Assembly: GCA_003166955.1 (NCBI GenBank)
Contig: PMUI01000124.1
Span: 1-42,105 of the forward strand
Reading direction: 5' to 3'
Source of the DNA: Acidobacterium sp.
GTDB lineage: Bacteria > Acidobacteriota > Terriglobia > Terriglobales > Acidobacteriaceae
DNA length: 42,105 nt
The translations under genes and the position numbers were made by a program. The notes beneath the pieces are model-generated. The model had not been told where the DNA came from, made no database searches, and was given only the letters and a program-made list of their open reading frames with translations. This document shows positions 1 through 42,105 of this stretch, in pieces. Positions within the stretch are counted from its first letter, which is position 1. Each line of letters opens with the position of its first letter.

Positions 1-341
1 GTGGTTGCGGTTGGGCTCACGGTCGTTGAACCGCTCGCCGCTGCGGACGTGAATGTCCCTGGCGTGATGGCAATACTGGTGGCTCCAGTTACCGTCCAAC
101 TTAGTGTGCTGCTCGCGCCGGAGTTGATGCCGGTTGGATTTGCGGTAAAGGAAATAATCGCTGGCGCTGAGCCTGTTCCGGAGGACGAGTTCGGCATGAT
201 TACACCGCAACCCGCCAGAGCCACGCAGGCAAGTGCGATCAGAACCGTCGCGCAAAGGCCGCGTCTGGAAGAACGGAGTCTCCGGGAGCTGAGGCTATTT
301 CCGAAAAACGAGGTGGCTGAGTCCATGCGCCCGCTGTTCAT
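1..341 (-). CDS. Lipoprotein with bacterial Ig-like domain (3' end outside window)
   Basis: Only the first ~113 codons are inside the window; the gene runs off the left edge. The N-terminus has an arginine-rich segment, a hydrophobic stretch and the lipobox LAGC (cysteine about 46 residues from the chosen start), so the product should be exported and lipid-anchored. After a Ser/Gly-rich linker comes a beta-sandwich pattern (SFTANPT, STLSWTVTGATS, then GSTTVSPTAT) typical of Ig-like repeats in acidobacterial surface proteins. The ATG at 341 has AGGA about ten bases upstream; a second in-frame ATG lies at 326. The long n-region before the hydrophobic core suggests the true start could be further in. 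The ligand or role cannot be told from this fragment. The open frame on the opposite strand here is a shadow. Confidence 0.7.
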   Translation of the reverse strand, partial: MNSGRMDSATSFFGNSLSSRRLRSSRRGLCATVLIALACVALAGCGVIMPNSSSGTGSAPAIISFTANPTGINSGASSTLSWTVTGATSIAITPGTFTSAAASGSTTVSPTAT

Positions 342-573
342 TGCGACACCATCCTGGCAAACGCTGCCGGCACTTTCTCTTGGTAGAGCGTATTGCAAAG
401 GGCCCTGATGTCAGCGCAGGAATTTTGTGTTCGCGCATGACTGTAGTCATGCCGAAATGGCGCCGAAGACAATGGGCTTTGGCGTTCGGGAACAGGGATC
501 AGGCGCGGCCGTCAGCGGTCAGCGAATGGAGAGGCGGGGCGGGGCGCGCATCTCAGCCCCGCTTCTCGCCGGA

Positions 574-1197
574 TTACTCGCACTTGTGGCTGGAGCAGTA
601 TTGCTTCGCAGCGTCCAGGAATTGCGTGTAGTCCTTCGCGATGGCGTGCTGCGCCGTGGATTGGTCCATCGCGCCGGCTTTTACCTGGTCGGCGAGATAG
701 AACTCCACCTGGTCCTTTTGTTTGAAGTAGCGTTCTTTGAGGGTCACGTTGTCGGGTCCGCACTGGGGCCAGATGTTGTCCATCGAGTCTCCGCCTCCGA
801 GCTCGAGGGGAACGAGGTGGTCGAGCTCGCAGGTTTGGTCTTTCGTATTGTTGGGCGGGTCGGGCACTCCGTACCACTTGTAGGCGACGTGCTTGTCCGG
901 TTCTGATTCGACCTTGTCGCGAATGCAGCAGGTGCGGAAGTTGGTGTTCTTGAGCACGTCGATGGTGACGGTGGGGTTGACTGCGCCGGGCGTGCAGCTG
1001 GGATCGGGCATTGGGAATCCGTTTTTGGTGCCGACTTTGCAGGAGTTGTCGGTTGGGGTCTTGTATACGCCCAGGGTTCGATGATTTTTCGCGGCGAAAC
1101 CGGAGATGACGCAACTGACGGTGCATTTCTCGGTGGCGGTGGCGGCGGCTGGGATCAGGAGCGCGAGGGTGAGCAGAAACGGCAGGGTGGGTCTCAT
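574..1197 (-). CDS. Secreted HNH-type nuclease-like protein
   Basis: A 207-residue protein with a signal peptide at residues 1-22 (cleavage expected near ATA-TEK). Residues 123-145 contain C-E-L-D-H-x-V-P-L-E-L-G-G, then N141 and W143-P144-Q145. This is the DH..PLELGG...N.WPQ signature of a group of HNH-fold nucleases, with H127 as the likely catalytic histidine. About ten cysteines in the mature part, including a CC pair at 90-91, fit a disulfide-stabilised exported protein. The ATG at 1197 is chosen because GGAGG lies just upstream and it gives a clean signal peptide. A G+C-rich hairpin without a T-tract (about 534-562) lies past the stop. Nuclease activity is inferred from the motif; substrate and role (nutrient scavenging or competition) are unknown. 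Confidence 0.7.
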   Translation of the reverse strand: MRPTLPFLLTLALLIPAAATATEKCTVSCVISGFAAKNHRTLGVYKTPTDNSCKVGTKNGFPMPDPSCTPGAVNPTVTIDVLKNTNFRTCCIRDKVESEPDKHVAYKWYGVPDPPNNTKDQTCELDHLVPLELGGGDSMDNIWPQCGPDNVTLKERYFKQKDQVEFYLADQVKAGAMDQSTAQHAIAKDYTQFLDAAKQYCSSHKCE

Positions 1198-1355
1198 GGG
1201 TTTTCCTCCGGACTGGCGTTGGGTCCGCAGAGACGAGGGTAAAGGCCGCAGGGATTGCAGGACGGAGGAGTGGGAACTCGGCGGACGATCGCAGTTTGCC
1301 TTGTGAGGGTACGAGAACATTGGACGCGGTGGGGTGTCAAGTTTCGGGGGACAGC

Positions 1356-1778
1356 TCAGCGGGGAGATTCGGATTCTTCGAGGCTGGAGAGGTAATCCGC
1401 GGGCGAGAGCACGGTGACGCCGTTGCGGGCGTCGCGGGGGAAATGCTTCAGATTGCCGGTGACGAGCCATGCTCCGGAGGACTTGGCCAGAGCGAGGAAA
1501 GCCGCGTCCTTCGGGTCGGGGAGTGGATGAGGCCACCGGCCAGGATCGGGCAACTGGAGGCTCTCCTCGATCATGAATTCAAGCCAAACGGGCGGGAATC
1601 CATAGCGGCGGAATTTCTCCCGGTGCACGACTTCGCGATACTCCGCGGCGATCGATGGGCAGGCGACGATCTGGACTTGTCCCTCGAGCACCCAGTCCAT
1701 GACGATCCTGGCGGATGGACCTTCTGGCCTGATGCCCGCCGATACGACAATATTGGTGTCGAGGACGATTAGCCTCAT
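1356..1778 (-). CDS. PIN-domain toxin (VapC-like ribonuclease)
   Basis: A 140-residue PIN-domain protein, the usual size for toxins of type II toxin-antitoxin pairs. The acidic metal-binding positions are visible: D7 in LDTN, E46 in AAEYREVV, and D91 in DPKDAAFLALA. The fourth position is the TGN..HF motif at 107-113 seen in many PIN proteins. Such enzymes cleave RNA, often tRNA or rRNA. The start ATG overlaps the stop of the antitoxin gene by four bases (ATGA), so the two are translationally coupled. The actual RNA target cannot be read from the sequence. Confidence 0.85.
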   Translation of the reverse strand: MRLIVLDTNIVVSAGIRPEGPSARIVMDWVLEGQVQIVACPSIAAEYREVVHREKFRRYGFPPVWLEFMIEESLQLPDPGRWPHPLPDPKDAAFLALAKSSGAWLVTGNLKHFPRDARNGVTVLSPADYLSSLEESESPR

Positions 1779-2071
1779 TTTGATTTGCGACGCGGGCGGG
1801 CAGCGCGGACCTCGGAGATCTCGGCGTCGATCTCAGCGTCAGTGATGGCGTCGGCGCCGAACCTTCGGGCGAGCTCCCAATTCCTGCGCAGGCTTGCCTT
1901 GGCGATGGCGCGGCGCAGTTCGCGATCCTGAGTGGCGATATCTTCGAGGACGGGGACCAGGAAGTACTCGGGGCCGTTGCGGCCGGCGAGGAGGATGGTT
2001 TCGCCAACCGGGGTCGATTTGAGAGCTTTGGAGCCGCGGGTGCGGAACTCACGCAGCGATACCTGGCGCAT
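1775..2071 (-). CDS. Phd/YefM-like antitoxin
   Basis: A 98-residue protein. The N-terminal part (VSLREFRTRGSKAL, then ETILLAGRNGPEYFLVPV) fits the Phd/YefM-type DNA-binding antitoxin fold. The charged C-terminal half (ITDAEIDAEISEVRAARP) should be the flexible segment that wraps the toxin. The ATG at 2071 has a strong AGGAGG seven to ten bases upstream; the longer open frame up to 2194 runs through the promoter and is not used. It precedes and overlaps the PIN gene, the standard antitoxin-first order. A palindrome in the promoter just upstream suggests the protein represses its own operon. Confidence 0.8.
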   Translation of the reverse strand: MRQVSLREFRTRGSKALKSTPVGETILLAGRNGPEYFLVPVLEDIATQDRELRRAIAKASLRRNWELARRFGADAITDAEIDAEISEVRAARPRRKSK

Positions 2072-2087
2072 GGGGCCTCCTGGAACC

Positions 2088-2118
2088 ATTGTAGCCGTTT
2101 TGGCTACGGTAGTGAAAC
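2088..2118 (-). promoter_or_regulatory. Toxin-antitoxin promoter with palindromic operator
   Basis: Reading the minus strand, TTCACT and TACAAT (2088-2093) are 17 bases apart and resemble -35 and -10 boxes. Between them lies a perfect inverted repeat, GTAGCC-5 bases-GGCTAC (2091-2107), that overlaps the -10 box. It lies 17-36 bases upstream of the antitoxin start. Position and symmetry fit autoregulation by the antitoxin; binding itself is inferred. Confidence 0.5.
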
Positions 2119-2448
2119 TTATTGGACACTCTGCGATCGAAGCAGGATTCGTTCGCATATTTCGCGGAACTCGGCGCCCCAGATCTTTTCGCATCGTTCT
2201 ATTTCGCGATCCTTCTCGCGTAATGCATCTTCATCCCACAGCTTTCGAACCGGACCGACGGGAAGATCGTCGGTTTCACTATCGATGCCGACGATGAATC
2301 TGAAATCATCTCCCGACGCCAGCTCAGGGTGCCGACGCATGATGGGTGATAACTTATAGGCCGCTTCGAGCATACTGATCTCGCAATTCAGAAAGGCTCG
2401 GGCGATTTGCAGAAGCCGGTCACGATCTTTGGCTGAATCGTCCATCAT
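2119..2448 (-). CDS. Small conserved protein of unknown function (DSETDxLPxG motif)
   Basis: A 109-residue soluble, charged protein. It has a helical N-terminal part (LLQIARAFLNCEISMLEAAYKLSPI), the central segment FIVGIDSETDDLPVG, and an acidic C-terminal helix. I have an impression of similar short bacterial proteins with an SETD.LP.G core, but cannot assign a family or function. Two ATGs are adjacent (2448 and 2445) and neither has a clear ribosome site. The stop lies against the promoter of the toxin-antitoxin pair on the same strand, so it might be read with them or separately. No signal peptide or membrane segment is visible. Confidence 0.6.
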   Translation of the reverse strand: MMDDSAKDRDRLLQIARAFLNCEISMLEAAYKLSPIMRRHPELASGDDFRFIVGIDSETDDLPVGPVRKLWDEDALREKDREIERCEKIWGAEFREICERILLRSQSVQ

Positions 2449-2518
2449 CGATGGTCCGAGGATAGCAGCCGGTGGATTCAGGGTTTCTCGTCGTGCGACG
2501 CAGCGTGGTCTGCGGCCT

Positions 2519-4210
2519 TCACAGCCAAATCGCTTTGTGGCCTGGGCAGTCCTGGGTGGCTTGGTCTACTAAGGTGGCTAGTAATTCCAATCCGTAGCGG
2601 GCTAAGTACGCTATGCCGCCGATGGTTCGTTCCTGGGGGTGGCGGTCGGGGAAGAGGTTGAAGGAGAGGGTATCGACGTGGCGGCGGATGCTCGAGTCGC
2701 GCTGGAGCTGGTCGTTGGCGGCGAGGCGGCGGAGGCGGTTCATTTGGTACCGCATTTTGGACGCTGACACCTGGGCGGCGCGGGCGAGCGCGGGGTCGAG
2801 TGATTCGGTCCAGGCGAGGAGGGCGTCGAGTTCGTCGTCGAGGGCGTTGCCGGCGGCGGAGAGGCGGCGCTTGCCTTCGATGGGGAGGGAGCGCGCGCCG
2901 AGGCGATGGGCCAGCTCGTCGGGATGCGTGGTGAGGATGTCTTCGAGGGTGAGCTGGTACTGGTCGAGGATCTTCGCCAGCGCGGGCTCGATGAGGGTGG
3001 CGGTGAGGCGCGGGAGGACGGGGATGGTGCGGCCGAGGATGGCCTGGTAGAGGACCTGGTTCTGCGCGTAGTAGGCGATCTCGGCGGGGCCACCGATGAT
3101 GGCCTGGGTGGGGAGCAGGAAATCCTGAAAGACGGGGCGGAGGAGCGCGTTGGGGCTGAGGCGCTCGGGGGCGGTGTCGAGGATGGCGAGGAGGTCGGCG
3201 GTGGTGTGTTGGTTTTTGCCGGCGAGCCAGCTTCCGTTTTTGCGGCGGAGGGGTTGACGGGCTCCGGTGGCTTCGTCGATGAGGAAGAGCAGGCTCGAGC
3301 CGGGGGCGACGAGGACCTGGGAGTGGTAGCCACGTTCGGCGAGGAGCTGATCGCGCTGGTGGAGCGCGGATTCGAGGGCTGAAGCGTCGGTGATGGCCTG
3401 GCGGAGGACGGGGGCGCCGAGGGCGTGGAAGGCGCGCGTGGAGGCGTCGATGACGACGAGGCCGTAGTCGGCGAAGGTGGCGGCGAGGAGGCGCGCGAAG
3501 GCGGAGGTGAAGGTGGCGGTGGGGGTGTAGGCGGCGGTGAGGAGGTCGAATTCGGGGGTGCCTCCGATGAGCTCGGCGGCGCGATCGAGGACGGCGGCGA
3601 TGTTGGGGCCGAGGGGGAGATTGCCTACGGGTTTTCCACCCCCGCGAGCAAGCTCGGCGGGGACCCCGGGTTTTGAGGCGGGTGGGGGATCGAGGTTCCA
3701 CCCCATCGTGCCAACACCGGGCGCGCTGGGGGCCCCGGCGAGATTGAGGCGGAGGGTGTGGAGCGCGTGGCGCGCGGGGAGGATGACGTGGTCGGCTTCG
3801 GCGAGGTCGTGATCTTCGGAGGCTAGCCAGAAGATGGGGACGGCGTTCGAGTCCCGGGCGCGGCGGATGATGGTGGCGGCTTTGAGGAGGGTGAAGAGGG
3901 GTCCGCCGAAGAGGGCTACCTGCTGGCCGGCGAGGACGGCGCCGGCTCCGTGGCGGAGGCGCTCGATGTTGGCTTGTGTTTTGTCGGGGGAGGCGCCGGA
4001 GCCGTCAAACCAGCGGTTATTTTGTTCGAGGAGGAGGTCGGCGAGTGCGCTGCGGTGGGTTGGGTCCTGCTGGGGGATGTCGTTGGCCCAGGAGGTCGAC
4101 CAGGGGGTGGAGGCGAAGAACGGGGCGATGGGGTCGTGGCTCGATGTGTAGTCGAGGAAGAGCCGGCTTTGCCGGGGCAGGAGCGAGATGGGATAACAGT
4201 CGACCTTCAC
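2519..4210 (-). CDS. bshC: Bacillithiol biosynthesis cysteine-adding enzyme BshC
   Basis: A 563-residue protein matching BshC, which is thought to join cysteine to glucosaminyl-malate in the last step of bacillithiol synthesis; the family is usually about 540 residues. Recognisable parts are the start KVDCYPISLLP, the nucleotide-binding-like segment AGQQVALFGGPLFTLLKA, IFWLASEDHDLAEADHV, the central VLRQAITDA region and LRPVFQDFLLPTQAIIGGPAEIAYYAQ. A charged C-terminal half probably forms the family's coiled coil. The start is GTG at 4210, which aligns with the family N-terminus; its ribosome site is weak. It stands alone, since no bshA or bshB is in the window. Bacillithiol genes are known from Firmicutes, Deinococcus and Acidobacteria. 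Confidence 0.92.
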   Translation of the reverse strand: MKVDCYPISLLPRQSRLFLDYTSSHDPIAPFFASTPWSTSWANDIPQQDPTHRSALADLLLEQNNRWFDGSGASPDKTQANIERLRHGAGAVLAGQQVALFGGPLFTLLKAATIIRRARDSNAVPIFWLASEDHDLAEADHVILPARHALHTLRLNLAGAPSAPGVGTMGWNLDPPPASKPGVPAELARGGGKPVGNLPLGPNIAAVLDRAAELIGGTPEFDLLTAAYTPTATFTSAFARLLAATFADYGLVVIDASTRAFHALGAPVLRQAITDASALESALHQRDQLLAERGYHSQVLVAPGSSLLFLIDEATGARQPLRRKNGSWLAGKNQHTTADLLAILDTAPERLSPNALLRPVFQDFLLPTQAIIGGPAEIAYYAQNQVLYQAILGRTIPVLPRLTATLIEPALAKILDQYQLTLEDILTTHPDELAHRLGARSLPIEGKRRLSAAGNALDDELDALLAWTESLDPALARAAQVSASKMRYQMNRLRRLAANDQLQRDSSIRRHVDTLSFNLFPDRHPQERTIGGIAYLARYGLELLATLVDQATQDCPGHKAIWL

Positions 4211-4939
4211 GGCTGGGCCTGATCAGAGTTTCTCATGCGCGCGGAGGGAACGCGGAAAGTGTGACGGGCATGGTGATGGGCGTTGCGGAGTCATCTTTCG
4301 GATGCGGAGGGTGGGGGGGAGGATGCAGGTTTTGGGGAGCGGCGCCCTTCCGAGGTTTCACGACGGGGAGCGCGGAGAACGATATTGCCTCGGAGCGACG
4401 TTCGATTCCACGGCTGGAGTTGGAACCGTGTCTTCCAGGAACGCGCGGGGGCGAAAGCCGGGATCATTTGGGAGCAATATGGCCGGACTGAATCGCTTGC
4501 GGAAGAGCACGATGGACGGAGTTGAGACCGGTTTTTCCCAAAATGGGGCAGGACAGTACTTCGGGGTGAACCGGGAATCGATTCACGTTGATGTTCGGAC
4601 GGCAGGGGGAGTCTGCTACTTGCTGTGGGGTGAACCTGGCTTTTCAAGTATTGGGGGTTGGGTTTTCGGGGTTGGGTCTTATGCATGTACCAGGCGCGAC
4701 TTGAAGTCGCGCCCTGGTACACAGCCTGGGCAGGAGCTAAAAGCCCGGAGCTGAAGCCCGCTTCTTTTTGATCTTTGTCCCCCGGCCTGAAAGGCCGGGG
4801 CTTTCACCGTCGTGCTGCTTCGCAGCATATGAATGCGAGAGGCCTGCGAAGAGGAGGCAAGGGCCCACTCAAGCCAAAAACCGGGCTTGAATGGGCCACC
4901 CTGTGTGGATGGTAGGGTAGGAAAAGAGGCGAGGCAGCG
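4211..4939. repeat. Repeat-rich intergenic region: dispersed repeat plus two strong hairpins
   Basis: No credible gene lies in this ~730-base gap. About 4521-4640 is a copy of a dispersed repeat that starts near GTTGAGACCGGTTTTTCCC and ends near CTTGCTGTGGGGTGAACCTGG; related copies are at about 8422-8558, 22181-22283 and 6250-6293. At 4686-4722 there is a near-perfect hairpin (TGTACCAGG, CGCGACTT, GA, AGTCGCG, CCCTGGTACA) with one bulge. At 4780-4800 there is a perfect 9-bp hairpin CCCCGGCCT-GAA-AGGCCGGGG. Both look like the palindromic repeats scattered through acidobacterial intergenic regions. Confidence 0.65.
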
Positions 4940-5674
4940 ATGGCGAAGAAGAAGAAAAGGGCGGACAAGAAGAACAAGGCAGCAGACAAGAACAGGGCGA
5001 CAGGCAAGAGCAAGGCGGCTGACAAGAAGAACAAGGCGGCGAAGAAGGGTCAGCAGAAGCATCAGCATGCGGTGGAGGTGGTGAAGAAGCTGAAGATCCG
5101 GGAGGGTGGGCCGGCGAAGGTGCTCGCGTCGAAGGAAGTGTTCGAGGGGCCGCTGTTTCGGGTGTTTCGCGACGAGATCGAGGAGCCGACGGGCAAGAGG
5201 GTGACGCGGGATGTGATCCGGCACAATGGGTCGGCGGTGATTTTGGCGGTCGATGACGCGAAAAGCAAGAAGGGTCCGCTGGTACTGATCGAGCGGCAGT
5301 TCCGGCACGCGGCGCAACATTACTTATATGAGGTGCCGGCCGGAAAGATGGAGGATGGAGAGGACCATCTGGAGGGGGCGAAGCGGGAGCTGGAAGAGGA
5401 GACGGGATACCGGGCGAAGAAGTGGACGAAGCTGGTGCGGTACTTCGCAAGTCCTGGATTTCTTGGGGAATGGATGCAGGTTTTTTTGGCGGAGGAGCTG
5501 ACGCCGGGGGAGGCGCGGCCGGAGGAGGACGAGAGCTTTGAGCTGCAGTTTGTGCCGCTCTCAGAGTTACTGCGGTTAATCGATGAGGGGAAGATTCGCG
5601 ACGGGAAGACGCTGATCTCGGTGCTGTACTACGCGCGCATGGCGGGGAAAAAGAAGGGGAAGAAGAAGAAATGA
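4940..5674 (+). CDS. Nudix hydrolase with lysine-rich N- and C-terminal tails
   Basis: A 244-residue protein. A complete Nudix box spans residues 135-157 (G135, E141, R149-E150, E153-E154, G156), so it should hydrolyse a nucleoside diphosphate derivative. The preceding IERQFRHAAQHYLYEVPAG is the pattern of the ADP-ribose/ADP-sugar pyrophosphatase subgroup. Unusually, the first ~45 residues are almost only Lys, Ala, Asp and Asn (KKNKAADK-type repeats), and the protein ends in KKKGKKKK. Such tails are absent from ordinary ADP-ribose pyrophosphatases and suggest binding to RNA, DNA or another polyanion. The ATG at 4940 follows GAGGCAGCG. A cold-shock protein gene follows about 110 bases downstream. 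Substrate is inferred from family resemblance only. Confidence 0.85.
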   Translation: MAKKKKRADKKNKAADKNRATGKSKAADKKNKAAKKGQQKHQHAVEVVKKLKIREGGPAKVLASKEVFEGPLFRVFRDEIEEPTGKRVTRDVIRHNGSAVILAVDDAKSKKGPLVLIERQFRHAAQHYLYEVPAGKMEDGEDHLEGAKRELEEETGYRAKKWTKLVRYFASPGFLGEWMQVFLAEELTPGEARPEEDESFELQFVPLSELLRLIDEGKIRDGKTLISVLYYARMAGKKKGKKKK

Positions 5675-5782
5675 GGGACGGTTCCCGGGGGAAGGCGGGA
5701 AACCAAAGCTGCAACCACGGCGTCAGAACCAGTGCAGGTTGGAAGTCCCCAACCAGACCGCCTGAGAGGAAGGTTCGCGCAC

Positions 5783-6010
5783 GTGGCTCAGTACAGAGGC
5801 AAGGTGAAGTGGTTCAATAACGCTAAGGGATACGGATTTATTGGCCGGGACGACGGACCCGATGTGTTCGTTCACTACAGCGCGATTCAAGTGGATGGAT
5901 ATAAGAGCCTCAAGGAAGGCGACGATGTGGAGTTCGACATCGTACAGGGGCAGAAGGGGCCTCAGGCGGATCAGGTGGCGAGGGCGCGCGACCAGGCCGA
6001 CGCGGCGTAA
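5783..6010 (+). CDS. Cold-shock domain protein
   Basis: A 75-residue single-domain cold-shock protein of the CspA family, an OB-fold nucleic-acid chaperone. The start [19 protein letters not shown] holds the RNP1 motif (KGYGFI) and VFVHYSAI is RNP2; the usual ending of the domain, [17 protein letters not shown], follows. The GTG at 5783 is chosen by homology and has GAGAGGAAGG upstream; an earlier in-frame GTG at 5732 would add an unrelated 17-residue extension. The upstream sequence may form an mRNA leader, as is usual for csp genes, but I see no defined element. Confidence 0.93.
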
Positions 6011-6637
6011 GCCGGGCGCTGATTCTTCATTCTCCAACACAATCGATGATGGCGGCGATGGCTCGCGGTGCGTTTGCGCGCGAGGCGGCGTTAGTGTGGT
6101 CGGGCTGCAGTTGGCGGCAACGCTCAGGGTTTCGGCGCAAGTGGAGAGCTTGCGGAGGAAGGCCCATTCCCGGAAGAGACCACGCAGATTTCCGAGGGCA
6201 TTACCTTCGGTTGCAGCGCCGCATCAATTCGTTTGACGGTGCGGCGGTAGAGGAGTCTTCTGCTTGCTGTGGGGTGAACCTGGCTGTTCCGTTCCGGTTT
6301 GCTGGGTTGTTTAGCTTGTTCGGTATTTTCCGCAAGCTGTAGACTCGTGCTCTCACACAAGAAGGTCCCTCCGCGGCTAAAGCCGGAGTCGGTTCGCAGA
6401 TCTCATGGCGCAGCTGAAGCTGTGCGGCTTCAAAGCCGACGGCATTTTTGCAGCAAGGCGGACTCGTGGCCTGACACAAAAGCGGCTTGTTCGGCAATGT
6501 TCGGCAAGCTGTGAAGTCGCGGCGTGAGACGATGCGTGGACTTGGCGCGAACCTCCTTCTTCATCGACAGAAGGGGTGGTCGGCCAGGCTGGATCGCGGA
6601 TGCGCCTGGGTTCGATTTTCTGATGTAATCGACAGCG
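6011..6637. repeat. Intergenic region with dispersed palindromic repeats
   Basis: No supported gene. A partial copy of the long dispersed repeat (CTTGCTGTGGGGTGAACCTGG core) is at about 6250-6293. An inverted copy of the CAGCTTGCGGAAAA element is at 6326-6340. At about 6365-6438 lies the GGCTAAAGCC...CAGCTGAAGCTGTG palindromic unit, ending in a short stretch resembling the CAAAGC tail of other copies. Small open frames here are accidental translations of these repeats. Confidence 0.6.
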
Positions 6638-8380
6638 ATGGACAATCGGTCGATTGCGCAATTGCTGGCGGACACGGCGGATCTGCTGGAGATCAGCGCG
6701 GGCGATCCGTTTCGCATCCGGTCGTACCGGCGGGCGGCGGAGGCGGTGGAGCAGTCGACGGTCCAGCTGAGCACGATTGCGAACGATCCGAAAAAACTGC
6801 AGGAGATTCCCGGCATCGGCAAGGGGATGGCGGCGAATATTCAGGCGATTGAGAGCGCGGGGACCCTGCCGCTGCGCGAAGAGCTGCTAGTGAAATATCG
6901 GCCGACGATGCTGGAGCTGCTGCGGCTCCCCGGGATGGGTCCGAAGACAGTGGCGCTGGTGTGGGAGGCGCTGCAGGTGGCGTCGGTGGAGGACCTGGAG
7001 AAGGCGATCACGGAGGGGCGGCTCACCGGGCTGCCGCGCTTTGGCGAGAAGCTGGTCGAGAAGCTGCGCAAAGGCATCGCGGATTACAAGGAACGGAGCG
7101 GGCGGTTCCTGATCGACGATGCGGAAGAGGCAGCGGAGAAGCTGATCGCGTATCTGAGAAAGTTTCCGGGAATTGAGACGATTCTGCCGGCGGGGTCGCT
7201 GCGGAGGGGGCGCGACACGGTGGGGGATCTCGACATTCTGGCGACGGGACCGGCGTGCGCGGAGGATTGTGTGGGCGCGGCGGTGGAGTATGTCGCGAAT
7301 TATCCGGCGGCGAACACAATGTTGGCGAAGGGGCAGAACAAGGTCAGCTTCCGGCTGCGGTCGGGGTTGCAGGTGGATGTGCGGCTGCTGCCTGTGGGGT
7401 CATATGGAGCGGCGCTGCAGTACTTCACGGGATCGAAGATGCACAACGTGACGGTGCGGCAGCGGGCGCTGAAACGCGGGTACACGCTGAGCGAATATGC
7501 GCTCGCGAGGGTCGAGGACGGCGAGTTTGTGTGCGGCGCGACGGAGGAGGAGATTTACGGGGCGCTGGGGCTGGACTGGATTCCGCCGGAGCTGCGGGAG
7601 AACAATGGCGAGATTGAGGCGGCGGAGGAGCATCGGCTGCCGGTGCTGATTGAAGAGGCGGATATCCGCGGCGATGTACATATGCACACCGTGGAGACGG
7701 ATGGGAAGAACACGATTCGCGAGATGGCCGAGGCGGGGGTGGCGCGAGGGTATGAGTACATCGCGATCACGGATCACTCGAAGAATTTGGCGATGACAAT
7801 GGGGCTCGACGATGCGCGGGCGGTGGAGCATATCAAGAGGATTCACGCGGTGGACGCCGAGATGGAGGGGAAGATTCGGGTGTTCGCGGGGATCGAGGTG
7901 GACATTCTGTCGGATGGGGCGCTGGATTTGTCCGACGATGTGCTGGCGCAGATGGATGTGGTGATCGCGAGCGTACATTCGCTGTTCAACATGCCGCAGG
8001 AGGAGATGACGGCGCGGATGGTGAGGGCGATTGAGAATCCGCACGTGAAGATTTTGGGGCATCCGACGGGGCGGTTGTTGTTGCGGCGCGAGCCTTATGC
8101 GCTGGATCTGGAGGCGGTGCTGCGGCGGGCGGCGGAGCTGAGCGTGGCGGTGGAGCACAATGCGTATCCGGACCGGCTGGATTTGTGCGACCGCGATCTG
8201 CGGCGGGCGAAGGAGCTGGGGTGCAGGATTGCGATCAACACGGACGCGCATCATACGAGTCATTTGGCAAAGATGCGGTATGGGATCGAGCAACTGCGGC
8301 GCGCGTGGCTGCGCAAAGAAGATGTGCTGAATACTCTGGGTGCGGGGGAATTTCTGAAGGGGCTGCGACGACCGGCTTGA
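6638..8380 (+). CDS. polX: DNA polymerase X / 3'-5' exonuclease PolX with PHP domain
   Basis: A 580-residue protein of the bacterial PolX family (usual length 570-580), a gap-filling repair polymerase. Residues 1-150 form the helix-hairpin-helix 8-kDa-like part (IPGIGKGMA at 57-65, LPGMGPKT at 97-104). The nucleotidyltransferase core has GSLRRG at 186-191, the metal-binding pair D197 and D199 in GDLDI, and the third aspartate D247 in VDVRL. From about residue 340 is a PHP domain with D346-V-H-M-H350, ITDHSK at 377-382, GHPTGR and NTDAHH, all metal-ligand motifs; in this family it gives 3'-5' exonuclease activity. The ATG at 6638 starts the family's usual N-terminus. It appears to be a single-gene unit between two repeat regions. 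Confidence 0.95.
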   Translation: MDNRSIAQLLADTADLLEISAGDPFRIRSYRRAAEAVEQSTVQLSTIANDPKKLQEIPGIGKGMAANIQAIESAGTLPLREELLVKYRPTMLELLRLPGMGPKTVALVWEALQVASVEDLEKAITEGRLTGLPRFGEKLVEKLRKGIADYKERSGRFLIDDAEEAAEKLIAYLRKFPGIETILPAGSLRRGRDTVGDLDILATGPACAEDCVGAAVEYVANYPAANTMLAKGQNKVSFRLRSGLQVDVRLLPVGSYGAALQYFTGSKMHNVTVRQRALKRGYTLSEYALARVEDGEFVCGATEEEIYGALGLDWIPPELRENNGEIEAAEEHRLPVLIEEADIRGDVHMHTVETDGKNTIREMAEAGVARGYEYIAITDHSKNLAMTMGLDDARAVEHIKRIHAVDAEMEGKIRVFAGIEVDILSDGALDLSDDVLAQMDVVIASVHSLFNMPQEEMTARMVRAIENPHVKILGHPTGRLLLRREPYALDLEAVLRRAAELSVAVEHNAYPDRLDLCDRDLRRAKELGCRIAINTDAHHTSHLAKMRYGIEQLRRAWLRKEDVLNTLGAGEFLKGLRRPA

Positions 8381-8963
8381 AGGTGCGGCTGAACAGTTTG
8401 AGAAAAACGGTCATTCTGCAGAGTTGAAACCTGGTTTTTCCCAAAATGGCACAGGGAAATGGCCGGTGGCGTTACTTTCGGACCTAAGCGGGGGATCGAG
8501 TTGTATTGAAGATTGGATTGCGGGGGAGTTCGCTACTTGCTGTGGGGTGAACCTGGCCGGGTCTGCATTTGGGGTTGCGGGAGTCTGAATGGATTCTCGA
8601 TATGATCTTTTGCAGGCTTGACCGTAGCGACTTGAACAGCTTGCGGAAAAACGTCCTGAGAGGAGACTAAACCATCCCTCAGCGGCTAAAGCCGGAGCGA
8701 TTTACAGTTCTTAGGGCACAGCTGAACAGCTTGCGGAAAAAGACGCCGATGACGCAAAAGCCGTCCCTCAGCGGCTAAAGCCAAATTCATTCCGCAGACT
8801 TTACGGTCCGGCTGAAGCCGGACCCTTTCAAAGAATCGAGTTTTTCCGCAAGCTGTGAAGCTGTGCCCCTTCAAAGCAGGCGAGTCGTACTGCAACCTGT
8901 GAAGCCGTGGCCCCTTCAAAGCAAAGTCCTAAATCAGAGGAAGCTTGAGTAGAATCGAGCGAT
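8381..8963. repeat. Repeat cluster between polX and a membrane protein gene
   Basis: No gene is supported. The stretch is almost wholly repeats: the long dispersed repeat at about 8422-8558; the GAACAGCTTGCGGAAAAA element at 8634-8653 and 8724-8742, with a diverged copy at 8391-8410 and an inverted copy at 8841-8856; and the GGCTAAAGCC palindromic unit at about 8673-8733 and 8762-8833 (the latter closing with TCCGGCTGAAGCCGGA). The elements alternate, so this looks like a small array rather than single insertions. Confidence 0.65.
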
Positions 8964-9536
8964 ATGGCTAACAATGAGGGGCCTGGCAATCATCCGCTGA
9001 TCACGGTCCTGGCGGCGACGATCATTGTGATCGCCCTCATCGCGGGGTACGTGTGGTACTTCAACACCGGTCCGGTGCATGCGGGTCAGGTGGTTTCGGT
9101 ATCGGACTATCCGATTCATCGGGAGCTGTCGACGGGGTCGGCGCTGGGCGGGGTCAAAGGCCAGCCCGACGTTTACGACGAAGTGATCGTGATCGCCGAT
9201 GTGAAGATCAAAAGCACGACGAAGCTGCCGCTGTTCCTGCATGACATGTGGGCGGAGGTGACGCTGCCGAACGGCGAGATCGAGCAGTGCCTGGCGGCGA
9301 GCGGCGCGGATTACAAGAAGGTCTTCGTCGCGTATCCGGCACTGGCGCCGCAAATGAAGACGGCGGTGCCGCGAGACATCACGATGACGCCGGAGCAGGA
9401 GGTGGAGGGGCAGATGGTATTCCATTTTCCGATCAGCGGGAAGGACTGGGACGGGCGCAGGCAGTTCGACGTGGTGGTGGGATTTCTCCATCAGAAGAAC
9501 CTGGTGCTGCATACGATGCCTGAGACCAGGGATTAG
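8964..9536 (+). CDS. Membrane-anchored protein of unknown function
   Basis: A 190-residue protein with a short cytoplasmic start, one membrane segment at about residues 12-33 (LITVLAATIIVIALIAGYVWYF), and a ~155-residue domain that should lie outside the membrane. The outer part has a mixed beta pattern (VYDEVIVIADVKIKS, LFLHDMWAEVTLPNGEIEQC, EVEGQMVFHFPIS, FDVVVGFLHQKNLVLHTM). This resembles an immunoglobulin-like or FxLYD-type fold, but I cannot name a family. It ends 29 bases before murC on the same strand, so co-transcription is possible, though no functional link is known. Confidence 0.75.
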   Translation: MANNEGPGNHPLITVLAATIIVIALIAGYVWYFNTGPVHAGQVVSVSDYPIHRELSTGSALGGVKGQPDVYDEVIVIADVKIKSTTKLPLFLHDMWAEVTLPNGEIEQCLAASGADYKKVFVAYPALAPQMKTAVPRDITMTPEQEVEGQMVFHFPISGKDWDGRRQFDVVVGFLHQKNLVLHTMPETRD

Positions 9537-9565
9537 AGTTTAGGAATTAGGGATTAGGACGGCGA

Positions 9566-10975
9566 GTGTTCGCGAAGGCGCAGCGGGTTCACTTTATCGG
9601 GATTGGCGGCATTGGCATGAGCGGGATCGCGGAGATCCTGCTGAACCTGCATTATCCGGTGAGCGGGTCGGACCTGCGGCGGTCGGCGGTGACGGAGCGG
9701 CTGGCGACGCTGGGCGCGACGGTGTTCGAGGGACACGCGGCGGCGAATGTGGTGGGCGCGAGCGTGGCGGTGATCAGCTCCGCGGTACACGAAAACAATC
9801 CTGAGGTGATTGAGGCGCGGGCGCGGAAGATTCCGGTGATTCAGCGCGCGGAGATGCTGGCCGAGTTGATGCGGCTGAAGTACGGCATCGCGATCGCGGG
9901 GATGCACGGGAAGACGACGACCACGTCGATGGTGGCGTCGGTGCTGACGGCGGGGGGCCTCGATCCGACGGTGGTGGTGGGCGGACGCGTGGACGCGATG
10001 GGGTCGAATGCGCGGCTGGGGCAGAGCCAGTATCTGGTGGCTGAGGCCGACGAGAGCGACCGCTCGTTTCTGCGGCTGTCGCCGATTTTGGCGGTGGTGA
10101 CGAATCTGGACCGCGAGCACATGGACTGCTATCGCGACATGACAGATGTGGAGGGCGCGTTTGTAGAGTTCATGGAGCGCGTACCGTTTTACGGAGCGTG
10201 TGTGGCGTGCGCGGATAATGCGCTGCTGGCGGAGATTCTGCCGCGCGTGCGGCGGCGGGTTTTCACCTATGGGATGTCGCCGCATGCGGACTATGTGCTG
10301 CGGCTGCTTCCGGCTTTACCCGTCGCGGAGGAAAATGCTGCGGGTCCGAGAACGTGCCGGACGCGGTTTGAGGTAGCGGCGGGCGGCGAGGTGTACGGGC
10401 CGCTGGAACTGAATGTGCCTGGGGTTCACAACGTGCTCAATGCAACAGCGGCGGTTGCAATTGGGACGCAGCTGGAGATCGCGCCGGAGGCGATTGCGGC
10501 GGGATTGAAGTCGTTTCGCGGGGTGGATCGGCGGTTCCAGGTGAAGGGCTGCGTGCGCGGCGTGACGGTGGTGGACGACTACGGGCATCATCCGACGGAG
10601 ATTCGCGCGACGCTGCGGGCGGCGAAGGACTGCGGCTACGGCGGGGTGCATGTGATCTTCCAGCCGCACCGGTACACGCGGACGCGGGATTTGATGGAGG
10701 AATTTGTGCACGCCTTCGACGATGCTGCGTCGGTAGAGGTGCTGGATATTTACGCGGCCAGCGAGGAACCGATTGCGGGGATCACGACGCAGTCGCTGGT
10801 GGAGGCGATCCACTGCGGTTGCGTCGAGTATGCGGCGTCGACGGATGAGGCGATGGTGCGGGCCGTGAGCCGGGCGAAGGAGGGCGATGCGATCCTGACG
10901 CTGGGCGCGGGGAATGTGTCGCAGCTGGCTCCTTTGGTGGTCGAGCGGCTGGGTGAGTTAACAGGCAAAGCGTAA
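9566..10975 (+). CDS. murC: UDP-N-acetylmuramate--L-alanine ligase MurC
   Basis: A 469-residue Mur ligase that adds L-alanine to UDP-MurNAc with ATP, the first amino-acid step of peptidoglycan synthesis. Domain 1 has the Rossmann motif [15 protein letters not shown] at 9-23. The ATP loop GMHGKTTTT is at 112-120. [10 protein letters not shown] at 159-168 and [10 protein letters not shown] at 180-189 are the family's substrate and metal motifs. The linker [11 protein letters not shown] and the C-terminal [10 protein letters not shown] (337-346) complete the family pattern. The start is GTG at 9566, with AGGA about six bases upstream. It is not beside other division and cell-wall genes in this window. 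Confidence 0.94.
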
Positions 10976-11141
10976 GAACGAAACAGATCCAGTTATCCGG
11001 CTCATGGACGCTTAGGTTAACCAAAGGCACTCTGGCCCTGAGATTATTGTTAGTCGATTGGTTCAGATAATTTCGCAACATCCCGAACGTTATCGGAATT
11101 CACGCGTCTAGTGGACAATGTTCATCGGAGGAGCGATCCGG

Positions 11142-12059
11142 ATGACCTCCCGCCATTCCTGCCAGCAGTTTTTTCTCGCTACGATCATCACAGCTTTTGC
11201 GGCGCCTTCTGCGCTCGCCCAGACTACCTCCGTCGGCGACCCGGGCATGCAGGGCCTGCTCAGCTTGACCCCTGTGCTCAACCAGCCCTTTTCGGCCACG
11301 AGGTATGTGCGCACTGTGACGATCTTGCCGGACGGGAGCCAGGCGATCACCGCTGCGCACAGCCAAATGAAGGTAGCCAGGGATGCTGACGGGCGCATTC
11401 TGGTCGATCGAAGACCGGACTGCCCGCCACCGGGTGAGGAGGTTCCGCCATGGTGCGGAACGCATGTGGTCGTGCTGTTCGATCCAGGCGCACACACGAT
11501 CACACCCTGGTTGTGGGGCGCCAATTCCGGACGGGAGGCGACCACCCTTCCATTCACCGAGAAGCGGCTGGAGAAGGCGATCGAGAGGGTCACGATGGAC
11601 AGGAAAGCGAGCGATGTCGACTCTTCGGAAGCGAGCGTGACCACCCAGAGCATGGGCCAGGAGATCATTAACGGCGTGACTGCCACGGGTGTGAGAACGA
11701 AAACGTTCCTGCCGACCGGGTCGGACAACTACGGGCCGGTCACGATTACGCGCGATGTCTGGACATCGGCGGAAATGAAGCTGGTGATGAAGGTAGTCAT
11801 TACCGATCCGCGGACGGGTGTGACGACCGTTGGTTTCGAGAACTTCTCGCGGCATCCTGATGCTTCGCTGTTTCTTCCTCCGGATGGGTATGTGCAGAAC
11901 ACAAACAACTGGCCTCTGCGACACAATCCGAATGACTCTTACTTACCGGAACGGTACCTGAAACCGGTGTGGGCAGTTCTGGCTGGGCAGGATCTCGACT
12001 TAGCTTGGGCGAGCCAGACCGGGGACGACATGGCAGTCAAAGCCGGGTGGAAGACCTGA
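11142..12059 (+). CDS. Secreted protein of an acidobacterial family of unknown function
   Basis: A 305-residue protein with a signal peptide (positive start, hydrophobic core FFLATIITAFAAPSALA, then QTT). The mature part follows a layout I recognise from many acidobacterial exported proteins: PFSATRYVRTV..LPDGSQ, a RDADGRI motif, HVVVLFDPGAH, an LGxE/GQEIINGVTATGVRTK segment, ITRDVWTSAEMKLVMKVVITDPRTG, and FENFSRHPDASLFLPPDGY near the end. No enzyme motif is visible. The ATG at 11142 is preferred over 11118 because GGAGGAG lies 8-13 bases upstream of it. About 166 bases of unique sequence separate it from murC. Confidence 0.75.
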   Translation: MTSRHSCQQFFLATIITAFAAPSALAQTTSVGDPGMQGLLSLTPVLNQPFSATRYVRTVTILPDGSQAITAAHSQMKVARDADGRILVDRRPDCPPPGEEVPPWCGTHVVVLFDPGAHTITPWLWGANSGREATTLPFTEKRLEKAIERVTMDRKASDVDSSEASVTTQSMGQEIINGVTATGVRTKTFLPTGSDNYGPVTITRDVWTSAEMKLVMKVVITDPRTGVTTVGFENFSRHPDASLFLPPDGYVQNTNNWPLRHNPNDSYLPERYLKPVWAVLAGQDLDLAWASQTGDDMAVKAGWKT

Positions 12060-12077
12060 TGGGTTGTTAATGCCGCT

Positions 12078-12440
12078 TCAGTGCGTGCTGTGCGCGTGCG
12101 ACCGGTGTGCGACCGAACGACGCGGATGACGGCCGAGGATTCGGTTCTTGCGGAGCTTCCAGAGCGCGAAGGCGATGACGGTCCAGACGGCCGCGGCGAT
12201 GGGGATGATGAGCCACGGATTCCTGCCGGGCAGCATACGCCAGAGGACGAGGGCGAACCCCACGAGGCCGACGCAGGCGAGCGCGGCTCCGGCGGAGTCG
12301 ATGCCGGCGGCCATGCGACCGCGGTTGGTCCCGTCGTAGCCGATGCGGCCTTTGCGTTGCTTCTCGTGGCTTTCGATCAGGGTGACGCTGGCGGGAAAGA
12401 TGGCGGGAAAGGCGAGGAAGAGGCCGCCGATGGGGGGGTG
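12078..12440 (-). pseudogene. 5'-truncated small membrane protein (DUF3147-like)
   Basis: On the minus strand an open frame reads HPPIGGLFLAFPAIFPASVTLIE, then RGRMAAGIDSAGAALACVGLVGFALVLW, WLIIPIAAAVWTVIAFALWKLR. This is the body of a small multi-pass membrane protein that I recognise from acidobacteria as DUF3147-like (recalled, not searched). The conserved part begins right at the 3' end of the esterase gene, at about 12437, and the first membrane segment and any good start codon are missing. The only in-frame ATG is at 12314, about 40 residues inside the conserved region. The simplest reading is a deletion that joined the esterase gene to the tail of this gene. A shorter working protein from 12314 is not excluded. 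Confidence 0.5.
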
Positions 12441-12450
12441 CGCCGATCGG

Positions 12451-13455
12451 TTACGGTATGCGCGTTTTGGCGGCCTCGCGGAAGCTGCGCTCTGCTGTGT
12501 TGTTGGGGTCGGTGGAGACGGGGGCGTCGCGCCAGAGCCAGCGCATCATGTCGGGGAGAATCGCGCCTCCCATCTTCTGGCCGTGAAGGTTCATCCCCCA
12601 GGCGTAGTTGACGTCGTATCCCTTCTGGGTGAGCGCGCGCATGAGGCGGACATTTTGGAGAAACCAGTCCCAGCGCGGGTCGTATGGATTGCCGTTGCGG
12701 GTGCCGCGGTTGTCGTTGCGGCCGTCGCAGAGAAAAACGCGGATGGGGCGGGCGGGGCTGGAAGCGACGATGTCGGGCCAGGCGTCGCCGCCGCGGATGT
12801 TGACGAAGCTGCCGACGTTGCTCAGCACTTTGCGGAAATCGCCGGGCCGCTCCCAGGCGACGGTGAACGCGGCGATGGCGCCGGAGCTGGAGCCGCCGAT
12901 ACCGTGCTGGTCCGGGTCGTGAGAGATGTTGTACTCGCGATAGAGCACAGGCATCAGCTCGTCGACGACGACACGCGCATATTTGTCATCGAGTGAGTTG
13001 TATTCGACGCGGCGATTGGTATTGTTGTCGCCCCAGTCGTGCGGGGTGGGCTCAGGCTGCTCCGGCGTGCGGCCCGGATCGATGAAGACGGCGAGCATGA
13101 TGGGGATTTCGTGCCGGTAGATGAGATTGTCGAGGACGTTCTGCGCGCGGATATCGCCGTCGGGGTCTTTGAAGGCCTGGCCGTCGTTGAAGATCATGAG
13201 GCTCGCAGGGGCGGCGGGGTCGTACTGCACCGGCACGTAGACCCAGTACGTGTGCAGCGTGCCGGGATAGACCTGGCTGGGCAGGGTGAATGGGCCGCGG
13301 ATTTCGCCTTTGGGCACGGCGTCCTGGGGGAGCGAGTCGGGGCCGAGGCGGTATTGGGAGTCGGGTGAGGGCGCGGTTGGCTGAGGCGCCTGAGCAAAGA
13401 CGGCGATGGGGGCGCTGAGGGCGATACAGACGATCAGGGGACGGCGGAGTTTCAT
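12451..13455 (-). CDS. Secreted enterochelin-esterase-like hydrolase (CE1/esterase D fold)
   Basis: A 334-residue exported alpha/beta-hydrolase. The signal peptide is [21 protein letters not shown]. The mature protein has an N-terminal strand region ([21 protein letters not shown]), the strand [10 protein letters not shown], and the nucleophile elbow [11 protein letters not shown] with the central serine. It also has [11 protein letters not shown], which would carry the acid residue, and NLHGQKMGG near the end, which would supply the histidine. This is the layout of Fes/CE1-type esterases that cleave siderophore or carbohydrate esters. The ATG at 13455 gives the clean signal peptide, but the bases before it (TCCTCTCCG) hold no ribosome site. 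It is divergent from the DUF4097 gene 61 bases away. Confidence 0.8.
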
Positions 13456-13516
13456 CGGAGAGGATTGTAGTGGAATAGCGGGAACATTTTGGGGGGCGGG
13501 ACCGTAAGCAGAGAGC

Positions 13517-14107
13517 ATGAGATACATGTGGGCAGGTGCGGCCGCGGCTGTGCTGATGGCGAGTGCGGCGGGGTGGGCGGAGACGGTGGGCGACTGCGAT
13601 CATCCGATCGAGGCTCCGCTGCGGTCACGGGCGGCGCTGGTGATTGAGTCGCGGCCAGGCGAGGTTGAGATTACCGGGACGGATGCGGAGGTGATCCGCG
13701 TGTCGTGCACGGTGGATCATTCCGCGCAGGACGTGGAGCTTCGGTTCTCGGGAACTCCGGGGTATGGACGGCTGAACGTGACCAGCCCGGTCAGGAATGA
13801 GAACCTGCATATCAAGATCGAAGTGCCCAGGAAGACGAACCTGCGGTTCCATATGGGCGCGGGTCAGGTGACGGTGGACGGTGTGGCAGGCGATAAGGAC
13901 ATCGATCTGTACGCGGGGCAGATCACGGTTTCGACTGGCGACGGGAACTATAAGTCGGTGGACGCTTCCGTGGACATCGGTGATGTGAACGCGTCGGCCT
14001 ATGGGGTGGACAAGGGCGGATTCTTCCGCAGCTTTACGAAGAAATTCGACGACGGCGAGTACCGGCTGCGGGTTCACGTGATGACGGGGCAGATTGAGCT
14101 GGAGTAG
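13517..14107 (+). CDS. Secreted DUF4097-like beta-helix protein
   Basis: A 196-residue protein with a signal peptide (residues 1-21, AAGWA-ET). The rest is short strands rich in Gly, Val, Thr and Asp: [69 protein letters not shown]. That is the repetitive pattern of DUF4097 ('putative adhesin') proteins, which fold as a right-handed beta-helix. Their role is unknown. No anchor is visible after the signal peptide, so a periplasmic or outer-surface location is inferred. Transcribed divergently from the esterase. Confidence 0.75.
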
Positions 14108-14127
14108 AGGAATCCGATCTCTCACTG

Positions 14128-15939
14128 TTACTCATTTTTGTGGGCGTAGTAATCCTGCAGCGTGAAGAAGGCCTTTTTCTTTTCGCCCTTGTCGGAGACC
14201 AGACCCTTGCGGTTGTATTCGTCCTGAATGCCGGGTAGCTGGCGCATGGGGCTGCGGAAATCCATGAGGACCCAGGGAGTCATGCCGCGCAGAAACGGCA
14301 TCTTCCCGAGCATTTGCAACTGTTGCCGATACAAATTGTCCTGGTACTCCTCCGTGAACATGTCGGTGACGGGACCATGGAGGCCAGCTTTGGCTCCGGC
14401 TCCGAATTCGCTGATGATGACCGGCTTGCCGAGCGGATTCTGCCAGGTGTAGTCGGGGATCGTCTCCGGCTTGCCCTGATACCAGCCGAGATATTCGTTG
14501 TAGCCTAGGACGTCGAGGTCCTGGCCGAGGGGATCGTCGAGGGTTGCGGTGGTGCCCTTGAAATGCGTGACGATGGCCGAGGTGATGAGGCGCGTGGGAT
14601 CCTCGCTTCGAGCTTGCTGGGCGAGCTGATGGATGAAGGCGTTGCGCTCGGGGCTCTCCGGAGTTTCGTTGGACATGGACCAGAGGATCACGGAGGGGTC
14701 GTTGTGGTCGCGGCGGATGAGCTCCCAGAGCTGGTGCTTGGCGACGTCGAGAGTGTGGGGGTTGGTCCAGTCGATGCCCCAGTAGACGGGGATCTCCTCC
14801 CAGGCGAGGATGCCGAGCTTGTCCGCAAGGCGGGTTTCGTTTTCGGTGTGGGGGTAGTGCGCCATGCGGACGAAGTTGCAGTGTAGTTCGCGCGCCCAGC
14901 CGAGGAGTGTCTCGACGTCTTTGTCGGACCAGGAGCGGCCGGAGCGGAAGGGCGCTTCATCGTGATAACTGATGCCGCGCAGGAAGATGGGTTTGCCGTT
15001 GAGGAGGATCTGGTCGCCCTGGACTTCGACGGTGCGGAAGCCTATGTCATCTTTGAGGTCGTCGGAACCGGCGCGGAGCGCGATTACGTAGAGGCGCGGG
15101 TGCTCGGGTGACCAGAGCTCGATGCCGGGAGCGGCGAAGGAGAACTCGGCGCGGCCATTTGTATCCGTGACTGCATCTTTTTCGATGTGCAGATCGGGGA
15201 TGTTGAGGGCGACGTGGGTTCCGGGGCCGGCGCCAATGAGGTGGACGTAGCCTTCGAGCTGATTTTGTGTGCCGCGCTTGAGCTGGAGGGAGTAGTCGTC
15301 GATATAAGTGTCGGGGAGTTCGACGAGGGAAACGGGGCGGGTGATGCCGCCGTAATTCCACCAATCCATGCGGAGGGTGGGGACGCGGTCGACGGCGCGC
15401 TGATCGTCGACAGCAGCGACGATGAAGTTGTCGCCGTCCTTCACGATGCTGGTGATTTCACAGTCGAAGGGTGTGTAACCGCCTTCGTGATTGCAGACGT
15501 ACTGGCCGTTGACGAAAATTTGCGCCGCGTAGTTGACGGAGCCGAAGTGGATGAAGAGGTGGGTGTGCGGTTTGGGGTGGACCGTGAAGTCGCGCTGGTA
15601 CCAGAGCAGGCCCTCGTAGTAGAAGAGCGAATCTTTCTGAGAGTTCCAGTCGCCGGGGACGTTGAGCGTTGGGGATTTGGCGAAGTCGTACTGGACGAGC
15701 GGGCCGCCGGGGACGTAGTGCGCGTTCTTCGCGTAGCCATTGGGGCTGGCGTGATCGGGATTGGAGCCCCAGCCTTCGCGATAGGGATCGGGGATGGAAT
15801 GCCAGGGGCCGTCGAGCGAAATTTGCGGGCGATGGTCGACGTCGACGAGGAGCGTGGTTTGCTGGGCGTGAACGGCGGTGGCGAGAAAGGCGGCGGAGAA
15901 GGCGAGGCAGAGAGCGGCACGGCGGAACATGACCACCAT
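14128..15939 (-). CDS. Secreted glycoside hydrolase family 2 enzyme (beta-glucuronidase/galactosidase type)
   Basis: About 603 residues. A signal peptide (FRRAALCLAFSAAFLATAVHA) is followed by the family 2 layout: a sugar-binding jelly-roll (SLDGPWHSIPDP..., LWYQRDFTV, NYAAQIFVNGQYVCNHEGGYTPF), an Ig-like domain, and a TIM barrel. The barrel carries the acid/base glutamate in SMSNETPES (about E425) and the nucleophile in ISEFGAG (about E511). RGISYHDEAPF and FVRMAHYPH are typical of beta-glucuronidases. The exact sugar cannot be told. Start choices are ATG 15939 or ATG 15930; both keep the signal peptide and neither has a strong ribosome site. The gene lies downstream of the Tricorn-like gene, separated by a hairpin. 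Confidence 0.88.
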   Translation of the reverse strand: MVVMFRRAALCLAFSAAFLATAVHAQQTTLLVDVDHRPQISLDGPWHSIPDPYREGWGSNPDHASPNGYAKNAHYVPGGPLVQYDFAKSPTLNVPGDWNSQKDSLFYYEGLLWYQRDFTVHPKPHTHLFIHFGSVNYAAQIFVNGQYVCNHEGGYTPFDCEITSIVKDGDNFIVAAVDDQRAVDRVPTLRMDWWNYGGITRPVSLVELPDTYIDDYSLQLKRGTQNQLEGYVHLIGAGPGTHVALNIPDLHIEKDAVTDTNGRAEFSFAAPGIELWSPEHPRLYVIALRAGSDDLKDDIGFRTVEVQGDQILLNGKPIFLRGISYHDEAPFRSGRSWSDKDVETLLGWARELHCNFVRMAHYPHTENETRLADKLGILAWEEIPVYWGIDWTNPHTLDVAKHQLWELIRRDHNDPSVILWSMSNETPESPERNAFIHQLAQQARSEDPTRLITSAIVTHFKGTTATLDDPLGQDLDVLGYNEYLGWYQGKPETIPDYTWQNPLGKPVIISEFGAGAKAGLHGPVTDMFTEEYQDNLYRQQLQMLGKMPFLRGMTPWVLMDFRSPMRQLPGIQDEYNRKGLVSDKGEKKKAFFTLQDYYAHKNE

Positions 15940-15957
15940 GGTAATCCGCAACAGAGA

Positions 15958-15980
15958 GGCCGGAGCACCAGGCTCCGGCC
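15958..15980 (-). terminator. Hairpin between Tricorn-like gene and GH2 gene
   Basis: A perfect 9-bp inverted repeat GGCCGGAGC-ACCAG-GCTCCGGCC lies 24 bases past the stop of the Tricorn-like gene. On the minus strand it is followed by TCTCTGTT, a poor T-tract. It may be a weak intrinsic terminator, or a processing or attenuation hairpin. Confidence 0.45.
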
Positions 15981-16003
15981 ATGAGTTTCGCAGTGCGGGA
16001 TGA

Positions 16004-19000
16004 TCAGTGGACGCCGAGGCTGTCGTGCTCGTGGTAATTCGGGTACGCGGGCTTCGGGTAAGTCGGGAGCGGGTGCTCTTTCAGTTGCTCCATGACGTAT
16101 TGGACGGCGCGCTCGAGCTGTGGATCGTGGCCGGCGGCGACGGATTTGGGGTCGTACTCGACCTCGATGTCGGGCGCGATGCCGTGGTTCTCGACTTCAA
16201 ACTGCCCGTGCAGGCCATAGATGGCGGTGCGCGGCGCGGTGATCTGGCCGCCGTCGAGCAGCACTGGATAACCGCCGATGCCGACGAGACCGCCCCAGGT
16301 GCGAACGCCGATGAGCGGGCCGAGTCCGGCTTTGCGGAAGTACCAGGGCATGAGGTCGCCGCCTGAGCCGGCGGACTGATTGATGATCATCGTTTTTGGG
16401 CCGAAGATGGCGCCGGCGGGATCGGTGACGTCTTCGCCCTCGCGGGTTTCATAGCGCGACATGGGAACGCGGCGCAAGGTATCGATGACGTAGTCGGCGA
16501 TCTGGCCGCCCTCGTTGTAGCGCTCGTCGATGATGACGCCTTTCTTCTGGACCTGCGAGAAGAAGTAGCGATTGAAGTTGGTAAATCCGCCGCCCGCGGT
16601 GTTGGGGATGTAGACGTAGGCGACCTGGCTCTGGGTCATCTGGTCGACCTTGCGGCGGTTCGATTCGATGAAGGCGAGGTTGCGAAGGCCGTGTTCTGAG
16701 TCGATGGCGACGACGGTGACATCGCGGGCGCCGGCGCCGTCGGGGTTGGATCCGACGTGCAGAACGACCTGCTTGCCGGCGGTTCCTTCAAAGAAGCTGT
16801 AGATGTTGTCGGTGGCGTGCAGGTCGCGGCCGTTGACGGCGAGGAGATACTCGCCTTCCTTGACATTGACGCCGGGTTGCGTGAGCGGCGCGTGGAGCGC
16901 TGGGTTCCAATTTTCGCCGTTGTAGATGTGGGCGAATTTGTAGCGGTCGTGGTCGACAGAGTAGTCGGCGCCGAGCAGGCCGGTCTTCGGCGAGTTGTCG
17001 GGCTCGCGGGGGCCGCGGATGAACATGTGGCCGATGGTGATTTCGCCGAGCATTTCCTCGAAGAGGTAGTTCAACTCGTCGCGTGAGCCGATGCCGTCGA
17101 GGTAAGGCTCATATCGCTTCTCGACTTTGGCGATGTCGAGGCCGTGGTGGTTGGGGTCGTAGAAGAAGTCGCGCTCGATGCGCCAGGTTTCGTGGTACAT
17201 CTGCCGATACTCGGCGCGGGGATCGACGTTGGCCTGGAGGCTGCCGAGGTTCAGCGTTTTGCCAGGGGTGGTCTTGACTTCGTCGGCGGTGGCGATGAGC
17301 CAGGAGTCACCTTTCTTGTAGAGCATTTTTTCGCCGTTCGCGGAGAGGGTGTAACCGCCGATTCCGGAGAGGACTTCGGTGGTCTCGCGCTTGTCGAGGG
17401 CAAAGCGCCAGAGAGAACGGATCTGCGGACCGCCTTCGTGCGAGGGATTGGCGACGGGACTGCCTTCCGCGATGAAGAGCACGCCTTCCTTGCCTGCCTG
17501 GAGATCGACGTAATTACGCGCCGGGATAGGCAGGGCGAGGATGCGCTGATCGATGCCGTCGAAGTCGACTTTGACGGTGGGCAGTTTCTTCTCGTCTTTT
17601 TTGTCTTTGTCCTTATCTTTGTCCTTGCTGGCGGTGTCGTCCTTCTTGTCCTTATCCTTATCCTTATCCTTTGTTGACTGATCGTCGGTCTTCTTTGTGT
17701 CGTCTGAGGGTTTGGATTCGTCCTTTGCCTTTTCGTCGTCGCTCTCGGGAGGCAGGGGCGAAGGGAGATCTTTGGAAAGCACGACGACATAGACATTGCT
17801 GGAGACGGCGCGATCGAGGCTGGAGAGATCGAAGCCAGCGACGGAGGGGCCGACGTTGGTGCTGGCGGTGAAGTAGATGTACTTGCCGTTGCGGTCGAAG
17901 GCGATGCTGCCGACGTCGCTCATGCCGTCGGTGATCTGGGTGGTCTTCTGCGTGTCGAGGGAGTAGAGGAAGACGGCGTGCATGAAATTGTGAAGGGTCT
18001 TGAGGTAGCCAATCCATTTTCCGTCGGGGGACCAGGTGGCGCTGCCGGCGAACTCGAAGCCTTCGTAGTTTTCGGTGTCGACTTTGACGGGGTGGGGGTT
18101 GTCGACGTCGAGATACCAGAGGTTGAGTTTCTTGTCGGAGTAGAGGATGCGCTTCGAGTCCGGGGACCAGTGGGGCGAGTAGAAGTAGGAGGGCGAGGGG
18201 CCGAGGTCGATGACCTTCGGCGGAGTCACGCCGTTCTGATCGCGGATGAAGAGCTGATATTCGCCGGAGGCGTCGCTGAAGTACGCAATGGATTTGCCGT
18301 CGGTGGACCAGGCTGGATCGCGCTCGGCGGCGTTGGAGGTGTTGGTAAGGTTGCGTGCGTCACCCTTCTCGGCAGGGACGGTGAAGATGTCGCCGTGGGC
18401 CTCAAAGACGGCGCGCTGACCGGTGGGCGAGACGGCGGCGTTGAGGATGGTGTGGGGATCGATGACGGCGAGGCTGGGTTCGAGCGCGGGCAGGTCGCCG
18501 TGAAGGGTGATGTCGACGGGGTGCTGCGTGTTGGTGGCGGTGTCGAAGAGATGGATGCTGCCGAACTGCTCGTAGACGATGCCGCCGGGTCCGGCGCTGG
18601 CGGATTTCAGGTCGAAGCTCTTGTTCTCGACGACCTGCTCGACCTGTTTGGATTTGGTGTCGTAGCTGAAGAGGGTGACGGGGCCGTTGCGGTCAGAGAG
18701 GAAGTAGACTTTGTCGCCGACCCAGAGGGGGTTCGAGTCGTTGGAGTTGTCGCGCGGGACCTTGGTGAGGTCGAGTGAGGCGAGGTCGACGATCCAGACG
18801 GGCTCGGTTTGGCCGCCATGATAGCGCTTCCACGCGGCCTGCCACTGGTTGAATGGCGTGTAGGCGATCAGCTTGCCGTCAGCCGAGAGCGAGCCATTGT
18901 CGACGGAGGGCAGCGGGAATTCGACGGGCAGGCCGGAGCCGTCGGCGTGGATGCGGAAGAGCTTGGCGAAGTCGTTCCAGCTGGTGCGGCCGCTGAGGAA

Positions 19001-19375
19001 GAGGACGTCTTTGCCTTCCGGCGACCAGCCCACGACTTCATCGGCTTCGGGGTGGTATGTGAGGCGATGGGGCACGCCGCCGCTCGCGGGAATGGTGTAG
19101 ACATCGACGTTGCCGCGGATGCGCGCCGAGTAGGCGATGGTTTGGCCATCGGGTGAAAAGTACGGACCACCGATGACCGAGGCCGAGGAGGTGAGGCGGA
19201 CGGCTTCGCCACCGGTGCGGGCCACGACCCAGATGTCGTCGGCGTGGCGGAAGGCGATTTGATCTTTGCTGAGCGATGGGTGCAGCAGCAGGAGCGGTGC
19301 GGCGTGAGAAACGAGGGGCAGAACGAGGAGCGCAAAGAGCACAGCGTACACGTGGCGAAGTGCGGAGCGAGACAC
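16004..19375 (-). CDS. Secreted Tricorn-type S41 serine protease with Lys/Asp-rich linker
   Basis: A 1,123-residue protein with a signal peptide (residues 1-25). Residues ~28-535 are WD40/TolB-like beta-propeller repeats (PYFSPDGQTIAYSA, PHWSPDSKRILYSD, ATWSPDGKWIGYL). About 780-1075 is the S41 core with PDZ. Candidate catalytic residues by Tricorn analogy are H783 (EITIGHMF), S1004 (AGSGGD) and E1062 (VENHG). It should degrade oligopeptides, here exported rather than cytosolic as in the archaeal founder. Between propeller and protease (about 540-597) is a strongly biased Lys-Asp linker of KDKDKD type. The GTG at 19375 has GGAGG four bases upstream. Family length fits (about 1,050-1,100). Confidence 0.9.
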   Translation of the reverse strand: MSRSALRHVYAVLFALLVLPLVSHAAPLLLLHPSLSKDQIAFRHADDIWVVARTGGEAVRLTSSASVIGGPYFSPDGQTIAYSARIRGNVDVYTIPASGGVPHRLTYHPEADEVVGWSPEGKDVLFLSGRTSWNDFAKLFRIHADGSGLPVEFPLPSVDNGSLSADGKLIAYTPFNQWQAAWKRYHGGQTEPVWIVDLASLDLTKVPRDNSNDSNPLWVGDKVYFLSDRNGPVTLFSYDTKSKQVEQVVENKSFDLKSASAGPGGIVYEQFGSIHLFDTATNTQHPVDITLHGDLPALEPSLAVIDPHTILNAAVSPTGQRAVFEAHGDIFTVPAEKGDARNLTNTSNAAERDPAWSTDGKSIAYFSDASGEYQLFIRDQNGVTPPKVIDLGPSPSYFYSPHWSPDSKRILYSDKKLNLWYLDVDNPHPVKVDTENYEGFEFAGSATWSPDGKWIGYLKTLHNFMHAVFLYSLDTQKTTQITDGMSDVGSIAFDRNGKYIYFTASTNVGPSVAGFDLSSLDRAVSSNVYVVVLSKDLPSPLPPESDDEKAKDESKPSDDTKKTDDQSTKDKDKDKDKKDDTASKDKDKDKDKKDEKKLPTVKVDFDGIDQRILALPIPARNYVDLQAGKEGVLFIAEGSPVANPSHEGGPQIRSLWRFALDKRETTEVLSGIGGYTLSANGEKMLYKKGDSWLIATADEVKTTPGKTLNLGSLQANVDPRAEYRQMYHETWRIERDFFYDPNHHGLDIAKVEKRYEPYLDGIGSRDELNYLFEEMLGEITIGHMFIRGPREPDNSPKTGLLGADYSVDHDRYKFAHIYNGENWNPALHAPLTQPGVNVKEGEYLLAVNGRDLHATDNIYSFFEGTAGKQVVLHVGSNPDGAGARDVTVVAIDSEHGLRNLAFIESNRRKVDQMTQSQVAYVYIPNTAGGGFTNFNRYFFSQVQKKGVIIDERYNEGGQIADYVIDTLRRVPMSRYETREGEDVTDPAGAIFGPKTMIINQSAGSGGDLMPWYFRKAGLGPLIGVRTWGGLVGIGGYPVLLDGGQITAPRTAIYGLHGQFEVENHGIAPDIEVEYDPKSVAAGHDPQLERAVQYVMEQLKEHPLPTYPKPAYPNYHEHDSLGVH

Positions 19376-19554
19376 GGAACCTCCAGCTGGCAGAAATGGT
19401 GAAGGGCAAGTGTACAGGGGTTGTTACGGGTGCGCTATGCGTTTGGGATGGGCGTGGGGTGCGGGGATTCAGGTCGCCGTTCGGCTCGCCGTCTTGACGT
19501 CGACTCACTCAGGCCAGGCTTTCGATTCGCTCGCGCGGAAGCGCGCGAACTCGC

Positions 19555-20481
19555 TCAGGATGACGCGCGCGGGTCGCGGAGGCGGAAGCGATTGGCGCGG
19601 TCGAACTCGTCGCGGAGCTCGGGGGTTTTGAGATTTTCGCGGATGTGAGCGAGGCGCTGCTCCAGAGCTTCGAGGGAGCGGGCGATGGCGTCGGAGTTGG
19701 TGTGGGCGATGTCGCGCCACATGGAGAAAGGGCTGGCCCCGAGGCGCGTCATCTCGCGGAGGGCGCGCCCCCCGATGGGGAGCAGATCGGCGTTGGCGGC
19801 GAATTCGTCTTCGAGGAGCGCGCACATGGCGGTGGAGACCATTTGCGGAAGGTGGCTGATCCAGGCGCAGAGGATGTCGTGGCGGGCGGGGTCGATGGAG
19901 AGGATGCGGGCGCCGAGGTGCGCGACCCAGGTTTGCCACTCGGAGGCGGGGAGCCGCGCGCGCGGCGACATCACAAAAGTGGGTTCCTCCTCTTCCGCAT
20001 CGCCGAGCGAAGCGCCGGGTTGGAATGACAAGTTTGTGAAAAGCCAGGCTGCGCCGTCGAAGAGTGCGCCGTCGGCGTTTTCGGCGCCACTGACTTCCTT
20101 TCCTGCCATGGGATGACCGGGGAGGAAGCCAGGCTGGCCGGGCGCGTTGTATTTGTCACGAGCACGGGCACAAATTGCGCCCTTGACGCTGCCGACGTCG
20201 GTGACGAGTTGGTCTTCTCGCAGAATGGGGGCGAGGCGGTCGAGCCATTCAAGAATGGTGAACACCGGGCCACCGAGAAGGATGACGTTGGCCTCCGTGG
20301 CGGCGGCGAGCGGGTCGTCGGCGATGACGGTGATGGCTTCGCGGCGAAGCGCGATGTGGAGCTGATCGGGGTTGGGGTCCCAGCCTGCGATGGAGCCCTC
20401 GAATCCATGCGCGCGCATCGCGAGACCGACGGAGGATCCGATGAGGCCGGTGCCGAGGACGGCGATGCGCTCGATTGCCAT
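19555..20481 (-). CDS. tyrA: Prephenate dehydrogenase TyrA
   Basis: A 308-residue NAD-dependent enzyme that converts prephenate to 4-hydroxyphenylpyruvate in tyrosine synthesis. The Rossmann motif is VLGTGLIGSSVG at residues 8-19. TDVGSVKG, GHPMAGKEVSGAENAD and the helical C-terminal half (ISHLPQMVSTAMCALL, GGRALREMTRLGASPFSMWRDIAHTN) complete the TyrA pattern. It starts two bases after the stop of the DAHP synthase gene, so the two are coupled in one transcript with chorismate mutase. No ACT domain follows the core, so feedback control may act elsewhere, for example through the upstream DAHP synthase. Confidence 0.93.
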   Translation of the reverse strand: MAIERIAVLGTGLIGSSVGLAMRAHGFEGSIAGWDPNPDQLHIALRREAITVIADDPLAAATEANVILLGGPVFTILEWLDRLAPILREDQLVTDVGSVKGAICARARDKYNAPGQPGFLPGHPMAGKEVSGAENADGALFDGAAWLFTNLSFQPGASLGDAEEEEPTFVMSPRARLPASEWQTWVAHLGARILSIDPARHDILCAWISHLPQMVSTAMCALLEDEFAANADLLPIGGRALREMTRLGASPFSMWRDIAHTNSDAIARSLEALEQRLAHIRENLKTPELRDEFDRANRFRLRDPRASS

Positions 20482-20483
20482 AT

Positions 20484-21500
20484 TTAGATGGTGCGGCCGA
20501 CGGCGGGCGCGATGATGCGAAGTGTATCCATGAGGGTTACAAATTGATCGGGGAAGAGCGACTGCGCGCCGTCGGAGAGCGCTTTGTCGGGGTTGGGGTG
20601 AACTTCGATGAGCAGGCCGTCGCCGCCTGCGGCGATGGTGGCGCGCGCCATGGCGGGAACCTTGTCGCGACGGCCGGTGGCGTGCGAGGGATCTCCGACG
20701 ATGGGCAGGTGCGAGAGCTTTTTGACAACGGGGATGGCGGAGATATCCATGGTGTTGCGCGTGTAGGTTTCGAAGGTGCGGATGCCGCGCTCGCAGAGGA
20801 TGACGTCGTAGTTGCCTCCGGCGAGTAGGTATTCGGCGGAGAGGAGCAGTTCTTCGATGGTGGCGGCGATGCCGCGCTTGAGGAGCACGGGGCGGCGGAC
20901 TTCGCCGAGTTCGCGGATCAGATTGAAGTTCTGCATGTTGCGCGCGCCGACCTGGAAGAGGTCGACGTAGGGCATCATCTGCTCGATCTGGGAGATTTCC
21001 ATGACCTCGCTGACGATGAGGAGGCCGTGCGCGTCGCCTGCTTCGCGGAGGAGCTTGAGAGCATCGAGGCCGAGGCCCTGGAAGGAGTAAGGCGAGCTGC
21101 GGGGCTTGAAGGCTCCGCCGCGGAGGAATTTTGCGCCAGCATCTTTGACGATTTTTGCGCAGGCGAAGATCTGCTCGCGGCTTTCGACCGAGCAGGGGCC
21201 GGCCATGACAACGACTTCATCGCCGCCGATGCTGGCGCCGTTGGGAAAGCGGACGATGGTGCCTTCGGGGCGGAAGCTGCGTCCGGCGAGCTTGTACGGC
21301 GAGGAGATGCGGATGACTTCGGCGACGCCGGCGAGGACTTCAAATTCCTTGTGGTCGAAGACGGCGGGCGTGCCGACGCCGGCGAGGATGGTTTGCACGG
21401 TGCCGGTGGTGCGGTGGACGTTGAAGCCGATTTCCATCATGCGCTCGACGACGTCCTGGATTTCTTCTTCCGTCGCGCGGTCCTGCATGGCAACAATCAT
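20484..21500 (-). CDS. aroF: 3-deoxy-7-phosphoheptulonate synthase (DAHP synthase, AroF type)
   Basis: A 338-residue enzyme catalysing the first step of the shikimate pathway. It is the 'type I beta' form: a ~70-residue ferredoxin-like N-terminal regulatory domain (MIVAMQDRATEEEIQDVVERMMEIGF...) joined to the KDO8P/DAHP synthase barrel. Barrel motifs are MAGPCSVES, FLRGGAFKPRSSPYSFQG, LKRG, ILCERGIRTFE and VGDPSHATGRR, with phosphate- and metal-binding residues. The N-terminal domain usually mediates feedback inhibition by Tyr or Phe. Its start overlaps the chorismate mutase stop by four bases (ATGA), and it is followed after two bases by tyrA. This tight trio sends carbon toward prephenate and tyrosine. 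Confidence 0.94.
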   Translation of the reverse strand: MIVAMQDRATEEEIQDVVERMMEIGFNVHRTTGTVQTILAGVGTPAVFDHKEFEVLAGVAEVIRISSPYKLAGRSFRPEGTIVRFPNGASIGGDEVVVMAGPCSVESREQIFACAKIVKDAGAKFLRGGAFKPRSSPYSFQGLGLDALKLLREAGDAHGLLIVSEVMEISQIEQMMPYVDLFQVGARNMQNFNLIRELGEVRRPVLLKRGIAATIEELLLSAEYLLAGGNYDVILCERGIRTFETYTRNTMDISAIPVVKKLSHLPIVGDPSHATGRRDKVPAMARATIAAGGDGLLIEVHPNPDKALSDGAQSLFPDQFVTLMDTLRIIAPAVGRTI

Positions 21501-21820
21501 TTGTTTTTTCCTGTCGGGTTCAGGTGCGCGGCGTTTGCGGGAGTGCCGGGGCGGGAGGCGAGTTCGTTGCGCTGGAGGGCACGCATGACGTCGACGATGC
21601 GCTCGTAGATGTGGACGAGCTCGCTGTCCGGCAGGGGCCCTGGATTATGGGTGCGGACATTTTCGAAGATGACGCGCTCGCGGTTGGGTTCGTAGACGGG
21701 CAGATCGGTGGCGCGCTTGAGGCGGCCGATTTCCTGCGCGGCCGCGGCACGCTCACTGATGAGGGCCACGAGTTGCCGGTCGAGTTCGTCGATCTTGCGT
21801 CGCAGGGTATCGATGTCCAT
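21497..21820 (-). CDS. Chorismate mutase (AroQ class)
   Basis: A 107-residue all-helical chorismate mutase that turns chorismate into prephenate. The pattern IDTLRRKIDELDRQLVALISERAAAAQEIGRLK is the long first helix. ERVIFENVRTHNPGPLPDSELVHIYERIVDVMRALQ covers the remaining helices and their active-site residues. The ATG at 21820 is preferred over the extension to 21865, since the core begins right after it and AGGGA lies five bases upstream. It is the first gene of the coupled cluster with DAHP synthase and tyrA. In several bacteria this enzyme binds the neighbouring type of DAHP synthase, which would fit the gene order. Confidence 0.93.
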   Translation of the reverse strand: MDIDTLRRKIDELDRQLVALISERAAAAQEIGRLKRATDLPVYEPNRERVIFENVRTHNPGPLPDSELVHIYERIVDVMRALQRNELASRPGTPANAAHLNPTGKNK

Positions 21821-22312
21821 GGTGTTCCCTGATCCCCGGGCGACGGGGCGTGGGTAAATCCGCAAAAAGCTATCGTACGGGATTCCGGCGGGATCAGAGA
21901 TATTGTGGCCTCTGCGGGTTCGTGCAGCGTCGCCGCTTGCCGATGGTCGCGTCGACTTCAGGGAACCTCTGATTGAATGGCGAACACGCCTCAGGGGCTA
22001 AAGCCCGGACGATTTGGCTGGCTGTACGGCACGGCTGAACAGCTTGCGGAAAAAGTCCTGCGAGGCAAAGCAATCATCCCTCAGCGGCTAAAGCCGGACT
22101 GATTTTACAGCTCTTACAGCACAGCTGAAGCTGTGCCCCTTCAAAGCTGGCGAGTATTTCCGCAAGCTGCGAAGCCGTGCCCAAAATGGAACGGGAAGAG
22201 TACTTTCGGGTGAAGCGAGAATCGATTCGTATGGACATTCGGGTGGTCGGGGAGTCTGCTTCTTGCTATGGTGTGAACCTGGCCCTCGTGCGTTTTGGGG
22301 GTGAGGGTTTTT

Positions 22313-22590
22313 CCCGACGCTGTGAGGTCGGGTCTTTGCGTGGCGGTGAGCTCACGCAGAAGATCCTGGCGGCTGACGGTGATCTCCATAGTCGCTCCCT
22401 GAACGGCTTTTTCGTCTTCGACAGCCGGCATGATGGCTTCCCCCGATTCGATTGGACTCACTGGTGGTGAGGGTTTATTTCGGACGCTGCGAGGTCGGGC
22501 CTGGCCTTCGCTGCGTTTTGGGGGCGAGGTTTTTTTCCCGACGCTGCGAGGTCGGGCCTGGCCTTCGCTGCGTTTGGGGGTGGGGCTTTT
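22313..22590. repeat. CCCGAC/GTCGGG hairpin repeats, including a 57-bp tandem duplication
   Basis: The unit CCCGAC-GCTGYGAG-GTCGGG occurs at 22313-22332 and 22537-22556, with a version altered in the left arm at about 22480-22499. The last two sit in a direct tandem repeat of period 57 that begins GACGCTGCGAGGTCGGGCC at 22483 and 22540; each unit ends in G-rich then T-rich sequence. The first copy is also preceded by a similar G/T-rich stretch, so the same module is present three times. Confidence 0.7.
22336..22460 (-). pseudogene. Fragment of the dnaN 5' end (leader plus first ~18 codons)
   Basis: On the minus strand the ATG at 22389 is preceded by GGGAG at a normal ribosome-site distance and begins MEITVSRQDLLRELTATQ. 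That closely resembles how the DNA polymerase III beta clamp starts in acidobacteria, as I recall it. The likeness stops after residue 18, where the sequence enters a hairpin repeat. About 70 bases upstream also look like native leader. It lies between two copies of the CCCGAC/GTCGGG repeat. No sign of the remaining ~350 codons is present, so this is a relic or a duplicated 5' piece, not a gene. Confidence 0.5.
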
Positions 22591-22680
22591 TTTTGCACGC
22601 AAGGAGGCCGTACCTTCAAATCTGCCGGGCATTTCCTGGCAAGCTGTAGACTCGTGCCCTTACACAAAAGCGGCGTGACC

Positions 22681-22945
22681 AGGGTGTATCGACCTATAGG
22701 AACGGACAGCGTTGCGAGGGAGAATCCGGCCAGAAGCAGCAGGCCAAAGGGTTGTAGCAGGTTCACCGGCAGGGCGACTATGAAGTCTGGCCGGATTTTG
22801 GTTGCAACCCTTCGGGACGGGGCCATTTTTCCCCGGCTCTTCGACCTTCGCCGCTAAGAGACGCCCGGTATCCGTCGCTCCTCTTTCCTCGATCCGAGAA
22901 AAAATGGCTCCCGTCGCTGCCCATCCCTATATGTCGATACACCCT
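22681..22945. mobile_element. MITE-like element with nested inverted repeats
   Basis: The outer ends, 22681-22711 and 22915-22945, are inverted repeats matching at 27 of 31 positions by eye (AGGGTGTATCGAC-x-TATAGG...). Inside are a perfect 12-bp pair AATCCGGCCAGA/TCTGGCCGGATT (22723-22734 and 22786-22797) and a pair AAGGGTTGYA (about 22747 and 22803). The ~265-base span encodes no transposase; open frames through it look accidental. Size and structure fit a non-autonomous mobile element or a family of large structured repeats. Confidence 0.5.
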
Positions 22946-23213
22946 AGGTCTCCAAAGTTTATTGAATAATTCGTTGCATCGAAGTGTTCGAAGAACGGCC
23001 CTCAGGGGCTGAAGCCCATTTGAATTTGCGCCATTTACGGCACGACTGAAGTCGTGCCCTGACACAAAACCAAAGAACAATTCTCTAACGAACTTCAGAG
23101 ACACGACACTAGGTATTTCTCCGCAAGCTGTGAAGCCGCGCCCCTTCAGGACCGAGACCTGGTCAGAGGCTCCTTCGATCCGAGCTTCGGACTGCACCTT
23201 CTCTGAAAGTGCT

Positions 23214-24005
23214 TCAACGGGCCGGCACGGCGGGTTCTTTGATTGCGCCACGCAGACCCTGGATAAATCGGGCGATGGAGCTGGCGGCGTGTTTGGGGCC
23301 TGCCTGTTCGATGGTGGCAACGAGAGCGCTGCCGATGACGGCGGCATCGGCAAATTCGCCGACTGCGGCGAATTGCTCGGGGCTGGAGATGCCGAAGCCG
23401 ACAGCGATGGGAAGTTTTGTGAAGCGGCGGAGACGGCGGACGAGCTGCTCGGCATCGGAGGTGAGGGATTTCTGTGCTCCGGTGATGCCGGTGCGTGAGA
23501 TGGCGTAGACGAAGCCCTGGGACGCCGCAGCGATGCGCTCGAGTCGGTCGTCGGGGCTGGTGGGCGCAGCGAGGAAGATGGGCGCGAGGTGATGGCGACG
23601 CGCTGCCGCGAGGTATTCGACGGCTTCTTCGACGATCATGTCGGTGATGAGGACGCCATCGATACCGGCCTGCTCGGCGGCGTCGCAGAAATTCTCAAGG
23701 CCGAAGCGGAGGACGGGATTGTAGTAGGTGAAGATGACGAGGCCGACGGCGGGGCGCTCCGTACGCAGCGTGGCGGCGAGGGCAAGGACGTCGTGGAGGC
23801 GGGTTCCGTTTTTGACGGCGCGCTCGCTGGCGCGCTGGATGACGGGACCGTCGGCGAGCGGGTCACTGAACGGGACGCCGAGCTCGAGGACGTCCGCGCC
23901 CGCGTCAATGGCGGCGATCGCGATGTTATGCGTGGTGGCGAGGTCGGGGTCGCCGACGGTGATGTAGGCGACGAGGCCGGGCTTTGCGGAAAATTGTAAC
24001 GGCAT
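23214..24005 (-). CDS. trpA: Tryptophan synthase alpha subunit
   Basis: A 263-residue TIM barrel that releases indole from indole-3-glycerol phosphate and passes it to the beta subunit. The catalytic pair is E41 (DVLELGVPFSDP) and D52 (LADGPVIQ). IFTYYNPVLRFG, GVLITDMIVEE, FLAAPTSPDDRL, YAISRTGITGAQ and VGFGISSPEQ are the family's conserved loops, with the phosphate site in the last two. Last gene of trpCFBA; seven bases separate it from trpB. Downstream is the long repeat cluster. Confidence 0.96.
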   Translation of the reverse strand: MPLQFSAKPGLVAYITVGDPDLATTHNIAIAAIDAGADVLELGVPFSDPLADGPVIQRASERAVKNGTRLHDVLALAATLRTERPAVGLVIFTYYNPVLRFGLENFCDAAEQAGIDGVLITDMIVEEAVEYLAAARRHHLAPIFLAAPTSPDDRLERIAAASQGFVYAISRTGITGAQKSLTSDAEQLVRRLRRFTKLPIAVGFGISSPEQFAAVGEFADAAVIGSALVATIEQAGPKHAASSIARFIQGLRGAIKEPAVPAR

Positions 24006-24012
24006 CGCTTCC

Positions 24013-25212
24013 TTAATTTCCGAGGTGCAGCTCGCGGGTGAGGATGCCCATGTCTTTGTCGCCGCGGCCGGAGACGTTCACGATGAGGATGTCGCGGGGC
24101 GAGAGTGCAGGCGCAAGGCGAATGCATTCGGCGACGGCGTGCGCGCTTTCGAGCGCGGGGATGATGCCCTCGGTGCGGGCGAGGCGGAGGGTCGCTTCGA
24201 GGGCTTCGGCGTCGCTGGCGGAGGTGTACTCGGCGCGGCCGGAATCGTGGAGCGCGGCGTGTTCCGGGCCGATGGAGGCGTAGTCGAGTCCGGCGGAGAC
24301 GGAGTGGGTGAGGGCGATTTGGCCGTTGTCGTCCTGCAAAACGTAGGAGTAAGTGCCCTGGAGAACGCCGGGCGATCCGCCTGAGAAGCGGGCGGCGTGT
24401 TCGCCGAGTTGTGAACCGCGGCCGCCGGCTTCGACGCCGATGAGGCGGACTTCTTTGTCGGGAATGAATTCGTAGAATGCGCCGATGGCGTTGGAGCCAC
24501 CACCGACGCAGGCGATGATCGCGGTGGGCAGGCGATTTTCTTTTTCGAGGATTTGCGCGCGGGCTTCGCGACTGATGACGCGGTGGAAGTCGCGAACCAT
24601 GGTTGGGTAGGGATGCGCGCCGAGAACGCTGCCGAGAAGGTAGTGCGTGGTGCGGACGTTGGTGACCCAGTCGCGCATGGCTTCGTTGATCGCGTCCTTG
24701 AGAGTGCGCGAGCCGGAGGAGACGCCGCGGACTTCCGCGCCGAGCATCTTCATGCGGTAGACGTTGAGCTCCTGGCGGCGCATGTCCTCTTCGCCCATGT
24801 AGACGACACAGTCGAGGCCGAAAAGCGCGCAGACGGTGGCGGAGGCGACGCCGTGCTGGCCCGCGCCGGTTTCCGCGATGATGCGCTTTTTGCCCATGCG
24901 GACAGCGAGGAGCGCCTGGCCGAGGCAGTTGTTGATCTTGTGCGCGCCGGTGTGAAGGAGGTCTTCGCGCTTGAGATAGATCTTCGCGCCGCCGAGAGCT
25001 TCGGTGAGGCGCGAGGCGAAGTAGAGGGGCGTGGGGCGGCCGGCGTAGTCGCGCAGCAGCGAGTCGAGCTTCAGGTGGAAGTCGGGATCGGCCTGGGCTT
25101 CGGCGTACGCGTGCTCCAGTTCGTCGAGTGCGGCGACGAGGGTCTCGGGGACATAGCGCCCACCGTAGGGGCCGAAGCGTCCGGCGAGGCGATTTGCAGT
25201 TGCGGCTGCCAT
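24013..25212 (-). CDS. trpB: Tryptophan synthase beta subunit
   Basis: A 399-residue PLP enzyme that condenses indole and serine to tryptophan. The PLP lysine is K92 in [22 protein letters not shown] is the conserved N-terminus, [13 protein letters not shown] the substrate loop, and [13 protein letters not shown] the phosphate-binding glycine loop. [16 protein letters not shown] is the region near the active-site entrance. Length is standard. It starts nine bases after trpF and partners with TrpA encoded just downstream. Confidence 0.97.
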
Positions 25213-25221
25213 AACTCCACC

Positions 25222-25944
25222 TTACACCGGCTCCGCCGCGGCGGGGAGCATGGGGGGAGGCTCGATTTCGAGGAAGGCGAAACGGGCCTGGCGGACGAAG
25301 TCGAAGAGGATTTCGGGATCTTTTCTTCCGGGCGCGAATTCGACTCCGCTGGAGACATCGACGCCCCAGGGGCGAAGAGTGAGGATGGCCTCGCGCACAT
25401 TGCCTGGATGGAGGCCGCCGGCCACGATGATGCGGAGTGGTCCGGCTTCCGCGGAGAGAATGTCTTTGGCGCGATTCCAGTCGAAGGTTTTGCCGGTGCC
25501 ACCGGTGGCAATTGCGGTCCTGGTATCGATGAGAGCGGCATCGATATCGGAATGCCGGGCAATGGCGCGCAGTTCGTTGCGGAGTCTCTCCCCGGCGCGG
25601 GCAGGATCGCTGTTCATATCCCAGTGGAGGGTTTGGATAAGAAAGAACTCCGGTCCAAATTCGCGGCGCAGCCTCTCTGCCAGCGAGAAATCGAGCTCGC
25701 CGTGCAGCTGCGCTCCGTGCAATCCGGCAGAGCGGAGGGAGAACACGATTTCGTCGAAATCCTGGGTGTTAAAGACACCAATCTTCGTGAGATCAGCGGG
25801 CAAATCGGGCATGATGGCCGCGATCTGACCGGCAGTGACGCGGCGCGGGCTGGGCGCGAAGACGAAGCCGGCAGCGTCGGCACCGGCATCTGCGGCCTGC
25901 TGCACGTCCTGGGCGTTAGTGTTGCCGCAAATCTTGATCCACAT
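25222..25944 (-). CDS. trpF: Phosphoribosylanthranilate isomerase
   Basis: A 240-residue (beta/alpha)8 enzyme converting phosphoribosylanthranilate to CdRP. WIKICGNTN carries the catalytic base C6, and ALIDTR the catalytic acid D140. GFVFAPSPRRVT, GVFNTQDFDEI, QLHGELD, GGTGKTFDWNRAK and IIVAGGLHPGNVREA, GVDVSSGVE are the remaining family motifs, including the phosphate loops. The C-terminus extends about 20 residues beyond the usual end (FLEIEPPPMLPAAAEPV). It begins five bases after the trpC stop. Confidence 0.95.
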   Translation of the reverse strand: MWIKICGNTNAQDVQQAADAGADAAGFVFAPSPRRVTAGQIAAIMPDLPADLTKIGVFNTQDFDEIVFSLRSAGLHGAQLHGELDFSLAERLRREFGPEFFLIQTLHWDMNSDPARAGERLRNELRAIARHSDIDAALIDTRTAIATGGTGKTFDWNRAKDILSAEAGPLRIIVAGGLHPGNVREAILTLRPWGVDVSSGVEFAPGRKDPEILFDFVRQARFAFLEIEPPPMLPAAAEPV

Positions 25945-25949
25945 AGAGG

Positions 25950-26834
25950 TCAGGTCTGCTCCGTGAGAATTTCCGCTGGCGCCTGATCGACTGCATGCAG
26001 AAGCGCTTCGAGGGCAACGCCGGGTTTGGGCTGGCGCATGAAGGATTCGCCGATGAGGAAGGCGTGGAAGCCGGCGTTGCGTAGGGTGCGGATGTCGGAC
26101 GCGGTGTGGATGCCGCTCTCGGCAACAAGAACGGCCTGGGGGGGGAGCTTGCCGGCGAGCTCGAGCGAGGTTTCGAGGCGGACTTCGAAGGTGTTGAGGT
26201 CGCGGTTATTCACGCCGCAGGCGTCGCAGCCGATGTCCTGGACGAGTTCAGCTTCCTCAGCGGTGTGGACCTCGCAGAGGACGTCGAGCCCGTAGCGATG
26301 GGCGATGGCCGTGAAGTAGTAGAGGAATCCGTAGCCGAGGGCGGCAGCGATGAGGAGGATGGCGTCGGCGCGATGGGCGCGGGCTTCGACGATCTGATAC
26401 TCGTCGACGATGAAATCCTTGCGGAGGCAGGGAATATTGGTGGCGGCGGAGGCGATTTCGAGGTTGCGGAGGCTGCCCTGGAAAAAGGGCTCGTCGGTGA
26501 GGACGGAGAGCGCGGCGGCTCCGGAGCGTTCGAGGTCGACGGCGAGGGATTGCGGATCGAAGTCGGGGCGAATGAGGCCTTTCGAGGGCGAGGCCTTTTT
26601 CAATTCGGCAATGATGGCGGGACCTTGGGCGCTGGCTTCGCGGAGGGCGCGGGCGAATCGGCGGGGAGTGTGCCGCGCGGCGAGCTTTTCGAGCTCCGCC
26701 TGGGATACGTGCTCGCGGCGGCGGGCCACTTCGGCGCGGGTTTGGGCGAGGATGGCGTCGAGATGCAGGAGAAAGTCCTCTGTTTTAAGTATAGCGATGG
26801 GAGCATTTGGACGTGTCCGACGCGCGTCTGACAT
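25950..26834 (-). CDS. trpC: Indole-3-glycerol phosphate synthase
   Basis: A 294-residue TIM barrel that closes the indole ring from CdRP. Motifs: IIAELKKASPSKG (E77, K79), FDP at 92-94, VLTDEPFFQGSL, PCLRKDFIVDEYQI with catalytic K139, ILLIAAAL, CEVHTAEE, GVNNRDLNTFEV and VAESGIHTASDI. The ATG at 26834 gives about 20 extra residues before the usual start near FLLHLDAILAQTRAEVA and has no ribosome site. Translation may begin further in, at a non-ATG codon behind AGAGGA. First gene of the trpCFBA operon; trpE, trpG and trpD are not in the window. Confidence 0.94.
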   Translation of the reverse strand: MSDARRTRPNAPIAILKTEDFLLHLDAILAQTRAEVARRREHVSQAELEKLAARHTPRRFARALREASAQGPAIIAELKKASPSKGLIRPDFDPQSLAVDLERSGAAALSVLTDEPFFQGSLRNLEIASAATNIPCLRKDFIVDEYQIVEARAHRADAILLIAAALGYGFLYYFTAIAHRYGLDVLCEVHTAEEAELVQDIGCDACGVNNRDLNTFEVRLETSLELAGKLPPQAVLVAESGIHTASDIRTLRNAGFHAFLIGESFMRQPKPGVALEALLHAVDQAPAEILTEQT

Positions 26835-26878
26835 TTGTCACATGCGATTGCTGACGAAGCGCACTGCCGGGGGCAGTG
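26829..26878. promoter_or_regulatory. Two palindromes between divergent trpC and small membrane gene
   Basis: The 80-base divergent gap holds TGACA-TT-TGTCA (26829-26840), overlapping the annotated trpC start, and CACTGCC-GGG-GGCAGTG (26862-26878). Either could be an operator or a small hairpin. I see no clear promoter boxes and no TrpR-box or T-box/trp-leader peptide, so this is only a structural observation. Confidence 0.3.
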
Positions 26879-26914
26879 GGTTCGGGGCGATGCTGGTTTC
26901 TGTCAGGAGGCGTT

Positions 26915-27112
26915 ATGGAAAACACAATTCCAGGTGCGGTCCCCGCGAATCAGGCGCAACAGCAGGCGATCGGGTATAGCTGTCGTTCCGACGGGTACAT
27001 TGTTTTCGGCGTCGGTGTGGTTCTGTTGATTTTCGGACGGGGCATCTTCGGTTTCAGCCAGGCGCCGCTGGTCGGTCTGGCGCTGATCGTGTTTAGCCAC
27101 TATCTGGACTGA
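26915..27112 (+). CDS. Small membrane protein of unknown function
   Basis: A 65-residue protein. The first ~22 residues are polar (MENTIPGAVPANQAQQQAIGYS), followed by two hydrophobic stretches with a short Gly-Arg-Gly turn (YIVFGVGVVLLIFGRGIFGF and APLVGLALIVFSHYL). This suggests a hairpin of two membrane segments. A perfect AGGAGG lies five bases before the ATG at 26915, which strongly supports this start over the longer open frame from 26876. No family is recognised. Confidence 0.7.
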   Translation: MENTIPGAVPANQAQQQAIGYSCRSDGYIVFGVGVVLLIFGRGIFGFSQAPLVGLALIVFSHYLD

Positions 27113-27200
27113 GCCGGGAGCCGGGAGCTGGGAGCGTCGGTCGCGGCCTGGCGGATCGCAGCGTCCGGCGGCTGCGGGCGAGAGGAATTAGCATGGCTGC

Positions 27201-27842
27201 ATGGAGTCTCTCGAGGAGTTGCTGCGGCAGGCGGAGATCGCGCATGGACATTTGTGCGCCGGGCAGGTTCTGGGCGTGCGCATGGCGATGCTGGGATGCC
27301 GGCGACTGGGGATCACGGAGCCGCGCGGGGCGGACCGCAAGCGGCTGGTGACGTGGATCGAGATCGACCGCTGCGCCACGGACGCGATCGGCGTAGTGAC
27401 GGGATGCAGGCTGGGCAAGCGGGCGCTGAAGTTTCGCGACTGGGGCAAGATGGCGGCGACGTTTGCCGACCTGGCGACGGGCAGGGCGATTCGGATTGTG
27501 GCGCTGGAGTCGTCGAAGCAGCGGGCGCGTGAGTTGTATCCGGAGGTCGCCAACAAAAATCAGCAACAGATGAAGGCCTATCGCGAATTGGACGACGCGG
27601 AGCTGTTCGGGGAGCAGTGGGTCGAGGTGGAGCTGGGCCCGAAGGAGATGCCGGGCTACAAGGGCGGGCGCGTGGCGTGCGCGCAGTGCGGCGAGGGGAT
27701 CAATTACGACCGTTTTGTGGAGAGTCAGGGACGGACGCTGTGTTTCGCGTGCGCGTACCCGGAGCAGAAATATTATCGGCCGGCGGGGGTGCAGGCGGCG
27801 CGCGAGGCGGCGATATCCGAGCCTGGATGCGAGTGCGCGTGA
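27201..27842 (+). CDS. FmdE-like protein with C-terminal four-cysteine zinc finger
   Basis: A 213-residue protein of the FmdE family, named after a subunit of formylmethanofuran dehydrogenase but common in non-methanogens. The N-terminal core has HGHLCAGQVLGVRMA with H15, H17 and C19 as likely metal ligands, then IDRCATDAIGVVTGCRLGKR with C58 and C69. The C-terminus carries a separate zinc finger, C160-x2-C163 and C181-x2-C184, like the TraR/DksA type. Stand-alone FmdE proteins of this layout have been suggested to bind a metal or act near molybdenum or formate enzymes; function is unproven. The start at 27201 has GAGGA about 15 bases upstream. A gap of ~110 bases precedes fabI. Confidence 0.82.
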   Translation: MESLEELLRQAEIAHGHLCAGQVLGVRMAMLGCRRLGITEPRGADRKRLVTWIEIDRCATDAIGVVTGCRLGKRALKFRDWGKMAATFADLATGRAIRIVALESSKQRARELYPEVANKNQQQMKAYRELDDAELFGEQWVEVELGPKEMPGYKGGRVACAQCGEGINYDRFVESQGRTLCFACAYPEQKYYRPAGVQAAREAAISEPGCECA

Positions 27843-27951
27843 GGGCAACGGCCGCGCGAAGTCAGGTGCGGGTGAGGCTGCGCATTTACAATTGCAAAGC
27901 CGGTTGTAATCTCGTCCGCCGGAAGATGACTTCCCTGGAGTAGAACGACGC

Positions 27952-28719
27952 ATGCTCAATTTGGAAGGCCGCGTGGCGGCCGTGTTCGGACTGGCCAACA
28001 AGCGCAGCATTGCCTGGGGCATTGCGCAGAAGCTGCACGAGGCAGGCGCGAAGCTGGCAATCAGCTATCAAAACGAGCGCATGAGAGCCGAGGCCGAGGG
28101 ATTGATTCTGGATCTGCCGGGCGCGGAGCCGTTCCAATGCGATGTGTCGAACGACGCGGAGATCGAGCAGGTGTTCGCGCAGATGAAGGAGCGGTACGGG
28201 AAGCTGGACGTGCTGGTGCACTGCATCGCGTTTGCGCCGGCGGAGGATTTGAAGAACGACTTTCTGCAGACCACGCGCGAGGGGTTCAGGATTGCGCACG
28301 ATGTAAGCGTGTATTCGCTCATTGCGCTGAGCCGCGGGGCGGCTCCGCTGATGACGGAGGGCGGCTCGATTATTACGCTGACCTACTACGGAGCTGAGAA
28401 GGTGGTGCCGCACTATAAGGTGATGGGCGTCGCGAAGGCGTCGCTGGAGGCGACGGTGCGGTATCTGGCCTGGGATCTGGGGAAGCAGAATGTGCGGGTG
28501 AATGCGATTTCGGCGGGGCCGATTAAGACACTGGCAGCACGCGGGATTGGAAACCTGGGCGACATGCTGAAGTATCACGAGGACCGCGCACCGCTGCATC
28601 GCAATACAGAACAGACAGAGGTGGGCAAGACGGCGGTGTATCTGGCGTCGGACCTGGCGAGCGGCGTGACCGGGGAGACGATTTACGTGGACAGCGGTTA
28701 CAACATCATGGGGTGGTGA
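27952..28719 (+). CDS. fabI: Enoyl-[acyl-carrier-protein] reductase (NADH) FabI
   Basis: A 255-residue short-chain dehydrogenase that performs the last reduction in each round of fatty-acid elongation. The cofactor site is FGLANKRSIAWGIA, typical of FabI rather than other SDRs. The catalytic pair is Y155 and K162 in the Y-x6-K arrangement, with Y145 ten residues before Y155, as in E. coli FabI. AGPIKTLAARGI is the substrate-binding loop that covers the active site and forms the triclosan pocket. The ATG at 27952 lacks a strong ribosome site but matches the family start. Confidence 0.96.
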   Translation: MLNLEGRVAAVFGLANKRSIAWGIAQKLHEAGAKLAISYQNERMRAEAEGLILDLPGAEPFQCDVSNDAEIEQVFAQMKERYGKLDVLVHCIAFAPAEDLKNDFLQTTREGFRIAHDVSVYSLIALSRGAAPLMTEGGSIITLTYYGAEKVVPHYKVMGVAKASLEATVRYLAWDLGKQNVRVNAISAGPIKTLAARGIGNLGDMLKYHEDRAPLHRNTEQTEVGKTAVYLASDLASGVTGETIYVDSGYNIMGW

Positions 28720-28755
28720 CGCGGTGGGTGACCACGCAGAATCAAGAGATAGTGC

Positions 28756-28785
28756 AATATTAATTGCCTTTAGGCAATTAATATT
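28756..28785. promoter_or_regulatory. AT-rich perfect inverted repeat after fabI
   Basis: AATATTAATTGCC-TTTA-GGCAATTAATATT is a perfect 13-bp stem with a four-base loop, 36 bases after the fabI stop. It is strikingly AT-rich against its surroundings and is followed by TGACTT, not a T-run. It could be an operator for the downstream unit, a hairpin that ends fabI transcription, or the footprint of an inserted element. A second palindrome, GGAATTG-C-CAATTCC, is at 28841-28855. Confidence 0.4.
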
Positions 28786-28926
28786 TGACTTCCCTTGCGC
28801 GTTCCATTGCCGATCCCTTCACTGCGACGCCTGAGCAGTTGGAATTGCCAATTCCCGGGTAACCTCCCAGACGGTCTGCGGCGGCGGTGTGGAATACCGA
28901 ATGCCACTATCGACACACTCACTCTC

Positions 28927-28955
28927 TTGACACAGCTCGGACGCTGGTATGTAGT
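28927..28955 (+). promoter_or_regulatory. Promoter of the fluoride-response operon
   Basis: A perfect -35 box TTGACA (28927-28932) is followed after 17 bases by TGTAGT (28950-28955; 4 of 6 match to TATAAT). Transcription from here would begin about ten bases before the riboswitch aptamer, the expected layout. Confidence 0.5.
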
Positions 28956-28971
28956 GGAATTGAACCGGTGT

Positions 28972-29029
28972 GGTGAAGGAGTTCACCCTTAACCGCTGTC
29001 CTCGGTAGCTGGACAGATGATGACTCCTG
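28972..29029 (+). ncRNA. Fluoride riboswitch (crcB motif)
   Basis: The segment matches the crcB-motif consensus: GGTGAAGGAGTTCACC (first stem-loop), CTTAACCGC, a variable hairpin with 6-bp stem CTGTCC/GGACAG (28996-29001 and 29011-29016), then GATGATGACTCCTGA. The loop GGAGT (28978-28982) can pair with ACTCC (29023-29027), the pseudoknot that forms the fluoride/magnesium site in this riboswitch class. It sits about 65 bases before the first gene of an operon that includes crcB. The expression platform is not obvious: ACAGG-GAAT-CCTGT (about 29030-29043) can form a small hairpin, but I see no T-tract. Confidence 0.88.
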
Positions 29030-29095
29030 ACAGGGAATCCTGTTGCGGAGTCACCTTCCAGCGCGATCCCTGAAAACCAAATGTGGAGCAGGTCC

Positions 29096-30304
29096 ATGAC
29101 AAACGCGTGGAGTCTCGCGGCTTTGTGGGTGGGGTTGGCGCTGGTTGCAACGCTGCTGGCGATATGGTTCAAGGTGTCGACTGCGCTTTCGGAGATCGTG
29201 GTCGGGACGGTGGCGCAGCTCATCATCGGGGTGTTTCTCGCCAAGGGCGGACTGGCGGGCAGCACGCAGTGGATCACTTTCCTGGCAGGGACGGGCGCGA
29301 TTGTGCTGACGTTTCTGGCCGGAGCGGAACTGGACCCGGTGATCTTCCGCACAAAATGGCGTGAGTCGCTGGTGATCGGACTCGCGGGGTTCTTCGGTCC
29401 ATTTCTCGGGTGTACGGCGATCGGACACTATGTGCTGGGCTGGGACGTACGCGCGAGCTGGCTGTGCGGGGTGGCGCTTTCGACCACATCGGTCGCGGTT
29501 GTGTACGCGGTGATGCTGGAGCTCGGCTTCAACGTGACCGAGTACGGGAAGGCAATTCTGGCTGCCTGTTTTATCAACGACCTCGGAACGGTGATCTCCC
29601 TTGGTTTGATCTTTTCTCCGTTCACATTTAAGACGCTGATCTTTGTTGTGGTCTCGGCGGCTGCATTCGCGATTCTTCCTTTTCTCACGCCGCGATTCTT
29701 CCGCAAATATGGTGGGCGCGTTTCGGAACTGGAGGCGAAATATATTCTGTTCCTGCTATTCGCGATGGGCGGACTGGCGGTTTGGTCGGGGAGCGAAGCG
29801 GTACTGCCGGCCTATATCATTGGCATGGTTCTGGCGGGGACGGTGGGAAAGGATCACGCGCTCATTCGCCGCCTGCGTACGCTGACGTTCGGATTGCTGA
29901 CTCCGTTCTATTTCATCCGCGCCGGCTCGTTTGTTTCCGTACCGGCGCTGATGGCCGCTCCGCTGACGCTGGTGATTTTGTTTTTCGCCAAGATGGTGTC
30001 GAAGGCAGCGGTGGTATTCCCGGCGGTGCGGGCGCATCGCTATGACGGATCGTCGGGGATCTATTACACGCTGATGATGTCCACGGGGCTGACGTTCGGA
30101 ACGATTTCGGCGCTGTTCGGTCTGAGCCACCAGATCATCACGCAGGGTCAGTACTCGTTTCTGGTCGGCGCGGTGATTGCGAGTGCGGTGATTCCGACCA
30201 TCGTGGCGAACACATTTTTCCTGCCGCGCCATCTTCTTCCCCGCAAGGAAGCGAGTGCTCCCTCACCGCGTGCAGCGATTCAACCGGCAGTGGCGGAGGA
30301 GTGA
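29096..30304 (+). CDS. Cation/proton antiporter (CPA-type, KefB/NhaP-like)
   Basis: A 402-residue protein with about 12 membrane segments from start to end, matching the Na+/H+ exchanger (CPA) fold. The transport-site pattern is ACFINDLGTVISLGL with N161-D162, the Asn-Asp pair seen in many CPA1-like exchangers rather than Asp-Asp. TFLAGAELDP, GVALSTTSVAVVYAVM and FGLLTPFYFIRAGSFV are further family motifs. There is no C-terminal RCK domain. The ATG at 29096 is preferred (GGAGCAGG six bases upstream) over 29081. As first gene behind a fluoride riboswitch it may restore ion or pH balance as HF enters, or might itself move fluoride; this is inference. Confidence 0.88.
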   Translation: MTNAWSLAALWVGLALVATLLAIWFKVSTALSEIVVGTVAQLIIGVFLAKGGLAGSTQWITFLAGTGAIVLTFLAGAELDPVIFRTKWRESLVIGLAGFFGPFLGCTAIGHYVLGWDVRASWLCGVALSTTSVAVVYAVMLELGFNVTEYGKAILAACFINDLGTVISLGLIFSPFTFKTLIFVVVSAAAFAILPFLTPRFFRKYGGRVSELEAKYILFLLFAMGGLAVWSGSEAVLPAYIIGMVLAGTVGKDHALIRRLRTLTFGLLTPFYFIRAGSFVSVPALMAAPLTLVILFFAKMVSKAAVVFPAVRAHRYDGSSGIYYTLMMSTGLTFGTISALFGLSHQIITQGQYSFLVGAVIASAVIPTIVANTFFLPRHLLPRKEASAPSPRAAIQPAVAEE

Positions 30305-30315
30305 AAGGAGCGGCG

Positions 30316-30753
30316 ATGGGAGCCAGGGCATTCCAGGGATTTCAGACAGTCTTAGTTGCGTGGGACGGGTCGCCACAGGCGGAACACTCTTTGGAGGTGG
30401 CGCTTTCGCTTGCGTCGTCGACCGGAGCCCGTGTTGTGGTGCTGGCGGTGATTCGACCGCCCGAACCGGCGGAGAGCGCGGAACTGAACGCGGTGCTGGA
30501 AGAGGCTCGGGAACGATACGAGCGCAATTTTGCCTCGATGCAGGAGAGGGCAAAAGAAGCCGGCGTAGCGCTGGAGACGGAGGTTGCGGTTGGGCATCCG
30601 GCGGAACAGATCATCCACAAAGCGGAAACGGCGCAGGCGAGCCTGATCGTGATGGGCCGGCGAAGCCACACTGTGTTTCATCGATGGATGCTCGGCTCGA
30701 ACTCGGAGCGCGTGGTGCGGTCTGCTTATTGTCCAGTGATGGTGGTTCACTGA
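30316..30753 (+). CDS. Universal stress protein (UspA family)
   Basis: A 145-residue single-domain Usp. VLVAWDGSPQAEHSLEVALSLA is the conserved first strand and helix. AEQIIHKAETAQASLIVMGRRSHTVFHRWMLGSNSERVV is the nucleotide-binding end; the usual G-x2-G-x9-G-S/T motif is changed, with GRRS in place of G-x2-G, so ATP binding is uncertain. The ATG at 30316 has GGAG five bases upstream and lies 12 bases after the antiporter stop. Membership of the fluoride operon suggests a stress role tied to fluoride; its partner is unknown. Confidence 0.88.
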   Translation: MGARAFQGFQTVLVAWDGSPQAEHSLEVALSLASSTGARVVVLAVIRPPEPAESAELNAVLEEARERYERNFASMQERAKEAGVALETEVAVGHPAEQIIHKAETAQASLIVMGRRSHTVFHRWMLGSNSERVVRSAYCPVMVVH

Positions 30754-30833
30754 TGCGGATATTGAATTGCTGCGGAATGCTGCGCGCTTAACGGAACAGC
30801 AGAAATCGACGGCAAAGAGAAACAGGAGGAGGA

Positions 30834-31211
30834 TTGCAGAAATATTTGCTCATTGCGCTGGGAGGCGCGCTAGGATCGATCGCCCGCTATTGGGTGGGCG
30901 CAACGGTGACCGACCGGCTGGGCGCGCGCTTTCCGTACGGGACGCTGGTGATCAATCTGACGGCGTGCGCGGTCATTGGGTTCTCGCTGACGTTTCTGGG
31001 AAAGCGCGCGGGCCTGAGCTCCGCGTGGCGATACCTGGTTCCGGTCGGGTTCGTGGGGGCGTACAGTACATTTTCGACGTATGAGTGGGAGACAATGGCG
31101 CTGCTGCGTGCAGGCGGCGTGCCGGCGGCGGCGCTCTATGCCTTCGGCAGCCTGGTTCTGGGACTGGCCGCGGTGTGGTGCGGCATGCTGGCTGCGGAGT
31201 TGCTGCCATGA
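30834..31211 (+). CDS. crcB: Fluoride channel CrcB/Fluc
   Basis: A 125-residue protein with four membrane segments, the normal size of Fluc channels, which work as antiparallel dimers and let fluoride leave the cell. Family motifs: LGGALGSIARYW, FPYGTLVINLTACAVIGF (with the pore asparagine), and GFVGAYSTFSTYEWE, whose phenylalanine, serine and threonine residues line the fluoride path. Being a single gene it should form a homodimer. The start is TTG at 30834, with an excellent AGGAGG just upstream; no ATG is available at the family start. Its place downstream of a fluoride riboswitch supports the function directly. Confidence 0.96.
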   Translation: MQKYLLIALGGALGSIARYWVGATVTDRLGARFPYGTLVINLTACAVIGFSLTFLGKRAGLSSAWRYLVPVGFVGAYSTFSTYEWETMALLRAGGVPAAALYAFGSLVLGLAAVWCGMLAAELLP

Positions 31212-31233
31212 TGGCGCGTGAAGAGGAGGGAAA

Positions 31234-31959
31234 ATGCTGACCACCGGGAAAGCGCTGAAGGTTTCAATCACGGTGAGCGATGGGGCGCGGTATCACGGAG
31301 CGTCGGCGTATGCGAGCATTCTGGATTTCCTTTTCTATCGCGGCGTGAGCGGCGCGACGGTGCTGAAGGGGATCGCGGGGTTCGGCGCGGATCATCATCT
31401 GCACTCAACGAGTGTGGTGGAGGTGTCGGACAAGCTGCCTGTGCGCATTGAGTTTGTAGAGACGCGGGAGAAGGTGACCGAGCTGATGGGGAAGCTCGAG
31501 GAGATGGCGGGCACGGGGCTGATCGAAGTACAGGAGACCACGGTGGCCAAGGCTCCGCAGATCTCGAAGCAGACGAAGCCAACGCCGGAGCACATGAAGA
31601 TCGAGGGGAAGGCGCGGCTGATGCGCATCTATGTGGGTGAGTCTGACCGCTGGCACGACAAGCCGCTGCACGAGGCGCTGGTGCATGCGATGCGGGCCAA
31701 CGATATCGCCGGCGTGACGGTGTATCGTGGCGTGCTGGGGTACGGGGCGCACCGGCGCGCGCACAAAGACAAGCCACTGCACCTCTCGAAGGACGCATCG
31801 ATTATGCTGTCGGCTGTCGATATGGAGGAGAAGCTGACTGCATTTTTGCCGGTCGTCGACCAGATGGTGCAGGAAGGGCTGGTGGTGTTGTCAGATGTGG
31901 ACATCGTGAAGTATTCGTGGCGCGCGGCGGAGCTGGAGACCGGGTCGGGCGGACTGTGA
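31234..31959 (+). CDS. Double-domain DUF190 protein
   Basis: A 241-residue protein made of two DUF190 domains: residues ~5-105 (KALKVSITVSDGARYHGASAYASILDFLFYRGVSGATVLKGIAGFG) and ~125-235 (EGKARLMRIYVGESDRWHDKPLHEALVHAMRANDIAGVTVYRGVLGYG). They are joined by a Lys/Thr/Pro-rich linker. DUF190 proteins are usually ~110 residues, have a PII/ferredoxin-like fold, and are often encoded next to crcB; their job is unknown. The two halves are clearly diverged, so they are not a recent duplication. SD GAGGAGGG precedes the ATG. It follows crcB by 22 bases. Confidence 0.9.
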   Translation: MLTTGKALKVSITVSDGARYHGASAYASILDFLFYRGVSGATVLKGIAGFGADHHLHSTSVVEVSDKLPVRIEFVETREKVTELMGKLEEMAGTGLIEVQETTVAKAPQISKQTKPTPEHMKIEGKARLMRIYVGESDRWHDKPLHEALVHAMRANDIAGVTVYRGVLGYGAHRRAHKDKPLHLSKDASIMLSAVDMEEKLTAFLPVVDQMVQEGLVVLSDVDIVKYSWRAAELETGSGGL

Positions 31960-31972
31960 CGGAGATGGGGCG

Positions 31973-32326
31973 ATGAAGGAGCAGTTTGAGGCGCGAATGC
32001 TGCGCATTTTTTTCGGCGAGAGCGACAAGTGGCAGGGCAAGCCGCTGCACGAGGCGATTCTGGCGAAGTGCCAGGAGCTGGAGGTGGCGAGCGCGGTGGT
32101 TTATCGCGGCATTGAGGGCTACGGAAGCAGCACGAGGATTCATCGCGCGAGCCCGTGGAAATTTTCGCGCGACGCGCCGATGGTGGTGACGGTGATCGAT
32201 CGCGAGGAACAGATCGCGAAGCTGGTTCCGCATCTGGATGCGATGGTCGGCGAGGGGCTGATCGTGATGTCGAAGGTGGAAGTGCTGCGCTACACGCGGA
32301 CGGCGACCGAACCGAAGGCTTCCTGA
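31973..32326 (+). CDS. DUF190 protein (single domain)
   Basis: A 117-residue single DUF190 domain, more like the second half of the preceding double protein than the first: LRIFFGESDKWQGKPLHEAILAKC, VASAVVYRGIEGYG, and VVTVIDREEQIAKLVPHLDAMVGEGLIVMSKVEVLRY. The start is 13 bases after the upstream stop. Together the operon encodes three DUF190 modules, which could assemble as a PII-like trimer; that is a structural guess. The gene ends eight bases from the convergent permease gene. Confidence 0.9.
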   Translation: MKEQFEARMLRIFFGESDKWQGKPLHEAILAKCQELEVASAVVYRGIEGYGSSTRIHRASPWKFSRDAPMVVTVIDREEQIAKLVPHLDAMVGEGLIVMSKVEVLRYTRTATEPKAS

Positions 32327-32334
32327 GGTCGGCG

Positions 32335-35052
32335 TTATTCCGAACGCAGGGCCTGCATGGGATCGACGGAAGCGGCGCGGCGTGCGGGCAGGAACGATGC
32401 GAGGACCGCGATTGCGGACAGGAAGATGACGGCTGCGAGATAGATGAGGGGATTAGCGGCGGTCGCGCCCGCGAGTTGCACTCCTTTGCCCATAGCCGAG
32501 TTGGTGATGGATACGGCCGCGATGCCGCGAGCGGCTGCGAGGGCCAGAATGATGCCTGCGGCGAGGCCGACGCCGGCCAGCGTCAATCCCTGGCGCACGA
32601 CCATGCTGAGAACGCTCGCGCGGTCGGCGCCCAGCGCCATGCGAATGCCGATCTCCTGAGTTCGCTGCGCCACAGACCAGGCCATCACGCTGTAGAGTCC
32701 AACGCCAGCCAGCAGGACGGCCAGGGCGCCGAGCGCTGCCAGCAACGTTGCCGCCATTCTCTGCGGATACAGTGAGGCACCAATGAATTCACGGAGAGGA
32801 ATGGGGTCGAAGACGGTCACGTTGGGATCGATCCTGCGCACCGCAGCGCGGAGTTGGGGGAGCACAGCGATGGGATCGCCCTGGGTTCGCACATAGAATG
32901 CGAGGTTCATGTCCGCGCGGAAGACCTGGCGGAACGGGACGTACATATAAGGTACAGACGATTCGCCAAGGTAGTGGTACTTGCTGTCCTGCGCGACGCC
33001 GACGATACGGAACCAGTCTCCCCAGCCGTGGACTTTGCGGCCGATCGGATCGCGCCCGGCGAAGAATCGCTGCACAAAAGCCTGGTTGACGATCATGACC
33101 AGAGGCGAATTGTCCTTCTCGTCGTCCTGTTCGGTGAGGTTGCGGCCTTCGACGATGGGGATGCGCAGCAGAGGGAGATAGCCGGGCGAGATCACATTGC
33201 GGAAGATCTTCATATTCTCGCCAGCAGAGGGCGTGTAGCGTTCGACGCGCAGGTCTTCCCACCAGCTTGGCTCAAAGCCCAGCGCCACACCGTCGGAGTA
33301 GGCGACGTTGGTAACTCCTGGAGTGGATTCCATTTCTGCAGCGAGGCGGCGGCAAAATTCTTTTCTCTGCTCGAGACTGTAGCCGTTGGCCGTCAGGTAA
33401 AACTGGTTCAGCAGAACGTGATTCGGATCGAATCCCGGATCGATGCGGCTGGTTTGCTGGAAACTGCGGGCGAGCAGCGCAGCGCACACCAGGGCAACGA
33501 GGGCCAGGGCGACTTCCGAGGCAACGAGAGCCGAGCGCAGACGGTGGCGCCCACGTCCAGCCGCACCACTGCGTCCGCCAGCGCTCAGCTTCGTGTTCAG
33601 ATCCGCGCGACCGGAGACCAGGGCCGGCACGATGCCGGCGGCCAGGGTTGCGAGCACGCATAATCCCGCCGTAAACACGAGCACATGCGGGTGCAGTCCG
33701 GTACCGAGGGTGAGGGACAACTGCCCTGGGGGCATGAGCGCCTGGAGAAGGCGGCTCAGCCAGGGTGTCGCAGCCACGCCGAGAATTGTGCCGGCGGCGG
33801 TGATCATCAGGCTCTCGGTGAGAACCTGCTGGACGAGACGGCGGCGGTTGGCGCCCAGTGCGAGGCGGGTGCTGAATTCCTTTTCGCGCACCGTGGCACG
33901 GGCCAGGAGAAGATTCGCGACGTTGACGCAGACGATTCCCAGAAGCAAAATGCAAACGCCCATGAGGGTGCGCAGCGGGCCGGCGAGCAGTCCCTGCGGG
34001 CCATGGGGCCACTTCGAGAGCGGCAGCAGTGTGGCGCTCATGCCCTGGCTGACGTCGGCGTTGGCGATGGCCATGCGCCCGGCTAGCGCTGCTAGTTCCT
34101 GGGTCGCCTGTTGCATAGTCACGCCTGGACGCAGCCGCGCGATGCCGAGCATGTTGCGGTTCTGGCGGTTGCGCAGCATCCACGCGCCGACGCCGTTGAG
34201 CACCGGCTGCTGCATGTACGGCACCCAAAGATCGAAGGCGACTGCTGTGATGGAGCCGTGGAATTCCGCCGGTGCGATGCCGACCACAGTCAGCTCATGC
34301 TGATTAACGCGAATGGTTTTGCCGACGATGTTCGGGTCGGCGGCATAGTGGGATCGCCAGTAGCGATCGCTGATGACGGCCACAGGAAAGGCTCCCGGCT
34401 TGTCGCCATACTCATCGGAGGAGAACATGCGGCCCAACTCCGGCTGCACACCCAGCACGGTGAAGTAATTTCCGGAGACCAGTTCGCCCCACACCCGCTC
34501 CGCATGGTCGTCTTTGCCGACGCTGAAGGCGGCGGGGCGCGTGACCGCGATGCCCTTCAGCATTTTCAGATGGTCGCGAAAATCCTGATAGTCGGGATAG
34601 GAATTGGGGACCCATTCACCGCCGGGCGTGACGGATTCGAGCGCGACCAGACGCTCGGGATCGCTGACTCCGCCGAGGGGACGCAGGAGGACCGTGTCGA
34701 TCCAGCTGAAGGCCGTGGTGCTGACGCCGATGCCGACGGCAAGAGTCAGGATCGCCACCGCTGCGAATGCGGGATTGCGTGCCATCATGCGCAGACCGTA
34801 GCGCGCGTCCTGCAGGATATCGTCGAGGCGGGGAAGGGTGGCGCGTTCGCGATACGCCTGCCTGGTTTGCTCGACGCCGCCGAGCTGGATCAATGCCTGG
34901 CGGCGTGCTTGTTCGGGTGACATGCCGGAGCGGAGGTTGTCGTCGATGTGCATCTGGAGATGGCTCTCGAGTTCGGCGTTGAAGTCGGTGGCCGCGGCTT
35001 GGGAGGCGACCAGACCGCGGAGGCGGAACCAGAGTGCTCTGAGCTTGCGCAT
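32335..35052 (-). CDS. ADOP-family permease (MacB/FtsX-like), second of pair
   Basis: A 905-residue protein of the acidobacterial duplicated orphan permease type. N-terminal cytoplasmic ADOP segment: FNAELESHLQMHIDDNLRSGMSPEQARRQALIQLGG. Then comes a first membrane helix (FAAVAILTLAVGIGVSTTAFS), a MacB-like periplasmic domain, FtsX membrane helices around residues 360-460 (ILLLGIVCVNVANLLLARA), a second periplasmic domain, and three final helices with the ending ARRAASVDPMQALRSE. No ATPase is encoded here, hence 'orphan'. Substrate is unknown; MacB relatives move peptides, lipoproteins or antibiotics. The ATG at 35052 has AGGAAGG upstream and lies eight bases after the first permease gene. 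Much longer N-terminal open-frame extensions are not used. Confidence 0.88.
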   Translation of the reverse strand: MRKLRALWFRLRGLVASQAAATDFNAELESHLQMHIDDNLRSGMSPEQARRQALIQLGGVEQTRQAYRERATLPRLDDILQDARYGLRMMARNPAFAAVAILTLAVGIGVSTTAFSWIDTVLLRPLGGVSDPERLVALESVTPGGEWVPNSYPDYQDFRDHLKMLKGIAVTRPAAFSVGKDDHAERVWGELVSGNYFTVLGVQPELGRMFSSDEYGDKPGAFPVAVISDRYWRSHYAADPNIVGKTIRVNQHELTVVGIAPAEFHGSITAVAFDLWVPYMQQPVLNGVGAWMLRNRQNRNMLGIARLRPGVTMQQATQELAALAGRMAIANADVSQGMSATLLPLSKWPHGPQGLLAGPLRTLMGVCILLLGIVCVNVANLLLARATVREKEFSTRLALGANRRRLVQQVLTESLMITAAGTILGVAATPWLSRLLQALMPPGQLSLTLGTGLHPHVLVFTAGLCVLATLAAGIVPALVSGRADLNTKLSAGGRSGAAGRGRHRLRSALVASEVALALVALVCAALLARSFQQTSRIDPGFDPNHVLLNQFYLTANGYSLEQRKEFCRRLAAEMESTPGVTNVAYSDGVALGFEPSWWEDLRVERYTPSAGENMKIFRNVISPGYLPLLRIPIVEGRNLTEQDDEKDNSPLVMIVNQAFVQRFFAGRDPIGRKVHGWGDWFRIVGVAQDSKYHYLGESSVPYMYVPFRQVFRADMNLAFYVRTQGDPIAVLPQLRAAVRRIDPNVTVFDPIPLREFIGASLYPQRMAATLLAALGALAVLLAGVGLYSVMAWSVAQRTQEIGIRMALGADRASVLSMVVRQGLTLAGVGLAAGIILALAAARGIAAVSITNSAMGKGVQLAGATAANPLIYLAAVIFLSAIAVLASFLPARRAASVDPMQALRSE

Positions 35053-35060
35053 ATTCCTTC

Positions 35061-37778
35061 CTATTCCGACCGCAGGGCGCGCATGGGATCGACGGAAGCG
35101 GCGCGGCGAGCCGGGACGTAGCACGCCAGCAGCGCTACGCCCATGAGGACGACGATGACGCCGATCATGGTGACGGGGTCCCAGGGTTGGACGCCGTAGA
35201 TGATCGATGACTTCGCCAGCGAGATGCTGGCCATGAAACGCGTGACGAGCAGGGCGGCGACGGTTCCGGACGCGACGCCGATGCCGGCGAGGGTGACGCC
35301 GCGCTTCAATACCCAACGCAGGACGTTGCTGCGATCGGCGCCGAGGGCCATGCGGATGGCCATCTCCTGGGTGCGCTGGCCGACGAGGTAAGAGATGACG
35401 CCGTAGAGGCCGACGCTGGCGAGGAGAAGGGCGAGGGCGGCGAATGCGCCGAGCAGGATCATCGAGAAGCGGCGCGCGGCCAGCGATTCCGCGATGAACT
35501 GATCCATGGTTTCCGGGCCGTAGGCTACTTGCTGTGCGTTCATGCGGTGCAGCGCGCTCTGAATGTCGGGGAAGACGGTATCGGGGTTGTCGGCGCGGAT
35601 GACGATGTCGGTGACGAATCCGGTGGTCGAGACCAGCGAGTTTTTGGAGAGCTGGAGGAAGGAGGTGTAGCTTTCGGCGCGGAGGGGGAAGCCGGCGTCA
35701 TTGTCGAGACCCCACTGCATGACATGGCCGACGACGCCGACGACAGTGGCCCGCACGTTATCGGGATTGGTGAGGTTGATAACTTTGCCGATGGGGTCGG
35801 TGTTGGGGAAGAACTGGCGGGCGAGATCTTCGTCGATGACGACGACGTGCGGAGTATCCTGGCGGTCGGCGCCGGTGAACCAGCGGCCGCGGAGAAGCGG
35901 GATGCGTATGGTCTGGAGATAGTCCGGCTCGACGATGTACAGCAGGGACCAGTGCATATCGTTGGCGTTGGCGGGCTTGGGTTCGCTGGAAAGCCAGAAG
36001 AGCTGCTCGTCGTCGTTGCCGGTGAGCGGGATGGCGGCCCCGGAGAGGGAGACGGCACGGACCCCGGGGACGGATTTGATTTGACGGTCGACCTCGCGGA
36101 GGTAAGCGCGGGCGCCGTCATCGGTGGAGATGGCCTGGGAGTACGGGACGGCGAGGCTGAAGGTGAGGATGCCTTTGGGCTGGAAGCCGGGATCGGTGCG
36201 GGAGAGCGCCATGAGGCTGCGGATCATGAGACCGGCGCCGGCGAGCAGAACCAGGGCGGCGGCCATTTCGAAGACGACGAGCCAGTCCTGGGCGCGATGG
36301 CGCGATCCGTGGACCGTGCGGCCGCCTTCGCGCAGCGTGTTTTGCGGCTGCTGGGCGGCGACACGCCATGCGGGAATGAGCCCGAAGAAAATGCCGACTG
36401 CGAAAGAGAGCAGGAAGGTGAAGCACAGGACCAGAGGGTTGACGTGAATTTGTTCTGCTCGGGGGAGCGCGGCGGGGACGAGCTTAAGGGCGGCGCCGGT
36501 TCCCCACGCGGCGAGAGCGAGGCCGAAGATACCACCGGCGAGGGCGAGCAGCGTGCTTTCTGTGAGGAGTTGCCGGATGATGCGCCTGCGGCTGGCGCCG
36601 AGGGCGAGGCGAACGCCGAACTCCTGCGCGCGCGCATTGGCGCGGGCCAGGAGCAGATTCGCGACGTTGACGCAGGCGATGAGCAGAACGAAACCAACCG
36701 CTGCGAGAAGCACCAGCAGGATGGGCTGCACGCTGCCGACGATGGCCTGGCGCAATGGTGTGAGGCTGGCGCGGAGGCCGTGGTCCTCTTCGGGATAGAC
36801 CGCGGCGAGGCGATCGGAGACGGCGTTCATGTCGTCACGAGCCTGGGCCAGGGTGATGCCGGGTTTGAGGCGCGCGATGCCATGAATGCCGAGGCCTGCG
36901 CCACGCAGCTTGAGGGCGCCGGTGTCCCACTGGCCGATGGGAACGTAGACGTCCTGCGCCCTGAAGCTGCCGACGTTGAGATCGAAGGAAGACGGGATGA
37001 CGCCGATGATGGTGAAGGCGCGGCCGTCGAGGTCGATGGCACGGCCGATGACATTGGGGTCGGAACCAAGCTTGCGGGTCCAGAATCCCTGGCCGATGAG
37101 GACCAGGGAGGCATGGCCGATCTCGTCTTCGCCGGGAGCAAAGAGACGGCCGATGACGGGCTTGACTCCGAGGATCGAGAAGAGGTCAGAGGAGATGAGG
37201 TCTCCGTGGATGCGCTCAGTTTGCCCGGCGCCGGTGAGGAGGAACCCGTTGTGGCGGAAGATGGCGAGCGCGGTGAAGCTGCGGTTGTCGCGCTGCCAGT
37301 CGCGGAAGTTGGGATACGAGACGGAGCCGTGCTCGAAATTCGGTTTGGAGGCGTCGACGCAGACGAGTTCGCCGGGGTGTGGCAGCGCGATGGGGTGCAG
37401 CAGCACGGTGTTGACGATGGAGAAGAGCGCGGTGTTGACGCCGATGCCGAGGGCGAGGGTGACGATGACGACGGCGGTGAATCCTGGCGATTTGCGGAGC
37501 TGGCGGAGCGCGAAGCGGAGATCCTGGGCCAGAGTTTCCGCCCAAGGCAGAGTGCTGCGCTCGCGCACGGATTGTTGGGTTTGATCGAGACCGCCGAGTT
37601 GGATGAGCGCCTGGCGGCGGGCTTCTTCGGGGGTCATGCCGGCGCGGAGATTGTCATCGATGTGCATCTGGAGGTGGCTCTCCAGCTCGGCGGCGATGTC
37701 GGCGGCGGCGGAGCGATTGCGGAAGAGGCCGCGGAGGCGGATAGAGAACGCTCGGAGGGCGCGCGGCAGAGAATGCAT
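35061..37778 (-). CDS. ADOP-family permease (MacB/FtsX-like), first of pair
   Basis: Also exactly 905 residues. It has the same layout: ADOP segment IAAELESHLQMHIDDNLRAGMTPEEARRQALIQLGG, first helix FTAVVIVTLALGIGVNTALFS, periplasmic domain, FtsX block (VLLAAVGFVLLIACVNVANLLLARA), second periplasmic domain, and the ending ARRAASVDPMRALRSE. The two permeases clearly differ in their periplasmic domains, so they are paralogs rather than a fresh copy. The start ATG overlaps the padR stop by one base (TGATG), with GAGGAGG upstream, so it is translated directly behind the repressor. The partner ATPase must be encoded elsewhere, if one is used. Confidence 0.9.
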   Translation of the reverse strand: MHSLPRALRAFSIRLRGLFRNRSAAADIAAELESHLQMHIDDNLRAGMTPEEARRQALIQLGGLDQTQQSVRERSTLPWAETLAQDLRFALRQLRKSPGFTAVVIVTLALGIGVNTALFSIVNTVLLHPIALPHPGELVCVDASKPNFEHGSVSYPNFRDWQRDNRSFTALAIFRHNGFLLTGAGQTERIHGDLISSDLFSILGVKPVIGRLFAPGEDEIGHASLVLIGQGFWTRKLGSDPNVIGRAIDLDGRAFTIIGVIPSSFDLNVGSFRAQDVYVPIGQWDTGALKLRGAGLGIHGIARLKPGITLAQARDDMNAVSDRLAAVYPEEDHGLRASLTPLRQAIVGSVQPILLVLLAAVGFVLLIACVNVANLLLARANARAQEFGVRLALGASRRRIIRQLLTESTLLALAGGIFGLALAAWGTGAALKLVPAALPRAEQIHVNPLVLCFTFLLSFAVGIFFGLIPAWRVAAQQPQNTLREGGRTVHGSRHRAQDWLVVFEMAAALVLLAGAGLMIRSLMALSRTDPGFQPKGILTFSLAVPYSQAISTDDGARAYLREVDRQIKSVPGVRAVSLSGAAIPLTGNDDEQLFWLSSEPKPANANDMHWSLLYIVEPDYLQTIRIPLLRGRWFTGADRQDTPHVVVIDEDLARQFFPNTDPIGKVINLTNPDNVRATVVGVVGHVMQWGLDNDAGFPLRAESYTSFLQLSKNSLVSTTGFVTDIVIRADNPDTVFPDIQSALHRMNAQQVAYGPETMDQFIAESLAARRFSMILLGAFAALALLLASVGLYGVISYLVGQRTQEMAIRMALGADRSNVLRWVLKRGVTLAGIGVASGTVAALLVTRFMASISLAKSSIIYGVQPWDPVTMIGVIVVLMGVALLACYVPARRAASVDPMRALRSE

Positions 37779-38119
37779 CAGGCCTCCTCGGCGGGCGAGA
37801 GAAAGCGGGCCAGGATGGCGGTGGCCTGCTCCCAATTGCGCGCCTCGCGCTCGAGCTGTTTGCGTCCGACGCGCGTCAGACGATAGAACTTCGCTCTGCG
37901 GTTGTTGTCGGACGTGCCCCACTCGGAGACGATGGCGCCTTCCTGCTCGAGCTTGAGGAGGGCCGGATAGAGGGTGCCGTAGTTGAGGGAGAGCAGGTTG
38001 CCGCTGGTCTGCTCGATGCGGCGGGCGATGCCGTATCCGTGCTGCGGACCCATGGTTTCGAGGGTTTTGAGCACCATCAGGGCCAGAGTGCCCTGCCAGA
38101 CATCCGGTTTGTCGGACAT
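37778..38119 (-). CDS. PadR-family transcriptional repressor
   Basis: A 113-residue PadR protein. The winged helix spans about residues 10-85 (TLALMVLKTLETMGPQHGYGIARRI, NYGTLYPALLKLEQEGAIVSEW, RRAKFYRLTRVGRKQLE), and a short C-terminal helix serves for dimerisation. PadR genes of this kind regularly precede ADOP permease genes in acidobacteria. It is the first gene of the padR-ADOP-ADOP unit, so it should control its own expression and that of both permeases. The ATG at 38119 has AGGAGA seven bases upstream. The inducing ligand is unknown. Confidence 0.92.
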   Translation of the reverse strand: MSDKPDVWQGTLALMVLKTLETMGPQHGYGIARRIEQTSGNLLSLNYGTLYPALLKLEQEGAIVSEWGTSDNNRRAKFYRLTRVGRKQLEREARNWEQATAILARFLSPAEEA

Positions 38120-38128
38120 TTGTCTCTC

Positions 38129-38175
38129 CTATGGGTGACCCATAGATATAGCACCGGTCTTATGGGAATGCAATA
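38129..38175 (-). promoter_or_regulatory. padR promoter with palindromic operator
   Basis: On the minus strand TTGCAT and TATATC, 17 bases apart, look like -35 and -10 boxes. Immediately downstream, where transcription would start, is the perfect palindrome CTATGGGT-G-ACCCATAG (38129-38145), which reaches to ten bases before the padR start. Its position fits a PadR autorepression site; binding is inferred. Confidence 0.55.
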
Positions 38176-38221
38176 GGAGAGTGACGAAAGGGTCGGCGTC
38201 GGACATTCGGCACAGGGTTCC

Positions 38222-38266
38222 GCGGAAAAGAAAAATGCGCAGCCGGCGGATAGCACCGGCTGCGCA
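38222..38266 (-). terminator. Intrinsic terminator of htrA
   Basis: A perfect 11-bp stem TGCGCAGCCGG/CCGGCTGCGCA (38236-38246 and 38256-38266) with a nine-base loop lies 19 bases past the htrA stop. On the minus strand it is followed by TTTTTCTTTT, a textbook rho-independent terminator. Confidence 0.85.
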
Positions 38267-38284
38267 CAGGGTGAGGCCAGCGAC

Positions 38285-39847
38285 TCAGCCCTCGGAACCC
38301 GTAGAAGGGTGAAGAACGCGGAAGGTGGCGCCGCCGTTGGACCAGACCAGCACCAGCGCATCCTGCCGTGCGGGCACGCTGGAGAGCTGCTGGGCCACGT
38401 CGGACGCGGAGGCGACGGGCTTGCGGTTGACGGAGACGATGATGTCGCCGCGCTGGAGACCTGCATTATCGGCTGCGCTGCCGGGGCGGACGTTTTGGAT
38501 CACGGCTCCATGCACGCTGGCCGGCGCCTCGATCTGCTGCCGGATGTCGGGCGTGAGATCCGCGAGGCCGACTCCCCAGCGGCTTTTACCATTGCCGCTC
38601 TGCGCGACCACCTGCTCGTGACCGGCGTTGCCCGACTCGAGCGTGACGGGCACGTCGATGGTCTTGCCGTCGCGCACCACCTCAAGATGGATGAGGTCAC
38701 CCGGCTGCTTCTGGCTGGTTTCCATCTGCAGTTCGCCGGCGTCGGAGACGGGCTTGCCGTCGAAACCGGTGATCACGTCGCCGGTTGTCAGGCCCGCCTT
38801 GCTGCCGGGCGAATCCGGCGTCACGTCCGACACGACTGCGCCCACGGCTTTCTTCACGTCGAAGAACTTCGCGCTGTCGGGCGTGACGTCTTCGATGGAG
38901 ATGCCGATGTAGCCATGGCGGACTTTGCCGTCGCGCATGAGCGTGGTGACGGTGGGCTGAGCGATCTGGGTCGGAATGGCAAAGCCCATTCCGGCAAATG
39001 CGCCGCTCGGCGAGTAGAGGAAGGTGTTGATGCCGATGAGCTCGCCGCGGGCATCGACGAGGGCGCCACCGGAGTTGCCCTGGTTGATGGCGGCGTCGGT
39101 CTGGATGAACTGGCCAGGCTTGCGGCGATCGGATTCCGGATTCGGGCGGTTGAGCGCGCTGACGATGCCGCGCGTGACGCTGAACTGGAAGCCATAGGGG
39201 TTGCCGAAGGCGAGGACGGTCTGACCGGGCTGAAGCCTGGTCGCGTCGCCCCACGGAATGCTGGGGAAACCGTGGCCCTCAATCTTGATGACGGCGAGAT
39301 CGGTGAGCGGATCGGCGCCGATGAGCTTCGCGGGGTAGACTTCGCGATTGCTCATCGTGACGTGAATGTCGGTGGCGCCATCGATGACGTGGTTGTTGGT
39401 GACGATGTAGCCGTCGGGCGAAATAATGACACCGCTGCCGAGGCCATGTTCATAGGCGGGCTGCTGCTGCCGCATCGGCCCCTGGAAGAACTGGCCGAAT
39501 GGTGAGTTCTGGCCGAAGAACTGCTGCATCTGCGCCTGACCCTGGCCCTGGTCGTCGTCATCGCCCTGGCCGCTGCCGTTGAACATCATGACGCGGGGCT
39601 GTTTGACCTTTGCCGTGACGGTGACGTTGACGACCGCGGGTGTGACGCGCGCGGCCAGCGTCTCCATCGCCCGATCGAGCGAGATCAGCGGTGCGACGCT
39701 GCTTTCGTCGAGGGGGCCGGCCAGCGGCGCTGCTGCGACGGCGGGGCGGGCGAAGCTCCAAGCTCCGACGGCGATGATGGCTCCCGCAGCGACGACCGGG
39801 AGGATCATGCGCCGGGTGAGCAGTGACTTCATTCTTTCGAGATTCAT
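38285..39847 (-). CDS. htrA: HtrA/DegP-type periplasmic serine protease
   Basis: A 520-residue Do-like protease that degrades or holds misfolded envelope proteins. An N-terminal hydrophobic segment (residues ~13-40) exports or anchors it. The trypsin-like domain has the full triad: H153 (TNNHVID), D183 (LTDLAVIKI) and S259 (QGNSGGAL). Two PDZ domains follow (about 320-410 and 425-515). A Gln/Gly/Asp-rich loop at about 91-130 (QGQGQAQMQQFF) is the LA-loop-like region, longer and more glutamine-rich than usual. The ATG at 39847 has AGGAG ten bases upstream. Just ahead lies a palindrome of the same design as the one before the blaI-type gene, so it is probably repressed by that protein. Confidence 0.93.
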   Translation of the reverse strand: MNLERMKSLLTRRMILPVVAAGAIIAVGAWSFARPAVAAAPLAGPLDESSVAPLISLDRAMETLAARVTPAVVNVTVTAKVKQPRVMMFNGSGQGDDDDQGQGQAQMQQFFGQNSPFGQFFQGPMRQQQPAYEHGLGSGVIISPDGYIVTNNHVIDGATDIHVTMSNREVYPAKLIGADPLTDLAVIKIEGHGFPSIPWGDATRLQPGQTVLAFGNPYGFQFSVTRGIVSALNRPNPESDRRKPGQFIQTDAAINQGNSGGALVDARGELIGINTFLYSPSGAFAGMGFAIPTQIAQPTVTTLMRDGKVRHGYIGISIEDVTPDSAKFFDVKKAVGAVVSDVTPDSPGSKAGLTTGDVITGFDGKPVSDAGELQMETSQKQPGDLIHLEVVRDGKTIDVPVTLESGNAGHEQVVAQSGNGKSRWGVGLADLTPDIRQQIEAPASVHGAVIQNVRPGSAADNAGLQRGDIIVSVNRKPVASASDVAQQLSSVPARQDALVLVWSNGGATFRVLHPSTGSEG

Positions 39848-39865
39848 GGTTTTGTTTCTCCTGTT

Positions 39866-39881
39866 AACTAACGAATTAGTT
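39866..39881. promoter_or_regulatory. Putative BlaI-type operator in front of htrA
   Basis: The 16-bp palindrome AACTAA-CGAA-TTAGTT lies 19 bases before the htrA start and 17 bases after the M56 protease stop. Its arms and spacing equal those of the site before the blaI-type gene. BlaI/MecI operators are known to be TAGT-containing palindromes, so the likeness is meaningful; binding is inferred. Confidence 0.6.
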
Positions 39882-39898
39882 GATATGGGCAAAAATTT

Positions 39899-41374
39899 TT
39901 AGATCGACTGCGTGTTCGATCCAGCCTGCTGCGGCACGACGAGCACGATGTGCAGAATTTGTATCGGCGCGCCTGTTTCGGGGTCGATGACCTGGATCAG
40001 CTCGATCTGCATCGCGGGATCGTCTGCATTCTGCAACTGGCGGATGCGGATCGGCCGCGACCGCGTGCCGATGGTGCGCAGCTGTGCGATGCCGGCGCAG
40101 GCTGTGAAGGACTCCGAGGTTTCGACGACGATGATCGTGGACTCGGGCGCCGTGGCGGACTGCGCTTTAAGCTCGTAGCCGCTGAGGCTGGCCATCACGA
40201 GCGGAGACTTCGGCGCGGACGGCTTAGCCTGTGCCATTTGTCTGACACGCGTCGGACGCGAGGGCGGAGTGCGATGCAGCACTGCTTTGTGCGCCAGGAC
40301 TGGGGGCTGGGCAGGATGATAACTGGCTGGGATGACGGCGGCGGCCGGGAGTTCAGCGCCGTCGTCCAGGAGCGGCCTGCTGATGTGGGCTGCGGAACTC
40401 GCTGCGGAATTGGGGTTCAGGGGAACGAACTCGACGAACTGGGGCACGAAGAGCGCGGTGCCTGCGCAGGCCAGCGAGAGGCAGGCGGCAACGCCGAGAG
40501 CGGCGCGTCCGACACGAGTCGTTGCCGCGGGGCCGACGCGGAGAATGCGGGCGATGCGGACCGAGGCATCATGAGCCCGCGCTACGGCGGCCTGGGCCAT
40601 CGACCACCCGCGCCGCGCGCAGTTCTTTTCGAGCAGGTCGATGAGGCAGCCGGCATAGGCGCGCGGATTGCCGGTGGCTGCGAGCACGGCATCGTCGCAT
40701 GCCATCTCGCGCTCGAGCGAGAGGCGCGCATCGATCCACCAGACGGCGGGGTGGAAGAACAGAATGGCGCGAACGGCCTTCTGCAGAAGGTTGGTCCAGT
40801 CGTCGTGGCGGCGAAGGTGGGCCAGCTCGTGAATCACGATGGGCTGCAGATCGGCTGCGCTCAGCTCGCGAAGCGTCCATGCAGGAAGCACGACGGCCGG
40901 GTTGCGGAAACCAAGAGCTGCGGGAATGCGCGCTTTGTCTGACGTGAGCAGACGGACGGGGCGCTTCGTCTCGGCGAGCAGGGATTGGAGCTCGGGGGCG
41001 ATGCTGTCCTCGGGGATTTCGGCGCAACTGCGGCGAATCTGGCGCACCTGCCAAAGACCAACGGCTATGCGCGCCAGGGCCACGATAGCAATTGCGATCC
41101 AGAGGACGAAAAATGCCGAAGCCCAGAAGGCGGCAATCGCGATTTGTGGATGGACGCGCGGAGTGACGATGTCAAGATCCTGCGCGGAACGGAAGCCCCT
41201 GAGAAATGGCAATGCCACGACGCCCGCGAGCGCGACCAGCCAGACCGCGAAGCGCGTGCCGGAGTTCTGGCGGCCCATGAGGCGCAGAAGCAACCACGCA
41301 CCGAGAGCGATGAGCAGACCTTCGGGGAGTGAATTCAGAACGCGCTCGACAGCGAGTTGGGCGAAGCTCATCAT
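39899..41374 (-). CDS. M56-family (BlaR1/MecR1-type) membrane metalloprotease without beta-lactam sensor
   Basis: A 491-residue membrane protein. Helices at about residues 18-32, 42-58, 80-105 and 285-310 surround a cytoplasmic zinc protease domain with the HELAH motif (182-186) and LSLEREMACDDAV supplying the third ligand. In the BlaR1/MecR1 systems such a protease cleaves the repressor when the sensor outside the membrane binds its signal. Here the last ~180 residues are Pro/Ala/Ser-rich followed by a small beta-rich domain (STIIVVETSESF..., IELIQVIDPETGAPIQILHIVLVV). They show no SxxK or KTG motifs of a penicillin-binding sensor, so the signal should be something else. It overlaps the blaI-type gene by four bases. 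Confidence 0.88.
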   Translation of the reverse strand: MMSFAQLAVERVLNSLPEGLLIALGAWLLLRLMGRQNSGTRFAVWLVALAGVVALPFLRGFRSAQDLDIVTPRVHPQIAIAAFWASAFFVLWIAIAIVALARIAVGLWQVRQIRRSCAEIPEDSIAPELQSLLAETKRPVRLLTSDKARIPAALGFRNPAVVLPAWTLRELSAADLQPIVIHELAHLRRHDDWTNLLQKAVRAILFFHPAVWWIDARLSLEREMACDDAVLAATGNPRAYAGCLIDLLEKNCARRGWSMAQAAVARAHDASVRIARILRVGPAATTRVGRAALGVAACLSLACAGTALFVPQFVEFVPLNPNSAASSAAHISRPLLDDGAELPAAAVIPASYHPAQPPVLAHKAVLHRTPPSRPTRVRQMAQAKPSAPKSPLVMASLSGYELKAQSATAPESTIIVVETSESFTACAGIAQLRTIGTRSRPIRIRQLQNADDPAMQIELIQVIDPETGAPIQILHIVLVVPQQAGSNTQSI

Positions 41375-41769
41375 CGCGTGTCGCTCCGGGGGTCGTCGCT
41401 TCGGTTGAGCATCTTGCGCAAGCGCTCCAGTTCCTTCGGGTCAACACCCCGGTCCTCAAGAATATTGAGCACCAAATCCTCATGGGAGTTGCGGAAGAAG
41501 CGGCCGACGAGATGACGGATCTCTGAGCGGCTGGCTTCCTCTTCGGCGACCAGCGGCGTGTAAACGTGGGCGCGACCGTCTTTTGCGTGCTCGACGTAGC
41601 CCTTGCGCTCAAGAATGCGGATGGTCGTGAGCACCGTATTATAGGCGAGCGCCGGATCTCCTGGCAGGGTGTCGAGGACCTGCTGGACCGTACCTGAACC
41701 CTTCTGCCACAGCACCTGCATGATGCGGATTTCGGCTTCGGTCAGCGTCTGGGATGTCCTGCGTGGCAC
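41371..41769 (-). CDS. BlaI/MecI-family transcriptional repressor
   Basis: A 132-residue winged-helix repressor: LTEAEIRIMQVLWQKGSGTVQQVLDTLPGDPALAYNTVLTTIRILERKGYVEHAKDGRAHVYTPLV is the DNA-binding half, followed by the dimerisation helices. In this family DNA release follows proteolysis by the membrane protease encoded next door. The start is GTG at 41769; GGAAGGGAA lies 13-21 bases upstream. It is the first gene of blaI-M56-htrA on the minus strand. The target sites are probably the matching palindromes before this gene and before htrA. Confidence 0.93.
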   Translation of the reverse strand: MPRRTSQTLTEAEIRIMQVLWQKGSGTVQQVLDTLPGDPALAYNTVLTTIRILERKGYVEHAKDGRAHVYTPLVAEEEASRSEIRHLVGRFFRNSHEDLVLNILEDRGVDPKELERLRKMLNRSDDPRSDTR

Positions 41770-41817
41770 GGTCGGTAATTCCCTTCCCTACATTCGACGC
41801 GCGGGGGCGGCGAAAGT

Positions 41818-41862
41818 AACTAATGATTTAGTTTCTATCGCAGAATTTTGGGTTTTGACAAG
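41818..41862 (-). promoter_or_regulatory. blaI promoter and putative autoregulatory operator
   Basis: The 16-bp palindrome AACTAA-TGAT-TTAGTT (41818-41833) lies 49 bases before the repressor start. On the minus strand TTGTCA and ATAGAA, 17 bases apart, sit just upstream, so the palindrome covers the expected transcription start. This is where a self-repressing BlaI-type site should be. Confidence 0.6.
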
Positions 41863-42105
41863 AGGGCGAGGAGATTTATAGAAGCTCTGATCAAGCCCTG
41901 GATAACCATGCCTCAGGGGCTAAGCCCATTTATCACTGATCTTTACGGCTGAACAGCTTGCGGAAAAAGTGCCGACCGCCAGCATGCCGTGGGTCTGCCC
42001 AATGATTCGGGCTGGAGCCGCCGAGGGAGGTACTTGCTCAACAGTTTGCGTTGCGGAAAGCGGCCAGGGGCAGAGGCGAGACTGTGCTTTTTCAAAATGG
42101 GAAAA
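41863..42105. repeat. Repeat-containing intergenic sequence at right edge
   Basis: No gene seen. The palindromic unit CCTCAGGGGCTAAGCCC is at about 41909-41957, leading directly into GAACAGCTTGCGGAAAAA (41951-41968). The last bases (CTTTTTCAAAATGGGAAAA) resemble the beginning of the long dispersed repeat seen at 4.5, 8.4 and 22.2 kb. Confidence 0.5.

Follow-up and report, generated by a model that had tools for sequence, protein, structure and literature searches.

The fluoride riboswitches of Bacillus cereus and Thermotoga petrophila are the closest described relatives of the element studied here. In the available parts of the published accounts, these RF01734 switches have a GGAGT/ACTCC pseudoknot, a set of linchpin positions and, further downstream, a hairpin in competition for the 3' strand of the pseudoknot (PMC11077080, PMC8752731). 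At the level of gene content, a close comparison is the six-gene operon of Enterobacter cloacae FRM, which includes uspA, crcB and a fluoride riboswitch and has been studied by knockout; its other genes are ppaC, eno, gpmA and orf5249, and no cation antiporter or DUF190 gene is mentioned in the part of the report available to us (PMC5533749). Finally, Na+/H+ antiporters are given, in the accessible portion of a review, as the next-most common class of fluoride riboswitch-associated genes after the exporters, which means that the riboswitch-antiporter association is already published as a class (PMC11139923).

The locus described here lies in a 42,105-nt stretch of DNA from a soil-dwelling Acidobacterium sp., which is referred to as the window. 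It shares with the B. cereus and T. petrophila switches the aptamer architecture, the pseudoknot, the linchpin positions and the competing downstream hairpin, but it differs from them in having A for U in the core, an OFF hairpin that absorbs P2, an extra and mutually exclusive hairpin P4, and no U-tract. As in E. cloacae FRM, crcB and a universal stress protein gene (usp) stand in one fluoride riboswitch operon, though one without an enolase or pyrophosphatase gene. The likeness to the published antiporter class, an antiporter gene that a fluoride switch directly precedes and controls, is one at class level. The aptamer and its regulon are ordinary and this kind of switch is well known; the less ordinary part looks like the leader platform that is common to this acidobacterial group.

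When the window was searched against Rfam with cmscan, RF01734 (fluoride riboswitch, gathering score 34) matched positions 28963-29036 of the forward strand with 37.7 bits and an E-value of 4.9e-07, and no other Rfam family matched at its gathering threshold anywhere in the 42,105 bases. For comparison of leaders, we used a MAFFT alignment (A2) of 32 sequences, consisting of the window, 30 loci from named genomes and locus L115. The group does not include L041 and L059, which have long inserts in P2, L050 (N run), L053 (5' end cut), L097, or L038 and L099, which lie at a contig edge without an upstream aptamer. The elements of the leader are as follows.

28927-28955, + strand: promoter, with TTGACA at 28927-28932, a 17-nt spacer and TGTAGT at 28950-28955 (the -10 element by our own reading)
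28963-29036, + strand: fluoride riboswitch aptamer, RF01734 (37.7 bits; 45.9 bits with our own model R2)
28972-28975/28984-28987, + strand: P1 (100% of cells paired in 32 leaders)
28996-29001/29011-29016, + strand: P2, 6 bp (95.8% of cells paired in 32 leaders)
28978-28982/29023-29027, + strand: pseudoknot GGAGT/ACTCC, the 3' strand ACTCC being also used by the OFF hairpin
29008-29062, + strand: OFF hairpin, 23 pairs, the minimum-energy fold, which takes the 3' strands of P2 and of the pseudoknot
29031-29072, + strand: hairpin P4, which cannot form together with the OFF hairpin but is compatible with the aptamer

The pseudoknot pairs are unvarying in 32 of 32 leaders, an invariance that on its own neither supports nor opposes the pairing. 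Also present and unvarying in these leaders are the positions that we take, by our own mapping, to be the linchpin A40-U48 (A 29020 and U 29028) and U41 (U 29021). A preliminary description of this DNA had placed the switch at 28927-29029 and had suggested the Infernal search reported above. The aptamer strings, the 6-bp hairpin and the pseudoknot can all be read in the window as it quoted them; the end at 29029 was too early, since the expression platform extends to about 29072. Judged from its sequence, the feature is a true fluoride riboswitch.

The same description had put a TTGACA promoter about ten bases before the aptamer. This promoter is present, but TTGACA starts 36 bases before the Rfam match, and the -10 element TGTAGT ends 7 bases ahead of that match and 16 ahead of P1. 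In the window's acidobacterial group, 34 of 35 leaders (counted with L050 and without L053) have the motif TTGAC in the 55 nt that precede the aptamer; the motif occurs in 157 of 3700 random stretches of that length and in 11 of 39 leaders from other lineages. The promoter at 28927-28955 was not listed by a consensus promoter scan. Just after fabI (27952-28719), an inverted repeat of 13 perfectly matched base pairs around a 4-base loop was read by eye at 28756-28785; this repeat, which the terminator scan did not list, probably either terminates fabI or marks a boundary ahead of the promoter of the riboswitch.

Downstream of the aptamer there are two mutually exclusive conserved structures. 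For the OFF hairpin, 84.1% of cells in the 32 leaders are paired, compared to 37.6-50.1% for slid versions of the same helix; 21 cells have both sides changed (shuffle mean 8.1), the covariation score is 0.140 (0.110 in shuffles), and for each of these three measures none of 500 shuffles was as high. Two further measures did not rise above the shuffle level, namely the four pairs changed on both sides (reached by 89 of 500 shuffles, and so not above chance) and the 17 further pair types (reached by 279 of 500). Folds of the growing transcript, predicted without pseudoknot energy, retain P1 and P2 to about 29061 and have the OFF hairpin by 29066.

Hairpin P4 was unsupported on alignment A2, where its helices have 61.5 and 64.1% of cells paired and where the whole ON structure scores 0.066, below the 0.076 of the shuffles. 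Because the tail is shifted between subclades in A2, alignment-free tests were used for P4. The hairpin beats 95% of shuffles that preserve base composition, though not dinucleotides, in 29 of 35 leaders; the mis-segmented L057 and L058 are among the six that fail. Pairs were then counted in 34 anchored leaders (L036 and L057 could not be anchored, and L050 is without the strand). Since the GGA/TCC anchor letters of P4 were chosen, the three pairs outside the anchor alone count: pair -1 is GC in 19 leaders, CG in 9, AU in 2 and unpaired in 4; pair -2 is AU in 16, GC in 10 and unpaired in 8; and pair -3 is formed in 15. Together, 71 of 102 cells are paired, where shuffles give a mean of 47.6 (sd 4.8) and a maximum of 66. 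These compensatory exchanges track two or three subclades and therefore represent few independent events.

We consider it highly probable that a fluoride-activated riboswitch controls the antiporter-usp-crcB-DUF190-DUF190 operon by switching between the two exclusive hairpins. Transcription would begin near 28962, so that the aptamer would be the first element to fold. Mg2+-bound fluoride would lock the pseudoknot and thereby withhold its 3' strand, P4 at 29031-29072 could then fold, and expression would continue. Without fluoride, the segment 29046-29062 would invade to form the hairpin at 29008-29062, which would dismantle the pseudoknot and P2 and stop expression. CrcB would release fluoride from the cell, while the antiporter may offset the acid and ion load brought by HF. 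We count it in favour of the fluoride mechanism that, in the same genus, the L115 leader drives crcB-DUF190 directly.

In the window, neither hairpin is followed by a U-tract (of the 8 bases behind the inner helix, 2 are T), and the consensus scan listed no terminator at the leader. The preliminary description had credited the switch with a defined mechanism, and this is correct for the type of aptamer; since the platform has no U-tract to mark an intrinsic terminator, how the aptamer acts on expression is something that we infer. In five distant antiporter leaders (L073, L076, L085, L092, L106), the matching hairpin runs into a T-run (U-run) terminator, and in six Syntrophaceae-type leaders (L102-L104, L109-L111) the competing hairpin encloses the Shine-Dalgarno sequence (SD), which precedes the start codon by 2-4 nt. 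One competing strand therefore serves different outputs. Within the proposed fluoride mechanism, we lean towards a transcriptional output for the window, perhaps a factor-dependent one.

A translational output of the same switch with the same ligand seems rather unlikely to us. Here, ACUCC or the P4 3' strand CCUG would pair with the SD at 29085-29092 when fluoride is absent, and fluoride would free the SD. Such an output would be consistent with the lack of a U-tract in the group leaders, with the position of the SD in the Syntrophaceae-type relatives, with a full-leader fold in which CCUG 29069-29072 is paired with CAGG 29089-29092, and with 10 of the 36 group rows, where the pseudoknot 3' strand has its longest complement in the SD region. 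In the window, however, this longest complement is the platform hairpin and not the SD. Moreover, the predicted access of the SD in 32 leaders (L038, L041, L050, L059 and L053 left out) has a mean of 0.38 with the aptamer free and 0.37 with it locked, being higher by 0.15 in two leaders and lower in two, and the values for the window are 0.48 free and 0.52 locked in this model without pseudoknot energy.

We tentatively suggest, as something short of an even prospect, that the acidobacterial leaders are a distinct fluoride riboswitch subtype with a non-U core and two exclusive hairpins, which would act without a U-tract or a change in ribosome-binding site access through a factor-dependent step (Rho, NusA/NusG or RNA cleavage). 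No factor-dependent step for fluoride switches was found described in the available parts of the literature searched. In a separate set of crcB-first leaders (L002, L013, L014, L017, L022, L028), a copy of ACTCCATCG is located 3' of the aptamer, right after the SD and overlapping the GTG start region; it is complementary to the CGATGGAGT of the aptamer, and in sequence this arrangement looks like a translational platform.

The genes behind the switch are the following.

29096-30304, + strand: CPA-type cation/proton antiporter gene (PF00999, sodium/hydrogen exchanger superfamily, 100.4 bits against a cut-off of 26.2; start at 29081 according to the ORF lister)
30301-30753, + strand: usp gene (PF00582, 110.9 bits)
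30834-31211, + strand: crcB (Fluc) fluoride channel gene (PF02537, 92.4 bits; TIGR00494, 104.9 against an equivalog cut-off of 80.45)
31234-31959, + strand: tandem DUF190 (PII-like) gene (PF02641, 198.9 bits in two stretches; solved relatives 1o51 and 2dcl)
31973-32326, + strand: single DUF190 gene, the last of the operon (PF02641, 118.8 bits)

The antiporter likely starts at the ATG at 29096, because 402-residue homologues align from this position. There is a 4-nt overlap between antiporter and usp, the later gaps are 80 nt (usp-crcB), 22 nt and 13 nt, and a convergent gene beyond the operon terminates at 32335. The draft genome (5.4 Mb in 142 contigs, 99.4% complete) has one RF01734 match, one crcB and one antiporter of this kind, all of them at the window locus. 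With five same-strand open reading frames, single copies in the genome and a linkage that is kept in relatives, the five-gene operon of the preliminary description is borne out, as is its statement that the first gene after the switch encodes the antiporter rather than CrcB.

It is improbable, in our judgment, that the switch governs only the antiporter and usp while the crcB and DUF190 genes are expressed independently. The widest gap of the operon does separate usp from crcB, some relatives have a second aptamer ahead of the later genes, and in L115 the leader directly precedes crcB-DUF190 without an antiporter. Yet RF01734 has no second match in the window or the genome, the antiporter, crcB and DUF190 genes are grouped on one strand in many relatives, and no promoter-like site was found on the + strand of 28720-32400 by the consensus scan, which also missed the operon's own promoter.

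The antiporter scores 92.6 bits against TIGR00932 (CPA2 subfamily), which is far below the cut-off of 238.3. By sequence, its nearest solved relatives are KefC (8bxg, E 1.5e-07) and the Na+/H+ antiporter 4bwz (E 3.2e-05), which we take to be NapA, and the similarity to these KefC and NapA-type antiporters covers most of the transport domain. In the alignment, the presumed ion site is Asn-Asp as opposed to Gln-Asp in KefC; among 81 sequences it is ND in 77, TD in 3 and unread in 1. Asn-Asp suggests electroneutral exchange. The protein may help to keep pH and ions in balance when HF stresses the cell.

The scan of named genomes gave 94 antiporter relatives, of which the best 80 were kept. These are mostly from Acidobacteriota, with others from Nitrospirota, Syntrophaceae, Rokubacteria, Bacteroidetes, Alphaproteobacteria and further MAGs. 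Using the aptamer model R2, which was built from 25 aptamers and scored on the same strand up to 450 nt upstream of the antiporter, we found an aptamer at 75 of these best 80 loci, 74 times at E<=0.01 and once, in L050, as a weak match that is interrupted by N (15.6 bits, E 0.14). Four of the five loci without an aptamer in this range (L038, L088, L098, L099) begin no more than 40 bases from the end of a contig, and the fifth, L065, has an aptamer about 810 nt upstream. The linkage is therefore no local accident. Fluoride switches are frequent across this bacterial family, where RF01734 matched in 100 of 120 genomes at E<=0.001 and above its cut-off in 92 of 120. The operons of the relatives are variable: usp, crcB and DUF190 genes recur, and in some an enolase gene and a dynamin-family GTPase gene are interposed.

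Several other fluoride loci were noted in passing. The same-genus locus L112 has an aptamer before a run of complex I/hydrogenase-like subunit genes (L112:1805-11976; PF00146, PF00361, PF00346, PF01058), which may be compared with the riboswitch-associated formate hydrogen lyase genes mentioned in the accessible portion of PMC11139923. At L090:7642-8963, a second fluoride aptamer follows the antiporter and usp and directly precedes a gene for a CLC-type channel (PF00654), as one would expect of an EriC-F/CLC-F. Dynamin-family GTPase genes were seen directly behind or inside fluoride-switch operons (L032:3553-5727, L039:4031-5782, L112:14229-16574, L076:8004-9404); they often adjoin enolase, and the L076 protein also matches parts of enolase. 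No publication pairing a fluoride riboswitch with dynamin was found among the matches listed.

The core segment GAUGG contains a U that is presumably U7. Where most aptamers have this U, the window has A, at 28977; the position is a consensus and not a defining one, and RF01734 still matches. Of 167 aptamer matches, 154 remained after removal of repeats; for the count of core letters, those of L053 and L100 were set by hand and that of L033:7653 was left unread. The position is non-U in all 35 antiporter aptamers counted for the group (A 23, G 10, C 2; L053 included, L050 not), while it is U in the other 39 antiporter-linked aptamers and in 29 of 30 crcB-first aptamers. The sole non-U aptamer of the crcB-first kind is that of L115, a leader of this type ahead of crcB and DUF190 in the same genus. 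In all, 16 non-U or unread aptamers do not precede the antiporter, and the next gene was identified for 12 of them; L051, L012 and L113:6704 were outside the scan, and the gene after the L033 aptamer matched no family. Non-U aptamers were found before genes for enolase (L112, L009, L023), pyrophosphatase (L113, L120, L114), a MutS-domain protein (L120), a universal stress protein (L057) and a dynamin-family protein (L039), and, as weak aptamer matches, before metallophosphatase genes in L035 and L114.

In other riboswitch classes, an altered core position can be the sign of a new ligand. Both enolase and pyrophosphatase are inhibited by fluoride, according to the available part of the E. cloacae report (PMC5533749). 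Because genes for CrcB, enolase and pyrophosphatase follow aptamers of the non-U subtype, this subtype very likely retains fluoride as its ligand. That the subtype has drifted to another ligand or lost its function, as the near-perfect division of U and non-U between crcB-first and group aptamers might suggest, is very improbable given these downstream genes, the unvarying pseudoknot and mapped linchpin positions in 32 leaders, and the statement, in the available part of one paper, that fluoride makes no contact with any particular nucleotide and instead bridges Mg2+ at the phosphates of the backbone (PMC8752731).

The genomes of L120, L121, L009, L012 and L023 (G114, G062, G104) contain many fluoride aptamers, with 14 matches in G114 and 5 in G062. 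Some of these are arranged back-to-back on opposite strands, about 160-180 nt apart, with one U and one non-U aptamer.

If the proposal is true, the antiporter and the single crcB detected in this genome would belong to one testable fluoride-induced unit. The near-constant pairing with an aptamer, at 75 of the best 80 of 94 loci, marks the antiporter clade as a fluoride-stress transporter worth assaying. The platform is lineage-wide and is the part of specialist interest, as it offers a concrete case for how a riboswitch may stop expression without a U-tract.
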